A stretch of 64,000 nt of DNA, taken from the NCBI RefSeq assembly GCF_008831155.1, contig NZ_WBKB01000010.1, positions 61,536 to 125,535 of the forward strand. The letters are read 5' to 3'. Under the pieces are notes generated by a model that searched no databases, was not told where the DNA came from, and saw nothing but the letters and a program-made list of their open reading frames with translations. Made by a program: the position numbers and the translations under genes. This document shows, piece by piece, positions 1-64,000 of this stretch (its first letter is position 1; each line of letters opens with the position of its first letter). This DNA is from Gulosibacter chungangensis (GTDB lineage Bacteria; Actinomycetota; Actinomycetes; Actinomycetales; Microbacteriaceae).

Positions 1-530
1 TCCAGCGGCGGGTAGAGGTCTTGGTCGGAAAGCGCCGCGCGGGTTGTGCCCTGCCAAGTGACCGGGCCGCCCTTCGCAATCTCAGACCACAACTGCAGTT
101 TTTCTTCGAAGAGGACCTCATAGTCGGACATCGAAAGGCCGTACAGCGGGAAGGATTCGGTAAAGGAGCCGCGACCGACGATGATTTCTGCGCGCCCGCT
201 TGAGATCGCATCCACCGTCGAAAAGCGTTCAAAGACGCGTACCGGGTCGTCGGAGCTCAGCACCGTGACTGCGGAACCGAGCTTGATGCGTTCGGTGGTG
301 GATGCGATGGCCGCCAATACCGTTTCGGGGGACGAGACCGCGTAGTCGCTGCGATGGTGTTCCCCGATGCCGATGAAATCAATCCCTACCTGATCGGCAA
401 GCTGCCCCTGAGCCACCAGATTGCGAATGGTCTGGGCATGGGAGATCTCCTTGCCCTCGAGGTCAACGGAGACATCACCAAAGGTGTCCAAGCCGAGGAC
501 GAGGTCCTCCGCACGAAGCTGTTCGCTCAT
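1..530 (-). CDS. LLM-class flavin-dependent oxidoreductase (3' end cut by window edge)
   Basis: The first 176 or so residues of a bacterial luciferase-like monooxygenase are visible; the C-terminal half lies beyond position 1. Family hallmarks in order are an opening beta strand (LGLDTFGD), the segment DFIGIGEHHRSDYAVSSPE typical of the flavin-binding barrel, then STTERIKLGSAVTVL and RGSFTESFPLYG. Members use reduced FMN (or F420 in some actinobacteria) to oxidise small substrates; neither cofactor choice nor substrate can be read here. The ATG at 530 is preceded by GGAAG at suitable spacing. The gene is divergent from the ATP-grasp remnant at 702. A short palindrome TTTG-CATA-CAAA (557-568) lies in the upstream gap and could be a regulator site, but it is weak. 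Family assignment is firm, function open. Confidence 0.85.
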   Translation of the reverse strand, partial: MSEQLRAEDLVLGLDTFGDVSVDLEGKEISHAQTIRNLVAQGQLADQVGIDFIGIGEHHRSDYAVSSPETVLAAIASTTERIKLGSAVTVLSSDDPVRVFERFSTVDAISSGRAEIIVGRGSFTESFPLYGLSMSDYEVLFEEKLQLWSEIAKGGPVTWQGTTRAALSDQDLYPPL

Positions 531-701
531 TTCTTCACTTCCTACATTTCCTTGCGTTTGCATACAAATACACCAACCTCGGTAGCCATCAAACTATTCC
601 CGCGCGTATTGATTACAAGTTCAGACAAATCCGCAGTTTTGAACTGGATGATCTGGCTAAGCTGTCCCGAGTTGCTTCTCTCGGCCAAAAAGGAGTGCCC
701 C

Positions 702-962
702 ATGCGCGTACTTGTGACCAGCTCTCGAAATACCTTTACCCTCGACATCATCCGAAAGCTCGGCAGCGCGGGCCACACCGTCGTCACCGCTGACACCTAC
801 GAGGGCGCAATCGGCAGCCACTCGCGGTTCATCAAGGCGCACGTAAAGACAGCCTCGCCCACCTTTCCGACACGGGCGCCAATGACTCGGGCCCGTGTGA
901 CACGGACCCAGCGGCACTGCGCCGTTTTGCGCCCTAGCGGAGTAGTGCGGTTTCGAGTTTGA
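702..962 (+). pseudogene. N-terminal remnant of an ATP-grasp enzyme
   Basis: A clear ribosome site (AGGAG, 7 nt upstream) precedes ATG 702. The first 50 or so residues (MRVLVTSSRNTFTLDIIRK, then GHTVVTADTY and GSHSRFIKAHVKTASPTF) read as the opening Rossmann-like pre-ATP-grasp unit of carbamoyl-phosphate-synthase-like ATP-grasp proteins. After about position 858 the frame becomes low-complexity Arg/Thr-rich sequence and stops at 960-962. The ATP-binding and catalytic regions are absent, so the product could not act as a ligase. The downstream neighbour, convergent at 934, is also a partial gene, which suggests a deletion or recombination joined the two. A short functional peptide cannot be excluded but is unlikely. 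Confidence 0.6.
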
Positions 963-1764
963 GCAGGGCTGCGAGCAGTCGGGGCAGCCAAACCGCGGCA
1001 CCGCCGCGCTTCGGCAGGGCGCTCAGCCGAGCACCCTGCCCCGACAGCTTGGCGTGCTGCCCGCGCACCAGCTGCCGCAGCGCGTTCAGGAACGCCATCG
1101 GGTGGAAGTCGAGCGCGCTGTGGCCGTTGGTGATCTCGACGAGCACCGCGTCCGGAGCCGCCTGCTCGACGCGACGCGCAATCTCGATCGGTGTGCGCAA
1201 ATCACGATCACCCGCCAGCAGCAGGACGGGCCAGTCAAAGCGAGCGGCCGCAGCCGTCAAGTCATAGGGCTCTGCGGCGAAACCCGGGTACTGATCGGCA
1301 AGCGGTGCGTAGGTCAGGGCCGGGTCAAGCGGAAGCCCGTCCAGTGTTCCCCCGCAACCGAGCTCCCGAAAACCAATTGTGCCGACCAGATCGAATTCAT
1401 AGATCCCCCGGCACCGCGCGATCGACACGCCACGGGTCGCATACAACTCCAACACTTGCCACGCGAGGCTCCGCCGATGCCGAAGTCGCTCCCGGATAAG
1501 CGGACCGGTGCGGACATAGGCGAGGTTGAAGGCCGGGGAATTGGCTGTGGCGGGCCGGAGCACTTCACGCGAGTGCCGCATCCCGCGCCCGATCGACGCC
1601 ACTCGCCTCAGTAAACGGAACGGCAACGAGATCGAGGGCATGCATCCAGTATCTGCCCTCGCGTACCGCGGCACCTGAACGCGATCAGCCAATTCATCAG
1701 CCTCCCGGGCGATATCAAGCAAGAGTGGGCAGACTTTTCGAGGGCCGAACAATGTGTATTGCAT
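934..1764 (-). pseudogene. C-terminal part of an alpha/beta hydrolase, nucleophile region missing
   Basis: The 276-codon frame shows the cap and C-terminal half of an alpha/beta hydrolase. The catalytic acid strand appears as PVLLLAGDRDLRTP and the catalytic histidine region as VEITNGHSALDFHP, followed by a 60-residue basic tail. No G-x-S-x-G nucleophile elbow and no oxyanion HG motif occur in the first 130 residues, although these normally precede the cap. The start at 1764 has no recognisable ribosome site and the first 30 residues look unrelated to the fold. I read it as a 5'-truncated gene. An alternative is a full-length gene of a divergent family with degenerate active site. Its 3' end faces the ATP-grasp remnant. 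Confidence 0.45.
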
Positions 1765-1766
1765 GT

Positions 1767-1790
1767 GAGTTTCTCAGCGCCGAGAAACTC
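1767..1790. promoter_or_regulatory. Perfect 9-bp inverted repeat upstream of hpaG
   Basis: GAGTTTCTC-N6-GAGAAACTC lies 90 bp before the hpaG fusion gene. There is no T-run on either side, so it is more likely an operator or a processed hairpin than an intrinsic terminator. It could serve the GntR regulator encoded two genes downstream. Confidence 0.4.
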
Positions 1791-1811
1791 CCTCTTGCAA
1801 CGTCCCGACAA

Positions 1812-1832
1812 TCGTATATCATTTCGTATATA
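1812..1832 (+). promoter_or_regulatory. TCGTATAT direct repeat, possible GntR operator and promoter
   Basis: Two copies of TCGTATAT start 12 bp apart, just upstream of hpaG. This AT-rich stretch also holds the best -10-like hexamer (TATCAT, 1817) with a weak TTGCAA 16 bp before it. GTATA-containing sites are typical for FadR-subgroup GntR proteins, and one is encoded in this operon. Assignment is by position and base composition only. Confidence 0.35.
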
Positions 1833-1879
1833 GGGCCGGACTCACCGGCATACACACTGCAACGACGCGAAGGGAAGCC

Positions 1880-3343
1880 ATGTCGATCGACTTCACCGAC
1901 CGTGCTAATCGCCCGGGCAAAATCATTGCCCTCCACCTCAACTACCCCTCACGCATCGAGCAGCGTGGGCGCTCCCCCAAGTTCCCCGGCTACTTCATCA
2001 AGGCCGGCACCTCAATCGCCAACACCGGCGACACCCTCGAACGCCCCAAGGGTACGGAACTGCTCGCCTACGAGGGCGAGATCGCGCTCATCATCGGCGA
2101 GACTTGCCGCCGCGTTAGCCCCGAAGAGGGCTGGTCGAAGGTTTCGGGCATCACCGCAGCCAACGACTGGGGCCTCTACGACCTCCGTCACGCCGACAAG
2201 GGCTCGAATATCAAGAACAAGTCGGGCGACGGCTTCACCCCGCTCGGCCCCGAGGTCATCCCGGCCGAGGGTCTGGATCCCAAGGCACTGCGCGTGCGCA
2301 CCTGGGTCAACGGCACGATCGTGCAGGACGATGACACCTCCGGTCTCGTCTTCCCCTTCGGTCAGCTCGTGGCCGATCTCTCGCAGCTGATGACCCTCGA
2401 AGAAGGCGACATCATCCTCACCGGCACCCCGGCCGGTTCCTCGGTTGCCCAGCCCGGCGACGTTGTCGAGGTTGAGGTGGATGCACCCACCGCTCCGGGT
2501 GCACCGTCGACCGGTCGCCTGGTAACCAAGGTTGTCGAGTCGGAATACGAAATGGCCGCCTTCGGCGCGCAGCCGCAGGTCGACGACAAGCAGCGCGAAG
2601 AAGCCTGGGGCTCTCGCGAGGCGGCGGGCCTGCCCGCCGAGCGCAGCACCATCACCGATGAGCTGCGTGCCAAGGTCGAAGAAGTGGCCGTGGCCACCCT
2701 CTCGGCAGAGCTGCGCAAGCGCGGCCTCAACAACGTGTCGATCGACGGGCCGACCCTGAACCACAAGGGCCGCCGCATCCTCGGCTACGCCAAGACCCTC
2801 CGCTACGTCCCGAACCGCGAAGACCTCTTCAAGAAGTTCGGCGGCGGCTACAACGCGCAGAAGCAGGCGATGGACTCGGTACAGCCCGACGACGTCGTCG
2901 TAATGGAAGCTCGCGGCGAAAAGGGCACCGGCACCCTCGGTGACGTCCTCGCGCTGCGCGCCCAGGTGCTCGGCGCGACCGGCATCATCACCGACGGTGG
3001 CGTGCGCGACTCCTCCGCAGTTAACGCGCTCGACATCCCCGTCTACTCGAACAGCTCGCACCCGGCGGTGCTCGGCCGCCGCCACGTGCCCTGGGAAGTT
3101 GACGGCACGATCGCGTGCGGTGGCACCACCGTGCAGCCCGGCGACATCATCGTCGGGGACGACGACGGCGTCATCGTCATCCCACCCGCACTCTTCGAAG
3201 AGGTCGTAGATGCGGCCTACGAGAAGGAGCAGGAGGATGCTTGGGTCTTCGAGCAGGTCAAGGCCGGCAACAAGGTCCAGGGGCTCTTCCCGCCAACCGG
3301 TGAATGGCGCGAAAAGTTCGAAGCGTGGAAGCAGTCGCGATGA
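1880..3343 (+). CDS. hpaG: HpaG-type FAH isomerase/decarboxylase fused to an RraA-like domain
   Basis: This 487-residue protein joins two enzymes. Residues 1 to about 235 are a fumarylacetoacetate-hydrolase fold with metal ligands E-x-E (YEGEIALIIG) and Asp (AANDWGLYDLR) and the motif GDIILTGTPAGS. By context this is the HpaG function: decarboxylation of 5-oxo-pent-3-ene-1,2,5-tricarboxylate and isomerisation of the product in homoprotocatechuate breakdown. Residues 265-487 are RraA-like (GDVLALRAQVLGATGIITDG, GVRDS, then GDIIVGDDDGVIVIP), the family of 4-hydroxy-4-methyl-2-oxoglutarate aldolase/oxaloacetate decarboxylase. E. coli HpaG is instead a tandem of two FAH domains. The RraA part could take over the decarboxylase or a pyruvate-forming step. 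It leads the operon with gntR, hpaE and hpaD; the stop overlaps the next start. Confidence 0.85.
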   Translation: MSIDFTDRANRPGKIIALHLNYPSRIEQRGRSPKFPGYFIKAGTSIANTGDTLERPKGTELLAYEGEIALIIGETCRRVSPEEGWSKVSGITAANDWGLYDLRHADKGSNIKNKSGDGFTPLGPEVIPAEGLDPKALRVRTWVNGTIVQDDDTSGLVFPFGQLVADLSQLMTLEEGDIILTGTPAGSSVAQPGDVVEVEVDAPTAPGAPSTGRLVTKVVESEYEMAAFGAQPQVDDKQREEAWGSREAAGLPAERSTITDELRAKVEEVAVATLSAELRKRGLNNVSIDGPTLNHKGRRILGYAKTLRYVPNREDLFKKFGGGYNAQKQAMDSVQPDDVVVMEARGEKGTGTLGDVLALRAQVLGATGIITDGGVRDSSAVNALDIPVYSNSSHPAVLGRRHVPWEVDGTIACGGTTVQPGDIIVGDDDGVIVIPPALFEEVVDAAYEKEQEDAWVFEQVKAGNKVQGLFPPTGEWREKFEAWKQSR

Positions 3344-4029
3344 GTGCAGCAGCATCGGCCGCAACCGAGATTCCGAAGTCGCAGCAGGCCTATAACTACC
3401 TGCGCGAGCGGATCACCTCGGGTGCGTTTGGCCCCGGTTACCGTCTGGTGCTGGGCCAAATCGCAATGGAGCTCGGTTTCTCGACCGTGCCCGTTCGCGA
3501 AGCCATCCGGATGCTTGAAGCCGAAGGGGTGGTCACTTTCGTCCACAATGTGGGCGCCCAGGTGACCATGCTCAACAGCGATGTCTACCACGAAACGATG
3601 GAGACCCTGAGCCTCGTGGAAGGCTTTGCGACGGCGAAGTCTGCACCGCACCTGACCGCATCCGAACTCTCCGAAGCCCGCGAGATCAACGCCAAGATGC
3701 GTGAGCTCACCGAATCCCCGCAACTGAATGCGGCCGAGTTCACGAAGCTCAACCGGCAGTTCCACGCGGTGCTGTTCCAGCACTGTGACAACTCGCACGT
3801 GTCCGATCTGGTCCGCCGCGGCTGGCACCGCCTCGAAACCATGCGTGAATCTTCCTTCTCGTATGTCCCGGGACGCTCCACCGACTCGGTGGCTGAACAT
3901 GAGGCACTCATCGCGCTCATCGAATCGGGTGCCAGCGAGGCAGAAGTCGAGACGCAGGCCCGGCAACACCGGCTCAACACCATGCACGTGGTGCTTGCCA
4001 CACTCGAAGAAAAAGAAGCAAAGCGCTAG
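3340..4029 (+). CDS. GntR family (FadR/VanR subgroup) transcriptional regulator
   Basis: A 229-residue regulator with an N-terminal winged helix (residues 10-75: QAYNYLRERITSGAFGPG, then VPVREAIRMLEAEG) and an all-helical FCD ligand domain. The domain carries the usual metal or ligand residues (NRQFHAVLFQHCDN and a late EHEALIALIESG). The ATG at 3340 overlaps the hpaG stop by 4 bp (ATGA), so translation is coupled; an in-frame ATG at 3304 would extend into hpaG and is less likely. Its place inside the hpa operon suggests it senses homoprotocatechuate or a ring-cleavage product. Candidate sites are the GAGTTTCTC palindrome (1767) and the TCGTATAT repeat (1812). It resembles in layout the second GntR at 56160, including the RQHEVNT/RQHRLNT segment near the C-terminus. 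Confidence 0.85.
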   Translation: MSAAASAATEIPKSQQAYNYLRERITSGAFGPGYRLVLGQIAMELGFSTVPVREAIRMLEAEGVVTFVHNVGAQVTMLNSDVYHETMETLSLVEGFATAKSAPHLTASELSEAREINAKMRELTESPQLNAAEFTKLNRQFHAVLFQHCDNSHVSDLVRRGWHRLETMRESSFSYVPGRSTDSVAEHEALIALIESGASEAEVETQARQHRLNTMHVVLATLEEKEAKR

Positions 4030-4086
4030 CGCATTCGTCTCCAACCCAATCTTTATTTCCCAAACCACTACCGTAAGGAAAATCAC

Positions 4087-5580
4087 ATGACTAATCGTCC
4101 CGCTGATCTCCCCAAGCACATCCAGCTCTACATCGACGGCGAATTCGTCGATGCAGCTTCGGGCAAGACCTTCGACGTCATCAACCCCGCAACCAACGAG
4201 ACGTACATGACCGCTGCTTCGGGTGACAAGGAAGACGTTGACCGCGCCGTTGCCGCTGCAAAGCACGCATTCGACGAGGGACCCTGGTCGAAGATGCTGA
4301 ACCGTGAGCGTTCGCGCATCCTGCACAAGATCGCCGATGTCGTTGAGTCGCGTGACGAAGAGCTCGCCCTCATCGAGAGCTGGGACTCGGGCCTGCCGAT
4401 CACCCAGGCAAAGGGTCAGGCGCGTCGTGCCGCCGAGAACTTTCGCTTCTTCGCTGACCTTATCGTCGCGCAGCACGACAACGCCTTCCGCGTTCCGGGC
4501 CGTCAGATCAACTACGTGAACCGCAAGCCGATCGGTGTTGCTGGTCTCATCACCCCGTGGAACGTTCCGTTCATGCAGGAATCGTGGAAGCTTGCTCCCG
4601 CGATCGCAACCGGTAACAGCGTTGTCCTGAAGCCCGCCAGCTACACCCCGCTCTCGGCTGCACTGTGGCCGGAGATCTTCGAAGAGGCAGGCCTCCCCAA
4701 GGGTGTCTTCAACCTCATCCTCGGCGGCGGTGGCACCGCTGGTGATGCACTCGTCAAGCACCCGGATGTGCCCCTCATTTCGTTCACCGGTGACAGTTCG
4801 ACCGGTGCACAGATCTCGACGAACGCTGCTCCCCTGCTCAAGGGCCTCTCGCTCGAGCTCGGTGGCAAGAGCCCGTCGGTCGTCTTCGCTGACGCCGACC
4901 TCGAAGAGGCCCTCGACGCCACGGTATTCAGCGTTTTCAGCCTGAACGGCGAGCGTTGCACCGCAGGTTCGCGTGTGCTTGTTCAGCGCGACATCTACGA
5001 CGACTTCATCGAGCGCTTCGCTGAGCGTGCGAAGAACATCGTTGTCGGTGTTCCCGAAGACCCCAAGACCGAGGTTGGCGCACTCGTGCACCCGTCGCAC
5101 TTCGACAAGGTCATGGAGTACATCGAAATCGGTAAGGGCGAAGGTCGTCTCCTTGCCGGTGGTGGCCGACCCGAAGGCTTCCCCGAGGGCACCTACGTGG
5201 CTCCGACCGTCTTCGTCGACGTCAAGCCGGATGCACGCATCTTCCAGGAAGAGATCTTCGGCCCGGTCGTTGCGATCACCCCGTTCGACACCGACGAAGA
5301 AGCGCTCGAGCTCGCGAACAACACCAAGTACGGCCTCGCAGCCTACGTCTGGACCTCGAACCTCAAGCGTGCGCACAACTTCGCACACGCAATTGAGTCG
5401 GGCATGGTTTGGCTGAACTCGAACAACGTTCGTGACCTCCGCACCCCGTTCGGTGGTGTGAAGGCTTCGGGCCTCGGCCGTGAAGGTGGCTACCGCTCGG
5501 TGGACTTCTACACGACCCAGCAGAACATCCAGGTCACGCTCAACGAGGCACACAGCCCCCGTTTCGGCGCTGGCAAGTAA
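4087..5580 (+). CDS. hpaE: 5-carboxymethyl-2-hydroxymuconate semialdehyde dehydrogenase
   Basis: A 497-residue NAD-dependent aldehyde dehydrogenase of normal family length. Landmarks are the Rossmann region (TPWNVPFMQESWKLAPAIA), the general base Glu in LELGGKSPSVVF, the catalytic Cys in NGERCTAGSR, and the C-terminal EIFGPVVAI and FGGVKASGLGREGG motifs. The family alone does not fix the substrate. Position between hpaG/gntR and hpaD, which makes the semialdehyde, identifies it as HpaE, which oxidises the ring-fission semialdehyde to the acid. Start 4087 has a good ribosome site (AAGGAAAA). It is 57 bp after gntR and 41 bp before hpaD. A betaine- or other aldehyde dehydrogenase is the alternative but does not fit the context. 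Confidence 0.88.
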   Translation: MTNRPADLPKHIQLYIDGEFVDAASGKTFDVINPATNETYMTAASGDKEDVDRAVAAAKHAFDEGPWSKMLNRERSRILHKIADVVESRDEELALIESWDSGLPITQAKGQARRAAENFRFFADLIVAQHDNAFRVPGRQINYVNRKPIGVAGLITPWNVPFMQESWKLAPAIATGNSVVLKPASYTPLSAALWPEIFEEAGLPKGVFNLILGGGGTAGDALVKHPDVPLISFTGDSSTGAQISTNAAPLLKGLSLELGGKSPSVVFADADLEEALDATVFSVFSLNGERCTAGSRVLVQRDIYDDFIERFAERAKNIVVGVPEDPKTEVGALVHPSHFDKVMEYIEIGKGEGRLLAGGGRPEGFPEGTYVAPTVFVDVKPDARIFQEEIFGPVVAITPFDTDEEALELANNTKYGLAAYVWTSNLKRAHNFAHAIESGMVWLNSNNVRDLRTPFGGVKASGLGREGGYRSVDFYTTQQNIQVTLNEAHSPRFGAGK

Positions 5581-5621
5581 ACCCAAAACCCCCTTTCCGT
5601 AATTTCAAGGAAGAAGCAACT

Positions 5622-6764
5622 ATGTCTGCATTCAAGGAAGAAGACCGCACTTCATCCGGCTTCTATGTCACCAAGGAAGCTCCGATCGAGCCTTCGAACC
5701 CGATCCCGACCCCCAAGGCCGAGGCTCCGGACATCCTCCGCTGCGCATACATGGAGCTCGTGGTCACCGACCTCGCTGCCTCGCGTGAGTTCTACGTCGA
5801 CATTCTCGGCCTGACCGTCACCGAAGAAGACGATGAGCGCATCTACCTGCGTTCGCTCGAGGAGTTCATCCACCACAACCTCGTGCTCACCAAGGGCCCG
5901 GTTGCCGCCGTTGCTGCGTTCTCGTACCGCGTGCGCAGCAATGAAGAACTCGACAAGGCTGTTGCCTTCTACGAGGAGCTCGGCTGCCGCGTAGAGCGCA
6001 AGAAGGACGGCTTCGTCAAGGGCATCGGCGACTCGGTTCGCGTGGTGGACCCGCTGGGCTTCCCCTACGAGTTCTTCTACGAGACCGAGCACGTTGAGCG
6101 TCTCGCGTGGCGCTACGACCTGTACACCCCCGGTGCACTGGTCCGCCTCGACCACTTCAACCAGATGACCCCGGACGTTCCCCGTGCGGTTCGCCACCTC
6201 CAGGACCTCGGCTTCCGCGTGACCGAGGACATCCAGGACAAGGAAGGCACCGTCTACGCCGCGTGGATGCGCCGCAAGCCCACCGTGCACGACACCGCGA
6301 CCACCGGTGGCGACGGCCCCCGCATGCACCACGTTGCGTTCTCGACCCACGAGAAGCACAACATCCTCGCAATCTGCGACAAGCTCGGTGCCCTGCGCCG
6401 CTCGGACGCCATCGAGCGTGGCCCCGGCCGCCACGGTGTCTCGAACGCGTTCTACCTCTACCTGCGTGACCCGGACGGGCACCGCGTAGAGATCTACACG
6501 CAGGACTACTACACCGGCGACCCCGACAACCCCGTGGTCACCTGGGATGTGCACGACAACCAGCGTCGTGACTGGTGGGGCAACCCGGTTGTACCTTCCT
6601 GGTACACCGAGGGCTCGCTCGTCCTCGACCTCGACGGCAACCCGCAGGAAGTCATCGCCCGCACCGACGCCTCGGAGATGGCGAAGACCATCGGCGCTGA
6701 CGGCTTCTCATACACCCGTGATGGCGACGAGACCAAGGGCTTCAAGCTGGGTAACCAGCTCTAG
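5622..6764 (+). CDS. hpaD: Homoprotocatechuate (3,4-dihydroxyphenylacetate) 2,3-dioxygenase
   Basis: A 380-residue extradiol dioxygenase of the vicinal-oxygen-chelate fold, close in length and sequence pattern to the Fe(II) enzyme of Brevibacterium fuscum. The N-terminal module (DILRCAYMELVVTDLAASRE, then EEFIHHNLVLTKGPVAA) is structural. The C-terminal module carries the 2-His-1-Glu metal site: His in VRLDHFNQMTPDV, His in MHHVAFSTHEKHN, and Glu in RVEIYTQDYYTGD. RGPGRHGVSNAFYLY and DNQRRDWWGNPVVPSWYTE are further family signatures. It opens the catechol ring next to the hydroxyl to give 5-carboxymethyl-2-hydroxymuconate semialdehyde, the HpaE substrate. Start has AAGGAAG 8 nt upstream. It is the last gene of the operon and is followed by a strong terminator at 6787. 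Confidence 0.95.
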   Translation: MSAFKEEDRTSSGFYVTKEAPIEPSNPIPTPKAEAPDILRCAYMELVVTDLAASREFYVDILGLTVTEEDDERIYLRSLEEFIHHNLVLTKGPVAAVAAFSYRVRSNEELDKAVAFYEELGCRVERKKDGFVKGIGDSVRVVDPLGFPYEFFYETEHVERLAWRYDLYTPGALVRLDHFNQMTPDVPRAVRHLQDLGFRVTEDIQDKEGTVYAAWMRRKPTVHDTATTGGDGPRMHHVAFSTHEKHNILAICDKLGALRRSDAIERGPGRHGVSNAFYLYLRDPDGHRVEIYTQDYYTGDPDNPVVTWDVHDNQRRDWWGNPVVPSWYTEGSLVLDLDGNPQEVIARTDASEMAKTIGADGFSYTRDGDETKGFKLGNQL

Positions 6765-6773
6765 GCCACAGGT

Positions 6774-8006
6774 TTAGTCACCTGCCGCCGCGGGGCGTGA
6801 TTTCGGCACACTGTCGAGATCACGCCCCGCGGCTTTTTCCGCGCGCCGCATCAGGGCAATCGCAACGCTCGCAAGAATCGCAATCGCGGCGACCACAAAG
6901 AGCGTGCCCGGCAGCACCGCGACGCCATTGCGTTCGATCTGCACTCCTACCAGCCACGGCGTCAATGCCTGCCCGATCATGGAACCGGCGACCACCCACG
7001 CAAAGCGATGACCGGTGGCGTGCTCTGTCCCTGCCAGCCAGGTGAGCCCGTTCGGGAAAATCGGCCCGATGAAGAACCCGCACAGGGCGAAGGCGAGGAT
7101 GCCAAAATCGGGATGCAGCGCGAGTAGCAGCGAGGCTGCCATCCCCACGCAGCTTGCGATCACGAGCGCCGGGATCGCAATAACGCGCGTCAGTGCGGCA
7201 GCGGCGAAGCGCCCGACCACCATGGCGAGCCAGTAGCCCGAGGTTGCCATCGCCGCGGAATCCGCGCTCACCCCGTGCCCCTGCAGGAAGCTCGGTTCCC
7301 AACTCCCAATGCCCGATTGCACCCCAAAGTGGGTCACATAGAGCGCCACGAATGCGGTGATAATCGCGGGGCCGAACCCGAGTCGCAGCTTGGTCTTGCG
7401 AGGAGCGTCGTGACGTTCCTCGGATGCTGCTTCTGCATCCACCGGAGTCGGCCGCGGCTGCAGGCCGCGCATAGTCAGCAGAGCCACAAAGACTGCCAGC
7501 CCGGCGGCGAGGAACACGTAGGGATACGAGCCCACCCCGATGACCGAGAGCACCGCCGGAGAAATCACGGTACCGATGCCGAAACAGCCGTGGGCCACGT
7601 TCACCAAGGCGGGGCCGCGCTTGCCAGTACCCATAATGAGCAGCTGCGTAATCAGCACGTCAATGCCACCGAGCCCAAACCCGGCGACCGTGGCGGCGGC
7701 AAGAAACAGCGGCCAGGTCGGCGCGAGCGCGAGCCCGATTGATCCGATCACCATCAGCCCGAGCGCCAATTGCATCGTGAGGCGGTTGCCAAGTCGCGGC
7801 AGCACCACCGGTGCCGCAAGAATTCCCAACACCGCAGCACCGGATTGAAACGCCAAACCGAGGCCGGCGATGCTCTCACTCACCCCAAAGTGGGACTGAA
7901 ACGTTGAAATCACCGGCCCGTAGGTGGCTAGTAGCAACCCGATCGAGACCATCCCAAGCAAGCAACCGAGGATCGCACTCGGGCGGAAGAGCGTAGGTGA
8001 GGACAT
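6774..8006 (-). CDS. MFS transporter, 12 transmembrane segments
   Basis: A 410-residue major facilitator protein with 12 predicted hydrophobic spans. It begins LGCLLGMVSIGLLLATYG. A charged cytoplasmic loop after helix 6 (about residues 190-212, EERHDAPRKTKLR) is followed by six more spans and a short hydrophilic tail. No motif reveals the substrate. It is convergent with the homoprotocatechuate operon, so a role in aromatic uptake or efflux is possible but not shown. ATG 8006 is followed directly by a plausible signal-anchor helix; the upstream ribosome site is weak (AAG). Its last 16 codons also form the terminator of hpaD. Confidence 0.8.
   Translation of the reverse strand: MSSPTLFRPSAILGCLLGMVSIGLLLATYGPVISTFQSHFGVSESIAGLGLAFQSGAAVLGILAAPVVLPRLGNRLTMQLALGLMVIGSIGLALAPTWPLFLAAATVAGFGLGGIDVLITQLLIMGTGKRGPALVNVAHGCFGIGTVISPAVLSVIGVGSYPYVFLAAGLAVFVALLTMRGLQPRPTPVDAEAASEERHDAPRKTKLRLGFGPAIITAFVALYVTHFGVQSGIGSWEPSFLQGHGVSADSAAMATSGYWLAMVVGRFAAAALTRVIAIPALVIASCVGMAASLLLALHPDFGILAFALCGFFIGPIFPNGLTWLAGTEHATGHRFAWVVAGSMIGQALTPWLVGVQIERNGVAVLPGTLFVVAAIAILASVAIALMRRAEKAAGRDLDSVPKSRPAAAGD
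6787..6838 (+). terminator. Intrinsic terminator of the hpaG-hpaD operon, inside the convergent gene
   Basis: Fifteen-bp perfect arms (GCCGCGGGGCGTGAT at 6787-6801, its complement at 6819-6833) enclose a 17-nt loop and are followed by CTTTTTCC on the plus strand. It lies 23 bp after the hpaD stop but wholly within the last codons of the convergent MFS gene (6774-8006), so one sequence serves as terminator and as protein code. Confidence 0.8.
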
Positions 8007-8305
8007 AAGGACTTAGCCTAGTTCGACCTGCTAGGTCTCCCCCCATTAAATGAATTTGCAACGACCTGAATCACTAAATTGAAGCGGTTGCGCACGGGAG
8101 CATCTGGGCACTTCGATTCTGTTTGAGATTCAGAACCATCCTCTAGTCTGGGGTTTTCTGACGGATGGTACGCGCCCGAGTGATTCCCCTTAATGCAAGT
8201 AATGAAACCCCGTCATTTTTTTGTGTTGTCCTGGCAAACCGCTTTCTAGCCTGAAGATATCCCGCAAGTTGCGATCCAGATTCGTCTTGAAAGCGTGATT
8301 TATCA

Positions 8306-9037
8306 ATGAATGCTATGTACCCACGGAGTGTCCGTGCCCAGGCTGCTTCGACGAGCGCCTCACTGAATTTTGCTGCGGGAGACTACGAATTTGCGCACTG
8401 GTTGAGCAATATTGGGGCCGGTCCGCAATCGCTCTACGCTGGCGCATACTCCCTCGAAGCCAACGACGGCACCCGTCGACTCGCATACTGTCTCGACTTC
8501 AATAGTGACTTTGACACCGAGCGCAGCTATTCGGGCGGGCCGATAACCCGGGATGGTGTCACTTCCGCGAGCTGGATCGACGGTGCCGATGAGTTGGCTC
8601 GCGCCAAGACACACAATGCCATCACTTGGATTGCCCGCCACACCTTCCCCGCGGTCTCACTCGACGAACTCGCACGGGTCACCGACACTCCCGGCTTGAC
8701 CCGCGAGGAGGCCATTGCAGCCACTCAGACCGCGATTTGGACGCTCAGCAATGCTCTCGTCTTCGCCGGACTCGTCGATGCTGATTTTGTGTCGACGAAA
8801 CGGGTACTTCGCGTGATCGATTACTTCCTTGGCGCGCAGCAGTCGGCACAACTTGACCCCGCTGGCACCGTGACTGAGATCACTGCCGGTGCCATGGTAC
8901 GACTCAGTTCCGCGCAGCCACAGCAGGCGGAACAGCCGGAACCGTCGGGGTACTTCCTGGTGCTTTCGGGAATTGACCGGGAAGCGTCAACGACCTTCGC
9001 CTTCGACGACGACCTGCACAGCCAGGCGGTGGCCTAA
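8306..9037 (+). CDS. Thioester-domain (TQxA-type) protein without export or anchor signals
   Basis: The 243-residue product contains the thioester domain of Gram-positive adhesins. A cysteine lies in RRLAYCLDFNSDF (about residue 55) and a glutamine in AIAATQTAIWTLSNAL (about residue 145), the TQxA pair expected to form an internal Cys-Gln bond. Such domains normally follow a signal peptide and precede repeats and an LPxTG anchor. Here there is no hydrophobic leader (it starts MNAMYPRSVRAQAASTS) and no sorting signal, and the protein ends soon after the domain. It may be a remnant of a longer surface protein, or the leader may have been lost. The 299-bp gap before it is AT-richer than its surroundings, with no convincing promoter. 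The start (8306 or 8312) is uncertain. Confidence 0.6.
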   Translation: MNAMYPRSVRAQAASTSASLNFAAGDYEFAHWLSNIGAGPQSLYAGAYSLEANDGTRRLAYCLDFNSDFDTERSYSGGPITRDGVTSASWIDGADELARAKTHNAITWIARHTFPAVSLDELARVTDTPGLTREEAIAATQTAIWTLSNALVFAGLVDADFVSTKRVLRVIDYFLGAQQSAQLDPAGTVTEITAGAMVRLSSAQPQQAEQPEPSGYFLVLSGIDREASTTFAFDDDLHSQAVA

Positions 9038-9067
9038 CGCCCGCAATCCGTCCGGTTTGCCCGCGGA

Positions 9068-11881
9068 TTACAGCCCGTTCCCAATCACCGCGGAGAGCTC
9101 CGATCGTTTCGAGATCCGGAGCTTTTCGAGGGCGTTCGACATATGGAAAGCCACGGTGGCAACGCCAATATTCAGTTCGCGAGCGATTTCCTTATTGCGC
9201 CAGCCCCGGGCAGCGAGGGTTGCCACCTGTCGCTCACGGGGAGTCAGTGCCGCTACGAGCTCTTGACTCTCAGAAGTCGTCTCTTGTAGGCGGGCAACTG
9301 CGAGATCGGCAAAGGATTTCGCGCCGATCTTAGTGAAGGCTCTTCTTGCAAGTTCGAAGTGTTCTTGGACAACCTCTCTCGGTCCGCGAACCTGAGCGTA
9401 GGCGTTACCGAGCGCGAGGTGACAGCGCCCGATCGTGAACGGTGATTCGGCTTCCGCGGCGCTGTGCTCGAGGGTTTCGATGCCCACCTCGATGTCGCCA
9501 CCGGCAACCTGGAACACGCCACGTAACCACTCCAGCTCCAGAATCTGGCCGCCATTCACACGGTCTTGGATACTTTCAACTTCAGCCCAGATCTGGGTCG
9601 CCTCTTCGACACGGCCGAGGAGCGCGAGCAGTTCGATCCGCGCGACCCGCAAACGCAGCGAACGTGCAAAACGAGGCTCCGCGGCCGCCGCATCCAACAC
9701 CTGAAGTGCCTCCGGTACTCCCTGCCGCAATCGCGTAATGAGCGCCTCCGCAACTGGCATCATGTCCACCGCGAAGCCCGGGTAGTGGTACTGGTCCGAT
9801 TGTTTCGCGACGGTGAGGTAGCGTTCGGCTTCCTCCAGCCGCCCGCTGACCGCAAGGATCCACGCGTAGAACGCGGGAACGGTGATGCGCGTCGGCATGT
9901 CGAAGCCTTCGAAGGCCCGGTAGAACGCGCTGTCGAGGAAGTCCCGCATCCCACCGAAATCGCCGCGCACGTATCGGACATGCAGATCGAGCGCATCCAA
10001 CTGTCCGCCCATATTCGTGGAATGCGCGAGATACGGTTCACGTCGCCGGGCTTCCTGAACAAAAGCGGCGGTGTCTTCACACCGCCCGAGCCCCGCCAGC
10101 ACCAGCGACGCGGAAGTCATCGCATCCACGGCATCGGGAGACTCGTCAGGCAACTGCGCGGCACGTTCCGCAAGTCCGCGCGCCTTCGGCACCGCATCGG
10201 TAATTTGCCCGGCAGACGCGCCAATCGCGAAGGCCAGTGACTCGGTGAACAGCAACCGCTGTTCGGCGTGCATCCACTGCAACTCGGGGTTCTCGGGTCG
10301 TTTGCCGCTGAGCTCACCATAGCGAGCCCGCACAGCCGCGAGCGCGTCGGGGATGCCAGGCGAACCAGTTTGCAGCGCCGCGACGAGGTCCAGACGCGCA
10401 ATTTCGGCCTGCATGAACTCGTGATCGATATCCTGCGGGGGCACTGCCAAGTATTCAAGTCGCACATCCCGCCCATCGGTGCGGCCGTGCGCCTTCACGG
10501 TTCGAAGCCAGGTGTAGATGAACCCGAACTCCAGGTCGCTTGCCGCGAACTTGGCGAAGTCGCTGATCCGCTCTTGGAATTGCAGCGGCGAGGCCTGCCG
10601 CAAGAAAACGTGACCGAACTTCAATAGCAGTTGCCGGTAACCAACCTGTGAGCTGGCGTTTTCGCTTGCGCGATCCACCGCCACATCGAGAAGCTCCAAG
10701 GCTTCGACCGCGTCGCCGGCGGCCTCAAGCTCTGTGGCAGTTTCGATAATTCTCGAGGCCGTGTGCTCATCGATTTCTTGCGCCGCGAGCACCGAGTGGA
10801 TGCGCGACTCGTTCCCGTAGGTGAGGTCGGATAACGCCGCGTGGATCACGCGCAGACGGTCGCAGCCGGTGCGTTGCAGAATATCCGGGGCGCTGAGCGG
10901 GTCGTAGAGGTGCAGCATTCCCGTGAGTGAATTGGTCACTACAGTGACGCCATCAACCGCCGACTCCATCGAAAATGCGGTTCCGGCACGGTTGGCAACC
11001 AGTTTCAAGGTTTGCAGCGACACCCCGTCCGGTTGCAGCGCGCATACCTCCGCCGCGAGCCGGGTCATTTCGGAAAGTTCATCCAGGTGCAGTTCGGGAG
11101 TTCCCGGCATCCGAGCCGAGGTAACCGAGGGTAGCGCCCGGATATCAGCGAGATCAGCAAGATACTCATCGCTGATGCTGTCGAGGTAGGCCACGATGGC
11201 GTCATACCGACCCCCGGTCAGCCGACGCACCCGCTCCCCCTCACGGAGTGCGACCCCGCTGCCGGCCCGCTGACTCACATAGGTCATGATCTCGGCGGCT
11301 GAAAATTCCGGTAACACCACCAGGTGGGCGTGCGGTTCGGTGTACACCACCTGCCGCAATTCGTCCCCTAAATCAACCGGCTGGGCGAGTGAGTCACCGA
11401 GTACGAAGTTCGCGCCGCGTGCGGTGGCCCGCATGACGATATAGCGGAAGACAATCGAGCTGAGGCTATCGCAGTGCTCGAGGTGATCGAACACCATCAA
11501 GAGCACTCGGTCATCGGCTTCGAAGTGCGCGTCGAGAGCTTGCAGCACTCGCTGCCCCAAATCGATCGGATCGTGATCGGGTGTGAGGTCGGGCAGCAGA
11601 TGCCGCAGTCCCTCCATTTTGAGGCAGACCCGTTCGAGCGCCGAGTACGGTACCTCGCGTTCCCAGGGCACCAGCCCAACGAAGTATTCCAACCATTCGT
11701 GTTCGCGGGCGTACTCAAGCGCCTTCTGCAGGACACGATCCACACCCGAGCCCGGCATCCCGCGGAAGGTGATGAGAGTGCCCTGTTCCGGCATCGTTTG
11801 GCCGAGCACGTCGACAAGCGTTCGCTCGGCAATCTGCACGGGCGTGAGCAGCGGCGCGGGACGAATCACGAAATCACGCAT
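9068..11881 (-). CDS. Large LuxR-family (LAL-like) transcriptional regulator
   Basis: A 937-residue protein with a C-terminal LuxR helix-turn-helix in its last 65 residues (LTPRERQVATLAARGWRNKE, then GVATVAFHMSNALEKL). The N-terminus is a STAND/AAA-like ATPase region, and the middle (about 400-850) is helical and TPR-like with repeated A/L/E-rich segments. The P-loop position reads FRGMPGSGVDRVL, so the invariant Lys is replaced by Val. A Walker B-like strand is present (VLLMVFDHLEHCD). It may bind ATP poorly or not at all. Large LuxR proteins of this layout respond to sugars, lipids or surface signals. It converges with the thioester-domain gene, 30 bp apart, but no target is visible. The start ATG 11881 matches the usual N-terminus before the ATPase. 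Confidence 0.82.
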   Translation of the reverse strand: MRDFVIRPAPLLTPVQIAERTLVDVLGQTMPEQGTLITFRGMPGSGVDRVLQKALEYAREHEWLEYFVGLVPWEREVPYSALERVCLKMEGLRHLLPDLTPDHDPIDLGQRVLQALDAHFEADDRVLLMVFDHLEHCDSLSSIVFRYIVMRATARGANFVLGDSLAQPVDLGDELRQVVYTEPHAHLVVLPEFSAAEIMTYVSQRAGSGVALREGERVRRLTGGRYDAIVAYLDSISDEYLADLADIRALPSVTSARMPGTPELHLDELSEMTRLAAEVCALQPDGVSLQTLKLVANRAGTAFSMESAVDGVTVVTNSLTGMLHLYDPLSAPDILQRTGCDRLRVIHAALSDLTYGNESRIHSVLAAQEIDEHTASRIIETATELEAAGDAVEALELLDVAVDRASENASSQVGYRQLLLKFGHVFLRQASPLQFQERISDFAKFAASDLEFGFIYTWLRTVKAHGRTDGRDVRLEYLAVPPQDIDHEFMQAEIARLDLVAALQTGSPGIPDALAAVRARYGELSGKRPENPELQWMHAEQRLLFTESLAFAIGASAGQITDAVPKARGLAERAAQLPDESPDAVDAMTSASLVLAGLGRCEDTAAFVQEARRREPYLAHSTNMGGQLDALDLHVRYVRGDFGGMRDFLDSAFYRAFEGFDMPTRITVPAFYAWILAVSGRLEEAERYLTVAKQSDQYHYPGFAVDMMPVAEALITRLRQGVPEALQVLDAAAAEPRFARSLRLRVARIELLALLGRVEEATQIWAEVESIQDRVNGGQILELEWLRGVFQVAGGDIEVGIETLEHSAAEAESPFTIGRCHLALGNAYAQVRGPREVVQEHFELARRAFTKIGAKSFADLAVARLQETTSESQELVAALTPRERQVATLAARGWRNKEIARELNIGVATVAFHMSNALEKLRISKRSELSAVIGNGL

Positions 11882-11922
11882 TTACGCTGCACCCTCACTG
11901 ACTGTTAGTACTGTGCCGTCAC

Positions 11923-11982
11923 AGTTTGTCGCCGCTTGCTCCAAGTTTAGGGAGTTTGTCGCCGCTTGCTCCAAGTTTAGGG
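11923..11982. repeat. Two tandem 30-bp direct repeats
   Basis: Two identical 30-bp copies (11923-11952 and 11953-11982) begin AGTTTGTCGCC and end CAAGTTTAGGG, abutting without spacer. They lie in the 135-bp gap between the 5' end of the LuxR-type gene and the 3' end of the crotonase-family gene, so they sit upstream of the regulator and may be part of its promoter, or a recent slippage duplication. Confidence 0.9.
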
Positions 11983-12016
11983 CTCGGAGGCCTAATTCCT
12001 ACTGTAGGCATAATTT

Positions 12017-13081
12017 TCAGACCCAGTTCAACATAGGACCGGAACTGGGTGCAAATAATCCGGCCACTGCATCATCATCGACCGCTTGCCACTGCGGGTT
12101 TCGATCCTTGTCTATCACCTGGGCCCGAACGCCCTCAAGGAAGTCGGGCGCCACGCACAGTTGCATTCCCACCCGGTACTCGAGCGAGATCGCCTCCCGG
12201 AGGTGCTGCGCCTGCCGGTTTCGGCGAATGATTTCGAGCGTCGCCGCAAGCGATGTCGGTGAGGATGCGCGGATCGACTTGGCGGCGTCGACAGCGGTGG
12301 GATGCGTGGGCGCGAATTCCTCGAGGCGGGCAAGGATTTCCGGCACCGTCGCCGCGGCATAGACCTCATCAAGCCACGCACGGTCTTGCAGGAGGATGGA
12401 TTCCGGGGCCGGTTGTGCGAGTTCGGCGAGGAGCTCCGCCACCGCTTCTTCGGCCAGCCGCGAGACAAATTCCGGGATCCGCTCCGAGGGCAAAAAGTGA
12501 TCGGCAAATCCCGTGGCGATCGCGTCCCCGGCTGAAAGTCGCGCGCCGGTGAGGCCCGCGTGCAGACCGGTCTCGCCGGGCATCCGTCCCAGCAGCCAGG
12601 TGCCGCCGACATCCGGAATAAATCCGATCGCGGTTTCCGGCATCGCGATTTGGGTACGTTCGGTGACCACGCGGTAGCCGCGGCTGTGCGCCGAAAGCCC
12701 CACCCCGCCGCCGAAGGTGTACCCGTCCATGAGCGCAATATAGGGGGTGCGGAGCTCGGATGTTGCCACGTCCAGGCGATACTCATCGGCAAAGAACGAA
12801 GCGGCGTTGCGCCCGCCGGTGTCGAGCACATCGGCGCGGATCTCGATAATGTCACCACCCGCGCAGAGCCCGCGCTCCCCCGCACCGATCAGCAGAATCT
12901 GTGCGATGTCTGGGTCGGCATCCCAGTGGGCAAGCTGGGCCGCGATTTCCCGAATCATCGCGTGGCTGAGCGAGTTGAGCTGCCGCGGCCGGTTGAGCGT
13001 GATCACTCCGAGACGGCCACCGGGACCGCGCCGTTCGAAGAGGACCTGACCGGATTGGGCTGTACCTGTGTCGTCACTCAT
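12017..13081 (-). CDS. 3-hydroxyisobutyryl-CoA hydrolase-like crotonase family protein
   Basis: A 354-residue crotonase-fold enzyme, longer than simple enoyl-CoA hydratases and with the C-terminal extension typical of 3-hydroxyisobutyryl-CoA hydrolase, which acts in valine breakdown. Motifs are LGVITLNRPRQLNSL, the oxyanion-hole segment GLCAGGDI, then DGYTFGGGVGLSAHSRG and the catalytic Glu region MPETAIGFIPDVGGTW. Its start is 23 bp downstream of the cydC stop, on the same strand, so it may be co-transcribed with cydDC, but no metabolic link is obvious. No other valine-pathway gene is in the window. An enoyl-CoA hydratase role is the alternative. Confidence 0.85.
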   Translation of the reverse strand: MSDDTGTAQSGQVLFERRGPGGRLGVITLNRPRQLNSLSHAMIREIAAQLAHWDADPDIAQILLIGAGERGLCAGGDIIEIRADVLDTGGRNAASFFADEYRLDVATSELRTPYIALMDGYTFGGGVGLSAHSRGYRVVTERTQIAMPETAIGFIPDVGGTWLLGRMPGETGLHAGLTGARLSAGDAIATGFADHFLPSERIPEFVSRLAEEAVAELLAELAQPAPESILLQDRAWLDEVYAAATVPEILARLEEFAPTHPTAVDAAKSIRASSPTSLAATLEIIRRNRQAQHLREAISLEYRVGMQLCVAPDFLEGVRAQVIDKDRNPQWQAVDDDAVAGLFAPSSGPMLNWV

Positions 13082-13104
13082 GGCACGAGGATACGTGAGC
13101 GCCG

Positions 13105-14835
13105 CTATGCTCCCGCGTCGAGCAGTTTCCGAAAGGCCCCGTCACCGGCGCTGAGCTCATGCCAGTTGCCGGATTCGACGATGCGGCCACGTTCCATGAC
13201 GTGGATGCGGTCAGCCTCTCGCAGTGTCTCGAGGCGGTGCGCGATCACCACCATGGTGATTCCAAGGGTGCGCAGCGAGGTCATCAGTCGCGCTTGGGTC
13301 AGCGGATCCTGGTGGCTCGTGGCTTCATCGAGGACGAGCACGCATCCGGCTAGTCCGCCCGGCGCACGGCGGCCCCGCAGCAGCGTGCGGGCGAGCGCGA
13401 GCCGCTGCCGCTGCCCACCGCTGAGGCGTTCGCCACGGCGACCCAGCGCATCCGTAAGCCCGCGGTCGAGCGCGACGAGATCGAGGAGCATCTGCAGTTC
13501 CGAATCTTCCGCGTCCGGAGCCGCTAGCCGCAAGTTTTCGGCCACGGATGCATCCAGCAGGAACGGGGTCTGATCGGCCACGATTACGCGCTGCGCTACC
13601 GCCGTCGAGCCGAGTGCGGGAAGCGGCACATCCGCAACGCGAATCTCGCCGGCTTGCACGTCGAAGTGCCGCTGCAGCAGGCGCGCGAGGGTGGATTTCC
13701 CCGAACCGCTCGCCCCGGCGATGCCGATCATCGCGCCGCTTGGTACGTCGAGGCTGAGGCCGTCAATCACCGGTTCGCTGCGCCCCGGGTAGGTGAAGCT
13801 GACGTTGTCAACCGCGAGCGCCGGTACCGAGACGCGGGCCGCAGTGAGCCGATCCGGCTCACGCGAGGATTCGGGCTCGGTCACCACCGGTTTGCCGGAC
13901 GCCAGTTCGCGGATGCGGCGGGTGGCTTCGAGCCCCGCGGGGAGGGACCCCGCGAGCCGTTCGACGGTGTCGAGGGATGCTGCGGTGCCGGCCACGAGTG
14001 CGGCCGCGGCTAAGCCTCCCGGGAGGTTTGCGCCGCTTGCGAGCGCGGTCAGGAGTACCAGCAGCGTGCCGACCCAGATGCGGAGCGAGTTCACGCCGCT
14101 GCGGATGCCGGCGCGACGGCCGAGTGTGAGGAGGGCCGTCGCGAGCTGCCGGTCGGCTTGCCGTGCCCGCTCGAGCCGTGCCGCCACCGCTTCGGCGGCG
14201 ATGATTTCTTCTCGCAGTCGTACCGAGTCGGCCACGAACTGCGCGGTGTCGGACCGTAAATGGGCGACCTGGCGGGCCGATTCGGCACCGCGTTTTACTC
14301 CCGTGATCGGCACGATAATGCCGACCAGCAGCACCAGTGCGAGTACGAGTGCGGGCAGCGGCCCGGCCATGATTCGCGCGGTAACGAACGCCCCAATCGG
14401 AATCAGCACCGCGGTGATCGCGGGGGCGATCGTGTGGGCAAAAAAGACCTCAACCCGGTCGACGTCGCGTACTGCCGTGGATTGGATGCGCGCTGCACCG
14501 GCGCCGTCGGTCACGGCGGGTGCCTGCGGAATCAGCCGGTCGATCAGCCACACTCGCATCTCTCCCATCAAGCTGAACGCGGCGAGGTGGCCATAAAGCT
14601 GTTCGATATAACGCAGCCCCGCTTTTGCGGCCGTGATGACCACGAAAATCGCCGCGATCAGCACCACAAAGCCGGCGCCTGCTGCAGCACCGGTCGCGAA
14701 CATCCCGATCGCCCAGGCGGGAAGTGCGAACTGGGCCGCGCCGAGGATGTGCCCGACCAACCGCGCGAGCACCGAGAGGCTGAGGCGTTTGGTGGCCGGG
14801 CGGGCGAAGGCGAGGAGCCAGAGGATGTGCTTCAT
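13105..14835 (-). CDS. cydC: Thiol reductant ABC exporter subunit CydC
   Basis: A 576-residue half-transporter with six transmembrane helices (about residues 15-310) and an ABC ATPase. The ATPase has Walker A IGIAGASGSGKSTLARLL, signature ERLSGGQRQRLALARTLL, and Walker B CVLVLDEATSHQD. CydC pairs with CydD to export cysteine and glutathione-type thiols to the outer face of the membrane, which is needed for cytochrome bd assembly. The gene overlaps cydD by 4 bp (14832-14835), fixing the start. cydAB is not in the window. The ATPase signature and the partner make the call secure; strict CydC versus another heterodimeric exporter rests on the pairing. Confidence 0.85.
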   Translation of the reverse strand: MKHILWLLAFARPATKRLSLSVLARLVGHILGAAQFALPAWAIGMFATGAAAGAGFVVLIAAIFVVITAAKAGLRYIEQLYGHLAAFSLMGEMRVWLIDRLIPQAPAVTDGAGAARIQSTAVRDVDRVEVFFAHTIAPAITAVLIPIGAFVTARIMAGPLPALVLALVLLVGIIVPITGVKRGAESARQVAHLRSDTAQFVADSVRLREEIIAAEAVAARLERARQADRQLATALLTLGRRAGIRSGVNSLRIWVGTLLVLLTALASGANLPGGLAAAALVAGTAASLDTVERLAGSLPAGLEATRRIRELASGKPVVTEPESSREPDRLTAARVSVPALAVDNVSFTYPGRSEPVIDGLSLDVPSGAMIGIAGASGSGKSTLARLLQRHFDVQAGEIRVADVPLPALGSTAVAQRVIVADQTPFLLDASVAENLRLAAPDAEDSELQMLLDLVALDRGLTDALGRRGERLSGGQRQRLALARTLLRGRRAPGGLAGCVLVLDEATSHQDPLTQARLMTSLRTLGITMVVIAHRLETLREADRIHVMERGRIVESGNWHELSAGDGAFRKLLDAGA

Positions 14836-16877
14836 CGGTCGCCTTCCTCGTCTTGAGGGCTGTCTTGGGCCGTACCCTCCGTTGTCTGTCTGCTTGTGTT
14901 CTGCGGTGCGTCTTGCGCTGCGCTTTGCGGGGCGTCTTGCGCTGCGCTTTGCGGGGCATCTTCAGACCTGCGCAGCGGTACCTCTTTTGCGGTGCCCTGC
15001 GGGGCGTCTTGGGCAAGCGCGGTCGCGTAGTAGCCGTCCTTGGCGCGAAGCTCGTCCGGTGTGCCGGTTGCGATCACCCGCCCATGACTGACCACCGCAA
15101 CAAGGTCGACGTCGAGCGTGGTGTCGAGCCGGTGCGCGATTTGCAGGACCGTCCTGCCCGCGGTGATTTCGGCGAGGCTTTCGCGCACGAGCGCTTCGGT
15201 GCGGCGATCGAGATCGGCGGTAGGTTCGTCGAGCAGCAGCACTGGACGTTCCCGAAGGAAGGCTCTCGCGATTGCGACTCGGCGTCGTTGACCACCCGAT
15301 AGGAAGGTGCCTCGATCGCCGACCTGCGCGTCCAGCTTGCCGGGCATCGCCTGTACTTCCTCGAGCAAGTGAGCACGCACGAGTGCCTCGCTCAGGTCGT
15401 CCTCGCTCGCGTCATCCGCTACGAGTCGCAGGTTGTCGGCCACCGTGGTGGAGAGGATGCCCGGCTGCTGCGCGACGCTCGTCACGAGGCTACGCAATTC
15501 AGCCGAGCTTGCCGGCTTCCCGTTCACGAGAATTTCGCCCTCGACGGTGGCGCCGGTTTGGCTGCCGGTCAGTCCCGCGATGGCGCGCATCAGCGTGGTT
15601 TTTCCCGCGCCGGATGGGCCCACGAGTGCGACGCGCGCACCGGCGGGGATGCGCAGGTTCACCTCGCGCAGGATCCGGTTGCCGCGAATCGTGACCGAGA
15701 GGTTTCGCAACTCGATGTCGACCGGCTGATTGGGTGGCTGGCGATCAGTGGTTGGAGCATCGGGCTCTACACGAGTGTCCGCCACGAGTGTTTCAAGCTG
15801 GTCACGGCGAGTGCGGCCCGCGATGCCCACGTAAAAGGTTCGCCCCACACGGTCAATCGGTTCATAGAGGAGCACCGTCAGCAGCAGCGCGGCAAACGCG
15901 GCACCCGCGCTGAGGCTGCCGCCGGCCAGGCCTGCGAGCACGAGGATGACCGCGGCCCCACTCATGAGGAGCCCGAAGACGCCGTCGTTCACGATGATCA
16001 TCAGCTGGTTCCGGCCCAAGAGCGTGCCGAGTTCGCGCATCGCGGCTCGCGCTGCCTCGGCAAAGCGGTCTCGGGCGGCCGGCGCGGCGCCGAGCACTTT
16101 CATGGTCCCGATGCCCTCGAGCATTTCGAGATACTGATCCGCGGCGGCCGTTTCCTTGCGCCGGTATTCGTGATTCGGTTTGCGCAACCACTTGCCCACG
16201 TACACGATCACGACCGGCACGAGCGCCACAAAGACGGTCAAAATGATCGCGCTGACGAGGTCGATAAAGACGGCCCAGACCACCAGCACGAACAGCGGCG
16301 CGGTGAAGGATGCGAGGGTCGGCCCGAGGAAGCTCGCGCGGTAGTTCGCGGTTTTTTCGACGCCGGTGGTCGCGGCATCGACGAGGGCACCTTCGCCGGA
16401 TGCGCTGGCCGGCTGGCCGTGGCCGTGACCGTGGCCGTGGCCGCCGGGTTTCGCATGGCCTCCGCGCCCGCCGGGCTTAGCGTGGCCCGCTTGGCTAGCA
16501 GACTTCGAATGGTCCGGGTGACCCGCAGGCTCTGCCCGGAGCTCGTGACCGCTGGACGTTGGCGCCTTGCCGCCGCTGCCGCTGCCGCTGCCGCCAAGAA
16601 TCGCGCGTCGCAGCACTCGCTGTCGCCAAGATATTTCTTCTTCACCTTGGAGACGACCCGGCAGGGTTTCAGCCGCGAGCCCCGCAAGTGAACCGATTAT
16701 CGCTGCGGCCACCGTCAGCAAGGCTGGGGCGAGCCAGGCTTCCGAGGTGAGCCATGCATCCAAGGTCGCGCCGATGCCGACCGCGGCCAGCGCGAGCAGC
16801 ACTGTGCGCGCCCAACCCAGGGCGATGGCGAACCAGGCTCCACGCGGCGAATCTACCAGCGCCTCACGAATCCACAT
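14832..16877 (-). CDS. cydD: Thiol reductant ABC exporter subunit CydD with a His/Gly-rich insertion
   Basis: This 681-residue partner of CydC is longer than usual for the family. After two N-terminal helices it carries a Gly/Ser/His-rich hydrophilic insertion (about residues 93-160) with about nine histidines, including GGHGHGHGHGQ, before the remaining helices. The ATPase has Walker A VALVGPSGAGKTTLMRAI, signature FLSGGQRRRVAIARA and Walker B PVLLLDEPTADLD. The C-terminal tail (about 630-681) is built from repeats of the type DAPQSAAQ. The insertion could bind metal or be a disordered linker. The start ATG 16877 opens a hydrophobic protein. Upstream (16878-17167) is a 290-bp gap with palindromic repeats; no clear promoter was found. 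Confidence 0.85.
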   Translation of the reverse strand: MWIREALVDSPRGAWFAIALGWARTVLLALAAVGIGATLDAWLTSEAWLAPALLTVAAAIIGSLAGLAAETLPGRLQGEEEISWRQRVLRRAILGGSGSGSGGKAPTSSGHELRAEPAGHPDHSKSASQAGHAKPGGRGGHAKPGGHGHGHGHGQPASASGEGALVDAATTGVEKTANYRASFLGPTLASFTAPLFVLVVWAVFIDLVSAIILTVFVALVPVVIVYVGKWLRKPNHEYRRKETAAADQYLEMLEGIGTMKVLGAAPAARDRFAEAARAAMRELGTLLGRNQLMIIVNDGVFGLLMSGAAVILVLAGLAGGSLSAGAAFAALLLTVLLYEPIDRVGRTFYVGIAGRTRRDQLETLVADTRVEPDAPTTDRQPPNQPVDIELRNLSVTIRGNRILREVNLRIPAGARVALVGPSGAGKTTLMRAIAGLTGSQTGATVEGEILVNGKPASSAELRSLVTSVAQQPGILSTTVADNLRLVADDASEDDLSEALVRAHLLEEVQAMPGKLDAQVGDRGTFLSGGQRRRVAIARAFLRERPVLLLDEPTADLDRRTEALVRESLAEITAGRTVLQIAHRLDTTLDVDLVAVVSHGRVIATGTPDELRAKDGYYATALAQDAPQGTAKEVPLRRSEDAPQSAAQDAPQSAAQDAPQNTSRQTTEGTAQDSPQDEEGDR

Positions 16878-16974
16878 TGCTGCAAGTTTAGCCGCGCCCG
16901 CCTGCGCGCAGCTGCTAGAGCTATTGCGCTCTGGTCACCCTCACCGCCACGCCGCCACGCCGCCGCGCTCCTGA

Positions 16975-17038
16975 GATACCACCGAAAATCTAGTCGACTA
17001 CTTTCCTGAAAGTGGCCGACTAGATTCTCGGTGGTATT
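16975..17038. repeat. 64-bp palindromic element, copy A
   Basis: Ends GATACCACCGA...TCTCGGTGGTATT and centre ACTTTC-CT-GAAAGT. Arms pair along nearly the whole 64 bp with a few mismatches. It is one of five elements of identical length in the window (others at 22819, 22915, 38853, 42988). It lies between the 5' end of cydD and the 3' end of fruA. There is no T-run, so it is not a typical intrinsic terminator. Confidence 0.85.
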
Positions 17039-17056
17039 CGGGAATCATGGGCCCGC

Positions 17057-17090
17057 AATCTCGGTGGCTAACTGCATTCTCGGTGGTATT
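17057..17090. repeat. Loose right-end fragments of the 64-bp element
   Basis: Two partial copies of the element's right end follow copy A: AATCTCGGTGGCTA (17057-17070) and CATTCTCGGTGGTATT (17075-17090), both in the same orientation and without left arms. They look like truncated or decayed copies. Confidence 0.65.
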
Positions 17091-17167
17091 CCGAGACAGC
17101 CAACAGAGGCAGCCTGTAAGCGGCGGCAGCGATAGCGACTAGGCGGCAGCAGCAGCTGTCGCGGATG

Positions 17168-19222
17168 CTAGGCAGCGACTACTGCAGCCGCCGCCGAGTC
17201 CCGCTTTCGCGCGAACTGCTTGAGGAGCAGTACTGCGATCGCGGCGACGACCATGCCCGCGACGAGCGCAATCAGGAAGCCCCAGATCGGGTCGATCGCG
17301 AAGAACACGAAGATACCGCCGTGCGGGGCGCGCAGCGTGGTGCCGAACGCCATCGACAGCCCACCGGCAACAGCACCGCCGAGCATCATCGAGGGAATCA
17401 CGCGGAACGGGTCGGCAGCGGCGAAGGGAATCGCACCTTCCGAAATGAAGGCGGCTCCGAGCAGCCATGCGGCCTGACCGTTCTTGCGCTCTTCCTGGGT
17501 GAACATCTTCGGGCGCACCGCGGAGGCCAGCGCGAGGGCGAGCGGCGGAACCATCCCCGCAACCATCACCGCGCTCATGACCATCATCGCCGCATCCGTC
17601 CCGACCGACAGGCCAGCGGTCGCGAACAGGTAAGCAGCCTTATTCACTGGACCACCGAGGTCGAAGCACATCATCAGCCCGAGAATCACGCCAAGCAGGA
17701 TGCTCGACCCGCCGCTGAGCCCGTTCAGCCAGTTGGTGAGGCCCTCCATCAGCAGCGCCAGCGGTCGCCCAAGCAGCAGATACATGAGCAGCGCCGTGAC
17801 CGCGGTGGTCAGCAGCGGAATGATCACCACCGGCATGAGCCCAGCGAGCCAACGCGGGGTCTTCCAGCTGGCGATCCACATGGCGACGACGCCCGCGAAT
17901 AGACCGGTGACAAGACCACCGATGAAGCCCGCGCCCACCGCAACCGCGATCGCGCCGCCGACAAAGCCGGGCGCGATGCCGGGTCGACCCGCGAGCGCGT
18001 AGGCGATATACGCCGAAAGTGCTGGCACGAGGAAACCGAGCGCGACGCCACCGACCGAGGCGAAGATTGCGGCGAGGTAGACGATGAACCCGCCCTCGGG
18101 CAGATTCGTGAGCGAGTTATTGGTGAGGATATCGCCGGCAACATTCGTGATCTCGTACCCACCGAGGAGGAACGCCAGCGCGATCATCAGACCGCCCGCG
18201 GCGACGAACGGGATCATGTATGAGACACCAGTCATCAGCGCCTGCTGGATGCGCTTGCCCCAGCCGACCTGTCCCTCATCGCGAGCCGATTGCTCACCTC
18301 CGGCGCTCCCTTTAATACGGTGCCCGTTCGGTGAGTTGAGTGCCGCGAGCGCATCGTCGATGAGCGCATCCGCCTGTGAGACCGCGCGCTTCACCGGCAC
18401 CTCGACACCGGGCTTGCCAACGAGTCGTTCCTTGCCACGAATGTCGATATCGGCCGCAATGATCACCGCATCCGCGTCTTTCACATCGGCCTCGGCCAGC
18501 GGTTCATAGCCCGCGGAGCCCTGCGGTTCGACGAGGAGTTCCACATCATCCCGCTTCTCCGCGGCCTGCACGAGCCCGTCGGCAGCCATGAAGGTGTGCG
18601 CGATGCCGGTTGGGCAGGCGGTAAAGGCGACGATGCGCACTTTCTTTTTGGCTGCATCTGCGCCGTCGGTACCTGCATCGGCAGCGGCACTCGCAGCGGC
18701 CGCGCCAGCACCAGCACCAGCACCAGCACCAGCACCAGCCTTCGAGTCCCGCGCGGCTTCATTCGCCGACACGACGCCCTCGACGATCCCCACGACATCT
18801 TCCGGGGTCGCGGCTTCGCGCAGCGAGTTGAGGAATTCCTCGCGCATAAGGCTGCCCGCGAGCCGCGACAGAATCTGCAGGTGCTCGTCATTGCCACCTT
18901 CGGGGGCGGCGATCATGAAGATCAAATCGGCAGGCCCGTCCGGCGCTCCGAAATCGACCGGCTCCGGCAGGCGCGCGAAGCCGAGCGTCGCGGCAGTGAC
19001 CGCGGCCGAGCGGCAGTGCGGAATGGCGATGCGGTTCCCCATCCCGGTGACGCCCTGTTCCTCGCGGGCCCAGGCATCGCGCGCGAGCCCCTCAGCATCA
19101 GCGCGGCCAGCTTCGGCAACGCGCCCGGCGAGGGCGGTGATGACCTCGCGCTTCGATGCGCCGAGATCAGTGTCGAGGACGACGAGTTCCGAGGTAATGA
19201 GGGCTGGTTGTTGGTCCGACAT
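17168..19222 (-). CDS. fruA: PTS fructose transporter subunit IIABC
   Basis: A 684-residue fusion of all three fructose-specific PTS domains. IIA (about 1-150) has the phosphorylated His in NRIAIPHCRSAAV. A linker follows with about six Ala-Gly pairs, coded by a CAGCAC-type simple repeat (18708-18738). IIB (about 190-290) has the phosphocysteine in VAFTACPTGIAHTFMAADGL. IIC (about 330-665) is the multi-span membrane channel, including FDLGGPVNKAAY. It takes up fructose as fructose-1-phosphate, the substrate of FruK just upstream. ATG 19222 has AAAGGA upstream. Order fruR-fruK-fruA with 53 bp before fruA makes an operon. Confidence 0.95.
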   Translation of the reverse strand: MSDQQPALITSELVVLDTDLGASKREVITALAGRVAEAGRADAEGLARDAWAREEQGVTGMGNRIAIPHCRSAAVTAATLGFARLPEPVDFGAPDGPADLIFMIAAPEGGNDEHLQILSRLAGSLMREEFLNSLREAATPEDVVGIVEGVVSANEAARDSKAGAGAGAGAGAGAAAASAAADAGTDGADAAKKKVRIVAFTACPTGIAHTFMAADGLVQAAEKRDDVELLVEPQGSAGYEPLAEADVKDADAVIIAADIDIRGKERLVGKPGVEVPVKRAVSQADALIDDALAALNSPNGHRIKGSAGGEQSARDEGQVGWGKRIQQALMTGVSYMIPFVAAGGLMIALAFLLGGYEITNVAGDILTNNSLTNLPEGGFIVYLAAIFASVGGVALGFLVPALSAYIAYALAGRPGIAPGFVGGAIAVAVGAGFIGGLVTGLFAGVVAMWIASWKTPRWLAGLMPVVIIPLLTTAVTALLMYLLLGRPLALLMEGLTNWLNGLSGGSSILLGVILGLMMCFDLGGPVNKAAYLFATAGLSVGTDAAMMVMSAVMVAGMVPPLALALASAVRPKMFTQEERKNGQAAWLLGAAFISEGAIPFAAADPFRVIPSMMLGGAVAGGLSMAFGTTLRAPHGGIFVFFAIDPIWGFLIALVAGMVVAAIAVLLLKQFARKRDSAAAAVVAA

Positions 19223-19275
19223 TAGGTGTCCTTTCGCGGGCGTCGGGTACAGCGGGGTCTAGGTGCAGCGGGGGT

Positions 19276-20265
19276 CTAGGCGATGCACGATCGGAGCGAT
19301 CGCACTTGCGTGTGTTCGAGGTCGAATTGATCGGGGCTTGGCACGCCGGTACCCGGCAGGGATGCGGCGGCCGAGCCGGATGCGACGGCCAGACGAAGTC
19401 GATCGGCGGGTGACTTATCGGCGAGTACCCCGAGGAGGTAGCCTGCGAGGCTCGAGTCTCCGGCTCCGACCGTGCTGCGCGGGGTAATCGGCGGCGGGCT
19501 CGCGACCCAGGCTTGGTCGTCGGTATAGAGGAGTGCGCCCGCGGCGCCGAGCGTCACGAGTACCGCGCCACATCCCCGCCGGTGCAGACCCTTCGCGGCC
19601 GCGAGCACCGGTTCGAAATCACCCGCTTCGGCGGCAGCTTCGAGCTGTCGCCCGGTGCCGGTGGCGTTACCAGTGAGCATTGCGAGTTCCGCGCCATTGG
19701 GTTTGAGGAGGTCCGGCAGCACTTCCGCCTCGGCGAACGCACGAATGGGTTCGTCGGAGGTATCCACGGCCACGCGGACCCCGCGCAACCGCAGTCGGGC
19801 GGTCATCCGCAAATACCAGTCCGGCGCTACCCCGCGCGGGAGTGACCCGGCAAGCACGACCCAGCCGCGACGAGGACCGCTTGTGGCGACCTCGGTTCGG
19901 GCGGCAATGAGCTGCTCAAGTTCGCGCAGTTCTTCCGGTGAGAGTTCTGGCCCGGGCTCATTGAGTTTGGTGGTGGTGCCGTCGATTTCGGTGAGGGTGA
20001 GGTTCGTGCGTACTTCCGAAGACGGGGTGCGTGCCACGCGCATCCCTTCGGCTTCGATGGTGCGCACCAGCTTGCTACCTTCGGGGGCCGGCAGGATCAC
20101 GAGCGGGTCGACGCCAGCGCGCCGCAGCACCCGAGCGACATTCACGCCCTTGCCGCCCGCTGCATCCACCGGAGGCGAGAGGCGGTGCACCCCGCCTCGT
20201 TCAAGTGGTCGGTCGAGCATCACTGTGCGGTCGATGCTCGGGTTCGGTGTAACCGTGATGATCAT
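19276..20265 (-). CDS. fruK: 1-phosphofructokinase
   Basis: A 329-residue PfkB/ribokinase-family kinase that turns fructose-1-phosphate into fructose-1,6-bisphosphate. It opens with ITVTPNPSIDRTVML, followed by the first PfkB signature GGKGVNVARVLRRAG. The second signature appears as STVGAGDSSLAGYLLG, with the catalytic Asp and anion hole. Its ATG overlaps the fruR stop by 4 bp (20262-20265), so it is translationally coupled to the regulator. Context with the fructose IIABC gene settles it as FruK rather than tagatose or 6-phosphofructokinase. Confidence 0.94.
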   Translation of the reverse strand: MIITVTPNPSIDRTVMLDRPLERGGVHRLSPPVDAAGGKGVNVARVLRRAGVDPLVILPAPEGSKLVRTIEAEGMRVARTPSSEVRTNLTLTEIDGTTTKLNEPGPELSPEELRELEQLIAARTEVATSGPRRGWVVLAGSLPRGVAPDWYLRMTARLRLRGVRVAVDTSDEPIRAFAEAEVLPDLLKPNGAELAMLTGNATGTGRQLEAAAEAGDFEPVLAAAKGLHRRGCGAVLVTLGAAGALLYTDDQAWVASPPPITPRSTVGAGDSSLAGYLLGVLADKSPADRLRLAVASGSAAASLPGTGVPSPDQFDLEHTQVRSLRSCIA

Positions 20266-21039
20266 GTGAACAACACCTCCGTGCCCGCTTCGCGCAGCGC
20301 GCGAAGGAGCCGCTGATCGGGAGCGGCATCCGTCACGATGCCGTCCACTTCTTCAAGCCCCGCAAAGCGGTGGGTGAATTCGGCACCGAACTTGGTTTCG
20401 TCGACGAGGACATAGCGCTGTCTGGCGCTGGCAATGAACGCGCGCTTGATCGCCGCCTCGTCAGGTCCGGGCGTTGAAAAACCATGCCCGGTCGAGCATC
20501 CATTGGTGCCAAGAAACGCAACATCGACCCGAATCTGGTCGAGCTGCGAGGCGGCGTCAAAGGGAACCACCGACTGTGTGATCGCGCGGACGGGACCGCC
20601 GATCAGGTACACCGAAAGATCGGGCCGCTCCGAGAAGATCGACACCGCCGCGACCGAATTCGTGACAATGCTGAACTTTGCCGTCGCCGCCTTCTTCGCG
20701 AGCACTGCCGCGAGCGCCAGGGCCGTGGACCCAGCATCGATCAGCACCGCACCCCCGGCGGCAGGCAGTAGTTCGTAGGCCCGCTCGGCGATCGCAAGCT
20801 TTGCCTGCTCGTGCTGCTGGATGCGCTCCTCCAACTGGGTCTCGTAGGTACGCGGCCCCAGCGCGGTCACCGCTCCCCCGTGTACGCGCACGAGTTCGCC
20901 ATCCTGCTCGAGCGCGACTAGATCCCGCCGCACCGTCTCGTCGGCGACGTCAAGGGCACTCGCGAGCTTGGCCACGCGCACCCGACCAGTGCTCGTGAGT
21001 TCTTCGAGGATGTGGCGCCTTCTGGCTTCTGCACTCATC
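20262..21039 (-). CDS. fruR: DeoR family regulator of the fructose operon
   Basis: A DeoR-type repressor of about 258 residues. Residues 1-60 hold the helix-turn-helix (RRRHILEELTSTGRVRVAKL, then DVADETVRRDLVALEQDG). The C-terminal sugar-phosphate sensor domain has the family's GAVLIDAGSTALALAAVL phosphate-binding loop, then VVPFDAASQLDQIRVDVAFLGTNG. I chose ATG 21039 (MSAEARRRHIL) because AAGGAG lies 6 nt upstream and family members start there; longer in-frame starts to 21146 lack a ribosome site. It heads the fru operon and should respond to fructose-1-phosphate. The palindrome at 21079-21106, 40 bp upstream, is its likely operator. Confidence 0.9.
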
Positions 21040-21078
21040 CGGACTCCTTCGTCTCGCAATCCATTCTGCTGTGGCTTT

Positions 21079-21106
21079 TGTGGAATTACAAGCAATAATT
21101 CCCACA
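21079..21106. promoter_or_regulatory. Palindrome upstream of fruR, likely FruR operator
   Basis: TGTGGAATTA-N7-TAATTCCCACA: the arms match except for one extra C. It is 40 bp before the fruR start and about 96 bp before hpaH, which is divergent. The position fits autoregulation of the fru operon; an effect on hpaH is possible. Confidence 0.5.
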
Positions 21107-21201
21107 TTCTCACACAAATCCAACTTCCCCGGCGCGAGCTCTGCACTGACGGTCAATCTGCAACGGGAATCGCTGTACATCAGTGGACAATAATGGGAGT
21201 C

Positions 21202-21987
21202 ATGCTTGAACAACATGAGATCGACTCGATCGCTGCCGAACTGGCCGAAGCTGAGAAGACGCGCGAACTCATCCCGCGCATCACCGCTCGCTACCCGCAC
21301 GCCGAGATCGAAGACTCCTACGCGATTCAAGGCAAGTGGCGCGACCGCGAAATTGCCGCTGGCCGCCGCCTGGTCGGCCGGAAGATTGGCTTGACCTCAA
21401 AGGCGATGCAGCAGGCCACCGGCATCTCCGAGCCGGACTACGGCGTAATGTTCGACGACACCGTCTACGAGAACGGCTCGATCATCGAGCACGATAAGTT
21501 CTCGAACGTCCGCATCGAGGTAGAGCTCGCGTTCGTGCTCAAGGAGCCCCTCGAGGGCCCGAACTGCACACTCTTCGACGTGCTGCGCGCCACCGAATAC
21601 GTGACACCGGCACTGGAAATCCTCAACTCCCACATTGAGATGGAGGGTCGCACCATTGTCGACACCATCTCGGATAACGCAGCCTACGGCGGCATGGTTC
21701 TCGGCGGCATCCCGATGCGCCCCGATGAGATCGACCTGCGCTGGGTCTCGGCTCTGCTCTACAAGAACGAGACCATTGAAGAGTCGGGTGTTGCCGCGGC
21801 AGTGCTGAACCACCCCGGCACCGGTGTGGCCTGGCTCGCCAATAAATTCCACCACCACGGCTCGCGCCTGGAAGCGGGCGAAATCATCCTCGCCGGTTCC
21901 TTCACCCGCCCGATGTGGGTTGAGAAGGGCGACACTGTGCTGTGCGACTACGGAAAGATGGGAACCATTTCGTGCCGATTCGTCTAA
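21202..21987 (+). CDS. hpaH: 2-oxo-hept-4-ene-1,7-dioate hydratase
   Basis: A 261-residue hydratase of the MhpD/HpaH family that adds water to the dienoate formed by HpaG. The whole length follows E. coli HpaH: KIGLTSKAMQQATGISEPDY, then EVELAFVLKEPLEGPNCTLF, DTISDNAAYGGMVLGG and the end GKMGTISCRFV. Metal ligands are expected in VELAF and nearby acidic residues. ATG 21202 matches the N-terminus of the E. coli protein; ATG 21193, three codons earlier, is also possible and neither has a strong ribosome site. The stop overlaps the hpaI start, so the two are coupled. They lie 15 kb from the other hpa genes, divergent from the fructose operon. Confidence 0.93.
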   Translation: MLEQHEIDSIAAELAEAEKTRELIPRITARYPHAEIEDSYAIQGKWRDREIAAGRRLVGRKIGLTSKAMQQATGISEPDYGVMFDDTVYENGSIIEHDKFSNVRIEVELAFVLKEPLEGPNCTLFDVLRATEYVTPALEILNSHIEMEGRTIVDTISDNAAYGGMVLGGIPMRPDEIDLRWVSALLYKNETIEESGVAAAVLNHPGTGVAWLANKFHHHGSRLEAGEIILAGSFTRPMWVEKGDTVLCDYGKMGTISCRFV

Positions 21988-22796
21988 ACCTCCCCGACAC
22001 TTTCGCCCAGCGTCTCGCCGCCGCCGACCGCGGCCAGGTCGGCATGTGGCTGTGCACCGGGTCGACCGTCAACGCCGAAATTGGCGCTGGGTCAGGCCTG
22101 GATTGGCTCCTCATCGACGGCGAGCACGCACCGCTGTCACTGGAGTCGATCCAGCAGCAGCTACAGGTCATTGCCACCTACCCGATCACCCCGGTGGTGC
22201 GCGCGCCGTTCAATGACACGGTGACCATTAAGCAGTACCTCGATCTCGGCGTGCAGAACCTGCTCATCCCCATGGTGAATAACGCCGAGCAGGCCGAGGC
22301 TGCGGTTGCCGCGGCGCATTACCCGCCTCGCGGCGTTCGCGGTGTCGGTTCGGCGCTCGCGCGCGGTGCGCGCTGGAATCGCGTGGAGAACTACCTGACT
22401 GACGCCTCGAAGTATGTCTCCGTCACCGTGCAGATCGAGACCGCTGAGGCGGTTGAGAATGTTGCCGGGATCGCCGCGGTTGACGGTGTGGATGCGCTCT
22501 TCGTTGGCCCCTCCGACCTCGCCGCCTCGATGGGCCTGATTGGTCAGCAGGGTCACCCGGATGTGGTGGCCGGCGTGAAGCGCGCGCTCGAGGCGGGACG
22601 TGCGGTAGGGAAGCCGGTTGGCGTGAACGCCTTCGACCCGAAGCTTGCCTCGCAGTACCTCGACGAGGGGATTGACTTCATCCTCGTCGGCGCGGATGTG
22701 GCGATGCTCGCCCGCGGCTCCGAGGCCCTCGCGACGAAGTTCATCGAGGAGCGCACCGGCGCGGCAAGCGCGGGTCAGGAGCGCGCTAGCTACTAG
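21972..22796 (+). CDS. hpaI: 4-hydroxy-2-oxoheptane-1,7-dioate aldolase
   Basis: A class II (metal-dependent) aldolase of about 274 residues. It cleaves the last seven-carbon intermediate to pyruvate and succinic semialdehyde. Signatures are GSGLDWLLIDGEHAPLSLES, then YPPRGVRGVGSALARGARWN, the metal-binding QIETAEAVENV (Glu) and VDALFVGPSDLAASMG (Asp). I chose GTG 21972 because GGGAA lies 7 nt upstream and the protein then aligns with E. coli HpaI; it overlaps the hpaH stop by 16 bp. An in-frame ATG at 21942 would add ten unlikely residues. The gene is followed by two 64-bp palindromes that may end transcription. Confidence 0.93.
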   Translation: MPIRLNLPDTFAQRLAAADRGQVGMWLCTGSTVNAEIGAGSGLDWLLIDGEHAPLSLESIQQQLQVIATYPITPVVRAPFNDTVTIKQYLDLGVQNLLIPMVNNAEQAEAAVAAAHYPPRGVRGVGSALARGARWNRVENYLTDASKYVSVTVQIETAEAVENVAGIAAVDGVDALFVGPSDLAASMGLIGQQGHPDVVAGVKRALEAGRAVGKPVGVNAFDPKLASQYLDEGIDFILVGADVAMLARGSEALATKFIEERTGAASAGQERASY

Positions 22797-22818
22797 CTAC
22801 CCGCACGTATTCTGCCCG

Positions 22819-22882
22819 AATACCACCCGAAGTGCAGTTGACCATGCTCCTGATCGTGGTCAACTGCACTTCGGGTGGTATT
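22819..22882. repeat. 64-bp palindromic element, copy B1 (perfect 26-bp arms)
   Basis: Left arm 22819-22844 (starts AATACCACCCGAAGTG) is fully complementary to 22857-22882 with a 12-nt loop that keeps the CCTGA core. It lies between convergent hpaI and the flavodoxin gene and may act as a bidirectional transcription end, though no T-run follows. Confidence 0.9.
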
Positions 22883-22914
22883 TCGCGTTCGGGCCCCGTG
22901 ACCAGTGCGCACGA

Positions 22915-22978
22915 AATACCCCCGAAGGACGGTCGGCCACTTCACGCAGAGCGTGGCCGCTCGCCCTCCGGGGGTACT
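22915..22978. repeat. 64-bp palindromic element, divergent copy B2
   Basis: Same length and layout as copy B1, 32 bp after it, with altered ends (AATACCCCCGAAGG...CCGGGGGTACT) and about five mismatches between arms. The CCTGA centre is not kept (CGCAG). A diverged or decayed member of the family. Confidence 0.65.
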
Positions 22979-23023
22979 CGGAGAGGATGCATTACCGAAA
23001 CCGGCGCCGCTATGGGGTCCGCT

Positions 23024-23470
23024 CTACCCCACCGGCACTAAAGCATGTTGCTCGACCACCATTTCTGCCCAGCTCAGGCCAACTTCGGAGCAGTCGCTAC
23101 CGCCCGCTGCATCATGACGACCGTATTCCCCCACGCGCTCGGCACCGAGCTCGGCGAGCAGCGCATCAAGCACTTCACTGCCCTTGCTGTAGTCAGGGTA
23201 GGTACTGTCTCCCAAACCGAACATGGCGTAGCGCACCCCGGTGAGGTCCGGGCTCGAGTCACGAAGCGCATCCGCAAACTCGTCCACACCCTCCGGCAGC
23301 TCACCTTCGCCGTGCGTCGCGCACACGATCAGGTAGAGCGTGCCCGCCTCAAAGACATCCGCGTCGAGCTCGGTGAGGTCCTCAGCTTCGAGGCCATACT
23401 CATCGGCAATGTCACTGGCAACCATTTCCGAGTTGCCGCTTTCGGTTCCGTAGAAGATCCTCATCGTCAT
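23024..23470 (-). CDS. Flavodoxin / MioC-like FMN protein
   Basis: A 148-residue flavodoxin fold. The phosphate loop is YGTESGNSEMVASDIAD. The second FMN loop reads VCATHGEGELPEG and the third YAMFGLGDSTYPDYSKG, as in MioC and the FMN domain of sulfite reductase. It lacks the long-chain insertion, so it is a short-chain type. Such proteins carry single electrons to radical-SAM or diflavin enzymes; the partner is not evident. ATG 23470 has AAAGGAG 6 nt upstream. It is convergent with hpaI and lies downstream of the LysR gene on the same strand, 75 bp apart. Confidence 0.85.
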   Translation of the reverse strand: MTMRIFYGTESGNSEMVASDIADEYGLEAEDLTELDADVFEAGTLYLIVCATHGEGELPEGVDEFADALRDSSPDLTGVRYAMFGLGDSTYPDYSKGSEVLDALLAELGAERVGEYGRHDAAGGSDCSEVGLSWAEMVVEQHALVPVG

Positions 23471-23545
23471 CGTTGACTCCTTTTGGTCTTGGCAACGAGT
23501 GTAGACAAAAAGGCTATTGATGTACAGAGATTCCAGTGCAATTTT

Positions 23546-24487
23546 CTACACAGTGCCCATGAGCTCCTGGCTCGCTTCCTTCGCAACCTGAATCAGATCG
23601 GCGACCCGGGGTGGATGCGCTTCCGCACGGGATGCGGCGACGATCCCGAGCGGCTGCGGGGCCGGTTCAATGGGGATTTCCACGAGCGTTTTGCCCGACC
23701 AGGTCGAAGGCGAGAAGCGTCGATCCATGAGGATCGTCCATCCGATCCCCTCCCCGACGAGCGAGCGGCAAAGATCGTAATTCGCACTCGCATGCACGTG
23801 GGGTGGATGCACGCCAGCGTCGTTGAGGATATCGAGCGCATACTGCCGGCTTGGCGCAATGTCATTGAGCACGAAGGGCTCATTACCCAGCTCCTGCAGT
23901 TGAACACTCGCCCGGTTGGCAAAGCGATGACTTTCCGGAAGGAGCACGACCGGCAGCGAGCGCACCAACCGCACCCGCTCGAACTCCAGGGGGAAGTCGA
24001 GCTCATACACGATGGCGATGTCGAGGTCACCGCTTTTGAGTTGCTGCGCCAGCACATCCTGTTCGCCGACGATATAGCTAATTTCAGCTTCCGGGTGACG
24101 GGCCATGAAACGGCGAATGATTGGCGGCACAAAGGTGGGCGCGATCGTATGGAACGAGCCGATTCGCACCGGGGCGACGCGCCCCTCATCCCCGCGGGCC
24201 ACAAGTTCGAGTTCGTGAGCTCCAGCGAGCACTTCACGAGCCAGCGGAAGCAGCGACCTGCCGGTCGAGGTCAACGTGATGCCCTGCGAACGACGACGAA
24301 CCATCACCGGAACCCCGAGGGCGCGCTCCAAGGCAGTCACCGCATCCGACACCGCCGAGCCGGAAGAATGGATGCGCGCCGCGGCCCCGGTAATCGTGCT
24401 GTCTTCCGCCACCGCAACGAAGCACTCGAGCTGACGCAGCGTGATGTCGGGGCTCGGAATTGGCGGCAAATGGGGAAGGTCGGTCAT
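23546..24487 (-). CDS. LysR family transcriptional regulator
   Basis: A 313-residue LysR protein. The N-terminal winged helix-turn-helix reads ITLRQLECFVAVAEDSTITG, then AVSDAVTALERALGVPVMVR. The effector domain (about 95-295, two Rossmann-like lobes) begins VAPVRIGSFHTIAPTFVPPI. It lies downstream of, and on the same strand as, the MHS-type transporter at 24603, separated by a hairpin (24529-24567). LysR genes more often face their target; here no divergent partner exists, so the target is unclear. Candidates are the transporter or the CitE-like gene. Confidence 0.88.
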   Translation of the reverse strand: MTDLPHLPPIPSPDITLRQLECFVAVAEDSTITGAAARIHSSGSAVSDAVTALERALGVPVMVRRRSQGITLTSTGRSLLPLAREVLAGAHELELVARGDEGRVAPVRIGSFHTIAPTFVPPIIRRFMARHPEAEISYIVGEQDVLAQQLKSGDLDIAIVYELDFPLEFERVRLVRSLPVVLLPESHRFANRASVQLQELGNEPFVLNDIAPSRQYALDILNDAGVHPPHVHASANYDLCRSLVGEGIGWTILMDRRFSPSTWSGKTLVEIPIEPAPQPLGIVAASRAEAHPPRVADLIQVAKEASQELMGTV

Positions 24488-24528
24488 GCGGCCATCCTAG
24501 TTTGCGGACAGGCGCTGCCCGACGCGCA

Positions 24529-24567
24529 AGAGCGCGGCTGCAGCCGGGGATACTACAGCCGCGCTCT
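24529..24567. terminator. 12-bp hairpin after the MHS-type transporter gene
   Basis: AGAGCGCGGCTG (24529-24540) pairs perfectly with CAGCCGCGCTCT (24556-24567) across a 15-nt loop. It sits between the 3' end of the transporter (24603) and the start of the LysR gene. No T-run follows on the minus strand, so it may stabilise mRNA rather than end it. Confidence 0.55.
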
Positions 24568-24602
24568 GGCGGTGGATGCGATGAGTCGCTATTGCGATAC
24601 GG

Positions 24603-26054
24603 CTAACGCTCGGCGGGCACCCAGTTCGCGTCCGTCACGGTGTCACCAAGAGCTTCGTACTCTTCCTTGGTGGGGTCGCCCGGCTTCCAGGTGTCGAACT
24701 TGCCGCTCTCCTCGAAGGAGTGCGTCAGCGGGATGCCGGTGCGATCTTTGAGCAGTGCTGCGGCGATCAGCGAGATAACCGTCGCGATGAAGAGGTACGT
24801 CGAAATCGCGTAGACGTTGTTGAAGGTCTGCATCAGCCAGGTGGCAATGGTCGGCGCGAACGCGCCGCCGAGGATGGCGCCGAGGGCATAGCCGATCGAG
24901 ACACCCGAGAAGCGCACCGAAGCAGGGAAGGTCTCTACGTACCACACAGCGATGGGTCCGTAGGTCAGACCGAGCGGGATCGCGAAGATCACCAGGCCCA
25001 GGAAGAGCATCGCGGGCTCACCGGTGTTCGCCATCGCGAAGAGCACCCAGACGGTGATCATCTGCAGGCTGTAGCCGAGGAAGAAGCTCTTCTTACGGCC
25101 GATCTTGTCGGTGATGAAGCCCGAGATGAAGGTAAAGATGGCCCAGACTGCGGCGGCCGCGAGCACCGAGAGCATCACGAAGGTGACGTCCATCCCGAGG
25201 GTCTTGGTGGCGTAGTTCTGCATGTAGCCACCGGTGGTCATGTAGCCGGCAGCGTTGTTTCCGATAAACAGCGCCGCAAGCAGAATCACGCTGAGGCCGT
25301 GCTTGCGGAAGAGGGTTGCGATCGGTGCGGAAGCCTGCTGCTGACGCTCCTCGATCTCCTTGTAGACGGGCGATTCTTCCACGGCGTGACGCACGATGAA
25401 GCCGATCACGACGAGGATGATCGAGAAGAGGAACGGGATGCGCCAGCCCCAGACCGTGAAGTTGTCACCGGTCAGTGCGGTCACCGCAGCAATCATGCCC
25501 GAGGCCAGCAGCATCCCGAAGGGCACACCGAGCTGCGGAAACATGCCCATCCGGCCGCGGGTCTTCGTTGCCGAGTGTTCGGTCGCCATCAGCACGGCGC
25601 CGCCCCACTCACCACCGGCGGAGATGCCCTGCAGCACGCGCAGGAAGAGCAGCAGAACCGGGGCTGCGATGCCGAGCCCACCGAACCAGTCGCCCTCGGT
25701 GCCGCTGTAGGTCGGCAGCATGCCGATGAGGAAGGTGGCCGCGCCCATGAGCAGCAGCGTGATCACGAGCATCGGCTTGCGGCCAATCTTGTCACCGAAG
25801 TGACCGGCAAGGAACGCGCCGAGCGGTCGGAAGAGGAACGAGATACCCACAGTGAGGAACGAGAGGATTGTTGCGAATCCCTCATTGCCCTGGGTTGCAG
25901 GCTCAAAGAACAGTGGTGCAAGTACGAGACCAGCCATGGTCGCGTACACGAAGAAGTCGTACCACTCGACGGTGGTGCCGACAACGACTGCGCCGACGAT
26001 GCGGCGGCGTTCTGCCGCGACCCGGCGGTCTTCTGCTGTTGCAGTGTTCGTCAC
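24603..26054 (-). CDS. MFS transporter of the metabolite:H+ symporter (MHS) type
   Basis: A 483-residue 12-span permease with MHS features. The N-terminus reads RRIVGAVVVGTTVEWYDFFV, a loop 2-3 signature appears as LAGHFGDKIGRKPMLVI, and LLFLRVLQGISAGGEWGGAV lies in helix 4. A repeated loop motif GFITDKIGRKKSF is in the C-terminal half. MHS proteins take up organic acids, shikimate, proline/betaine or aromatic acids. GTG 26054 is the start: AAGGGAG lies 6 nt upstream. It is divergent from the CitE-like lyase at 26401, and the 346-bp gap holds a palindrome, so the pair may handle one organic acid. Confidence 0.88.
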   Translation of the reverse strand: MTNTATAEDRRVAAERRRIVGAVVVGTTVEWYDFFVYATMAGLVLAPLFFEPATQGNEGFATILSFLTVGISFLFRPLGAFLAGHFGDKIGRKPMLVITLLLMGAATFLIGMLPTYSGTEGDWFGGLGIAAPVLLLFLRVLQGISAGGEWGGAVLMATEHSATKTRGRMGMFPQLGVPFGMLLASGMIAAVTALTGDNFTVWGWRIPFLFSIILVVIGFIVRHAVEESPVYKEIEERQQQASAPIATLFRKHGLSVILLAALFIGNNAAGYMTTGGYMQNYATKTLGMDVTFVMLSVLAAAAVWAIFTFISGFITDKIGRKKSFFLGYSLQMITVWVLFAMANTGEPAMLFLGLVIFAIPLGLTYGPIAVWYVETFPASVRFSGVSIGYALGAILGGAFAPTIATWLMQTFNNVYAISTYLFIATVISLIAAALLKDRTGIPLTHSFEESGKFDTWKPGDPTKEEYEALGDTVTDANWVPAER

Positions 26055-26400
26055 GAAGACTCCCTTGTCTAACGAGATGCCGCGAGGTCTGCCCCACGGT
26101 CGGCGTTTAGCGTAGGCAGGTCATATACGATTCACCAAACGGGATTGACCGGGAATCTTCCGCAGGTTTTCCGAATAACTGACCTTTGATTCAGTTATTT
26201 ATTTGGGGATGTTCCACGAGGAAAAGATGGATGTGCGGTCGCCAACGCCAGTAAGACCCAGCTGTTCGCCTCCGGGGTGGAGATAAAGGTCACCCAGCAG
26301 CTGATTCAGCGCGGCGGGATCTAAGCAAAACCAACGACGACCACTGCGGGATGCGTCGGTACCGTGCCAATGCATCCCGCAATTAGGAGCATGGGACACT
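26055..26400. promoter_or_regulatory. Divergent promoter region with a 9-bp palindrome
   Basis: The 346-bp gap between the MHS transporter and the CitE-like gene holds no gene. The clearest element is AATAACTGA (26174-26182), N8, TCAGTTATT (26191-26199), a perfect inverted repeat in AT-rich DNA, suited to a dimeric regulator such as the nearby LysR protein. Weak hexamers occur around it, but no firm promoter can be given. The rest has no visible structure. Confidence 0.45.
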
Positions 26401-27378
26401 GTGACAATGAGCCAAACCGCAAGCAATGACGCGACCGATATTCTGAATGCCGCTGCCGCGCGCATCGACCTCGCCCGCACCGCCCTCTTCGTGCCGGCAA
26501 CGCGGCCCGAGCGAATCGCCAAGGCCTTCGACGCGGGTGCCGACGCCGTGATTGTCGACCTTGAGGATGCTGTGGCACCGGACGCTAAGGCACAGGCGCG
26601 GCAGATGCTTTCGGAAGTATTCGATGCCCCGGCCGAGTTCGGTTTGGAGACTGCTGTTGCAGCCGAACCCAAGCAGCCGACGGGCGACGGTACGAACGTG
26701 ATCGCGGGAGTCCGCGAAGTTGCCGTCCGGAAGCTCGCAGTTCGCTTTAGCCCTCCGGCTTCTGCGGACGGCAGAGACGACCTCGAGTGGCTTGCCTCGC
26801 TGCTGACCGAATCTGCCCACGTTTCCTGGCTGGATGCGATCATGGTCGCGAAAGCCGAAACGGTGGTAGAACTCGACCAGGTTGCTGCGATTTTGGATGC
26901 TGCTTCCGCAACCGGTGTTTCGATCGTGCCGCTGGTGGAGTCCCCCGCAGGCCTCGCGAATGCGCCCGCCCTGGCTGCGCATCCTCGCGTGTCCAGGCTC
27001 GCGCTCGGCGCCATTGACATGGCGGTGGAGCTCGGTTGCGAGCCGCGCGGCGCGACGATGGACTATGTGCGCGCGCAGCTCGTGGTGGCCAGTGCTCTGG
27101 CGGGAATGCAAGGTCCACTCGACACTCCTTCGGCAGAGTTCAAAGACGATGACCTCGTCCGCGCCGACACCGAGCATGTCAAGCGCAATGGCTGCACCGG
27201 CAAGCTGTGCATCCATCCCCGCCAGGTGCCGATCGTCGCCGAGGTCTTCGCTCCGACCGAAGAAGAGGTCGACTGGGCACGCCGCGTGCTGGCTGTCGAA
27301 GACGGCCTCGGCCAGGTTGATGGCCAGATGGTGGACCGTCCGGTCATCTTGCGTGCACGCCGCATATTGGGTGTATAG
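26401..27378 (+). CDS. HpcH/HpaI/CitE-family lyase (CitE-like)
   Basis: A 325-residue TIM-barrel enzyme related to the citrate lyase beta chain and malyl/citramalyl-CoA lyases. Features are the opening RTALFVPATRPERIAKAFD, the acidic ADAVIVDLEDAVAPDAKAQA, the Mg-binding Glu in SIVPLVESPAGLANAP, the Asp in LALGAIDMAVELG, and GKLCIHPRQVPIV. It is longer than standalone CitE by an insert around residues 75-95. It probably cleaves or forms a beta-hydroxyacyl-CoA ester; substrate unknown. GTG 26401 has AGGAG 11 nt upstream; ATG 26407 is an alternative. No citrate lyase alpha or gamma subunit lies nearby, so it is not part of a citrate lyase complex. Confidence 0.82.
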   Translation: MTMSQTASNDATDILNAAAARIDLARTALFVPATRPERIAKAFDAGADAVIVDLEDAVAPDAKAQARQMLSEVFDAPAEFGLETAVAAEPKQPTGDGTNVIAGVREVAVRKLAVRFSPPASADGRDDLEWLASLLTESAHVSWLDAIMVAKAETVVELDQVAAILDAASATGVSIVPLVESPAGLANAPALAAHPRVSRLALGAIDMAVELGCEPRGATMDYVRAQLVVASALAGMQGPLDTPSAEFKDDDLVRADTEHVKRNGCTGKLCIHPRQVPIVAEVFAPTEEEVDWARRVLAVEDGLGQVDGQMVDRPVILRARRILGV

Positions 27379-27390
27379 CCTCTTGTCGTT

Positions 27391-27421
27391 CCCCGAGTAG
27401 CGCGAAGCGCGTATCGAGGGG
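27391..27421. repeat. GTAG/CGTATCGA palindromic repeat between convergent genes
   Basis: CCCCGAGTAG...CGTATCGAGGGG with an inner GCGCG-AAG-CGCG stem. It is the first instance of the dispersed repeat family also found at 29542-29707, 33210-33336, 35221-35355 and 36138-36168. It lies between the convergent CitE-like and lipid kinase genes, where it could end transcription from both sides. Confidence 0.75.
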
Positions 27422-27425
27422 CCAG

Positions 27426-28334
27426 CTAAGCACGCACAAGTCGAAGTGCGCCGGGGTCGATCGTGATTTCCACGGTCGACCCCGCTTTCGCATCCGACGA
27501 CCGAATGCACTCGCCATCCGCATAGATAGGCACGCCCGCGGGCACATCAATACGCGCCGTCGTACCCGTCAGCAATTTCACCGGTGGCAGGAAGCGATGC
27601 AATCCCACGAGCGCCGAGGGAAAAAGCAGGGAAAGCCCCAGACGGTTCAATCCCGACACCACAATTACGTCGAGCTTGCCATCATCGGGCCGCGCATCCG
27701 GCACAAGCGGAATGCCACCGCCGACCGTACGGCCATTCGTCACGGTGACGACCTCCGCATCCAGCGACTGCGGCTGGCCGCCGTCGATCGCGTAGCTGAA
27801 TGCATCCGAACGAAAATCTCGTACCGACTGCACGAGCGCGACAAGGTAGCGCGCGGTGCCACGTAAGTGCCGCTTTTCATTGGCGCGCTCGTTGACGAGA
27901 GCGTCAAAGCCGATGTTCACCGAGTTGACCGCCACTCGCTTCACACCGTCAACCTCGAGCCGCAGGAGATCCACGGTACGGAATTTTGCGGTGCCATCCT
28001 TGAGGCTCGAAATGAGCCGCGTGCGCAGTTCCCCAGGCTTGCCGCGCGGGATCCCAACCGAGCGAGCGAAGTCATTGCCTGTACCGGTCGGGACCACGCC
28101 GAGCGGGATCCCATGCTTTGCCGCGAGCTCGGCACCCATGGATGCCATACCGTCGCCACCCTGCACGATCAGCACATCCGCGCCGTTGGCGAGTGAATGT
28201 TCGGTAGCTTGGTGCAGTTGAGTGAAGGTCTCCCCCGTTGCGAGTTCGACGCCTTCCGCGAATATGGCGTCATCGCCGCGCAGACCCTGCCCGGAATTCG
28301 GGTTGAGGGCATACACAATTCGCTGGGCACGCAT
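27426..28334 (-). CDS. Diacylglycerol/lipid kinase family protein (YegS/DagK-like)
   Basis: A 302-residue lipid kinase with the DAGK catalytic fold. The ATP site begins ALNPNSGQGLRGDD and the family motif reads VQGGDGMASMGAELA, followed by VVPTGTGNDFARSVGIPRG. The C-terminal beta-sandwich contains a PDARPDDGKLDVIVVSG motif, as in DgkB and YegS. It probably phosphorylates diacylglycerol or a related lipid at the membrane. The ATG at 28334 gives the expected N-terminus. It is 39 bp downstream of the MFS gene on the same strand and may share its transcript. Confidence 0.88.
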   Translation of the reverse strand: MRAQRIVYALNPNSGQGLRGDDAIFAEGVELATGETFTQLHQATEHSLANGADVLIVQGGDGMASMGAELAAKHGIPLGVVPTGTGNDFARSVGIPRGKPGELRTRLISSLKDGTAKFRTVDLLRLEVDGVKRVAVNSVNIGFDALVNERANEKRHLRGTARYLVALVQSVRDFRSDAFSYAIDGGQPQSLDAEVVTVTNGRTVGGGIPLVPDARPDDGKLDVIVVSGLNRLGLSLLFPSALVGLHRFLPPVKLLTGTTARIDVPAGVPIYADGECIRSSDAKAGSTVEITIDPGALRLVRA

Positions 28335-28373
28335 GGGTTAAGTATTACCCCGGAAGTAGTTCCGGGAGCACTA

Positions 28374-29516
28374 CTACTGTTCCTGCGCAGCGCGCCAAAT
28401 ACCCAGCGGCAGCGTCAGTAGTGAAATTCCCGCGGCGACATACATCGCCACCGGGAAGGATGTTCCCGCAGCAATCGCACCGATGAGTACCGATCCGGAT
28501 GCCGTCCCCGCATCGAAGCCGACGTTCCAGACCGTACTTGCCGAGCCGTAGTGCTGTGGCTTCACCGACTGCAGCGCCACGGTGAGGGTTAAGTTCTGCA
28601 GCCCGCCGTAGCTAATGCCCACGACGACCGCCCCAGTTAGCAGTAGCCAGACATGCGTATTGGCCGGGTCGCGGACCGCCAAGCCGACCAGCAGCATCCC
28701 GATCGTGGTGATGAAGATGCTCGGCCAGACAAACCGTTTCGCCCCAAACTTGTCTGCCAGCCAGCCCGCCTGCCAACGCGTGGCCGCAGCGGTCAGTGTC
28801 AACAACAGCAGTGCGGTCATGCTCAGTGCCGAAGGCGTCACCATTTGCGGCATGAAGGTTAGCAGCGCGCCGCCACAGAGTGTGAGGGCAAGCAGAATCA
28901 GCATCGGACGCATCAGCTGTGCGTACGGCGCCGGTGTCGAAGATTTTGGATGCGTTTGGCCGCGTTTCGCGAGCAGCCAGGCTGGCCAGACCGCGAGGAT
29001 CGGCAGCATTCCGATCACGAAGACGACTTCGAAGGCCACTTCCTCGGCAAGCCAAGGGCCCATCGCGGTGAACAGCACCTGCGGTACCGCGACGGCTAAT
29101 CCGTAGGCGCCGACTGCCTGACCGCGACGTTCCGGAGCGACGAGTTGCGCGACCAGCAGCGTGCCGGTCACGGTGATGATTCCGAATCCGATACCGCGCA
29201 GCACTGAGATGAGTAGCACCGCCCAGAGGTCGTTGCTGAGTACGAAGCCGCCCGTGGGTAGTCCCATGAGTAGGGCTCCACCAATGAGGGTGAGTCGCCA
29301 TCCGAAGCGGGTGAGGATTTGCTTGACGCATATCTGCGTGAGGATGGTCGATAACAGCAGTACGCCGTTGACGAATCCGGCACCGGCAACGCCTGCACCG
29401 CCCGCCACTGCCCAGAGTGGCGCAACAGCGAGCAGGGATGCGTAGCCGGTGAAGCAAAAGGCGGTCAGGATGAGGAGCGCGGGCATCCCCGGGGCACGAA
29501 ATACGGATCCGTTCAC
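28374..29516 (-). CDS. MFS transporter
   Basis: A compact 380-residue major facilitator with 12 hydrophobic segments and short loops (PALLILTAFCFTGYASLLAV at the N-terminus, a charged central loop AKRGQTHPKSSTP at about residue 185). The pattern resembles drug or sugar efflux MFS proteins of Gram-positives, but no motif shows a substrate. GTG 29516 is used as start: AAGGAG lies 10 nt upstream. The region upstream to hemA (29517-29720) is filled with the GTAG/CGTATCGA repeats. Confidence 0.8.
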   Translation of the reverse strand: MNGSVFRAPGMPALLILTAFCFTGYASLLAVAPLWAVAGGAGVAGAGFVNGVLLLSTILTQICVKQILTRFGWRLTLIGGALLMGLPTGGFVLSNDLWAVLLISVLRGIGFGIITVTGTLLVAQLVAPERRGQAVGAYGLAVAVPQVLFTAMGPWLAEEVAFEVVFVIGMLPILAVWPAWLLAKRGQTHPKSSTPAPYAQLMRPMLILLALTLCGGALLTFMPQMVTPSALSMTALLLLTLTAAATRWQAGWLADKFGAKRFVWPSIFITTIGMLLVGLAVRDPANTHVWLLLTGAVVVGISYGGLQNLTLTVALQSVKPQHYGSASTVWNVGFDAGTASGSVLIGAIAAGTSFPVAMYVAAGISLLTLPLGIWRAAQEQ

Positions 29517-29541
29517 CGGGGTGTTGCTCCTTTGTTCTTGG

Positions 29542-29707
29542 CCCCTCGATACGGGCCTACGGCCCTACTCGGGGAACAGCCGTTTTGGGCCCCTCGATAC
29601 GAGCCTACGGCTCTACTCGGGGATCGACTTATGGTCGGTCGCTGAGTAGTGAGCGTAGCGAACGTATCGAAGCGCGGTCGCTGAGTAGGCGAAGCCGTAT
29701 CGAAGCG
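29542..29707. repeat. Cluster of four GTAG/CGTATCGA palindromic repeats
   Basis: Units at 29542-29574 and 29590-29622 (CCCCTCGATACG...CTACTCGGGG, inner GGCCTACGGCC or AGCCTACGGCT) are in one orientation. Units at 29640-29674 and 29679-29707 (CGCTGAGTAG...CGTATCGAAGCG) are in the other. Each can fold on itself. They fill the gap between the 3' end of hemA and the start of the MFS gene. Confidence 0.85.
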
Positions 29708-29720
29708 CGGTTGCTACGGC

Positions 29721-31109
29721 CTAGTGGACAACCGGGCAGCTGCTCGGCGTCATGCAGCTCTGCGCGCAGGGGTCCAGCGCGAGCTTCTTCGAGCCGCGCG
29801 CGGCAGCAGCCTGGAGCCCGGCGAAGGGGCACCGACGCACCGGCATTTCATCCGCCACCGACGCTTCAACGGGAGCCGGAGCCGGAACCTTCACCGTTGC
29901 ATCCCCATACAAAAGGTTCAGTGCGGCGATGACCTCATCGGTGCGACCTTCACGAGTCAGTTCTTTAATACGCATCGTGGTCGGGTGCAGCAGCGCATTC
30001 CCGAGGCGGCGCATCGATTCGGCAACCTTGTCTTCGGCGCCGGTCTTCTCGATCTGTTCCGCAACCCGCTCCTGCACCACCGAACGGTACTGCGCGAGGG
30101 CCTTCGCCGACTCCTGTTCGCGACGCTCCTGCTCGAACTTCACCGCGGCGCGAGCCACGATGCAGCGTGCGAGTTCAGTCGAGCCGAGATCTTCCAGCGG
30201 TGCGTGCTGACGAACCGTCTCAATGTCGAGCAGGTCCACCGAATCAAGCTTCGCGACCAGTGGGTCCACGTTGCGGGGCATGCCCATATCGACGATCAGC
30301 AGATTCTCACTCGCACCGGGAGCTACCCGTGCGTTGCGCACCTGGTCGAAGTCGAGGACATAGGTTTCGGTGTTCGTGCAAGTGATCACCAGATCGGCGC
30401 TCGAAAGCCACTCGGGGAGGCGCCCGTGCTCAATCTCACGAACGGCATAGCGCTCGCCGAGGGTGTGCTTCCGGCCCGAAGGCGAGTACACTCCCACCGT
30501 GCCGACGCCGCGATCCTGCAGCGACTTCAGCGAAGCTCCCGCGTAGGCGCCGGTCCCGATCAGCACCACATTCGCGCGCTCCCAATCGAGCACCTGAGAA
30601 CCGGCAAGATCCAGCGCCAGACTCACGAGCGAACGGCCCTGCGTGGACAACTGTGCGTGCGCTTTAACGCCCTTGGATGCATTCGATGCCGACTGGAAAA
30701 GTCGTTCCAGATCGCGCGTGGTGAGTTGTGCATCCCGAGCCTGCTCGAGCGCGCGATTCACTTGGCCGGCGATCTCCTCTTCACCCAGCGCGACCGACTC
30801 GAGACCGCTCGACACCGAGAACAGGTGGTGCGGAACATCCGGGTCGTCAATCAGGCTAACGTGCTCACGAAGCTCGGTCTCGCGCATCCCGAGCCGCCCC
30901 GCGAGCGCGGGAATAAACGCGGCAAGCTGCTGCGGCCCTTCGATGTCGAGATACACCTCGAATCGGTTGCAGGTAGAAAGCACAACGCCACCTACGACCT
31001 CGGCAGACTCGCGAATGAGCTCTTCGAGGGAGGTGACGGACACAGAACTAAACCGCTCCAGGAGGGTGAACCCTGCCGAGCGGTGATTGGCGCTTACACA
31101 GACCAGCAT
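29721..31109 (-). CDS. hemA: Glutamyl-tRNA reductase
   Basis: A 462-residue enzyme that reduces glutamyl-tRNA(Glu) to glutamate-1-semialdehyde, the first step of C5 heme synthesis. The N-terminal catalytic domain has SANHRSAGFTLLERFS and the thioester cysteine in GVVLSTCNRFEVYLD. The NADPH domain has VVLIGTGAYAGASLKSL and the C-terminal dimer helices follow. An extra 42-residue tail contains two Cys-Pro pairs (RRCPFAGL about 427, SSCPVVH about 458) and two more cysteines, which could bind heme or metal. hemA is divergent from hemE-hemL, which supplies the partner HemL. The gap between them holds a DtxR-like site (31189). Confidence 0.94.
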   Translation of the reverse strand: MLVCVSANHRSAGFTLLERFSSVSVTSLEELIRESAEVVGGVVLSTCNRFEVYLDIEGPQQLAAFIPALAGRLGMRETELREHVSLIDDPDVPHHLFSVSSGLESVALGEEEIAGQVNRALEQARDAQLTTRDLERLFQSASNASKGVKAHAQLSTQGRSLVSLALDLAGSQVLDWERANVVLIGTGAYAGASLKSLQDRGVGTVGVYSPSGRKHTLGERYAVREIEHGRLPEWLSSADLVITCTNTETYVLDFDQVRNARVAPGASENLLIVDMGMPRNVDPLVAKLDSVDLLDIETVRQHAPLEDLGSTELARCIVARAAVKFEQERREQESAKALAQYRSVVQERVAEQIEKTGAEDKVAESMRRLGNALLHPTTMRIKELTREGRTDEVIAALNLLYGDATVKVPAPAPVEASVADEMPVRRCPFAGLQAAAARGSKKLALDPCAQSCMTPSSCPVVH

Positions 31110-31188
31110 GATGCCCCAGATTCTACGCCAATTAACAGATTCTCGCGCCGTTGACGGCGTGCTGTTCTGGTGCTGTTAAGGATTTCAG

Positions 31189-31207
31189 TGTATTTAGGCT
31201 CACCTTA
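31189..31207. promoter_or_regulatory. DtxR/IdeR-like iron box between hemA and hemE
   Basis: The 19-mer ending TTAGGCTCACCTTA matches the DtxR/IdeR consensus (TWAGGTWAGSCTWACCTWA) at about 14 of 19 positions, with the right half nearly complete and the left half poor. It lies in the 154-bp divergent promoter region of hemA and hemE, where iron control would be sensible. Confidence 0.4.
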
Positions 31208-31263
31208 CTTCGTTGGCCGCTCTTGCCGAGCAAGTCGCCGCAAAATAGGTCACAATTGGCTAA

Positions 31264-32376
31264 ATGAGCACCATCTTGCCTGCGGACCACCCCCTCGTCG
31301 ACGGCCGCACCGACGGCGCCCCACTCGTCCGCGCATCCCGCGGACAGCGATCTGACACCCTCCCCATCTGGTTTATGCGCCAAGCCGGGCGCTCCCTGCC
31401 CGAATATCGCGAACTGCGCGTGGGCATCGAAATGCTCGAATCCTGCCTACGACCGGATCTCGCGAGCGAAATCACCCTGCAGCCGGTGCGCCGCCACGGC
31501 GTGGACGGCGCGGTGTTCTTCAGCGACATCGTCGTGCCGCTGAAGCTCGCGGGGATCGACGTGGAAATCGTCCCCGGTCGCGGCCCGGTCTTCGCCAACC
31601 CGGTGCGGGATGCGGACGGCGTGCGCGAGTTCGCCGCCCGCCTGCGCGGGGAGAACAACCCCGAAATGTTCGCGCCGATCGCCGAAGCGGTGCGGATGAC
31701 CGTCGCCGAGCTCGGTTCCACCCCGCTGATCGGGTTCGCCGGCGCCCCCTTCACCCTCGCCGCCTACATCGTTGAGGGCGGCCCTTCGAAGGACCACCTG
31801 CGCGCCCGCGGCCTGATGCGCTCGAACCCCGAGGCATGGAACGAGCTCGCCACCGCGATCGCCGAGGTCTCGGCAGCCTTCCTCGAAACGCAGATCCTCG
31901 CCGGCGCTTCGGTCGTGCAGCTCTTTGACTCCTGGGCGGGCTCGCTCTCTCGCGAGATGTATCGCAAGGCGGTTGCCGCATCCAGCGCTATCCCGCTCGA
32001 GCACGCCGCGACCTTCCAGACCCCGGCCGGGGAACGCATCCGCTCGATCCATTTCGGCGTCGGCACGGGCGAGCTGCTCGCCGACATGCACGAAACCGGT
32101 GGCGACGTGCAGGGCGTGGATGACCGCATCCCGCTCGACGAGGCCGCGCGTCGCCTGCCAGGCGTGCCGCTGCAGGGCAATATTGACCCGGCCACGCTCT
32201 TCGCGGGCGATCAGGTGCTGCACGAGCACGCGCGCGATGTGATTAGCCGCGGCTCGGTCGCGCCCTCGCACATCGTGAACCTCGGCCACGGCGTGCCACC
32301 GGAGACCGACCCGACCGTGCTCACGCGCCTGGTCGAATACGTCCACACGCTGCCGGGTTCGGGCAAACTCTCGTGA
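31264..32376 (+). CDS. hemE: Uroporphyrinogen decarboxylase
   Basis: A 370-residue enzyme that removes four carboxyl groups from uroporphyrinogen III to give coproporphyrinogen III. The N-terminal substrate motif reads PIWFMRQAGRSLPEYRELR. Later come IVVPLKLAGIDVEIVPGRGP, IGFAGAPFTLAAYIVEGG, QLFDSWAGSLS, and GVPLQGNIDPATLF near the end. It opens the heme operon after the divergent promoter shared with hemA. ATG 31264 has no strong ribosome site and may be near the transcript start. The stop overlaps the hemY start (GTGA), so translation of the two is coupled. Confidence 0.95.
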   Translation: MSTILPADHPLVDGRTDGAPLVRASRGQRSDTLPIWFMRQAGRSLPEYRELRVGIEMLESCLRPDLASEITLQPVRRHGVDGAVFFSDIVVPLKLAGIDVEIVPGRGPVFANPVRDADGVREFAARLRGENNPEMFAPIAEAVRMTVAELGSTPLIGFAGAPFTLAAYIVEGGPSKDHLRARGLMRSNPEAWNELATAIAEVSAAFLETQILAGASVVQLFDSWAGSLSREMYRKAVAASSAIPLEHAATFQTPAGERIRSIHFGVGTGELLADMHETGGDVQGVDDRIPLDEAARRLPGVPLQGNIDPATLFAGDQVLHEHARDVISRGSVAPSHIVNLGHGVPPETDPTVLTRLVEYVHTLPGSGKLS

Positions 32377-33932
32377 GCTTGGGTGCCTCGGGGGCCGGAC
32401 TGGGCTCGGCCGGTGCTGGCGATTTGGATGCCGCGGCCACCTCGGTAGCCGTCATCGGTGGTGGCGTCGCCGGGCTCGTGGCGGCGCGGCGACTCGCGCT
32501 GGCGGGCGTCGCTGTCACGGTCTTCGAGGCCTCGGATGCATTGGGCGGGATGATCCAGCCCGGTCACCTGGGCGAGCTCACGATCGACATCGGAGCCGAG
32601 GCCTTCGCGGTGCGCGGCGGTGCGGTCGAGGCGTTTATTCGCGAACTGGGGCTGGAGGATGCGCTGGTCGAGCCGCGCGCACTCGGCTCATGGACCTACG
32701 GCGCCTCGGGTGCGCATCCATCGCCCGCTGGCGGCATGCTCGGGATTCCGAGCGGACCGGATGCACCGGGGCTCGAGGCCGTCATCGGCGCTGAAGTACT
32801 TTCCGCGGTCGCAGCCGAAGCCACGTTGGATGCTTCGGTCGGGGCGGATGCGGAGTCCTTCGCCGACCTGATTCGGGCACGATTTGGTTCGCTCGTGCTG
32901 GAGCGTCTCGTCGCGCCGGTGACCCGCGGGGTGTACTCGCTGGACCCGGAATTGGTGGACCACCGAGTACTGATTCCGGGGCTCGTGGAGAAGCTCGCCG
33001 CGCACGGTTCACTGTCTGCCGTCGTATCCTCAATGCGACCGAAAGCAACGCCGGGTGCGCTCGTGCGCGGACTGCGCGGCGGGATGCACCGCTTCGTCGC
33101 CGCCCTCGTCGCTGACTGCGAGCGGCTCGGGGTTCGCTTTGAGCTGGGTACCCGCGTCACCCTTGCCGATCTCGCGCTGGTCGAGCGCCCGCATGCCGAT
33201 TTACCGGTGGCCGAGTGGCCGCGAAGCGGCCGTATCGAGGCCTCTCCCTTCGATACGCTCCGCTACTCAGGGAACGCCTTCGATACGCTCCGCTACTCAG
33301 GGAACGCCTTCGATACGCACCGCTACTCAGGGAACGGCACCGGTTCACGGGACGACTTCGACTTCGTGATTGCCACAGTCGAGTCGGCGGTCGCAGCCGG
33401 GGATGCTGCTCCCCCAGTTTCGAGCGAAGTCGTCGCGTTATTGGTCGACGCACCCGAGCTGGATGCGCATCCGCGCGGCACGGGAGTCCTCGTGTCGGAC
33501 GCAACCGACGTGGCCGCAAAAGCACTCACCCATGTCACTGCGAAGTGGGCTTGGCTCGACGAGTTGACTGCCGCCGGGCAGCACGTGATCCGACTGTCTT
33601 ATGGCCCTCGCCAGACCGATGGCCCGGCACGCAGCCTCGAACTCGACGACGCGGCGCTTGCCTCTCAGGCCCTTGCCGATGCTTCGCGCATTCTCGGCAC
33701 CGAGCTCACCGACGAGAATCTCGTCGCGCTCGCACGCCAAGAATGGCGCATGCCGATGCCAGCGGCTCGGCTTGGGCGCACCGCCCAACTCGCTAGATAC
33801 CGCGAGCGCTTCGATGCTGACCCGCGCATCCAACTCTGTGGCGCCTGGATCGACGGCACGGGACTCGCGTCCGTCCTGCCCTCCGCCGAAAACGCGGCCC
33901 AGCGCATCCTCGCGAGCCTCGGCCTCGCATAG
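32373..33932 (+). CDS. hemY: Protoporphyrinogen/coproporphyrinogen III oxidase (HemY/CgoX) with an in-frame repeat insertion
   Basis: A 519-residue FAD enzyme. The dinucleotide site is VAVIGGGVAGLVAARRLALAG, followed by the glutamate of the ribose contact (VTVFEASDALGG). Later signatures are VAPVTRGVYSLDPELVDHR and the C-terminal second FAD segment IQLCGAWIDGTGLASVLPSA. In Gram-positives this family mostly makes coproporphyrin III. At about residues 280-322 the frame contains a foreign-looking stretch including three copies of a ten-residue unit (AFDTLRYSGN), coded by the dispersed repeat at 33247-33336; it stays in frame and should form a surface loop. GTG 32373 overlaps the hemE stop. hemQ and hemH do not follow. 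Confidence 0.9.
   Translation: MSLGASGAGLGSAGAGDLDAAATSVAVIGGGVAGLVAARRLALAGVAVTVFEASDALGGMIQPGHLGELTIDIGAEAFAVRGGAVEAFIRELGLEDALVEPRALGSWTYGASGAHPSPAGGMLGIPSGPDAPGLEAVIGAEVLSAVAAEATLDASVGADAESFADLIRARFGSLVLERLVAPVTRGVYSLDPELVDHRVLIPGLVEKLAAHGSLSAVVSSMRPKATPGALVRGLRGGMHRFVAALVADCERLGVRFELGTRVTLADLALVERPHADLPVAEWPRSGRIEASPFDTLRYSGNAFDTLRYSGNAFDTHRYSGNGTGSRDDFDFVIATVESAVAAGDAAPPVSSEVVALLVDAPELDAHPRGTGVLVSDATDVAAKALTHVTAKWAWLDELTAAGQHVIRLSYGPRQTDGPARSLELDDAALASQALADASRILGTELTDENLVALARQEWRMPMPAARLGRTAQLARYRERFDADPRIQLCGAWIDGTGLASVLPSAENAAQRILASLGLA
33247..33336 (+). repeat. Three in-frame 30-bp tandem repeats inside hemY
   Basis: Units 33247-33276, 33277-33306 and 33307-33336 (start CCTTCGATACGC, end TACTCAGGGAACG) are near identical; the third has A for T in GCTCC. 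An oppositely oriented half unit (GAGTGGCCGCGAAGCGG...CGTATCGAGG, 33210-33241) precedes them. The same sequence family is intergenic elsewhere in the window. Thirty bp keeps the hemY frame. Confidence 0.9.
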
Positions 33933-33994
33933 CCATTGCCACTATCCGCTACCCGGGTCGAAATAGCGGCATGGGTAGCGGGTAACGGCAATGG
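33933..33994. repeat. 62-bp palindromic element, copy E1
   Basis: CCATTGCC-N5-CCGCTACCC on the left pairs with GGGTAGCGG-N5-GGCAATGG on the right; the five central arm bases do not pair. Centre CGAAATAGC. It begins at the hemY stop codon. A second 62-bp copy follows at 34037. Confidence 0.8.
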
Positions 33995-34036
33995 GAATGT
34001 GACCAGCACATCCTCTCGCAAGTCAACCCTCGGCAG

Positions 34037-34098
34037 CCATTGCAGGTAACCGCAGCCCAGGGCGAAATAGCAGCACGGGTTAGGGCCAACGGCCATGG
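34037..34098. repeat. 62-bp palindromic element, copy E2, with trailing half repeats
   Basis: Same 62-bp length, ends (CCATTGC...GGCCATGG) and centre (GGGCGAAATAGC) as copy E1, with weaker arm pairing. It is followed (34109-34159) by three partial right ends of the type ACGACAATGGGA. Together these fill the 266-bp gap between hemY and hemC. Confidence 0.75.
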
Positions 34099-34198
34099 GA
34101 GCGGATCCTAACGACAGTGGGAACGCGGTAACGACAATGGGAGTCGCAATGGGAACGGGCCGGGGCACGGCCGACGCCTTCGACCTAAGATGGGGGCC

Positions 34199-35209
34199 AT
34201 GTCTGCTTCGTCATCTTCCGACGCCCCGCTCCGGTTCGGAGCCCCCAGCGACCAGCCGATCATCCGCATCGGCACGCGCGGCTCGAAGCTCGCAGTCGCA
34301 CAAACTTCGATCGTCGCGGAAGACCTCGCGCGACTGACCGGCCGCCAGTTCGAAATCGTGAAGGTGACCACCCACGGCGACGTGAACCGCGCATCCCTCT
34401 CGACCATTGGCGGGCAGGGTGTCTTCGCGACCGAACTGCGCGCGGCGCTGCAGCAGGGCGAGGTCGACATCGCAGTCCACTCGCTCAAGGACCTCCCAAC
34501 CGCGCCCGCGCCGGGGCTGCAGTTGACCGCGCATCCGGCTCGTGAGGATGCACGAGACGCCGTGGTGGCGCGCAATGGCCTCGACTTCGCACAGCTCCCC
34601 GAAGGCGCAAAGGTCGGTACCGGTTCACCGCGTCGCCGCGCGCAGATCCGCAAGGTGCGCCCCGACATTGAACTGCATGACATTCGCGGGAACGTCGACA
34701 CCCGCATCGCGTTCGTCACCGACGGCGAGCTCGACGCCGTGCTGCTGGCGACCGCTGGCCTCAATCGCGTCGGCCGCACCGAGGTAATCACCGGGTTCCT
34801 CGAACTCGAAGACTTCCCCACCGCACCCGGCCAGGGGGCGCTCGCCATCGAGACCCGCGAGGGCTGGACGCTCGAGGGTCTGCGGGAACTCGACGACGCC
34901 GCGACTCGCGCTGCAACCGATGCCGAGCGCGCAATCTTGAACGGCCTCGACGCCGGCTGCCAGGCCCCGGTTGGCATCTACGCACAGGTCGACGGCGACC
35001 GGCTGAGCGTCCTCGCGCGGGTCTACGGCAAGGATGCGGTGGCCGAGGCCCGCGGTGAAATCACGGTGGATCTCGACACGGTGTACGACCGCTCGCTTGG
35101 TCGTGCGCGCGGCGAGGTTGAAGCTGCGCAATACGAGCCGTCGAAGCTCGCGGCCGAACTCGTCGAATCGCTCTTCGCGCAGGGCGCCGCCGACTTCATC
35201 GGCGAATGA
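34199..35209 (+). CDS. hemC: Hydroxymethylbilane synthase (porphobilinogen deaminase)
   Basis: A 336-residue enzyme that joins four porphobilinogens. N-terminal motifs are IRIGTRGSKLAVAQTSIV and VHSLKDLPTAPAPGL. The conserved region KVGTGSPRRRAQIRKVRPD binds substrate, and the dipyrromethane cofactor attaches to the Cys in NGLDAGCQAPVGIYA. The start is uncertain: ATG 34190 or 34199. A -10-like TAAGAT (34186-34191) ends 8 nt before 34199, so the mRNA may be nearly leaderless, starting at that ATG. The upstream gap is full of palindromic repeats and separates hemC from hemY. Confidence 0.94.
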   Translation: MSASSSSDAPLRFGAPSDQPIIRIGTRGSKLAVAQTSIVAEDLARLTGRQFEIVKVTTHGDVNRASLSTIGGQGVFATELRAALQQGEVDIAVHSLKDLPTAPAPGLQLTAHPAREDARDAVVARNGLDFAQLPEGAKVGTGSPRRRAQIRKVRPDIELHDIRGNVDTRIAFVTDGELDAVLLATAGLNRVGRTEVITGFLELEDFPTAPGQGALAIETREGWTLEGLRELDDAATRAATDAERAILNGLDAGCQAPVGIYAQVDGDRLSVLARVYGKDAVAEARGEITVDLDTVYDRSLGRARGEVEAAQYEPSKLAAELVESLFAQGAADFIGE

Positions 35210-35220
35210 GCCAGCTCCGG

Positions 35221-35355
35221 TCCCTGAGTAACGGCGAAGCCGTGTATCGAAGGCGGTCCCTGAGTAGCGAAGCGTATCGAAGGTGTCCCCTGAGTAGCGC
35301 AGCGTATCGAAGGGCGCGCTTCGATACGCTCGCTCCGCTCGCTACTCAGCGAACG
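35221..35355. repeat. Cluster of four GTAG/CGTATCGA repeats between hemC and hemD
   Basis: Three units in one orientation (35221-35253, 35257-35283, 35286-35313; form TCCCTGAGTAGCG...CGTATCGAAGG) and one inverted unit (35316-35355) that can pair with them into a long hairpin. The array fills the 157-bp gap before hemD and could weaken or pause transcription within the heme operon. Confidence 0.88.
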
Positions 35356-35366
35356 AGTGTGCTCAT

Positions 35367-36101
35367 ATGAATCTGCAGGGGAAGACGATCTTGCTGCCGC
35401 GGGGTGGCTCTTGGGCGACGACCGCGAGTGCGGAGGTCGCAAAGCGCGGTGCTGAGGCTGTGGTCGGCGAACTGATCCGGTTCAGCGGGCCCGAGGATTC
35501 GGTGCCGCTCGAGGCCGCATCGCAGCGGCTGCGCGAAGGGCACTATGACTGGCTGATCGTGACCAGCCCACGGACGGTGACCGCCATCGCGCAAATGGAA
35601 GTCCCCGCATCCACCCGAATCGCTGCCGTCGGGCAGTCGACAGCGAAGGCCCTCGCAAAGATTGGGCTCAACGCCGAGTTCGTGCCCGAATCCGAACAAT
35701 CCGCGCGCGGGCTGGTACGCGAGTGGCCGGATGCCGCGGCCACTCGCATCCTGCTGCCTCGTTCGGCGATTGCGGAGCCGACCATCCGCGACGGGCTCAC
35801 GGCGCGCGGAATCGAGGTCGATGATCCGATTGCCTATCGGACCATCGGCGCCGATCTTGCACCCGAACTACGCGCACGCATCCACGCCGGTGAAATCGAC
35901 TTCGTGTTCCTTACCAGCGGCAGCACGGTGCGCGAGTTCGCCCGCCAGGTGGGTGGGGATGCACCAGTAAAGATCGTCACGATCGGGCCGATTACCACTC
36001 GGGATGCGCGTCGAGAGGGCCTCGAGGTTACCTACGAGGCGGCGACTCCGAATGTGCCCGCGATGCTTGACGCGATCGAGGAAGAGCGTAAACCGGACTA
36101 G
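35367..36101 (+). CDS. hemD: Uroporphyrinogen-III synthase
   Basis: A 244-residue protein with the weakly conserved two-lobe fold of HemD: KTILLPRGGSWATTASAEVA at the start, then DWLIVTSPRTVTAI, then RILLPRSAIAEPTIRDGL and DFVFLTSGSTVREFARQVGG. It closes hydroxymethylbilane with inversion of ring D. Sequence motifs are few, so position between hemC and hemB is the main support. ATG 35367 is preceded by repeat DNA and lacks a good ribosome site. Confidence 0.88.
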   Translation: MNLQGKTILLPRGGSWATTASAEVAKRGAEAVVGELIRFSGPEDSVPLEAASQRLREGHYDWLIVTSPRTVTAIAQMEVPASTRIAAVGQSTAKALAKIGLNAEFVPESEQSARGLVREWPDAAATRILLPRSAIAEPTIRDGLTARGIEVDDPIAYRTIGADLAPELRARIHAGEIDFVFLTSGSTVREFARQVGGDAPVKIVTIGPITTRDARREGLEVTYEAATPNVPAMLDAIEEERKPD

Positions 36102-36137
36102 CGACTACCTGTAGCGGTGCGGAATCACTAAACGTGA

Positions 36138-36168
36138 CCTCGATACGGTCGCTGCGCTCCCTACTCGG
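36138..36168. repeat. Single GTAG/CGTATCGA repeat unit after hemD
   Basis: CCTCGATACGGTCG...CCCTACTCGG, one unit of the dispersed family, 37 bp after the hemD stop in the gap before hemB. Confidence 0.75.
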
Positions 36169-36221
36169 CCTTCGAGAGCGGAAACTCGCCTGCCGCATCC
36201 GAATACAACCTGACAGAATTA

Positions 36222-36245
36222 GGAAGCACGATTTCACGTGCTTCC
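36222..36245. promoter_or_regulatory. 8-bp palindrome upstream of hemB
   Basis: GGAAGCAC-N8-GTGCTTCC, perfect arms, 95 bp before the hemB start in a 238-bp gap after hemD. It may be an operator or mRNA hairpin in a separate hemB promoter region. The remainder of the gap shows nothing else. Confidence 0.35.
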
Positions 36246-36339
36246 GGCGACACCCGCGGCGATCTGTGCCGCACGTCCGGAAGACTGTGCATCCGAACAG
36301 CACGCACCCGCGCGCATCCCAAACAAGGAGTACCGCACC

Positions 36340-37317
36340 ATGTACAAGCCAGTCATTCGCCCTCGTCGTCTGCGCCAGTCGGCTGCGATGCGTCGTCAGG
36401 TGCGGGAGCTGAACGTGCACCCGAACGAGCTCATCCTGCCCGCATTTGTGCGTGAGGGCCTCTCGGAGCCGCAGGAGATCTCTTCGCTGCCGGGCATCTA
36501 CCAGCACACACTCGATTCAATCCGTCGGGTAGTGAACGAGGCGGCCGAGGCTGGCGTGGGTGGCATCATGCTCTTCGGCGTGCCCGAGCAGCGGGATGCG
36601 GTGGGTAGCGGCGCGACCGATCCGGAGGGCATCCTCAACCGGGCGATTCGTGTGGTTGCGGAGGAAGCTGGCGACGCGATCACGGTGCAGGCGGACCTCT
36701 GCCTCGACGAGTTCACCGATCACGGCCACTGCGGCGTGCTCGATTCGCGCGGTCGCGTGGACAATGACGCGACTCTCGAAAGCTACAACGAGATGGCAGT
36801 CGCGCAGGCCGAGGCTGGCGCGCAGATCCTGGGGCTTTCGGGCATGATGGACGGCCAGATCGCCGCCGCCCGCGACACCCTCGACGATGCCGGGCACGAG
36901 GACACGATCCTTCTCGCCTACTCCGCAAAGTACGCATCCGCCTTCTACGGCCCGTTCCGCGAGGCCGTGGACTCGCAGCTGCAGGGCGACCGCCGCACCT
37001 ATCAAATGGACCCGGCGAACCGTCGCGAAGGTCTGCTCGAGGCGCACATCGACATCGAAGAGGGCGCCGACATCGTGATGGTCAAGCCCGCGATGAGCTA
37101 CCTCGATGTGCTCGCCGATGTGTCCGCCGCGGCCGAGGTGCCGGTGTGGGCCTACCAGGTCTCGGGCGAGTACGCGATGATCCAGGCGGCCGCACAGAAC
37201 GGCTGGATTGAGCGCGAGCGCGCCATCGCCGAGTCGATCGTCTCGATCCGCCGTGCCGGTGCGGATGCGGTGCTCACCTACTTCGCGACCGAGTACGCCC
37301 AGTCGCTGCGCTGGTAA
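36340..37317 (+). CDS. hemB: Delta-aminolevulinic acid dehydratase (porphobilinogen synthase)
   Basis: A 325-residue enzyme that condenses two 5-aminolevulinates. The two active-site lysines are in [20 protein letters not shown] and [15 protein letters not shown]. The metal region reads [17 protein letters not shown]: only two of the three zinc cysteines of the classic Zn type are present, with Asp at one position, so it may be a mixed or Mg-assisted type. ATG 36340 has AAGGAG 9 nt upstream; the frame stays open to 36238 but without a ribosome site. It is 79 bp before hemL. Confidence 0.95.
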
Positions 37318-37396
37318 CGGCACGACTCGATTACCAGCGACCAGAAGCCATAAGGTGGAGTGGTCAAAGCGCTTGCCAACATAAGGAGCCCGCAGC

Positions 37397-38764
37397 ATGA
37401 CCACCTCGACCGAATGGTTCGATCGCGCCCGCGCCGTCATCCCCGGTGGCGTCAACTCCCCCGTCCGCGCGTTTGGTTCGGTTGGCGGTACGCCACCGTT
37501 CTCAGTCAAGGGTGAGGGTGCCTGGCTCATCGATGTCGATGGCAATCGCCGCGTCGATTTCATCTGCGGTTGGGGTCCGCTGCTGCTGGGCCATTCGCAT
37601 CCCGAGGTGGTGGATGTGGTGCAACAGACCGCAGCCGACCTCATGTGCCCGGGCGGGTCGACTCCCGGTGAGGTCGAGCTCGCTGAGGCGGTCGTGGCTC
37701 GCCTCAAGGCAGTCAACCCGGATGCGATCGACGAGGTTCGCTTGGTCTCCACCGGTACCGAGGCGACGATGACCGCGATCCGCCTCGCGCGCGGGGTCAC
37801 CGGGCGCGACCTCGTGATCAAGTTCTCTGGCTGCTACCACGGCCACTCGGATGGCCTGCTCGCGGCCGCAGGTTCGGGCCTCGCGACCCTCGCGCTGCCG
37901 GGTTCAGCGGGCGTTCCCGAGCCGATCACCTCGCAGACCATCGTGCTCCCCTACAACGACCTCGACGCCGTGCGCGCCGCGTTCAACGAATATGAGGGCC
38001 GTATCGCCTCGGTAATCGTCGAAGCTTCGGCCGCGAATATGGGCGTGGTGCCGCCGCTGCCGGGCTACAACCGCGCGCTCGCCGAGATCTGTCACGCCGA
38101 TGGCGCGCTGCTGATCTGCGACGAGGTGCTCACCGGCTTCCGTACCGGCCCCGCCGGCTGGTGGGGTCGCGAGCAGGAAGACCCCGAGCGCGGCAACTGG
38201 ACTCCGGATATTTTCACCTTCGGCAAGGTGATCGGTGGCGGGATGCCCGTGGCCGGTATCGGCGCTCGTCGCGAGGTCATGGAGCACCTCGCCCCGAACG
38301 GACCGGTATACCAGGGCGGCACGCTGAGCGGGAACCCGGTCGCAGTCGCCGCCGGTATCGCCACGATGCGCCTCGCTGATGACGCGGTTTACGCGCACCT
38401 CGACGCTGCCGCGGACCGTGTGATCGGTGCGGTCAAGCGCGAGTTCGACCGCGTGGGTGTGCCGGTTGCGGTGCAGCGGGTGCGGAACCTGTTCTCCTTC
38501 GCGATGGGTGACGGCGCGGCGCTCGGTTGGTCGGGCGTGGACGAGTTCGGCTCGCCCGCACCTGTCAATGAGGATGAGGTCAAGCGCCAGGAAGGTTGGC
38601 GCTACCCCGCGTTCTTCCACGCCATGCTCGATGCCGGTGTGAACCTCCCGCCGAGTGTGTTCGAGGCGTGGTTCCTGTCATCGGCCCACGATGACGAGGC
38701 CCTCTCGCACTTCGAGGCGACGCTGCCTGCCGCCGCAGAGGCTGCGGCCGCGGCAACCGCCTAG
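37397..38764 (+). CDS. hemL: Glutamate-1-semialdehyde 2,1-aminomutase
   Basis: A 455-residue PLP enzyme that moves the amino group in glutamate-1-semialdehyde to give 5-aminolevulinate, acting right after HemA. Motifs are RAVIPGGVNSPVRAFGSVGG, KFSGCYHGHSDGLL, the Asp contact to PLP in GALLICDEVLTGFR, the PLP lysine in IFTFGKVIGGGMPVAG, and VYQGGTLSGNPVAVAAG. A 15-residue Ala-rich tail ends the protein. ATG 37397 has AAGGAG 8 nt upstream. It is the last gene of the heme cluster and is followed by a 64-bp palindrome. Confidence 0.96.
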   Translation: MTTSTEWFDRARAVIPGGVNSPVRAFGSVGGTPPFSVKGEGAWLIDVDGNRRVDFICGWGPLLLGHSHPEVVDVVQQTAADLMCPGGSTPGEVELAEAVVARLKAVNPDAIDEVRLVSTGTEATMTAIRLARGVTGRDLVIKFSGCYHGHSDGLLAAAGSGLATLALPGSAGVPEPITSQTIVLPYNDLDAVRAAFNEYEGRIASVIVEASAANMGVVPPLPGYNRALAEICHADGALLICDEVLTGFRTGPAGWWGREQEDPERGNWTPDIFTFGKVIGGGMPVAGIGARREVMEHLAPNGPVYQGGTLSGNPVAVAAGIATMRLADDAVYAHLDAAADRVIGAVKREFDRVGVPVAVQRVRNLFSFAMGDGAALGWSGVDEFGSPAPVNEDEVKRQEGWRYPAFFHAMLDAGVNLPPSVFEAWFLSSAHDDEALSHFEATLPAAAEAAAAATA

Positions 38765-38852
38765 CGCACCGCGCCGCACCGCGTATGAAGCGGGCTGAGC
38801 GGGCTGAACAGGCTGAACACGTCAAGCGGTAACGAGACGGCGCACTTCTTGG

Positions 38853-38916
38853 AATACCACCGAGAATGCAAGTTACTACTTTCCTGAACGTAGTAACTTG
38901 CATTCTCGGTGGTATT
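38853..38916. repeat. 64-bp palindromic element, copy C (27-bp perfect arms)
   Basis: Left arm 38853-38879 (AATACCACCGAGAATGC...) pairs perfectly with 38890-38916 around the loop TTTCCTGAAC. A loose right end (CTCGGTGGTATT) follows at 38920-38931. It lies in the 296-bp gap between hemL and the next gene, which otherwise shows only short G/C-rich direct repeats at its start. Confidence 0.92.
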
Positions 38917-39060
38917 TGGCTCGGTGGTATTTGGCTTGGGTGTGCGCTTCTGCGGGCCTACCCGCCACGCCACCAGCGGCGGACGAGGATGTCGCTGGCA
39001 GTCGTTACGATCAGAATCACGAACAATCCGTTCGATTCTGATGGGTAAAAAGGTGATGTG

Positions 39061-39879
39061 ATGGCTGATTTCGACGACACTTCGTCAGACCCGCTACTGC
39101 CACCGGGGCGCCACGAACACGGTGCAGCGCGTCATACCGGCTCGACGCCGACGTACCCCGACGAGACACTTACCTCCGGGACACGTGAGACAAGCGCTCC
39201 GCAACAACAGGGCACCCCACAACTGCACGAAAGCGCTCAACGGCACGGTAGCGGTCGACGCCGTCGCTTGCTGTGGATCGCGCTTCCGGTCGCAATTGTC
39301 GTTGCAGCCGTGGTTTTGCTCACCCCAACGATCAGTAACTGGATCAGCGTTTCGGTTGACGACGAAGACCGCCAGATCGACCTTGGCGGGGATGCTCCGA
39401 TCCAGGTCACGGTACCGGCCGGCTGGGTGCTCGAGCAGCGACCGTTCGCGAGCGAAACAGTCATGCACTCACCAGATGGTGTGGTCGCCATGTGTTTCAG
39501 CACGACGGAAGACGAAGTCGCTTCGCTGAGCGACCGCCTCACCGAAGAACAGGGCTGGACGGATGCAACGTTCTCGGTCGAGCAGGCCCCATCGGGCGCA
39601 TCGATCTATCACGCAATCCGCCTGCCGTCGGCTGACAACATCACCGACGAGAGCACCGGCGACAGTTCGGGAACTTCCGACACAGACGACGCAGCCGAAA
39701 CCGACATCGACGAGCACCCCTGCGGCAACCACCCGGTGAGCATGCTGGCTGTGGTCGACCCCGGCTCCGACGCCGAAAACGCCGGTGAACTCGTGGCCGT
39801 CCGGGTCGGTGCTGAAGGCGATATCTCGCCCTACCTCGGCGAAATCGCCGACATCCTCGCGGGGGTGACCCTCGCATGA
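39061..39879 (+). CDS. Single-span membrane protein, function unknown
   Basis: A 272-residue protein not recognised as a named family. Residues 1-65 are hydrophilic and rich in His, Gln, Thr and Pro. An RRRR stop-transfer signal is followed by one membrane span (LLWIALPVAIVVAAVVLLTP). The exported part (about 95-272) is acidic and starts with a small globular segment (IQVTVPAGWVLEQRPF, with a cysteine in VAMCFSTTED and another in DEHPCGNH that could pair). ATG 39061 has AGGTG 6 nt upstream. The stop overlaps the start of the deacetylase gene by 4 bp, so the two are coupled and may work together at the cell wall. Confidence 0.6.
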   Translation: MADFDDTSSDPLLPPGRHEHGAARHTGSTPTYPDETLTSGTRETSAPQQQGTPQLHESAQRHGSGRRRRLLWIALPVAIVVAAVVLLTPTISNWISVSVDDEDRQIDLGGDAPIQVTVPAGWVLEQRPFASETVMHSPDGVVAMCFSTTEDEVASLSDRLTEEQGWTDATFSVEQAPSGASIYHAIRLPSADNITDESTGDSSGTSDTDDAAETDIDEHPCGNHPVSMLAVVDPGSDAENAGELVAVRVGAEGDISPYLGEIADILAGVTLA

Positions 39880-41438
39880 GCCCCGTTTCGCTCCGCCGTA
39901 TCCGCACGGCCCTTGCCACACTCGCAGCTACCGCGATCGCCCTCACCGGGTGCGCGGCGCCGCTACCGACTGATGCATCCTGGCAGCCGCGCGAACCCGA
40001 AAGCATTTCGGGTCTGGCCTTCTCGGGTGAGTCGGTCGCATTCGACTCGCTCGATCCCGCAAACCTCGCAGGAATCAGCCAACACCGCGCAACAAACACC
40101 GATCTCGGCCTCGATCTGAGCTGGCCGATGGTCGCCGGTGCGGATGAGTTCAACAGCGAAATCCAAGAACAACAATGGTCGCTGATCGAGGCGCAGGAAG
40201 TAGCAACCGGTCTCAACTACGCGCCCCAGCTCCAACCCCATGGGCTCAGCGAGCGCGGCTGCGCACCTGGGCAGACCACCGCATCCGCCGACGAACTCCG
40301 CGAACAGTACCCGGACGCGTCGCTCATCGGCAGCTGCGAAATAGTTGCCGCGGCCGGCAACATACTTGGGGTGCGCACGCGCGTGCTCGACGACGAGCAG
40401 GATGCGAGCGTCACCACGTACTATGACCTCGCTTCCGGCAATTCGACCGCAGCTACAGAACTACTCAGCCTCGACGAGGAAGCGCTCGGCACGCTGTGGC
40501 ACGAGGCAGTCGTCGCGATCCGTGCGAACGCAGGGCAGGTAACGCTGTGGCCGGGTGACGATGCCACGCCCCTCGACGAGACTTCGCGAGCACAATTCGA
40601 AACCGCGCTCGCCGGAGCGGTACTCGAAGCGGACGGGTCGCTCGTGCTCGATAAGTCCGGCGGGTTCGAAAGCGAGGTGCTGGATGCGCTGCCGGGCCGG
40701 GATGCCCCTGGGCTGGTTGATCGCATACAGTTCACGCCCGAAGCGATCGAGCCGTACCTCAGCGAGCAAGGTCGCAGCACCCTCGAGCAACTCGACGCCA
40801 ATTGGCAACCGCCACAAACCAGCACCATGGGGCTCCACGCCGGTTGTGACCTCGTGCCCTGCGTCGCGCTCACTTACGATGACGGCCCGAATCCCGGGAT
40901 GACGGAGCTACTCGACACCTTCGCCGAACGCGGGGATGTGGCCACGTTCTTCTTCATCGGTAATCAGGTTTCGGGTAATGCCGATATCGTGCAGCGCACC
41001 TATGACGAGGGTCACGAGCTCGCGAATCACAGTTGGGATCACCCTGATTTCACGACGCTCAAACCGAACGAGCTGCGCGATCAAATCTCGAAGACGCAGA
41101 ACGCGATCGCCTCGATCACCGGTGATGCACCCACGCTCGTGCGGCCGCCCTACGGAGCGTTCAATAACAAGGTGGTGGCCGACATTGGAATGCCGATCAT
41201 CATGTGGGATCTCGACACCCTCGACTGGCAGGGTCCGCCTCGGGAATCATTGATCAGCGACGTGGTCGACAACTCCAGGCCCGGGTCGATCGTGTTGATG
41301 CACTCAATCCACGACAACACGGTCGCGGCCGCACCGGGCATCATTGATGGCCTGCACGACCGCGGCTTCGAGCTCGTCACCGTGACTGGGCTCTTCGACG
41401 GTTCAGTACCCGGCGGGGTCACATTCTCCCGCGAGTAG
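39876..41438 (+). CDS. Lipoprotein polysaccharide (peptidoglycan) deacetylase, NodB family
   Basis: A 520-residue exported lipoprotein. The signal peptide ends in the lipobox ALTGC (Cys about 25). Residues 60-290 resemble the DUF3298-like domain found in PdaC-type deacetylases. The NodB domain (about 325-515) has all five motifs: TYDDGPNPG (catalytic and metal Asp), NHSWDHPDF (two His ligands), RPPYGAFN, DLDTLDW and IVLMHSIHDNT. It should remove acetyl groups from peptidoglycan or another glycan outside the cell. Coupled by ATGA overlap to the preceding membrane protein gene; followed by a hairpin terminator. Confidence 0.9.
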   Translation: MSPVSLRRIRTALATLAATAIALTGCAAPLPTDASWQPREPESISGLAFSGESVAFDSLDPANLAGISQHRATNTDLGLDLSWPMVAGADEFNSEIQEQQWSLIEAQEVATGLNYAPQLQPHGLSERGCAPGQTTASADELREQYPDASLIGSCEIVAAAGNILGVRTRVLDDEQDASVTTYYDLASGNSTAATELLSLDEEALGTLWHEAVVAIRANAGQVTLWPGDDATPLDETSRAQFETALAGAVLEADGSLVLDKSGGFESEVLDALPGRDAPGLVDRIQFTPEAIEPYLSEQGRSTLEQLDANWQPPQTSTMGLHAGCDLVPCVALTYDDGPNPGMTELLDTFAERGDVATFFFIGNQVSGNADIVQRTYDEGHELANHSWDHPDFTTLKPNELRDQISKTQNAIASITGDAPTLVRPPYGAFNNKVVADIGMPIIMWDLDTLDWQGPPRESLISDVVDNSRPGSIVLMHSIHDNTVAAAPGIIDGLHDRGFELVTVTGLFDGSVPGGVTFSRE

Positions 41439-41449
41439 CATTCCCGAGG

Positions 41450-41493
41450 GTAGCGGCCAGGAAGACGGTTGCCGAGCTATCGGCAACCGCTAC
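41450..41493. terminator. Bidirectional hairpin between convergent genes
   Basis: CGGTTGCCGA-GCTA-TCGGCAACCG (41466-41489) is a perfect 10-bp stem. Outer arms GTAGCGG (41450) and CCGCTAC (41487-41493) give an alternative pairing that overlaps the arsC-like stop codon. It lies between the deacetylase and the arsC-like gene. Confidence 0.65.
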
Positions 41494-42203
41494 GTCGGGT
41501 CAGAGATGGGGTGCTGCTCCTGCGCCCACTTCTGACGAATGACCTCCCACAGGCCCTCCACACGCATCCCAATATCGTGGAATACCCGCTCGACATTTGC
41601 CCGCGTGACATCCTGCGGCACTTGCATGTCCCACTCGTAGAAACTCTGCCCCGGGAAGGGCGGCAGATCCTGCATGCTACTCATCGACACCACGTAGTCC
41701 GCGCCCCGAACCACATCATCGGTAAGCGGTTTGGTGTACAAAGTCGAGACATCGACCCCGCGCTCCGCGAGGAACTTCACCACTTCCGGGTACAGGTCAT
41801 CGCGCGGGCGAGAGCCTGCTGAACGCACCTCAACCTCATCCCCAGCGAGCTCCAAAAGCGTCTGCGCTGCCAGCTGCGATCGCCCCGCGTTTTCAGTGCA
41901 CACAAACAGCACCTGCGGCTTCGACCGCTCCAACTTGCCTGTGGAATACGCGAGCGCTCGCAACCTACTCTCGGCAAAATTCCCGGCAAGCCCGGCCACA
42001 GCACTCTTCACTCGGGCGTTCCGATGCAGGGTCATGTACGACTCAAACACGTACCGTTCGACGAGATCTTGCGAGAAGATCCCATCGTAGTGATCAGCGA
42101 GACGCTTAGCGGCACGGTGCATCACCCGGTCATCGGTTTCGTTGATCTGCTCGGCAGCCTCAGCCTCGGTGTTCTGGAATGACTCGGCGGATGTGTTCAT
42201 CAT
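41490..42203 (-). CDS. Arsenate reductase / low-molecular-weight phosphatase with N-terminal helical domain
   Basis: A 237-residue protein. The N-terminal part (about 20-90, DRVMHRAAKRLADHYDG...FESYMTLHRNARVK) is the three-helix domain seen in actinobacterial ArsC-type proteins. The C-terminal part is an LMW tyrosine phosphatase fold with the CX5R loop VLFVCTENAGRSQLAAQTLL and a late catalytic Asp region. In actinobacteria this layout is found in mycothiol-dependent arsenate reductases. No arsR, acr3 or arsenite pump lies nearby, so a protein-phosphatase role remains possible. ATG 42203 is chosen because GAGAGGA is 6 nt upstream. It converges with the deacetylase. Confidence 0.78.
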   Translation of the reverse strand: MMNTSAESFQNTEAEAAEQINETDDRVMHRAAKRLADHYDGIFSQDLVERYVFESYMTLHRNARVKSAVAGLAGNFAESRLRALAYSTGKLERSKPQVLFVCTENAGRSQLAAQTLLELAGDEVEVRSAGSRPRDDLYPEVVKFLAERGVDVSTLYTKPLTDDVVRGADYVVSMSSMQDLPPFPGQSFYEWDMQVPQDVTRANVERVFHDIGMRVEGLWEVIRQKWAQEQHPISDPT

Positions 42204-42370
42204 TGAAGTCCTCTCGCGCGTGGGGGAACGGCTTAATCGTTCCACGAGAATCATCTCGATCCCCTCCGAAAGAACGCCGGTAGGGGGGATGCACGTCCTT
42301 CACGACTCGAGATGGTTGAGCGCGCGGGTAATCGCCAGATTTTCAGATACACCCCGGACAGAATGAGCCC

Positions 42371-42943
42371 ATGACCTTCGAATCGAACGCGGCGCCCCAT
42401 CAGCATCCACAATCGCATGGGCAGCAGCCCGGTCAGCATCGCGAGCCCCTCGAGCCCCTGCGGAAACTCCCGCGGCCCGCCGCGAGCGGTTTCGGCAAGT
42501 TCATGTTCTGGTTCCAATGGATTACACCGCTAATCACGGCATCAATGCTCATGTTCGGCCGCGGCATTCTCTTTGGCCAGGAACTTGGCTGGACCATGGT
42601 GATTATCGCGATAATTGTCGCACCCATCTGGGTAATCATTCACTGGATCGCCAGCTCTCTGCTCTTCATCCCGGAATATCCACGCCGAGCGTTCGCGCTG
42701 CCAACGGTTTCGGCCATCCTCAACCTTGCGACAATCCCACTCACCGTGATCTTGTCGATGTTCATCGAAGATTTCTCGGACAGCCCCCATGCAGCCGGCT
42801 TCGAGTCCTTTGCTGAATCGGCATTCGGCATGAGCAAGCAGGCCGTGGCCGTTGGCGGCACTATTGCCTTTTGTCTCGTCGCGGCCTGCTTCCTTGCCTA
42901 CGTCATCACCGGCTTCATCAAGCCGAAGTCGATGCGAAACTAG
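42371..42943 (+). CDS. Small membrane protein, four predicted spans, function unknown
   Basis: A 190-residue protein not recognised. The first 45 residues are hydrophilic and rich in His, Gln and Pro. Four hydrophobic helices follow: FMFWFQWITPLITASMLMF, TMVIIAIIVAPIWVIIHWIA, FALPTVSAILNLATIPLTVI and VGGTIAFCLVAACFLAYVI. It ends with a basic tail. There is no enzyme motif. It is divergent from the arsC-like gene and ends 44 bp before a 64-bp palindrome. ATG 42371 is taken as the start because it gives the longest sensible product; the ribosome site (GAATGAG) is weak. Confidence 0.6.
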   Translation: MTFESNAAPHQHPQSHGQQPGQHREPLEPLRKLPRPAASGFGKFMFWFQWITPLITASMLMFGRGILFGQELGWTMVIIAIIVAPIWVIIHWIASSLLFIPEYPRRAFALPTVSAILNLATIPLTVILSMFIEDFSDSPHAAGFESFAESAFGMSKQAVAVGGTIAFCLVAACFLAYVITGFIKPKSMRN

Positions 42944-42987
42944 CTGCTCCCGTCGAAACGTCGCCCGGCCTTCCCTTTCCTCCTTCG

Positions 42988-43051
42988 GATACCACCGAGA
43001 ACGTGAGGTACCACTTTCCTGAAAGTGGTACCCCACATTCTCGGTGGTACT
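42988..43051. repeat. 64-bp palindromic element, copy D
   Basis: GATACCACCGAGAACG... with centre ACTTTC-CT-GAAAGT and right end TCTCGGTGGTACT. Arms pair with three mismatches. It fills the gap between the convergent membrane protein gene and the ABC transporter operon. Confidence 0.88.
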
Positions 43052-43095
43052 TCGTTCTATTGCATTGTGCTTGCTGCGCTGCAGTCAGCCGCCAC

Positions 43096-43983
43096 CTACG
43101 CCGCCGCGAGATCCAAGCGAGCTCGCTGGCGTTCCGCACGGCGCGCATCCCGCCCGAGCGGGGTGGATGCGGGGGTCGCCTTGAGCAGCCGCTTGGTGTA
43201 GTCATCCTGCGGGTTGCTGAAGATCTGTTCCGTCTCACCGAGTTCGACGAGCCGTCCCTGGTTCATCACCCCGACGCGGTCGGCGATGTGCCGCACGAGT
43301 CCCAGGTCGTGCGCAATAAAAAGGTAGCTTGCACCGGTTTCTTCTTGCAGGTCGGCGAGCAGGTTGATGATCTGCCCCTGCGTTGAAAGGTCGAGCGCAC
43401 TCACCGCTTCATCACACACCACGAGTTTCGGGTCGAGCACCAGCGCTCGAGCAATCGCCACGCGCTGCTGCTGACCTCCCGAGAGCTCATTCGGGAAGCG
43501 GTTCAGGTGGTCGCGCTGCAGCCCGACCATATCCATCGCCCACTCGAGCTTGCGGCGAATCTCCTTCTTCGAGGTCATCCCGTGTCGGCGCAGCGGCAGC
43601 TCGATCGAGTGCGAAATGAGGTGCCGAGGGTTCAGCGAAGCGGAAGGGTCCTGGAAGATCGCCTGCACGTCTTTCCGGTATTCCAGCGGGGTGCGCTTTC
43701 CCCAATGGGTAATGTCTTGCCCCTCGAATTCGATGCTGCCGCTTGCTACCGGCAGCAGCCGCAGCACCGCGCGACCGGTGGTGCTCTTCCCTGAGCCCGA
43801 TTCCCCCACGAAGGCAAGGGTCTCGCCGCGACCGATCTCAACATTGATGTCGTGGATCGCCGGCACGATCTTGGTGCCGCCAAAGATGCCGGCCTGTTTG
43901 GGATACCCGGCAACGAGGTTCCGCACCCGCAGCAGCGGTGGTTCGGCAGCGGTCATTTTTTCGTGGGCCGTGGCGGCATTCAT
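43096..43983 (-). CDS. Oligopeptide-type ABC transporter ATP-binding protein (DppF/OppF-like)
   Basis: A 295-residue ATPase of the peptide/nickel uptake family. Walker A is AFVGESGSGKSTTGRAVLRL, the signature NELSGGQQQRVAIARALV, and Walker B LVVCDEAVSALD. The C-terminal EQIFSNPQDDYTKRLL segment is the oligopeptide-type regulatory tail that contacts nucleotide or an iron-sulfur group in some members. Its start overlaps the permease-ATPase fusion by 4 bp. It is the last gene of the transporter operon; the other ATPase is fused to the second permease. Confidence 0.9.
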   Translation of the reverse strand: MNAATAHEKMTAAEPPLLRVRNLVAGYPKQAGIFGGTKIVPAIHDINVEIGRGETLAFVGESGSGKSTTGRAVLRLLPVASGSIEFEGQDITHWGKRTPLEYRKDVQAIFQDPSASLNPRHLISHSIELPLRRHGMTSKKEIRRKLEWAMDMVGLQRDHLNRFPNELSGGQQQRVAIARALVLDPKLVVCDEAVSALDLSTQGQIINLLADLQEETGASYLFIAHDLGLVRHIADRVGVMNQGRLVELGETEQIFSNPQDDYTKRLLKATPASTPLGRDARRAERQRARLDLAAA

Positions 43984-45842
43984 GTGGCGCTCCGTTCCAG
44001 TTCGGTCTGTTCAATGAGTGCGTCAATTTCGGCACGGCGTTCGGCGTCGATCACCGGCAGTCGACCCGCGGTGTCGGCGTTGAGCGGGTTCGCCGCGAGT
44101 AGCGCCTCGGTATATGGATGCGCGGGCTGCTCGAAGAGGGTCTGCACATCGGCGGTCTCCACGAGCGTGCCGCGGTACATCACCGCCGCACGGTCGCAGG
44201 CTTCCGCCACAACGCCGAGGCTGTGCGTGATCATCAGCACACCCATGCCATATTCATCGCGTAGATCCATGATCAAATCGAGCACCTGGCTCTGCGTGGT
44301 CACGTCGAGGGCGCTGGTGGCCTCATCCGCAATCAGCAGGTCGGGTTCCGCCGCGAGCGCCATCGCGATGGCCACGCGCTGCGCCATCCCGCCCGAGAAC
44401 TGGTGCGGATAGTCGTCGAGCCTCGAGTCGGCGTTGCGCACCCCAACCCGGTCAAGCAGTTCGATCGCGCGGGCGCGAGCCTGCTTTCGGTTCATGCCCT
44501 TGTGGATGCGCAGCGGTTCGATCAGCTGGGTGCCGATCGTGTGCACCGGTGAGAGTGCGGTCATCGGGTCCTGGAAGACAGCACCGATTTTGGTACCGCG
44601 CACCTTCCGCAGCTGGGCCGGGTTCGCTCCGGCGATCTCCACGCCGTCGAGTTTGATCGAACCATGGTCGAGCCAGGTGCCCGCCGGGAGCATCCCAAGC
44701 ACGGCCCGCGCGAAAGTGGATTTCCCAGAACCCGATTCTCCGAGCAGGCCCACGATCTCACCCTTGGCGACGTTGAGGGTCGCGCGCTTGACGATATTGG
44801 TCTGCTCACGTCCGGAGGTGGCAAGCCCGACCACGACTTCCCGCGCATCCAAGGCGAGATCTGCATCCACCGTCGGTTCTGGAATTGCGGCCGTCTCGGT
44901 AGCGACCCGTTTCAGGTCGACCTTCGGCTGCGCCACGCGCTTGGGTTTGCGGCGTCGCTCGCCCGTGAGCGCATCGTTGAAACCATCACCGAAAATGTTG
45001 AAAGCGAGCACGGTCAACACGATCGCGATGCCTGGAGGCCAGGAAAGATAGGAAGCATTGTTCTGGTTGTCCACCGCGAGGCTGAGCATCTGACCCCAGG
45101 ACGCTGACTCGGTGGGCAGGCCGATCCCGAGGAAGCTCATGGCCGATTCGATCATGATTGCCGAGCCAAAGTAGACCATCGCTTGGGTCACGAGCGGGCC
45201 GATCAGGTTTGGCAGCACCTGGCCGAAGATCTGCTGCCCGGTCGATAGCCCGGCGACTTCCGCCGCCTCAACATAGGGCTTGGTGCGTTCTACCAGCACG
45301 ATCGCGCGAGTCAACCGTGCGAAGGCCATCGAGAAGATGAGCCCAATTGCGAACATCAGGATGAACACGTTGCGGCCGAGAATCGTCACGACGGTCAGAC
45401 CGATAAGCATGCCGGGCAACGACTGCAGCATGTCCACAAAGCGCATCCCGATGCGGTCCCACCAGCCACCGAGGAAGCCAAACAGCAACCCGAGCGGAAC
45501 ACCGATCACGAGCGCGATCGCAACCGAACCGAGGGCAACCAGCAGCACGGCTTGGGCGCCGAACATCAGCCGGCTCAACACATCCTTCCCCATATCGTCA
45601 GTGCCGAGCAGGTGCTCGGCCGAGGGCGGCGAGAAGACTTCGGCGTAGTTCGTCTGGTTCGGGTCGTAGGGCGTGATCCACGGCGAGGCGACCGCGACCA
45701 GCACGAGCAGCACGATGTAGATCAGCGAGATGACCGTGGTCGGTTGCTTGAACAGGCGCGCCACAACCCGGCCGACGTTGCTCGCTTGGCGTGCCTCGGG
45801 GTTAGCGCCGGTGCGGATAGCGGTAGTAGTTGTCTGGCTCAT
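43980..45842 (-). CDS. Fused ABC permease (DppC-like) and ATP-binding protein (DppD-like)
   Basis: A 620-residue fusion. Residues 1-290 are a six-span permease with the N-terminal segment and PPSAEHLLGTDDMGKDVLSR signature of the DppC family and the EAA loop (YVEAAEVAGLSTGQQIFGQV). Residues 330-610 are an ATPase: Walker A GLLGESGSGKSTFARAVLGM, signature HQFSGGMAQRVAIAMALA, Walker B LLIADEATSALD. A charged linker (RRRKPKRVAQPKVDL) joins them. Such fusions are known in some actinobacteria. ATG 45842 overlaps the dppB-like stop by 4 bp, which fixes the start, and the stop overlaps the next ATPase gene by 4 bp. Confidence 0.9.
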   Translation of the reverse strand: MSQTTTTAIRTGANPEARQASNVGRVVARLFKQPTTVISLIYIVLLVLVAVASPWITPYDPNQTNYAEVFSPPSAEHLLGTDDMGKDVLSRLMFGAQAVLLVALGSVAIALVIGVPLGLLFGFLGGWWDRIGMRFVDMLQSLPGMLIGLTVVTILGRNVFILMFAIGLIFSMAFARLTRAIVLVERTKPYVEAAEVAGLSTGQQIFGQVLPNLIGPLVTQAMVYFGSAIMIESAMSFLGIGLPTESASWGQMLSLAVDNQNNASYLSWPPGIAIVLTVLAFNIFGDGFNDALTGERRRKPKRVAQPKVDLKRVATETAAIPEPTVDADLALDAREVVVGLATSGREQTNIVKRATLNVAKGEIVGLLGESGSGKSTFARAVLGMLPAGTWLDHGSIKLDGVEIAGANPAQLRKVRGTKIGAVFQDPMTALSPVHTIGTQLIEPLRIHKGMNRKQARARAIELLDRVGVRNADSRLDDYPHQFSGGMAQRVAIAMALAAEPDLLIADEATSALDVTTQSQVLDLIMDLRDEYGMGVLMITHSLGVVAEACDRAAVMYRGTLVETADVQTLFEQPAHPYTEALLAANPLNADTAGRLPVIDAERRAEIDALIEQTELERSAT

Positions 45843-46783
45843 TCTGGTCGCGCCTTTGGGTTGATGATGCCGTATGCAATGTCGAGGATGAGGTTCACTG
45901 CGATGATGATCGTGGCGATCAGCAGTACCCCGCCTTGTACGACCGAGAAGTCTTTTCCGGTCACGCTGCGGATCAGCACTGATCCGACGCCGGGAATCGA
46001 GAAGACCTTTTCGATCGCGAAGCTCGCGCCGAGCATGATGCTGATGGTGATACCCGTCGAGGAAAGCACCGGCACAAGCGAGTTTTTGAACCCGTACTTG
46101 AAGATGAGTCGGCGGCGCGGGACTCCCGCTGCGGTGAGCGAGTCGATATAGCGGGCTGACATGTTCTGGGCCATCGCGGTACGGGTCTGCCGGGCAATCA
46201 GGGCGGCGCCAGTGGTTCCCAGGGCGAGCGAGGGCAAGATGATGCCCTTGAGCCAAAGCCCGATGTCGTGACTTGGCGGTACCCAGGCGATCACCGGCAA
46301 CCAGCCGAGCTGCACCGCGAAGATCAGCACCAGGATGATCCCGAGCCAGAACTCCGGCATCGACATGCTGATGGATGCGATGGCAGTACTGATACGGTCG
46401 CGGATTGAGCCGGGCTTGGTGCCACCGATGATGCCGAGAGCTACACCGAGAATGAGGGCGATGATCGTGCCGCCGACCATCAGCGAGACGGTGGCGGGGA
46501 GGCGTTCACCGAGCATGTCGGTGACGGGGCGACCGGAGGTGAACGACTGTCCGAAGTCGCCTTGGAACGCGGCGACGTACCAGTCGCCGAGGCGTTCAAA
46601 GAAGGGGCGATCGAGCCCGAGTCTGGCTTCGAGCGCGGCGATCGAGTCGGGGGTGGCGGATGCGCCGAGGATGGCGGCTGCGGGGCTTCCGGGAACCATA
46701 TAGGTCAGGCAGAACACCAGGAAGGAAAGGATCAGCAGTTGCGGTACTGCCAGGGCGACTCGGGTGATGATGAGTCTGAGCAT
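45839..46783 (-). CDS. Oligopeptide-type ABC transporter permease (DppB-like)
   Basis: A 314-residue permease with six membrane spans. The DppB N-terminus reads MLRLIITRVALAVPQLLILS and has the LEARLGLDRPFFERLGDWY segment. The EAA motif is YIDSLTAAGVPRRRLIFKYG, where it contacts the ATPase. It forms the channel with the fused DppC-like part. It starts 105 bp after the binding-protein gene; the gap contains a strong hairpin (46816-46857). ATG 46783 is supported by the TTCGAAAGTG-type purine-rich sequence only weakly on the coding strand, but by the family N-terminus. Confidence 0.92.
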   Translation of the reverse strand: MLRLIITRVALAVPQLLILSFLVFCLTYMVPGSPAAAILGASATPDSIAALEARLGLDRPFFERLGDWYVAAFQGDFGQSFTSGRPVTDMLGERLPATVSLMVGGTIIALILGVALGIIGGTKPGSIRDRISTAIASISMSMPEFWLGIILVLIFAVQLGWLPVIAWVPPSHDIGLWLKGIILPSLALGTTGAALIARQTRTAMAQNMSARYIDSLTAAGVPRRRLIFKYGFKNSLVPVLSSTGITISIMLGASFAIEKVFSIPGVGSVLIRSVTGKDFSVVQGGVLLIATIIIAVNLILDIAYGIINPKARPE

Positions 46784-46815
46784 GGTTGGTTACACCTTCG
46801 AAAGTGTGATGGGGC

Positions 46816-46857
46816 CGGGTCCTGGTGGCCACCGGATGCGGTGGTCACCAGGACCCG
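46816..46857. terminator. Hairpin between binding-protein and permease genes
   Basis: CGGGTCCTGGTG... pairs with ...CACCAGGACCCG: 18-bp arms (46816-46833, 46840-46857), one mismatch, 6-nt loop GGATGC. It lies directly after the binding-protein gene. Without a T-run it probably protects the upstream mRNA or partly ends transcription, giving more binding protein than channel. Confidence 0.7.
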
Positions 46858-46888
46858 ATTGTTCGGTTGGGTGCCGGGCTAGGTGCGA

Positions 46889-48418
46889 CTAGCTCGTCGG
46901 GACGAGGTCCCGGTAGTTCACCGACTGTGCCTCCCAGGGCTCGGCCGGGGCAGCAACACCGCTGACCGTGGTCGAGTTGTAGGCGATCGTCTCATTGCTC
47001 TGCGCGTGTGCGCAGGTGAGTGCTTCTTCAGAGATGATCTTGGTGACCTCACCCCACAGGGCGTCAGCTTCTTCGCTGTCTCCCGCGGCGATGGCCTTGT
47101 CGGCGGCTGCCTTCAGTGCGTCGCTCTCCACGCCCGAGGGGTTACCGGATGCATCCGCAGCGAACCAGGACATGTACCAGTCGTAGGGCGTCAATTCGTC
47201 ATTCGCGGCGAGACCGGCCGGGTACTGGCCGCTCGACCAGACGCTCGAGAACTGGGGCGGCGGCATCGTGGTGACGGTGGCACTGAAGTCACCAATCTGG
47301 CTGGCCTGATCCATGAAGATGCTGATCTGCTGCTCGTTGTAGGGAGCCGCGGCGATTTCGAAGCTCACGCTGGGGCTGCCGGCGTCGGCATACAGCGACT
47401 TGGCGGCATCGAGGTCGAAGGGGTAACCGGTGATGTCGGGGTTGTAGCCGATCTCACCCTCGGTAAAGTGCTGCGTCGACGGCGTGAGCTTGCCGATGAC
47501 CTGCGCTGCCTCATCCACGTTAATCGCGGTGCACACCGCCTGGCGCAGTTCCTGGGATTCGAAGACTCCGCCTTCGCCGCGATCGAAGAAGATCAGGTTA
47601 TTGCGGATGGCCGGGTAGTCGAAGGTGGTGATATCCGTGCCGTCAAACTTGGTCAAGACGCTTTCCTCGACGTCGGAGATGTCGATCTCACCGTTGAGAA
47701 GCGCAGCCGCTGCTGACTCGGATTCATTGATGCCGTAGATTTCCACGTTGGCGAAGCCCGGCATCTCACCCCAGTAATCAGCGAAAGAACCGAAGTAGAG
47801 CTTGGTGCCGACGATCGAAAGTGCATCATCGTAGGCCCAGGGCGAGGTGCCGACCGGAGTCTGTGCGATCGTGCCGTCTTCGATGGCCTTCGGGCTCGCG
47901 ATCGGCAGCGCACGGGTGGTAAGCACCGTCGGCAGCGAGGGCGAGATCTGCGAAAGGTTGAGCTTGACGGTGTAATCATCAACCACATCCACCGACTCCA
48001 CCGTCGAGAAACTTCCCGACCAGGCAGTGGCACCATCGCGCACGTTCTCAATGTTGACCTTGACCGCTTCGGCATTGAAGGGTTCCCCGTCGTGGAAGGT
48101 AACACCCTCGCGAAGGTTGAGGGTCAGCGCGTCCTCAGTGAGTTCATAGTCGGTGGCGAGAAAGCCCACGGGGTGACCATCCTCACCCGGTGCAAGCAGG
48201 GTCTCATAGGGCACGCGCATGAGCCCGCCCTCGATTTCCGATCCGGGAGCCCAGCTCTCCGGGAAGCCGCTGAAGTTCACCCGTAGGGTGGCGTCTTCGG
48301 CGGCTGCGGTGGTGCCGTCAGTGCTTCCGCCGCCGCCCGAAGCGCATCCGGTCAGGAAGAGCGCCGCACCCACAAGTGGTGCTACGACTCGCAAAAGTGG
48401 TCGTCTACTGCGTGGCAT
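46889..48418 (-). CDS. Oligopeptide-type substrate-binding lipoprotein
   Basis: A 509-residue SBP family 5 (DppA/OppA) protein. The signal peptide ends with LFLTGCASGGGGS, a lipobox with Cys about 25. The body has family motifs LREGVTFHDGEPFNAEAVKV and FDRGEGGVFESQELRQAVCTAINVDEA. It binds the solute outside the membrane and delivers it to the permease. The family takes peptides, nickel and also opines, sugars or aromatic conjugates; the adjacent catabolic genes suggest the last, by inference. Upstream are two candidate operator motifs (48453-48487). Confidence 0.92.
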   Translation of the reverse strand: MPRSRRPLLRVVAPLVGAALFLTGCASGGGGSTDGTTAAAEDATLRVNFSGFPESWAPGSEIEGGLMRVPYETLLAPGEDGHPVGFLATDYELTEDALTLNLREGVTFHDGEPFNAEAVKVNIENVRDGATAWSGSFSTVESVDVVDDYTVKLNLSQISPSLPTVLTTRALPIASPKAIEDGTIAQTPVGTSPWAYDDALSIVGTKLYFGSFADYWGEMPGFANVEIYGINESESAAAALLNGEIDISDVEESVLTKFDGTDITTFDYPAIRNNLIFFDRGEGGVFESQELRQAVCTAINVDEAAQVIGKLTPSTQHFTEGEIGYNPDITGYPFDLDAAKSLYADAGSPSVSFEIAAAPYNEQQISIFMDQASQIGDFSATVTTMPPPQFSSVWSSGQYPAGLAANDELTPYDWYMSWFAADASGNPSGVESDALKAAADKAIAAGDSEEADALWGEVTKIISEEALTCAHAQSNETIAYNSTTVSGVAAPAEPWEAQSVNYRDLVPTS

Positions 48419-48452
48419 TTGTGCCTCCTTGCATCATGCCAAATCACTTCTT

Positions 48453-48487
48453 AAATCAAAAAAGATTTGTCGTGTGATTTCAAGTGT
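48453..48487. promoter_or_regulatory. Candidate GntR sites upstream of the ABC importer operon
   Basis: AAATC-N6-GATTT (48453-48468) is the same spaced palindrome found before the GntR gene at 56875. GATTTCAAGTGT (48476-48487) also occurs at 52045, before the dienelactone hydrolase and amidohydrolase genes. Together they suggest common control of importer and catabolic genes. Confidence 0.5.
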
Positions 48488-48560
48488 AATAACTCATTGG
48501 GGGTTTTGCATTGCGAATTGTGCGGTATCAATCCGCCTGACTCGCATTGCTGGGCGGACA

Positions 48561-49412
48561 TTATGGGGTTTCCGCAACCACGCGGTTGCGAAGCGTGCCG
48601 AGTCCCTCAATTGAGGTCTCGACCACATCTCCCGGCACCAGGAACAGGCCCTTCGGGGCACCAATTCCTGAGGGTGTGCCGGTGGCGATGATGTCGCCGG
48701 GGTACAGCGTCATCACCGTGGAAAGCTCCACGATCTGGTCGTAGATGTCGTAGATCATGTCGTTCGTGAGATCGTTCTGGCGCTCTTCGCCATTGACCGT
48801 GAGCTGGATGCGCAGATTGTGCGGGTCCTCGACCTCATCGGCAGTGGTCAACCACGGCCCGATCGGCCCGTGCGTGTCGAAGGACTTCCCAAGCGTGAAC
48901 GTCGGCGAGCGCTTCTGCAACCAGTCGCGCACCGAGAAATCATTCGCGACGAGATAGCCGCCGATCACCGAGGCCGCATCCTCCCGGCGCACGTGCTTGC
49001 ACTGACGCCCGATGACCACCCCGAGCTCGGCCTCGTAGTCGAGCTTGTCGGAGACCGCAGGCCGGATCACATCGCCATTCGGGTCATTAATGCAGGAGAC
49101 CTGCTTATTGAACCAGAACTGATTTTTCGGGGTTGGGATGCCGTCGGCCGCAGCCTCTTTGGCATGTTCGGCGTAGTTCATTCCAATCGCGAGGTACTTC
49201 TGCGGCCGGTCAATCGGCGCGAGCAGTTCCACCTCCGCGAGCGTGTGCCGCTCCCCTGAGATAACCTCGAGTTCCGCCACGCGAGCGGGCAGCTGGTCGA
49301 GCAGCTCACGAACCGAGCCGCCCACCGCATCCGTCAGATCGGTTATGGTGTCACCTTCGACGCGGCCCACGCGAGCCGGCCCGTCACCAATGCTGTAGCG
49401 AGCAAGTTTCAT
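48561..49412 (-). CDS. Fumarylacetoacetate hydrolase family protein
   Basis: A 283-residue FAH-fold protein with a short N-terminal domain. Metal ligands are in LDYEAELGVVIGRQ (E-x-E) and ANDFSVRDWLQKRSPTF (Asp), and the conserved end reads GDIIATGTPSGIGAPKGL. Members cleave or decarboxylate acylpyruvates and related dicarbonyls, e.g. fumarylpyruvate, oxaloacetate or 2-oxo-hydroxy acids. It has an H-x-x-E region (NYAEHAKEAAADG) typical of FAHD1-like hydrolases. Start ATG 49412. It is 14 bp downstream of the NTF2-like gene and probably performs a late step of the same pathway as the monooxygenase. Distinct from HpaG at 1880. Confidence 0.88.
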   Translation of the reverse strand: MKLARYSIGDGPARVGRVEGDTITDLTDAVGGSVRELLDQLPARVAELEVISGERHTLAEVELLAPIDRPQKYLAIGMNYAEHAKEAAADGIPTPKNQFWFNKQVSCINDPNGDVIRPAVSDKLDYEAELGVVIGRQCKHVRREDAASVIGGYLVANDFSVRDWLQKRSPTFTLGKSFDTHGPIGPWLTTADEVEDPHNLRIQLTVNGEERQNDLTNDMIYDIYDQIVELSTVMTLYPGDIIATGTPSGIGAPKGLFLVPGDVVETSIEGLGTLRNRVVAETP

Positions 49413-49426
49413 CGCTGCAGTGCTCC

Positions 49427-49891
49427 TTACTTATTAGGCTCTTGCTGTTCCGAGGGCAGGTCGCCCCAAATTTTTTCGCCGAAGGGTGTGAGTTGGAAGC
49501 TCACGAATCGCCACCGGTCGCCACCGTCGCGGTGCAGCACCTGGGTGACAATCCCGTCAACCACGCGCTCGCTGCCGTCGGGGTTCCCCAGCCGATTGCG
49601 AATCGATCCGGTCACCGCGACCACGTCTTCGGCAAGTTGGGTAATCGTCAACTCGCCGCGCTGAATCTCGCGGTAGGCCTGCCTGGTACGCGTGTGTTCG
49701 AGCAGCATGGCCTTGGTGTGGCGCACGCCGGGGGCGTGGATGTGCACGAGCGCCTCGTGATAGAGGTCAGCGAGCGCATCGAGATCGACCTCGACCAGGG
49801 CACGGATGCGCTCGGCCTCGACCGCCTCGATCTCGCGTCGGAGCTCCGCGTCGGCGGGTCGAACCTCTGTGACCTGCTTAGCGGACGGCAT
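49427..49891 (-). CDS. NTF2-like (SnoaL/DUF4440-type) protein
   Basis: A 154-residue cone-shaped NTF2 fold: a long N-terminal helix (LRREIEAVEAERIRALVEVD, then LADLYHEALVHIHAPG), followed by TRQAYREIQRGELTITQLAE and VAVTGSIRNRLG strands. Such proteins are small isomerases, dehydratases or dioxygenase beta subunits. No Rieske partner is present, so an isomerase-like or binding role is more likely. ATG 49891 overlaps the monooxygenase stop by 14 bp and has GGGAG 7 nt upstream; the frame extends further, to 50005, without support. It lies between the monooxygenase and FAH hydrolase genes. Confidence 0.78.
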   Translation of the reverse strand: MPSAKQVTEVRPADAELRREIEAVEAERIRALVEVDLDALADLYHEALVHIHAPGVRHTKAMLLEHTRTRQAYREIQRGELTITQLAEDVVAVTGSIRNRLGNPDGSERVVDGIVTQVLHRDGGDRWRFVSFQLTPFGEKIWGDLPSEQQEPNK

Positions 49892-51173
49892 GCTGGTTCT
49901 CCCAAGAGTCCTCGGCCTCCCAGGTGCGGAACCCGGTGGTGTGACCGTCTTCAAACCCCGGTCGCGGCTGGCCGGCGAGCGCGTGATATTTGCTGAAGAT
50001 CGCATCCGCCTCGGCCATCGGCAATACCTGCTCGATGTCGTCGAAAGGCTGCGCGTCGGTGCGGTCCTGCACCAGGCGGCGAATCACCTCATAGGCCTCA
50101 CCGCGGTTGGCGAGCACGAGTCGGTTCACGCGCTCGAGTCGCTCAGCTTCGAACTCCTGCAGCGCCCGCTCGGGGTTTTCCGGATGCGCGGCAAGCTTCT
50201 CCGCAATCACGCGGCCATCGACAATGGACTGGCAAGCGCCGTTGCCGCCACGGGGGTACATCGCGTGCGCGGCATCGCCGATGAGCACCACGCGGCCGTC
50301 AACCCAGCGGTCGAGTGGGTCGTGGTCGACGAGCGGGTAGACGTACACCTCTTTGGCGTCGCGCAGCATCTGCTGCACGTCGAGGAAGGGAAGCTTTGTG
50401 TCGTCGAAGAGTGGAATTAGGTCGTTCACTTCCCCCGGGGTGTTCCAGTCCTCATACATTTCCTCGCCCTCGGTTTCGACAACCCAGTTCACGAGGGTCT
50501 TGCCGGTTCCCTCGTAGTCGAGGTGCAGCGGGTAGACAATCATTGAGGCGATGCGGGGCGCGCCAATGTGCAGGATGGTGTGGCCGTCGCGGTACGGGTC
50601 CATCACCGTGACGCCGCGGTACATGCGAATGCCCGAGAATTTCGGCGAGGACTCGGTCGGGTGCATCTGTGCGCGCACCACCGACTTGATGCCGTCGGCT
50701 CCGAGCAGCACATCCACATCCTTGACAACCTTTTCACCCTCGCGGGTTTCCAGGTGCAGTCGGACACCTTCGGCCGTGTTTTCGTAACGCTCGAGCCCGA
50801 TACCGAGCTGGATTGCATCCGGCCCGAGCCGCTCAAGCACGGTGCGGTAGAGCAGCATCTGGAGGTAGCCGCGGTGCACGAAGCGCTGCTGGTGCTGGTA
50901 GCCCATGTGCGTGCCGCACTTTTCGGCGTAGATCTCCTGGCCGTGGTTGCTATAGAAAATCGAGTCCACCGCTTCATTCGAGATCGCCTCGAACTCAGCG
51001 AGCAGCCCCAGCTCCTCGAGCTCCTTGACACCGTAAACCTTGATGTCGAGGCCCACTCCGAGGGGCTTGATTTCGCGCACCTTTTCGTAGATCACCGGAG
51101 CGAAGCCCTGCTGATGTAGCCGTAGTGCTGCCGCCAGGCCAGCGGGCCCGGCACCGATAATTGCAATGTTCAT
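49878..51173 (-). CDS. FAD-dependent aromatic monooxygenase
   Basis: A 431-residue class A flavoprotein hydroxylase. The N-terminal dinucleotide site reads MNIAIIGAGPAGLAAALRL, the DG motif DVLLGADGIKSVVR, and the FAD phosphate site VVLIGDAAHAMYPRGGNGA. PhzS and salicylate-hydroxylase relatives share the segment PLGVGLDIKVYGVKELEELG. It should hydroxylate, perhaps with decarboxylation, a phenolic acid using NAD(P)H and O2. It is 57 bp downstream of the dienelactone hydrolase gene and overlaps the NTF2-like gene. The substrate is unknown; a product of the O-demethylases is an attractive guess. Start ATG 51173 gives a perfect N-terminal motif. Confidence 0.88.
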   Translation of the reverse strand: MNIAIIGAGPAGLAAALRLHQQGFAPVIYEKVREIKPLGVGLDIKVYGVKELEELGLLAEFEAISNEAVDSIFYSNHGQEIYAEKCGTHMGYQHQQRFVHRGYLQMLLYRTVLERLGPDAIQLGIGLERYENTAEGVRLHLETREGEKVVKDVDVLLGADGIKSVVRAQMHPTESSPKFSGIRMYRGVTVMDPYRDGHTILHIGAPRIASMIVYPLHLDYEGTGKTLVNWVVETEGEEMYEDWNTPGEVNDLIPLFDDTKLPFLDVQQMLRDAKEVYVYPLVDHDPLDRWVDGRVVLIGDAAHAMYPRGGNGACQSIVDGRVIAEKLAAHPENPERALQEFEAERLERVNRLVLANRGEAYEVIRRLVQDRTDAQPFDDIEQVLPMAEADAIFSKYHALAGQPRPGFEDGHTTGFRTWEAEDSWENQHAVR

Positions 51174-51230
51174 GTGGACTCCTTCGTCGGGGATTTGCTG
51201 AGTTACTGAGATTTGATTGCTGCGGATGCG

Positions 51231-51956
51231 CTAGCTGAGTTCCGGGAAGATTTCGCGGAAGAAAGCCTCGTAGCGGTCCTTCGTGCGCTTCGCGTTGCGC
51301 TCGTGAAAGCCGACCACCGGGTTTTCGGGGGCGAAGCGCGCACCCTCGCTCGTATAGCCGTGCTTGGTGTGGCTATAGAGGTCGAGCTCCCAGTCGACTC
51401 CGGCGGTTGAGAGCGCTCGATCAAGTTCTGCACGCTGTTCGGGGGTTGCCATCGGGTCGATCGCGCCGAGGGTTACCAGCACGCGAGCTTCGCGCGGCGA
51501 CCAGTCGTATTCGATGAGGTCAAGGCCCGGATGCACAGCCACGGTCGCCAGCACATCTCCGGCGACCCGCAGGTATTCGAGCGCGGAGGACCCACCGAAG
51601 CAGAACCCCATATTCGCGAGGCGCGCGGGGTCGATTTCTGGTTGCTGGCGAGCTGCATCGTGCGCGGCGGCGATACGCCCCTGCCAGAGCCCGGGGACCT
51701 GTTTCATCGCACCGATGTACTGGCCAATTTCGTCCTGGGCGGGTGTCGCCCGTTCGCCCCAAACGTCCGCGAGGAAGACCGACAGCCCCAGCTCGGCGAG
51801 ATTACGCGCGGTCTGGACCATCTGCTCGCCGAGCCCGAACGCATCGTGGATGAGCACGACCCCGGGCCCAGCGACTGCGTCGACCGGCGCCACGAGCATG
51901 CCGCGCAGCTCGGGCGAGGCCGAATAGCTAATGTCCCGCTCGATGAGTTGCGCCAT
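51231..51956 (-). CDS. Dienelactone hydrolase family protein
   Basis: A 241-residue alpha/beta hydrolase with a cysteine nucleophile. The elbow GFCFGGSSALEYL carries Cys, the acid is in TLGAIDPMATPEQ, and His in SHTKHGYTSEGARF, the typical Cys-Asp-His triad of carboxymethylenebutenolidase. It opens an enol lactone or a related ester in aromatic breakdown. ATG 51956 is chosen because GAGGAGG lies 7 nt upstream; ATG 51962 is too close to it. It heads the minus-strand operon and is divergent from the amidohydrolase gene, sharing a 191-bp promoter region with a palindrome (52045-52075). Confidence 0.9.
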   Translation of the reverse strand: MAQLIERDISYSASPELRGMLVAPVDAVAGPGVVLIHDAFGLGEQMVQTARNLAELGLSVFLADVWGERATPAQDEIGQYIGAMKQVPGLWQGRIAAAHDAARQQPEIDPARLANMGFCFGGSSALEYLRVAGDVLATVAVHPGLDLIEYDWSPREARVLVTLGAIDPMATPEQRAELDRALSTAGVDWELDLYSHTKHGYTSEGARFAPENPVVGFHERNAKRTKDRYEAFFREIFPELS

Positions 51957-52044
51957 ATCCATTCCTCCTCGAATGTGCGTTCCGCAGCGAGGTGAGTCGT
52001 GCATCCGCTGCTTACCTGGATGAGCGTACGTCAATATCGTAAAA

Positions 52045-52075
52045 GATTTCAAGTGTGAATTTCCCACTTGATTTC
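52045..52075. promoter_or_regulatory. Palindrome in the divergent dlh/amidohydrolase promoter
   Basis: TCAAGTG-N9-CACTTGA (52049-52071) is perfect, and the wider 31-bp region (GATTTCAAGTG...CACTTGATTTC) has only two mismatched pairs. GATTTCAAGTGT recurs upstream of the ABC importer (48476). Likely operator for one of the two GntR-type or other local regulators. Confidence 0.55.
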
Positions 52076-52147
52076 TTTTGTGATTTTCTGCAGGATGAAT
52101 GAACCGCAAGCGCGACGGCGCGCTCTGCCTGGACTCGGGAGAGACAC

Positions 52148-53197
52148 ATGACAGTTGTCGACATCAACATCCACCACCTGCCGGAAGACCTCTTCACAAA
52201 TAAGAAGATCCTCAACGGCTTCCTCAACAGCGCTCCTCGCGGCTTTGGCGAGATCGCCAGCGTCATCGAGATGGACAACGGCAAAAAGCAGCTCGTCCTC
52301 GAGAAGCCCAAGGGCTTCCCGAACCTGAACTATGTTGAGGGCGACTACTCAGTCGAGGCCAAGCTCGCCGCGATGGATGAAGCTGGGGTCGACTACGGCA
52401 TCATGCGCGTGCCCGTGTGGCAAGAATGGCTCGATCTCGAGACCTGCAAGGCCGTGAACGACAACGCCGCCTCGATCGTGGAACGCTCGGGCGGGCGACT
52501 GTTCGCCACCGCCTGCGTGCCCCCGTGGGACCGCGAAGAGAACGTGGCGGAACTCAAGCGCTGCGTTGAAGAACTCGGCTTCGTGGGTGTGCAGCTCGCC
52601 TGCCACTACGGCCAGCTCTACCTCGACGACGAGGCATTCCGCCCGTACCTACGCGAGATCGAAAAGCTCGGGGTGCCCGTGGTGGCGCACCACACTCCCC
52701 TGCCGGTGGAGTACAAGTCGGTACTCGAATACACCAACCTGCGCCGCGAATTTGGTCGCATCTCCGACCAGGCCACCGCGGTTGGCCGCGAACTCTTCAG
52801 CGGCATGTTTGACGAGATGCCGGGGCTGCGGTTCATTCACACCATGTTCGGCGGCAACTGGTTCGCGAACGCGAACCTCCTCACCCCGAAGAAGCCGCAG
52901 AAAAAGGAGGCTATGCAGCGCCTCGACCCGACCGGCGGCGAGAAGATCCAGCAGTACATGCGCGAGAACATCTTCTTCGACATGACCCACCCGCACTCCT
53001 GGGGTAAGCACCAGGTCGAAGCCGCGATCAAGGTCTCCGGCGCCGACCACTACCTCTTCGGTTCCTCTTTCCCCGTGTTCTACAGCTGGATGGGCCAGGG
53101 CGTGGACTTCATCGAGAACGAACTCGAAATCACCGCGGAAGAGCGGGAGCTCGTCTTCTCCGGCAACGCGAAGCGCCTGTTCAACCTGCCGATCTAA
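52148..53197 (+). CDS. Amidohydrolase-2 (ACMSD-like) family protein with altered active-site motif
   Basis: A 349-residue TIM-barrel protein of the family that includes ACMSD, gamma-resorcylate decarboxylase and LigW. The opening metal motif is reduced to DINIHHLPEDL. Middle histidines are in PVVAHHTPLPVEY and RFIHTMFGGNWF. The usual catalytic Asp after strand 8 (G-[ST]-D-x-P) is replaced: the site reads LFGSSFPVFYSW, with Ser at residue 307. The enzyme may use another residue or metal, or act as a hydratase or hydrolase. Followed 32 bp later by the DUF3500 gene on the same strand. The ATG at 52148 has GGGAGAG upstream. Confidence 0.78.
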   Translation: MTVVDINIHHLPEDLFTNKKILNGFLNSAPRGFGEIASVIEMDNGKKQLVLEKPKGFPNLNYVEGDYSVEAKLAAMDEAGVDYGIMRVPVWQEWLDLETCKAVNDNAASIVERSGGRLFATACVPPWDREENVAELKRCVEELGFVGVQLACHYGQLYLDDEAFRPYLREIEKLGVPVVAHHTPLPVEYKSVLEYTNLRREFGRISDQATAVGRELFSGMFDEMPGLRFIHTMFGGNWFANANLLTPKKPQKKEAMQRLDPTGGEKIQQYMRENIFFDMTHPHSWGKHQVEAAIKVSGADHYLFGSSFPVFYSWMGQGVDFIENELEITAEERELVFSGNAKRLFNLPI

Positions 53198-53229
53198 CCC
53201 ATATTCAACTGCATCCCGAGGTGACCACC

Positions 53230-54531
53230 ATGTCGAATGATATTGACGAGTTCTTCTCCACCGATCGCACAAAGGGCACCGGGGAGACCATCGAGCTACC
53301 TGAGTCGAACTACCGCGAGTTCGTGTACGACCTCGATGACCCGATCGTCAGCAATTATCGCGAGATGGATTACGAGGAGTTCACGGCAGACCGCCAGCAG
53401 GCTCAATTCCTGCGCGATCTACTCAACTTCTGGGACGAGCTCTACCGCGAACCGTTCGTCGGCATCACCTCCGACGGCACGCGGCGCGAGGGGCTATATC
53501 GCCTCCCGCCGCGTGCCGTGAAGAACAACCCGCAGGCAATTGCGGCCGCTTCGGCGTTACTAGAGGCGCTCTCCCCCGCTGATCGGGATGCGTTGGGATA
53601 CGACCTCGACGCACCGGAATGGCGCGGTTGGAGCAATCCGGAGTTCGTGTTCAAGCGTATTGGGCTGCGGCTCGAGGAACTGCCGGAAGAACAATTCGCA
53701 CTGGTGGATGCGGTACTACGGGCCTCACTGAGCGAGCAGGGCTATGAGCGGGTGCGAGAAGCCATGGCACTCAACGGCTTCCTCGGCGAACTCACCCAGC
53801 TGCCACAAATTATGAACGACCGCAGTTACTGGTTTGCGGTCTACGGTGAACCCTCGGGCTCGCAACCCTGGGGCTGGCAGCTTTTCGGACACCATGTGGC
53901 GCTCAACTTTGTATTTGTGGGCGGCCGCGAGGTGTGCGCCCCGGTATTTATCGGCGCAGAGCCTGCCCTTTCGGAAGCCGAGCATCCACCGATCTTCGAA
54001 CACCGCGAGCGCCTCGCACTCACACTGTCCGACTCTTTCACCGATGAGCAGCGCGCCAAGGCCGTGGTCTACGAATCGGTGCTCAACGAGGCGATGCCGG
54101 AGGGTCGCATCCACCCTGCCGATGAGCGTCATGTGGCGGGTGCCTTCCGCGACAATCGCGTGGTGCCCTACGAGGGAATTCTCGCGACCGAGTTGGATGC
54201 ACAGCAGCGAGATTTGGTGCGCGAGATCGTGCGTGATTTTTATGCACTACTGCGGCCAGAGCAGTTGGAATTGACGCTCGCCGAGTACGACGAGCACGTG
54301 GACGAGACTTATGTGTCTTGGTATGGCGCCACGGATGGTTCGACACCGACGTATCTGCGCATCCAGAGCCCGGTGATCCTCGCCGAGCTCGATCACCATG
54401 CCGGGGTGTGGCTGAGCAATCGCACCCCCGCGCGCTTCCACGTGCACTCGACCCTGCGCCACCCGAACGGCAACGACTACGGCAAGGCCCTCATCGCCGA
54501 TTGGGAACGTCAACAACTTGCTGAGGACTAG
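53230..54531 (+). CDS. DUF3500 family protein
   Basis: A 433-residue soluble protein that I recognise as DUF3500, a family of unknown function. It has no signal peptide or membrane span. The core has conserved polar, aromatic and histidine-rich segments: NDRSYWFAVYGEPSGSQPWG, WQLFGHHVALNFVFVGG, DETYVSWYGATDG and a C-terminal HSTLRHPNGNDYG. The His and Asp/Glu pattern suggests a metal-binding enzyme, but this is inference. ATG 53230 has GAGGTGA 5 nt upstream; GTG 53221 is less likely. It sits in an operon with the amidohydrolase and 144 bp before the first LigM-like gene, which points to a role in the same aromatic pathway. Confidence 0.8.
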   Translation: MSNDIDEFFSTDRTKGTGETIELPESNYREFVYDLDDPIVSNYREMDYEEFTADRQQAQFLRDLLNFWDELYREPFVGITSDGTRREGLYRLPPRAVKNNPQAIAAASALLEALSPADRDALGYDLDAPEWRGWSNPEFVFKRIGLRLEELPEEQFALVDAVLRASLSEQGYERVREAMALNGFLGELTQLPQIMNDRSYWFAVYGEPSGSQPWGWQLFGHHVALNFVFVGGREVCAPVFIGAEPALSEAEHPPIFEHRERLALTLSDSFTDEQRAKAVVYESVLNEAMPEGRIHPADERHVAGAFRDNRVVPYEGILATELDAQQRDLVREIVRDFYALLRPEQLELTLAEYDEHVDETYVSWYGATDGSTPTYLRIQSPVILAELDHHAGVWLSNRTPARFHVHSTLRHPNGNDYGKALIADWERQQLAED

Positions 54532-54588
54532 GCAGGGCCTATCTGCGCGAGTGGCACTCGCAGCGTTGTCTCGCAACAAAAAAATTCG

Positions 54589-54615
54589 CAGTTTCAGGTA
54601 CTTCCAATAGTTTCA
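54589..54615 (+). promoter_or_regulatory. Two AGTTTCA half sites upstream of the first ligM-like gene
   Basis: CAGTTTCA (54589-54596) and TAGTTTCA (54608-54615) are direct repeats 19 bp apart, followed by a -10-like TACCCT (54625-54630). The same motif forms a full palindrome at 60894-60915 before purU/adh. Probable site of a shared regulator, perhaps the MarR protein at 57056. Confidence 0.5.
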
Positions 54616-54675
54616 ATGCGCTGATACCCTGACTGCAGCTCGCAATGATGCGAGGCCACAGAGAAAGGTGCACAG

Positions 54676-56070
54676 ATGCCCACAATCCAGCAAGACACCC
54701 ACCGCAATACCGCCAGCCTGCAGCAGGAAATCGACGCCGCCGGGGGTCCGCTCGGGCTCCTGCGTGGCGGTCGCAGCGGCACATTCCCCTTCCCCATCGC
54801 TCCAGAATTCACCAACTGGCGTGATGAACAGACCGCGTGGCGAGAATCTGCCGCATTGATGGACCTCTCCCACCACATGACCGACCTCGTGGTGCAGGGC
54901 CCCGACGTGATTCCACTCCTTTCTCACGTGGGTGCGAACGGCTTCAAGGGCTTCGGCGCAATGAAGGCAAAGCAACTCATTGCGGTCGGTCCCGACGGCA
55001 ATATGATCGGCGACGCGATCCTCTTCGGCATCGGCGAAAACCACGTACGCATCGTCGGCCGCGCACCGGCGCTCAACTGGGTGCAATTCAACGCCGAGAA
55101 GCACGGTTACGACGTGACCATCCGCCGCGATGAGCGCACGGTGCAGAATAAGCAGGGACGCGAACTCTACCGACTACAGCTGCAGGGCCCCACCGCCGGC
55201 GCGATCTACGAAAAGGTCAATGGCGGGCCGCTGCCCGAAATCCCCTTCTTCCACATGGGCAAGTTCAATGTCGGCAAGTACGAGGTCACCGCGCTCAACC
55301 ACCGCATGAGCGGCTTCCCCGGCTACGAGTTCTTTGGCCCATACGAGGAATTCGAAGATGTCCGCGACACAATCCTCGAAGCCGGTGCCGAGCACGGCCT
55401 ACGCCAGGTCGGTGGCCGCGCATATGCATCCGTCGCGACCGAGTCGGGCTGGATCGCGAACACCCTGCCGGCGTACTATTCTTCGGCCGAGACTCAGGAA
55501 TTCCGCGAGTGGCAGTCGAGCCGCTCCTTCGAGGCAACCCTGCAGCTGGGCGGCTCCTTCGTGGGCGAAACCATTGAGGACTACTACCTCACCCCCTATG
55601 ACCTCGGCTACAACCGGATGATCCGCTTCGATCACGACTTCATCGGCCGCGAGGCGCTTGAGCGCATCCAGCACCAGCCCCACAAGAAGAAGGTGTGGAT
55701 CAAGTGGCAGCCCTCGGAGGCTGCGCGCATCGTCGAGAGCTACACGCTGCCGGGCGACCAGCGCCACAAGTACCTCGAGATGCCAGCCGCCTTCTACACC
55801 GGCTCACAATTCGACCGGGTTGAGGATGTGGACGGCAATCTGATCGGCTTCGCCATGCTCACGAGCTACACGGCCAATGTGCGGGGTTGGATTTCTCTGG
55901 CGGTGGTTGACGAGGATCAGGCCATCGAGGGACGCGAAGTTAATGTGGTCTGGGGTGAGCCCAAGGGCGCAACAAAGAATCCGCAGGTCGAGAGCCACAC
56001 AGTCACGAAGGTTCGCGGTGTCATCAGCGACCGCCCCTTCACCGAGGGCACGCAGGGTTCGGGCGCCTAG
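54676..56070 (+). CDS. LigM/DesA-like tetrahydrofolate-dependent O-demethylase (copy 1)
   Basis: A 464-residue protein of the GcvT (aminomethyltransferase) fold, matching LigM and DesA in length and pattern: LQQEIDAAGG, FPIAPEFTNWRDEQTAWRES, DLSHHMTDLVVQGPDVIPLL, GFGAMKAKQLIAVGPDG, then SGFPGYEFFGPYEEFEDV and TIEDYYLTPYDLGYNRMIRF. Known relatives transfer the methyl of vanillate or syringate to THF, leaving a catechol and 5-methyl-THF. The exact substrate cannot be read. A second paralogue lies at 57664 with metF and purU, which recycle the methyl carrier. ATG 54676 has GAGAAAGGTG upstream. It is preceded by two AGTTTCA half sites. Confidence 0.85.
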   Translation: MPTIQQDTHRNTASLQQEIDAAGGPLGLLRGGRSGTFPFPIAPEFTNWRDEQTAWRESAALMDLSHHMTDLVVQGPDVIPLLSHVGANGFKGFGAMKAKQLIAVGPDGNMIGDAILFGIGENHVRIVGRAPALNWVQFNAEKHGYDVTIRRDERTVQNKQGRELYRLQLQGPTAGAIYEKVNGGPLPEIPFFHMGKFNVGKYEVTALNHRMSGFPGYEFFGPYEEFEDVRDTILEAGAEHGLRQVGGRAYASVATESGWIANTLPAYYSSAETQEFREWQSSRSFEATLQLGGSFVGETIEDYYLTPYDLGYNRMIRFDHDFIGREALERIQHQPHKKKVWIKWQPSEAARIVESYTLPGDQRHKYLEMPAAFYTGSQFDRVEDVDGNLIGFAMLTSYTANVRGWISLAVVDEDQAIEGREVNVVWGEPKGATKNPQVESHTVTKVRGVISDRPFTEGTQGSGA

Positions 56071-56097
56071 CGAGTGATCGCGATCCGTGCGGAAGAT

Positions 56098-56133
56098 TGC
56101 GGGGCTGGTGGATGCGCATCCACCAGCCCCGCA
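56098..56133. terminator. Perfect 36-bp palindrome between convergent genes
   Basis: TGCGGGGCTGGTGGATGC is followed at once by its exact complement (18-bp arms, no loop); the stem extends by GA/TC outside one G-T pair. It lies between the convergent ligM-like and gntR genes and probably ends transcription from both sides. Confidence 0.75.
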
Positions 56134-56159
56134 GTCTCACAGACGTGAGCCGCTTTGGG

Positions 56160-56858
56160 CTATTTACGCGTGTGGTCGGTGAATTCCGCCACGCGGGCTT
56201 CGACGTCCTTAGTCTCGACCGCGATCAGCGTGTTCACCTCGTGCTGGCGAGCAAGCGCCTCGATCTCATCGAAGGAACCACCCGACTCGATCAGTGCCAC
56301 GAGTTCCTCGTGCTCATCCAAAGCCGCGAGTGCCCGGCCGGGTGCCGCCCAGAATGCCGATCGGCGGATGACCTGCATGCGCATCCATTCGGCATCGAGC
56401 AGCCGGTTGAGGTTCTCGTCATCGCACTTGCCGCAAAGCACCTGATGAAACTGCCAGTTAAGCTGCCCGAAGGTGGCGGTGTCGAAGTTCTCGAGCGCCT
56501 GCCGCATATCGGCGTTGAGCTTGCGCGCCGCAGCCAGGTCTTCCGCGGTGAGGTTTGGTGCCGAAAGGGCAGTCGCAAGCCCCTCGAGCCGCGAAAGCAA
56601 TCGCAGCGTGCGGTACCAGGCCCCACCGTCGAAGCGGCGCACGATCGCCCCGACATTGGGAATGATCTCGACCCAGCCCTCGGCTTCCAGCCGCCGCAGC
56701 GATTCGCGCCAGGGACCGGAGCTAATGCCGTACTCGCGCGACACCTGGTCGATTACCAGGCGAAAGCCGGGCACGAAGGTGCCATCGGCAATGCGATCCT
56801 TCAGGATCTGGTATGCCTGTTCAGACTTACTCTTGGCCGGGGCGTCTTTGCTAACCAT
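56160..56858 (-). CDS. GntR family (FadR subgroup) transcriptional regulator
   Basis: A 232-residue regulator. The winged helix (residues 10-75) reads SEQAYQILKDRIADGTFVPG and GPWRESLRRLEAEGWVEII. The FCD ligand domain has NWQFHQVLCGKCDDENLNRL, and EHEELVALIESGGS near the end. ATG 56858 is chosen: AAGGA lies upstream and family members start close to the helix; longer in-frame starts lack support. Its own upstream region has the palindrome AAATC-N6-GATTT (56875-56890), found also before the ABC importer. It shares its layout with the GntR gene of the hpa operon, suggesting related aromatic ligands. Confidence 0.88.
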   Translation of the reverse strand: MVSKDAPAKSKSEQAYQILKDRIADGTFVPGFRLVIDQVSREYGISSGPWRESLRRLEAEGWVEIIPNVGAIVRRFDGGAWYRTLRLLSRLEGLATALSAPNLTAEDLAAARKLNADMRQALENFDTATFGQLNWQFHQVLCGKCDDENLNRLLDAEWMRMQVIRRSAFWAAPGRALAALDEHEELVALIESGGSFDEIEALARQHEVNTLIAVETKDVEARVAEFTDHTRK

Positions 56859-56874
56859 AAGGAAATCATAATCG

Positions 56875-56890
56875 AAATCACAATTGATTT
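56875..56890. promoter_or_regulatory. AAATC-N6-GATTT palindrome upstream of gntR
   Basis: Perfect 5-bp arms, 17 bp before the gntR start, in AT-rich DNA. The same arms with the same spacing occur at 48453. The position fits autorepression. Confidence 0.5.
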
Positions 56891-57055
56891 TGGCCTGGAT
56901 TTCAAAAGATACGCCGTGGGATGGAGTCTTCCACGCCAGCGCATGCCAAACTACAGACAACACGAACCCGGATGCGCTGACCCTCACGCCGACGACCCGT
57001 CGCGTGCGAGACTACAAGCCAGTTCAACGAAGACACCCCAAGAAAGTGCAGCACC

Positions 57056-57526
57056 GTGACCGAACTCGTTGGATGGACCGATGGACTCCCCTTCAAACTA
57101 TTTCGAGCCCACCAGGTCCTTCGCAAGAAGCTCGACGACACCTTCGCCGACCTCGGAGTTACCTCCTCGCAGGTCGGCATGGCGGTTCACCTCGACGAGC
57201 TCGGGAACCTCTCCGGTTCCGACCTTGCCCGGCTGCTGCACGTATCCCCGCAGTCGACGTCGACCACGCTTTCTTCGCTCGAGCGGATGGGCTGGGTCAC
57301 GCGGGTGCCGCACCCCACACACAAGCGCATCATTTGGTATCAACTGACGGATGCCGGGCGCGAGGGAGTGCGCGCGGGCAAGCAAGCACTCAGTGAATTA
57401 CAGGCCGAGCTCGCCGAGACCCTCGGCGAGGACCTCGTGCGCGACTCGAAGGCCGCGCTCACGGACATCGTGGAAAAGGTAGAGGGCCCGCAGCCTAGCT
57501 ACGAGCCCCTCTGGCCTACTGTCTAA
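57056..57526 (+). CDS. MarR family transcriptional regulator
   Basis: A 156-residue dimeric winged-helix repressor: KLFRAHQVLRKKLDDTFADL (dimer helix), then SGSDLARLLHVSPQSTSTTL (recognition helix), SSLERMGWVTRVPHPTHKR (wing) and a C-terminal helix. MarR proteins at aromatic loci sense phenolic acids or their CoA esters. GTG 57056 is the start, with a weak AAAG upstream. It is divergent from gntR and convergent with the second ligM-like gene, separated by a nested palindrome. It is the best candidate to bind the AGTTTCA motifs at 54589 and 60894, by location and motif type. Confidence 0.86.
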   Translation: MTELVGWTDGLPFKLFRAHQVLRKKLDDTFADLGVTSSQVGMAVHLDELGNLSGSDLARLLHVSPQSTSTTLSSLERMGWVTRVPHPTHKRIIWYQLTDAGREGVRAGKQALSELQAELAETLGEDLVRDSKAALTDIVEKVEGPQPSYEPLWPTV

Positions 57527-57571
57527 CGCCCCGCATCCGCGCCGCCGCGCCTCACCGAGCCGGGTCCACAC

Positions 57572-57649
57572 AGCGCCGAGCCATGCCGCAATCACCGAGC
57601 CATGCTGATAGAACAGCGCGGCTCGGTGCAAACACCACGACTCGGCGCT
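57572..57649. repeat. Nested symmetrical palindrome (78 bp)
   Basis: Outer arms AGCGCCGAG (57572) and CTCGGCGCT (57641), inner arms CACCGAGCC (57593) and GGCTCGGTG (57620), with 12 unpaired bases between outer and inner arms on each side and an 18-nt centre. It lies between the convergent marR and ligM-like genes and resembles in plan the 62-bp elements at 33933. Confidence 0.7.
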
Positions 57650-57663
57650 AACCCACCGGTCGA

Positions 57664-59010
57664 CTACACCTGCGCGGGGGTGTTCGCGCGGTATTGCGTG
57701 CGCGCGTACTGGTCGTATGGCGAGGGTTGCACGATGCCGCGGATGCGCTCGAAGCCGAGATCTGCATCCGACGCGGTTCCCGCACCTGGGTGGCTACCGT
57801 AGACCACTTCAACTTCGGTGCCGGGAGTAGCGGCGCTTGCATCCACGATCGACAGCGCGAGCACTCGATCCAGCGGTGAGATCCGCGTGGTCCAGTAGGT
57901 CATTCCCTGAAGGCCGTGCGAATCCTCGATCCGCAGCCGCGCGTAGGTGTTGAAGTAACCAAGGTCGGCACCGAGCACTCGCGCGACATCCTCGCGGTTG
58001 AACTCAATCGTGACGCGCTTTCGCGTGGCGGTCTCCCGAGCAGCCGCGAGCGCATCCCGACCGATGAACTCGTGGTCGAGGTGAATCGAGCGGCCGTAAC
58101 CGAGCTCCCACGGCGAAAGATAGTAGTCCTCGATATTCTCCGAAAAGTAGCTACCCGACAGGGGCCGCTTGCCTTCAAAGGAGAACTCGCTGATCGACTC
58201 GCGGTAGTCGCGCAACTTCGGGTCGGTGTAGATCGCGGGAGTCGGGGTGGGAATCCAGCCGCTTTCCACGCCATTGGTGAAGTAGGCCATGCCGCCGACC
58301 AGCTGCAGGTCGTTTGGCGTACCGGCCGCAACCAGCGCATCCTTCACCGCGTCGTAATCGGCGTAATCGCCGATCAGCTCGAAGCCCGCCTGGCCAGCCA
58401 TGCCGTGCCGCAGTGCACGAACGCGCTTCCCGTCGATGTCGACGAAGGCCGAGTGGAAGAATTTCACCTCGGGAGCCGGGCCGCCGAGTGCGCGCTCCAT
58501 GACTTCCATCGCGGCGGGTCCTTGAATCTGGAAGCGGAATAGGCTCGGGTCGCCTTCCTTCCGAACCGATGCGTCCGGTTCGGTGGTGACCTCGACGTCA
58601 TAGCCGCCGGTGCGTGCGTGGTAGCCAACCCAGGTGTGGGATGCGGGCGGTCCCGCGAGCGTGAAGGAGTTCGTATCGTTTCGCAGCAGGATGCCGTCGG
58701 TGATGATATTGCCGTCGTAGGCGACCGGGATGAACTGCTTGGCCTGGCCGATCGCGAACTTCTCATAGTTGTTCGCACTGACCTCGCTCAGTAGTTTGAC
58801 CGCATCCGGCCCCACGATGAAGCTGTTAAACATGTGGTACGAAAGGTCAAAGAGCGCCACGGTCTCGCGCCAAGCGACCTGTTCTTGAGCCCAACCTCGG
58901 TATTCCGGGGGAACGACTGGCACCGTCCAGGCTTTGGCATCGGGCACCCATAGCAGGTTGATTGGCGATCCGGCGGCATCGATGGCCTCTTGCAAGTTGC
59001 GTCCGTACAT
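57664..59010 (-). CDS. LigM/DesA-like tetrahydrofolate-dependent O-demethylase (copy 2)
   Basis: A 448-residue GcvT-fold paralogue of the protein at 54676. It has LQEAIDAAGSPINLLWVPD, PVVPPEYRGWAQEQVAWRET, DLSYHMFNSFIVGPDAVKLL, KFAIGQAKQFIPVAYDGNII, then HGMAGQAGFELIGDYADYDA and IEDYYLSPWELGYGRSIHLD. The two copies differ throughout, so they probably act on different methoxyl substrates or positions. ATG 59010 has GAGGAA 6 nt upstream; the frame runs on to 59127 without support. It is 40 bp downstream of metF and forms an operon purU-metF-ligM-like. Confidence 0.85.
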   Translation of the reverse strand: MYGRNLQEAIDAAGSPINLLWVPDAKAWTVPVVPPEYRGWAQEQVAWRETVALFDLSYHMFNSFIVGPDAVKLLSEVSANNYEKFAIGQAKQFIPVAYDGNIITDGILLRNDTNSFTLAGPPASHTWVGYHARTGGYDVEVTTEPDASVRKEGDPSLFRFQIQGPAAMEVMERALGGPAPEVKFFHSAFVDIDGKRVRALRHGMAGQAGFELIGDYADYDAVKDALVAAGTPNDLQLVGGMAYFTNGVESGWIPTPTPAIYTDPKLRDYRESISEFSFEGKRPLSGSYFSENIEDYYLSPWELGYGRSIHLDHEFIGRDALAAARETATRKRVTIEFNREDVARVLGADLGYFNTYARLRIEDSHGLQGMTYWTTRISPLDRVLALSIVDASAATPGTEVEVVYGSHPGAGTASDADLGFERIRGIVQPSPYDQYARTQYRANTPAQV

Positions 59011-59050
59011 GGTGATTCCTCTTCGTTGTGGAAAGTGTGAAAATTTGCGG

Positions 59051-59899
59051 TTAGTTGGCGAGGTAGTCTTCGGCCCATTTCGAGGTCGCGGCCACCCCTC
59101 CGAAGGTGTAGAAGTGGATGCCCACATCGCCGTGGACTTCCGGGTCGAGGTGTTCTGCGAGAGTTTCGAGCAGTCGATCGGGGCCAGCGGTGCCCATCAG
59201 GTTGGTGAGCGAGAAGCCGTATTTCTTCACGATCCCCGCGCTCGAGGAGATGCCAAAGCGGCGCGCGAACCCCAGCAGCCGTTTCACGCCAGCTGGCCCC
59301 GGCACACCGATGCGGATTTTCGCGGTAATGCCGCGTTTGCGGACCTCGGCGATCCAGTCGAGAATCGGCGCCTCATCGAACCCAAATTGGGTGAGGATAT
59401 TTGCTTCGAGGCCCTGTGCCGCGAGCGCGCGAGTCTTCTTCTCGAGTTCTTCCCAGAGCACGTCCTGCGAAATATCCGGATGACCCTCGGGATAACCGCC
59501 GATGCCCACGTGTTCGACGCCGTACTCGGGCAGAATCCCCGATTCGATCACCTCGAAAGAGGATGCATAGGGCCCCTCGGGTACCGCCGGGTCGCCACCA
59601 ACCACAAAGAGTTGTTTACTGGCACCTGCGTCCTGCAGCACTCGTAAGGATTTCCGCAGCTCCGACTGCCCCTTCAATCTGCGGGCCGCGATGTGCGGGA
59701 CCGGGGTGAGCCCAGCATCCAACACCGCTTTGGCCCCGGCCACGCGCTGCTCGAGACTCTCGGTAGCGAGGAAGGTGACGTTGACTCGAGTTTTCGCCGG
59801 GAGGTGGGATGCGGCTTCGGGCACTTCGTCGATATCCCGTGCGGTCATTTCGATGGAGTAGTCGCGTAAGAGCACGACCGGGTTTTGGGTGGCAATCAT
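59051..59899 (-). CDS. metF: 5,10-methylenetetrahydrofolate reductase
   Basis: A 282-residue MTHFR TIM barrel with FAD: YSIEMTARDIDEVPEAAS at the N-terminus with the catalytic Glu, then TPVPHIAARRLKGQSELRKS, LFVVGGDPAVPEGPY, ANILTQFGFDEAPILDWI and IRIGVPGPAGVKRLLGFARR. Between purU and a LigM-like gene it most likely runs in the oxidative direction, turning 5-methyl-THF from demethylation into methylene-THF; the methionine role is the usual alternative. ATG 59899 has AAGGA 5 nt upstream. Gaps to its neighbours are 34 bp (purU) and 40 bp (ligM-like). Confidence 0.92.
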   Translation of the reverse strand: MIATQNPVVLLRDYSIEMTARDIDEVPEAASHLPAKTRVNVTFLATESLEQRVAGAKAVLDAGLTPVPHIAARRLKGQSELRKSLRVLQDAGASKQLFVVGGDPAVPEGPYASSFEVIESGILPEYGVEHVGIGGYPEGHPDISQDVLWEELEKKTRALAAQGLEANILTQFGFDEAPILDWIAEVRKRGITAKIRIGVPGPAGVKRLLGFARRFGISSSAGIVKKYGFSLTNLMGTAGPDRLLETLAEHLDPEVHGDVGIHFYTFGGVAATSKWAEDYLAN

Positions 59900-59933
59900 A
59901 GGGGTCCTTCGGTAGTGGTGACTTCGTTGTCGG

Positions 59934-60842
59934 CTAGTTGGAGAAGACGACCGTCTCGTGGCCGTTGAGCATGACCCGGTCTTCGCAGTGCCAGGTGACC
60001 GCGCGTGCAAGTACCTGGCGCTCAACGTCAGCACCGCGGCGCTGCAGATCGGCGGCGGTGTCGGCGTGGGTGACGCGCACGACGTCCTGGTCAATGATTG
60101 GCCCTTCATCGAGGTCAGCGGTCACGTAGTGGGCAGTGGCGCCGATGAGCTTGACCCCGCGTTCTTTCGCCTTGCGATAGGGCGCGGCACCGATAAATGC
60201 GGGCAAGAAAGAGTGGTGAATGTTGATGATCGGCACCCCTACCTGGTCAAGGAACTCGGGCGAGAGAATCTGCATGTAACGAGCCAGCACCACGAGGTCG
60301 ACGTTACCTTCGAGGAGCTTGACGATTTCAGCTTCGGCCGCGGATTTGTCGCTGCCCGCGGCGGAAGGCACGTGGAAGAACGGCACGTTGAACTGTCGCA
60401 CGTCGGCGGCGACGTCCACGTGATTTGAGATCACCATCGCCACGGACATGGGGATATCGCCGCGCCGCTGTCGCCACAGCAAGTCGAGCAGGCAGTGATC
60501 GGCCTTTGAGGCGAGGATGGCGACGCGCTTGATTTTGCTGCCGGGAATGAGTTGCCATGTGAGCCCCAATTCTTCAGTGATGTTGTCCTCGAGCGCCGCC
60601 TCAAGTGCGGACTGTTTTGCTTCGAAGTCCGTGACCGTAAACACGGTGCGCTGGAAGAAATTGCCCCCGAAAGGGTCATCGCTGTGCTGGTCGAGCGAAA
60701 TGATATTCGCGTCAAAATCGGCCAGCACGCTCGATACTTCGGTTACGAGTCCCTGGCGGTCAGCTCCGCTGACCAGCAGCGTCGCCTGATCGCGGCGAAT
60801 CACCTGGGGCAGGGTTCCTCTAGTCGGTTGGGTGGCGGTCAT
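59934..60842 (-). CDS. purU: Formyltetrahydrofolate deformylase
   Basis: A 302-residue enzyme that hydrolyses 10-formyl-THF to formate and THF. The N-terminal ACT domain (residues 17-95) reads QATLLVSGADRQGLVTEVSS and GGNFFQRTVFTVTDF. The C-terminal formyltransferase-like domain has KADHCLLDLLWRQRRGDI, VVLARYMQILSPEFL, INIHHSFLPAFIGAAPY (catalytic Asn and His) and LIGATAHYVTADLDEGPIIDQD. ATG 60842 has GGAGAA just upstream. It leads the operon with metF and the second LigM-like gene, recycling THF and discarding the methyl carbon as formate. The palindrome CAGTTTCA-N6-TGAAACTG is 52 bp upstream. Confidence 0.94.
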   Translation of the reverse strand: MTATQPTRGTLPQVIRRDQATLLVSGADRQGLVTEVSSVLADFDANIISLDQHSDDPFGGNFFQRTVFTVTDFEAKQSALEAALEDNITEELGLTWQLIPGSKIKRVAILASKADHCLLDLLWRQRRGDIPMSVAMVISNHVDVAADVRQFNVPFFHVPSAAGSDKSAAEAEIVKLLEGNVDLVVLARYMQILSPEFLDQVGVPIINIHHSFLPAFIGAAPYRKAKERGVKLIGATAHYVTADLDEGPIIDQDVVRVTHADTAADLQRRGADVERQVLARAVTWHCEDRVMLNGHETVVFSN

Positions 60843-60893
60843 TTCTTCTCCTCGTCGAACCGAAATGAGTGCGGATTGATCGTCCTCGATCGA

Positions 60894-60941
60894 CAGTTTC
60901 AATCTACTGAAACTGCCGGAGGGTGTCAACCACTTGAAACT
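60894..60941. promoter_or_regulatory. CAGTTTCA-N6-TGAAACTG palindrome in the purU/adh divergent promoter
   Basis: Perfect 8-bp arms (60894-60901 and 60908-60915), followed by another half site TGAAACT at 60935-60941. It is a typical MarR-type operator in form and matches the half sites at 54589 and 54608 before the first ligM-like gene. Confidence 0.6.
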
Positions 60942-61026
60942 CTTGATCTCAGCCAATCCGACATCCGTTAGCGAGAGAATGGAGCCGACGCCACATACCC
61001 CTTCCGGCGTCAGTCAAGGAGCAATC

Positions 61027-62076
61027 ATGAAGGCCGTACGGTTCACCAACTGGAAAACGTTCCCCGAACTCAAAGAGATTGACCGCCCGACACCTGGCCC
61101 GGGCGAGGTGCTATTGAAAGTTGCCGGAGCGGGCGCCTGCCACTCCGATGTCGCAATTTTCCAGGACTACGACGCCGACTTTCCCGTCGCACATTTCCTG
61201 GGCCCGGAATACACGCTCGGCCACGAAAACTCCGGCTGGATTGAAGAACTCGGCGAGGGCGTGACCGGCCTTAAGAAGGGCGACGCCTACCTCATCTACG
61301 GCCCGATCGGCTGTGGTCACTGCCGTTCTTGCTCGCGCGGGCAGGACACCTACTGCGACAACGTTGCTGAAATGCCCTACATGGGCATGGGCCTCGGTCG
61401 CGATGGCGGCATGGCGGAGTACATCGTGGCCCCGGCCCGCAACCTCGTCCCCCTCGGCGACGCCGACCCGGTTGAGGCCGCTCCCCTGGCGGATGCCGGG
61501 CTCACCCCGTACCACGCCATCAAGACTTCGATGCGTCAGCTCGAGGGTGGCGGGAAGTTCGCACTCGTCATCGGCCTCGGTGGCCTCGGCCAGCTCGGCG
61601 TGCAGATGCTGAAGGCACTCACCGGCGCGACCGTGATCGCCACCGACATGAAGGCGGATGCGATGGCCATGGCAGAGCGCAACGGCGCCATCACGGTCGA
61701 GGGCGGCCCCGACCAGGCCGCGAAGATTCGCGAGCTCACCGGCGGCCGCGGGGTGGATGCGGTGTTCGACTTCGTCGGCGTCAAGCCGACTGTCGAGGTG
61801 GCACAGCAGGTCGTCGCGCGCCGCGGTCGCATCACCGTGGTGGGCATCGCCGGCGGCAAGGTCGAGTGGGATTTCTACACGAATCCCTACGAGGCTGAGC
61901 TCACCAACACCTATTGGGGCACGATCGAGGACCTCTACGACGTGGCGGATCTCTACCGCGCTGGCCTCATCAAGCCCGAGGTGACCGTCTACCCGATGGA
62001 CAAGGCCCTCGACGCCTACCAAGACCTCGTCGACGGCAAGGTCTCCGGCCGCGCGGTCGTTGCACCTCACTCCTAG
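61027..62076 (+). CDS. Zinc-dependent alcohol dehydrogenase (MDR family)
   Basis: A 349-residue medium-chain dehydrogenase. Catalytic zinc ligands are in GAGACHSDVAIFQD (Cys) and GHENSG (His, Glu). The structural zinc site has four cysteines in GCGHCRSCSRGQDTYC. The NAD site is VIGLGGLGQLGVQMLKAL. It oxidises or reduces an alcohol/aldehyde pair; aromatic alcohols such as a methoxybenzyl alcohol would suit the neighbourhood, or an aldehyde arising from C1 chemistry, but the substrate is not shown. ATG 61027 has AAGGAG 6 nt upstream. It is divergent from purU and shares the AGTTTCA palindrome. Confidence 0.92.
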   Translation: MKAVRFTNWKTFPELKEIDRPTPGPGEVLLKVAGAGACHSDVAIFQDYDADFPVAHFLGPEYTLGHENSGWIEELGEGVTGLKKGDAYLIYGPIGCGHCRSCSRGQDTYCDNVAEMPYMGMGLGRDGGMAEYIVAPARNLVPLGDADPVEAAPLADAGLTPYHAIKTSMRQLEGGGKFALVIGLGGLGQLGVQMLKALTGATVIATDMKADAMAMAERNGAITVEGGPDQAAKIRELTGGRGVDAVFDFVGVKPTVEVAQQVVARRGRITVVGIAGGKVEWDFYTNPYEAELTNTYWGTIEDLYDVADLYRAGLIKPEVTVYPMDKALDAYQDLVDGKVSGRAVVAPHS

Positions 62077-62087
62077 TAGTCAGGTGA

Positions 62088-62113
62088 CGCGGTGGCCCTG
62101 ACGGGCCACCGCG
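62088..62113. terminator. Hairpin between convergent adh and MFS genes
   Basis: CGCGGTGGCCC-TGAC-GGGCCACCGCG, perfect 11-bp arms and 4-nt loop, with GGTGA/TCACC further out. It lies in the 56-bp gap between two 3' ends and should end transcription in both directions. Confidence 0.75.
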
Positions 62114-62132
62114 GATGAACCGTCACCTTCGC

Positions 62133-63389
62133 CTAACGCCGCACCAAAGTTAGCCAAGCCAAGGGCAGCAGCACCACGATCGCAATCAGCGAGAGGATCG
62201 AGAAGCTGCTGAGGATGAGCAATGGGCCAGCGGCGAAGGCGGCGGTTGCACCGAAAAGGTTCGACAGTGCATCCACCCCGCCCTGCGAGGAAGCTCGCGT
62301 TTCTTCCGACACCACTCGGCTGAAAAGCGCAGAGCCGGCGACGTTGATGAAGGACCAGCCGACACCGAGCAGGATGAGGGAGGTAATCACTCCCCCGGTC
62401 TCTTCAGGCCAGGCCGCACCAATGCTGAGGGATGCGACGAGAATGCCGATCCCGAAGGCGATCGTCGGGCGGGTCCCGAACTTGTCGTTGAGGTACCCAA
62501 CCAGTGGCGCCAGCGCATACATCCCGGCGACGTGCAGGCTGATGGTGAAGCCGATCACAGTGATCGAATCCCCCATGTGCTGCATGTGCACCGGCGTCAT
62601 GGTCATGATCGCCACCATCACCACTTGCGCGGTAATGATCGCGATGACGGCATAGCGCGCGGGCCGGTTCGTGCTCAGTTCTTGCATCACCTTCCGGATA
62701 CGTGCGCCCATCGATTCCGGCTTCCTCGCCTCGATTCCGGATGCACGTTGCAGAGTCACGAGCGGATCTGGCCGCAGCAGCGCGAAGACAATGAGTCCGG
62801 CGACCGCCAGACAGACGGCAGCGATGAGGAACGCGCCTGCGTATACGGTAAGGCCCGTGCGCTCGCCAATGAATCCACCCGGAACCCCGAGGTTTGGACC
62901 GAGGACGGAGCCGATCATCCCGACCCAGACGACCAGTGAGAGCGCCCGACCCTTGTGAGCGGGTTCCGCGAGGTCGGTGGCGGCAAAGCGAGCCTGCAGG
63001 CTCACGGCGGAACCCGCGCCAATCAGCAGCAGCCCCACGAATAGGGGAACCACCAAACTGAATTGCGCTGCCACAACCAACATCGCACTCCCCAAGGCCG
63101 CAGCCCACCAGCCGCTCGAGAGCGCGAAGCGACGTCCAAACTGTGCTGCGAGGTTCCCCAATGGAAGCCCGAAGAGTGCGGCGCCCAGCGTGCTCGCGGT
63201 ACGCGCGAGTCCCGCCCAGGCTTCGTTTTGCGTCACTTCGCTCGCGAGTAAAATGCCGACCGATGGCGCCACACCCACTCCGACCGTGCCGACGATCTGC
63301 ATGATGACGAGCACCGCCATAGTGCGTCGCTGCACGGAGGCGCAATCAAGATTGCCGGTGGTTGAAGGAATGGGTTCCTTCATAGACAC
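62133..63389 (-). CDS. MFS transporter
   Basis: A 418-residue major facilitator with 12 spans: RRTMAVLVIMQIVGTVGVGV as helix 1, LGAALFGLPLGNLAAQFGRR with the loop 2-3 arginines, a charged central loop (DPLVTLQRASGIEARKPESM, about 215-235), and six C-terminal spans. The pattern resembles drug or metabolite efflux MFS proteins. GTG 63389 is preferred because AGGGA lies 7 nt upstream; ATG 63383, two codons later, is nearly equivalent. It is convergent with the alcohol dehydrogenase gene. Substrate unknown; export of an aromatic or of a toxic intermediate is possible. Confidence 0.8.
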   Translation of the reverse strand: MSMKEPIPSTTGNLDCASVQRRTMAVLVIMQIVGTVGVGVAPSVGILLASEVTQNEAWAGLARTASTLGAALFGLPLGNLAAQFGRRFALSSGWWAAALGSAMLVVAAQFSLVVPLFVGLLLIGAGSAVSLQARFAATDLAEPAHKGRALSLVVWVGMIGSVLGPNLGVPGGFIGERTGLTVYAGAFLIAAVCLAVAGLIVFALLRPDPLVTLQRASGIEARKPESMGARIRKVMQELSTNRPARYAVIAIITAQVVMVAIMTMTPVHMQHMGDSITVIGFTISLHVAGMYALAPLVGYLNDKFGTRPTIAFGIGILVASLSIGAAWPEETGGVITSLILLGVGWSFINVAGSALFSRVVSEETRASSQGGVDALSNLFGATAAFAAGPLLILSSFSILSLIAIVVLLPLAWLTLVRR

Positions 63390-63422
63390 GTCATGTTCCC
63401 TACCAGCCAAAGTGGCACGTTC

Positions 63423-63815
63423 TCATCGATGTCTATTGTCCGGCACCGCACTATCGAAGCCTCGGTCCCGATGATCGCAAAGCGGCACGGCTTCCGAGAA
63501 CGCGCGTGCAGCGACATCGGGCTTGAGCCCGGAGCGGGGGACCAAATCCACCGTTCTCTGGAGGATGTCCTCCGCGAGCCGCTGCATCCTGAGCAAGGCG
63601 AACAGACCAGTCCCCTCGTCGAGGTCGATCAAGAGATCAACATCACTATCTGCTCGATCCTCGCCACGAGCGACGCTGCCGAACACGGCTAGATTATGTC
63701 CGCCTAGCGGCCCGATGGCTGCTCGGAGTTCTTCTGCATGACGAACCACGGACTGCAGTGTGGACCCCTGCGCCAGCATTCGTTTTGCTCGTGCCGCCGA
63801 GCCTGCAGCATTCAT
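63423..63815 (-). CDS. MNT-type nucleotidyltransferase (MntA-like antitoxin), HEPN partner not seen
   Basis: A 130-residue minimal nucleotidyltransferase of the pol-beta fold. The motif NLAVFGSVARGEDRADSDVDLLIDLDEG has the GSxxRGxxxxxSDxDL pattern with both metal aspartates. QRTVDLVPRSGLKPDVAARA follows. In HEPN-MNT toxin-antitoxin pairs it AMPylates and silences a HEPN RNase, whose gene normally overlaps or follows. Here only 33 bp separate the stop from the start of the MFS gene and no HEPN gene is visible on either strand. The extra C-terminal residues after EAVPL may come from a lost partner. The start ATG 63815 is inferred from the fold. It lies close to the rRNA operon end. Confidence 0.78.
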   Translation of the reverse strand: MNAAGSAARAKRMLAQGSTLQSVVRHAEELRAAIGPLGGHNLAVFGSVARGEDRADSDVDLLIDLDEGTGLFALLRMQRLAEDILQRTVDLVPRSGLKPDVAARAFSEAVPLCDHRDRGFDSAVPDNRHR

Positions 63816-63873
63816 GACTCCAGAATAATCTGCCAGCACCTTGAACCGCCAGCCACACCGGTTGAGTGGAAAC

Positions 63874-63911
63874 AAAAAAAGAGGGGATACCCCAAACAGG
63901 ATATCCCCTCT
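63874..63911 (-). terminator. Intrinsic terminator of the rRNA operon
   Basis: On the minus strand AGAGGGGATA (63911-63902), a 12-nt loop, TATCCCCTCT (63889-63880) and seven T. It is a textbook Rho-independent terminator ten nucleotides after the 5S gene. Confidence 0.92.
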
Positions 63912-63920
63912 ATAAAAGAA

Positions 63921-64000
63921 GTCCGGCAGTGACCTACTCTCCCACACAGTCCCCCATGCAGTACCATCGGCGCAAAGACGCTTAGCTTCCGGGTTCGGAA
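63921..64000 (-). rRNA. rrf: 5S ribosomal RNA (3' part; gene continues past the window)
   Basis: About 80 nt of the 3' part of a 5S rRNA are visible on the minus strand. It contains the conserved TTCCGAACCCGGAAGCTAAG, then GATGGTACTGCATGGGGGA and GGGAGAGTAGGTCACTGCC. About 35-40 nt at the 5' end, and presumably 23S and 16S, lie to the right. The gene ends near 63921 and is followed by a strong terminator. Confidence 0.96.

Follow-up and report, generated by a model that had tools for sequence, protein, structure and literature searches.

A dispersed family of 64-bp intergenic palindromes with twin boxes and a REPIN-like organization in Gulosibacter chungangensis

The DNA analysed here is a stretch of 64,000 nucleotides from Gulosibacter chungangensis (contig NZ_WBKB01000010.1, positions 61,536 to 125,535; G+C 63%), hereafter the window, in which a sequence-only reading had pointed out five palindromes of exactly 64 bp. 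All five are present at that length. The first (16975..17038), which like the others has no assigned strand, lies in a tandem gap whose neighbouring genes are both on the minus strand, and is adjoined by a solo half unit on the plus strand (17059..17090) with two GGTGG boxes 19 bp apart and the polarity of a right arm. The second (22819..22882) and the third, degenerate copy (22915..22978) occupy one common convergent gap. The fourth (38853..38916), the best palindrome of the window, stands in a tandem gap 3' of a gene for a class III aminotransferase, and its 15-bp outer end (CTCGGTGGTATTTGG) occurs twice in tandem at 38905..38934 on the plus strand. The fifth (42988..43051) lies in a further convergent gap and displays the clearest pair of TACCAC boxes, 19 bp apart. 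The intergenic placement near gene ends is thus upheld, while the earlier count of two copies in convergent gaps is corrected to three of the five, distributed over two such gaps, with the other two in tandem gaps. Four of the copies are the top four palindromes of the window (30, 29, 27 and 27 of 32 pairs) and the copy at 22915 is weaker (22 of 32); in four of them the arms are separated by only 2 nt. Folded as RNA the five reach -39.4 to -51.9 kcal/mol, 5.1 to 13.6 SD below dinucleotide shuffles, and for each of them none of 200 such shuffles folds as well. The motif CCTGA was correctly placed at positions 31-35 of four of the five copies. As for the ends said to be shared, two of the five copies have the full ATACCACCGAGAA on the left and two have TTCTCGGTGGTAT on the right; it is the shorter ATACCACC and GGTGGTA that are common to four of the five. 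The inner bases, described as differing completely between copies, in fact loosely follow a consensus close to TGCAGTCGACCAC. Further strong inverted repeats, outside the 64-bp family, are found in the window at 56094-56137, 33925-34002 and 6787-6833, the last of which is followed by TTTTT and resembles an ordinary terminator.

A covariance model built from four window copies and one further copy recovered at least 15 copies in the 3.24-Mb genome, a lower bound since 150 of 415 first-look candidates were scored; both the further copies and the constancy of length expected by the sequence-only reading are thereby confirmed, as all 15 are exactly 64 bp long. They occupy 14 intergenic gaps and retain the left end ATACCACC in 11, the right end GGTGGTA in 13 and the central CCTGA in 9 cases, with pairwise identities of 0.38-0.89 (mean 0.68). 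Many (in the flanks of L005-L019) have CCG in front and TCG behind, and the conserved stretch may therefore extend 2-3 bp past the 64 bp. Four contigs (C2, C3, C4 and C20; 437 kb, 13% of the genome), chosen post hoc, carry 12 of the 15 copies against 2.0 expected, five of them on C2 alone; a loose match of 35 bp on contig C12 (E 0.07) was left out of the count. Model searches of 11 genomes of the genus gave matches in the own genome, in the sister species G003 and in G002, and true copies in two of the 11: the sister species has eight, one of which is 65 bp and the other seven 64 bp long, with ends mostly of the form TACCCCC, and the match in G002 is a different hairpin with 20-bp units. A search of the window at Rfam gathering scores returned only 5S rRNA and left the palindromes unmatched. 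The copy at 38853 found no match in plasmids and phages, and an exact pattern run over contigs of named genomes gave eight stretches, none of which belongs to the family on inspection by eye and several of which are terminator-like. Protein comparisons gave distant hits, the best of them at under 60% to plasmids of Tsukamurella and Arthrobacter, and together with the G+C content they point to an actinobacterium.

Each arm carries the box TACCACC on its outer side and, 19 bp away in direct orientation, the box ACCAC on its inner side, and the whole element accordingly reads box-19-box, centre, box-19-box inverted. The bases of the two arms change in matched pairs, as had been proposed: among the five window copies 13 of 30 pairs are changed on both sides. 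In a gap-free alignment of 21 copies from the two species, which leaves out the degenerate copy at 22915 and the single 65-bp copy of the sister species, this rises to 21 of 30 pairs, and 87.1% of cells pair. The covariation score of this alignment (0.418; shuffles 0.200, slid versions no higher than 0.111) exceeds all 500 shuffles and all six slid controls. A scan for boxes in register, with pairing not required, gave 14 places in 209 kb with the correct centre length, in which 6-11 of 11 inner bases are paired; the box-only scan of the sister species gave eight copies with 5-10 of 11 paired, and one extra match with 3 of 11 that was not counted as a copy. Such matched change between the halves makes it likely that what is kept is the folded shape.

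To place these elements among their neighbours we called genes with a small codon-usage script rather than a standard caller. Of the 15 own copies found, 11 lie in convergent gaps, three in tandem gaps and one in a divergent gap, and the eight copies of the sister species divide into four, three and one. A palindrome scan of 1.81 Mb from six genomes of the same family at a threshold of at least 22 of 30 pairs yielded 120 palindromes; the stretches of G000 (the own genome) and G003 were selected for the copies they hold, in G004, G374 and G133 a few were taken for one locus, the rest being arbitrary, and pairing is biased upward by the threshold itself, for which the box-only scan serves as control. 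Ten of the 120 are genic and three lie at stretch ends, and the other 107 comprise 66 in convergent, 33 in tandem and eight in divergent gaps, even though convergent gaps make up 38,139 of 199,547 gap bases (19%). In the mostly arbitrary stretches of G004, G374, G007 and G133 the figure is 44 of 73 in convergent gaps against the same 19%. This distribution favours the main rival explanation, namely that the palindromes are bidirectional mRNA 3'-end hairpins, either T-less terminators or protected, processed ends, serving convergent genes, with their sequence families arising by gene conversion instead of transposition. It gains from the retention of the same place, with paired changes, in several species (see below), and from a weak excess of G-U over A-C (42 to 25, p 0.05) when the 33 tandem-gap palindromes are read in the sense of the gene, although the tandem copies of the 64-bp family itself give just 12 G-U to 7 A-C. 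It is kept alive by Streptomyces clavuligerus, for which the available part of a published survey gives 353 structured 3' ends without a U-tract and 182 with one (PMC8269248). The T-less ends of GC-rich bacteria, termed HS-U-lack or I-shaped, likewise consist of a long stable hairpin that follows a gene and has no U-tract, from which the 64-bp family differs, in a comparison by description and with DNA alone on our side, in its fixed length and its boxes (PMC8269248). The absence of a strong T-run, noted earlier, holds across the genome: at least three T are found in the next eight bases at six of 30 stem ends of the own copies, and within 8 nt at three of 16 in the sister species, and the family thus lacks the U-rich tract after the stem that characterizes an intrinsic terminator. 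Moreover, T-run terminators occur in 14 of 58 convergent gaps with a long palindrome and in 25 of 107 without one, implying that the palindromes neither replace nor accompany them. A terminator also requires neither fixed length nor twin boxes, and REPs of other bacteria too are described as lying mainly between convergent or co-directional genes (PMC3733652). We consider this rival unlikely, and it is compatible with the REPIN-like origin that we favour below.

The twin boxes recur beyond the elements themselves. Extra boxes extend outward in the same polarity beside several copies (L005, L008, L010, L013, L020, L025, L026, L027 and L030), a segment of the sister species (L148:8136-8228) is a 19-bp array of 4.9 units, and half units allowing up to three mismatches occur at 14 places, ten within copies, four adjoining copies and none alone. 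Among the 120 palindromes of the scan, direct repeats of at least 6 nt within an arm are found at 19 bp in 21 (1.35 in shuffles) and at 20 bp in nine (1.6 in shuffles), with none at 18 or 21 bp. Relatives are counted repeatedly in these raw numbers, and the 110 non-genic palindromes were therefore grouped, which left 54 clusters. With repeats of at least 7 nt, four of the 54 fall at 19 bp and a fifth at 20 bp (0.15 and 0.12 expected), and besides these only single clusters at 17 bp and 27 bp; with 5 nt the excess is weaker (7 versus 1.98 at 19 bp and 3 versus 1.91 at 20 bp, but also 5 versus 2.18 at 17 bp). Of the window's own family, two of 14 scanned copies reach a 6-nt repeat and the cluster fails the majority rule of the test, its register having been read from alignments and the clearest copies. 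Differently spelled palindromes in sampled genomes of the family likewise show a register of 19 or 20 bp, and many of the scanned palindromes form lineage-specific families of constant length, such as seven copies of 68 bp in G004 and eight of 62 bp in G133, both aligning gap-free. In 400 kb from two genomes of other families in the order, a scan that here counted genic palindromes as well turned up 13; one has its repeats at 20 bp, and 19 bp is not represented. Tandem-repeat periods taken alone show no prominence of 19-20 bp in most genomes, period 20 being prominent in G133. Intergenic arrays of 20-bp units (ACCCGCCCTCGACCCGGATC and similar) with one orientation switch near one end were also observed in G133 and G374, at L205:11235-11346, L185:16205-16338 and L201:1667-1753; counted by eye, the units on the two sides of the centre number one and six inverted, two and seven, and five and two, respectively. 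A second alternative would regard the palindromes as arrays of sites that a DNA-binding protein, for example a nucleoid protein or gyrase, occupies where genes converge and positive supercoiling builds up. The near-constant 19-20 bp between boxes, their inversion at the centre, their outward extension in one polarity and the unequal arrays (e.g. L205:11235, L185:16205) would all accord with it, as would the binding of gyrase, IHF and Pol I by REPs of E. coli mentioned in a study of the Y1 transposases (PMC6006769). However, a protein reading the boxes alone leaves the pairing of the bases between them unexplained, and we deem this alternative very unlikely.

Of 398 genomes of the same family nine were matched by the model at E 0.001, of which, beyond the own species and its sister, only G280 was accepted. 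Over all model searches, matches in G028, G034, G039, G058, G170, G183, G187, G225 and G232 were dropped as chance or other hairpins; that in G170 has the TACCCCCG ends in common with the family, but its arms pair poorly and it was taken for coding sequence. A half-element pattern matched 15 of the 398, and its matches outside G000, G003, G280 and G239 were all inside predicted genes and dropped. In the genus of G280 (g50) a pattern search found 10 places in five of 16 genomes, nine of them of equal inner length, for a total of 62 bp, even though 54-64 was allowed; the tenth does not pair. Twelve copies from this genus align gap-free; 13 of the 29 pairs show changes in both arms, and the covariation score is 0.269 versus 0.142. 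The element lies 29 bp 3' of the same gene in G239, G280 and G418, and diverged forms occur at that gene in G419 and G059, giving an occupancy of five of the nine genomes in which the gene was found. At this gene G133 and G189 carry another palindrome in common and G374 a third, and in G317 the 330 bp examined contain no palindrome of this kind. Two further sites are common to G415 and G418. At the aminotransferase gene the element lies behind the gene in the own genome and before it in the sister species, which has an unrelated palindrome behind it, and in G004 an unrelated twin-box palindrome precedes the gene. Copies are thus retained at certain sites and replaced or lost at others. A third alternative holds that a replication template switch within the palindrome copies one arm onto the other in the absence of selection: nearly adjacent arms and locally duplicated units would favour it, yet at an orthologous site of G415 and G418 we see by eye one pair re-made and two broken, i.e. 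changes left unrepaired, and exact length, boxes, dispersal and place are all beyond its reach, so that we strongly doubt it.

REP and REPIN elements are explained by RAYT enzymes. The sequence-only reading could name no repeat type for the palindromes and asked for a RAYT/TnpA-like gene; no such gene was detected, the own genome (about 99.7% complete) giving no match to Y1_Tnp (PF01797) at E 0.001, with five of 14 control genomes positive in the same search. A nearest named kind does nevertheless exist, namely the REPIN, for which a fixed spacer length and compensatory changes are published (PMC3116915). A comparison with this and other described elements showed that: 1) The family resembles REPs and REPINs in being dispersed and intergenic, with conserved inverted ends and a pairing middle of fixed length with compensatory changes, in forming tandem higher-order arrays and in the presence of several groups per genome (PMC3116915). 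All 15 own copies are 64 bp long with the outer boxes in register, and the 21 of 30 pairs changed on both sides have a score reached by none of 500 shuffles. 2) It differs from REPINs in lacking a detected Y1 transposase in its own genome and a GTRG tag at the foot, in its few copies (at least 15), in the direct pair of boxes that each arm holds at a 19-bp step and in its strong preference for convergent gaps. The REPIN tag, given as GT[AG]G 5' of the foot of the hairpin (PMC6006769), was found within 8 nt at none of the 46 ends of 23 copies, and the lack of a PF01797 match agrees with the sampled Actinobacteridae of that survey, in which, in the part available, subclass 1.1 is the sole representative of the Y1 family (PMC6006769). 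3) Like MITEs the elements are short and dispersed with inverted ends and no gene, but none of the 23 copies has a target duplication of more than 3 bp (flank repeats are 0-3 bp), the inner arms differ between copies in matched pairs, and the search with PF01797 brought up no parent element. 4) The BIME mosaics of E. coli consist of alternating oriented units at gene ends, and the oriented units at gene ends seen here recall them, with the difference of a single orientation switch and a unit step of 19-20 bp. As PF01797 went undetected in the own genome and the GTRG tag is absent, we file the family as REPIN-like and not as REPIN; by this analogy we hold that it works like one without being established as one.

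The above observations suggest to us, at about even odds (a probability near 0.5), that the palindromes are dispersed hairpin repeats built like REPINs, which an enzyme yet to be found likely copies in folded single-stranded form. The box pair would be what the copying or binding protein reads, since it is the conserved part and its 19-20-bp register recurs in differently spelled families. The hairpin would have to form, for copying, in the mRNA or both, as pairing persists among the variable bases that separate the boxes. Copies would survive mainly behind genes, where a hairpin might be harmless or might be useful as an mRNA 3' end. The reader of the boxes, the copying of a folded strand and the effect on mRNA are each what we infer from these patterns. 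In favour of the REPIN-like reading are the 15 own copies at unrelated places, all of 64 bp, the confinement of true copies to two of the 11 genus genomes, the matched changes and the box register, the gap-free families of other lineages (all seven copies in G004 and all eight in G133), and a turnover seen at one gap, where the palindromes of sister species differ. We count against it that no clean empty site emerged from the comparisons; the own copies are old and diverged, hence no recent spread is seen, and the retention in up to five of nine g50 genomes fits a fixed host feature equally well. A bolder extension, which we judge rather improbable, is that one machine conserved across the family makes and spreads hairpins out of any box sequence available to it: it would read two boxes 19-20 bp apart and copy them as a snapped-back strand, so that four-box palindromes and one-flip arrays particular to each lineage come to fill the ends of convergent genes, which would make it a RAYT-independent counterpart of the REPIN system. 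If true, the same design rules in the absence of a RAYT would represent a second way to make and keep REPIN-type hairpins. The 19-20-bp register shared by differently spelled families provides a measurable handle on the putative reader, and a role in mRNA 3' ends or supercoiling can be tested directly, given how enriched the elements are where genes converge.

We recognised no description of such repeats in this bacterial group in a literature search of limited coverage and terms; the RepRanger paper, in the part available, gives REP counts for three Actinomycetota under a definition of its own, which weighs against novelty (PMC12306157). A few further hairpins were observed alongside the 64-bp family. 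A G133 element gave eight weak records in plasmids. In G002 a hairpin with repeats of about 20 bp (GTCGGCGACTCTCCCGGGGC; L031:1500-1720) is styled like the window's family, and several long-palindrome families coexist within single genomes, for example at L151:6043, L151:17662 and L152:9551 in G004 and at L185:1484 in G374. One palindrome family of G374 (GATCGAGTGGTCGGAAGATGC) has constant arms and is devoid of the 19-bp boxes.
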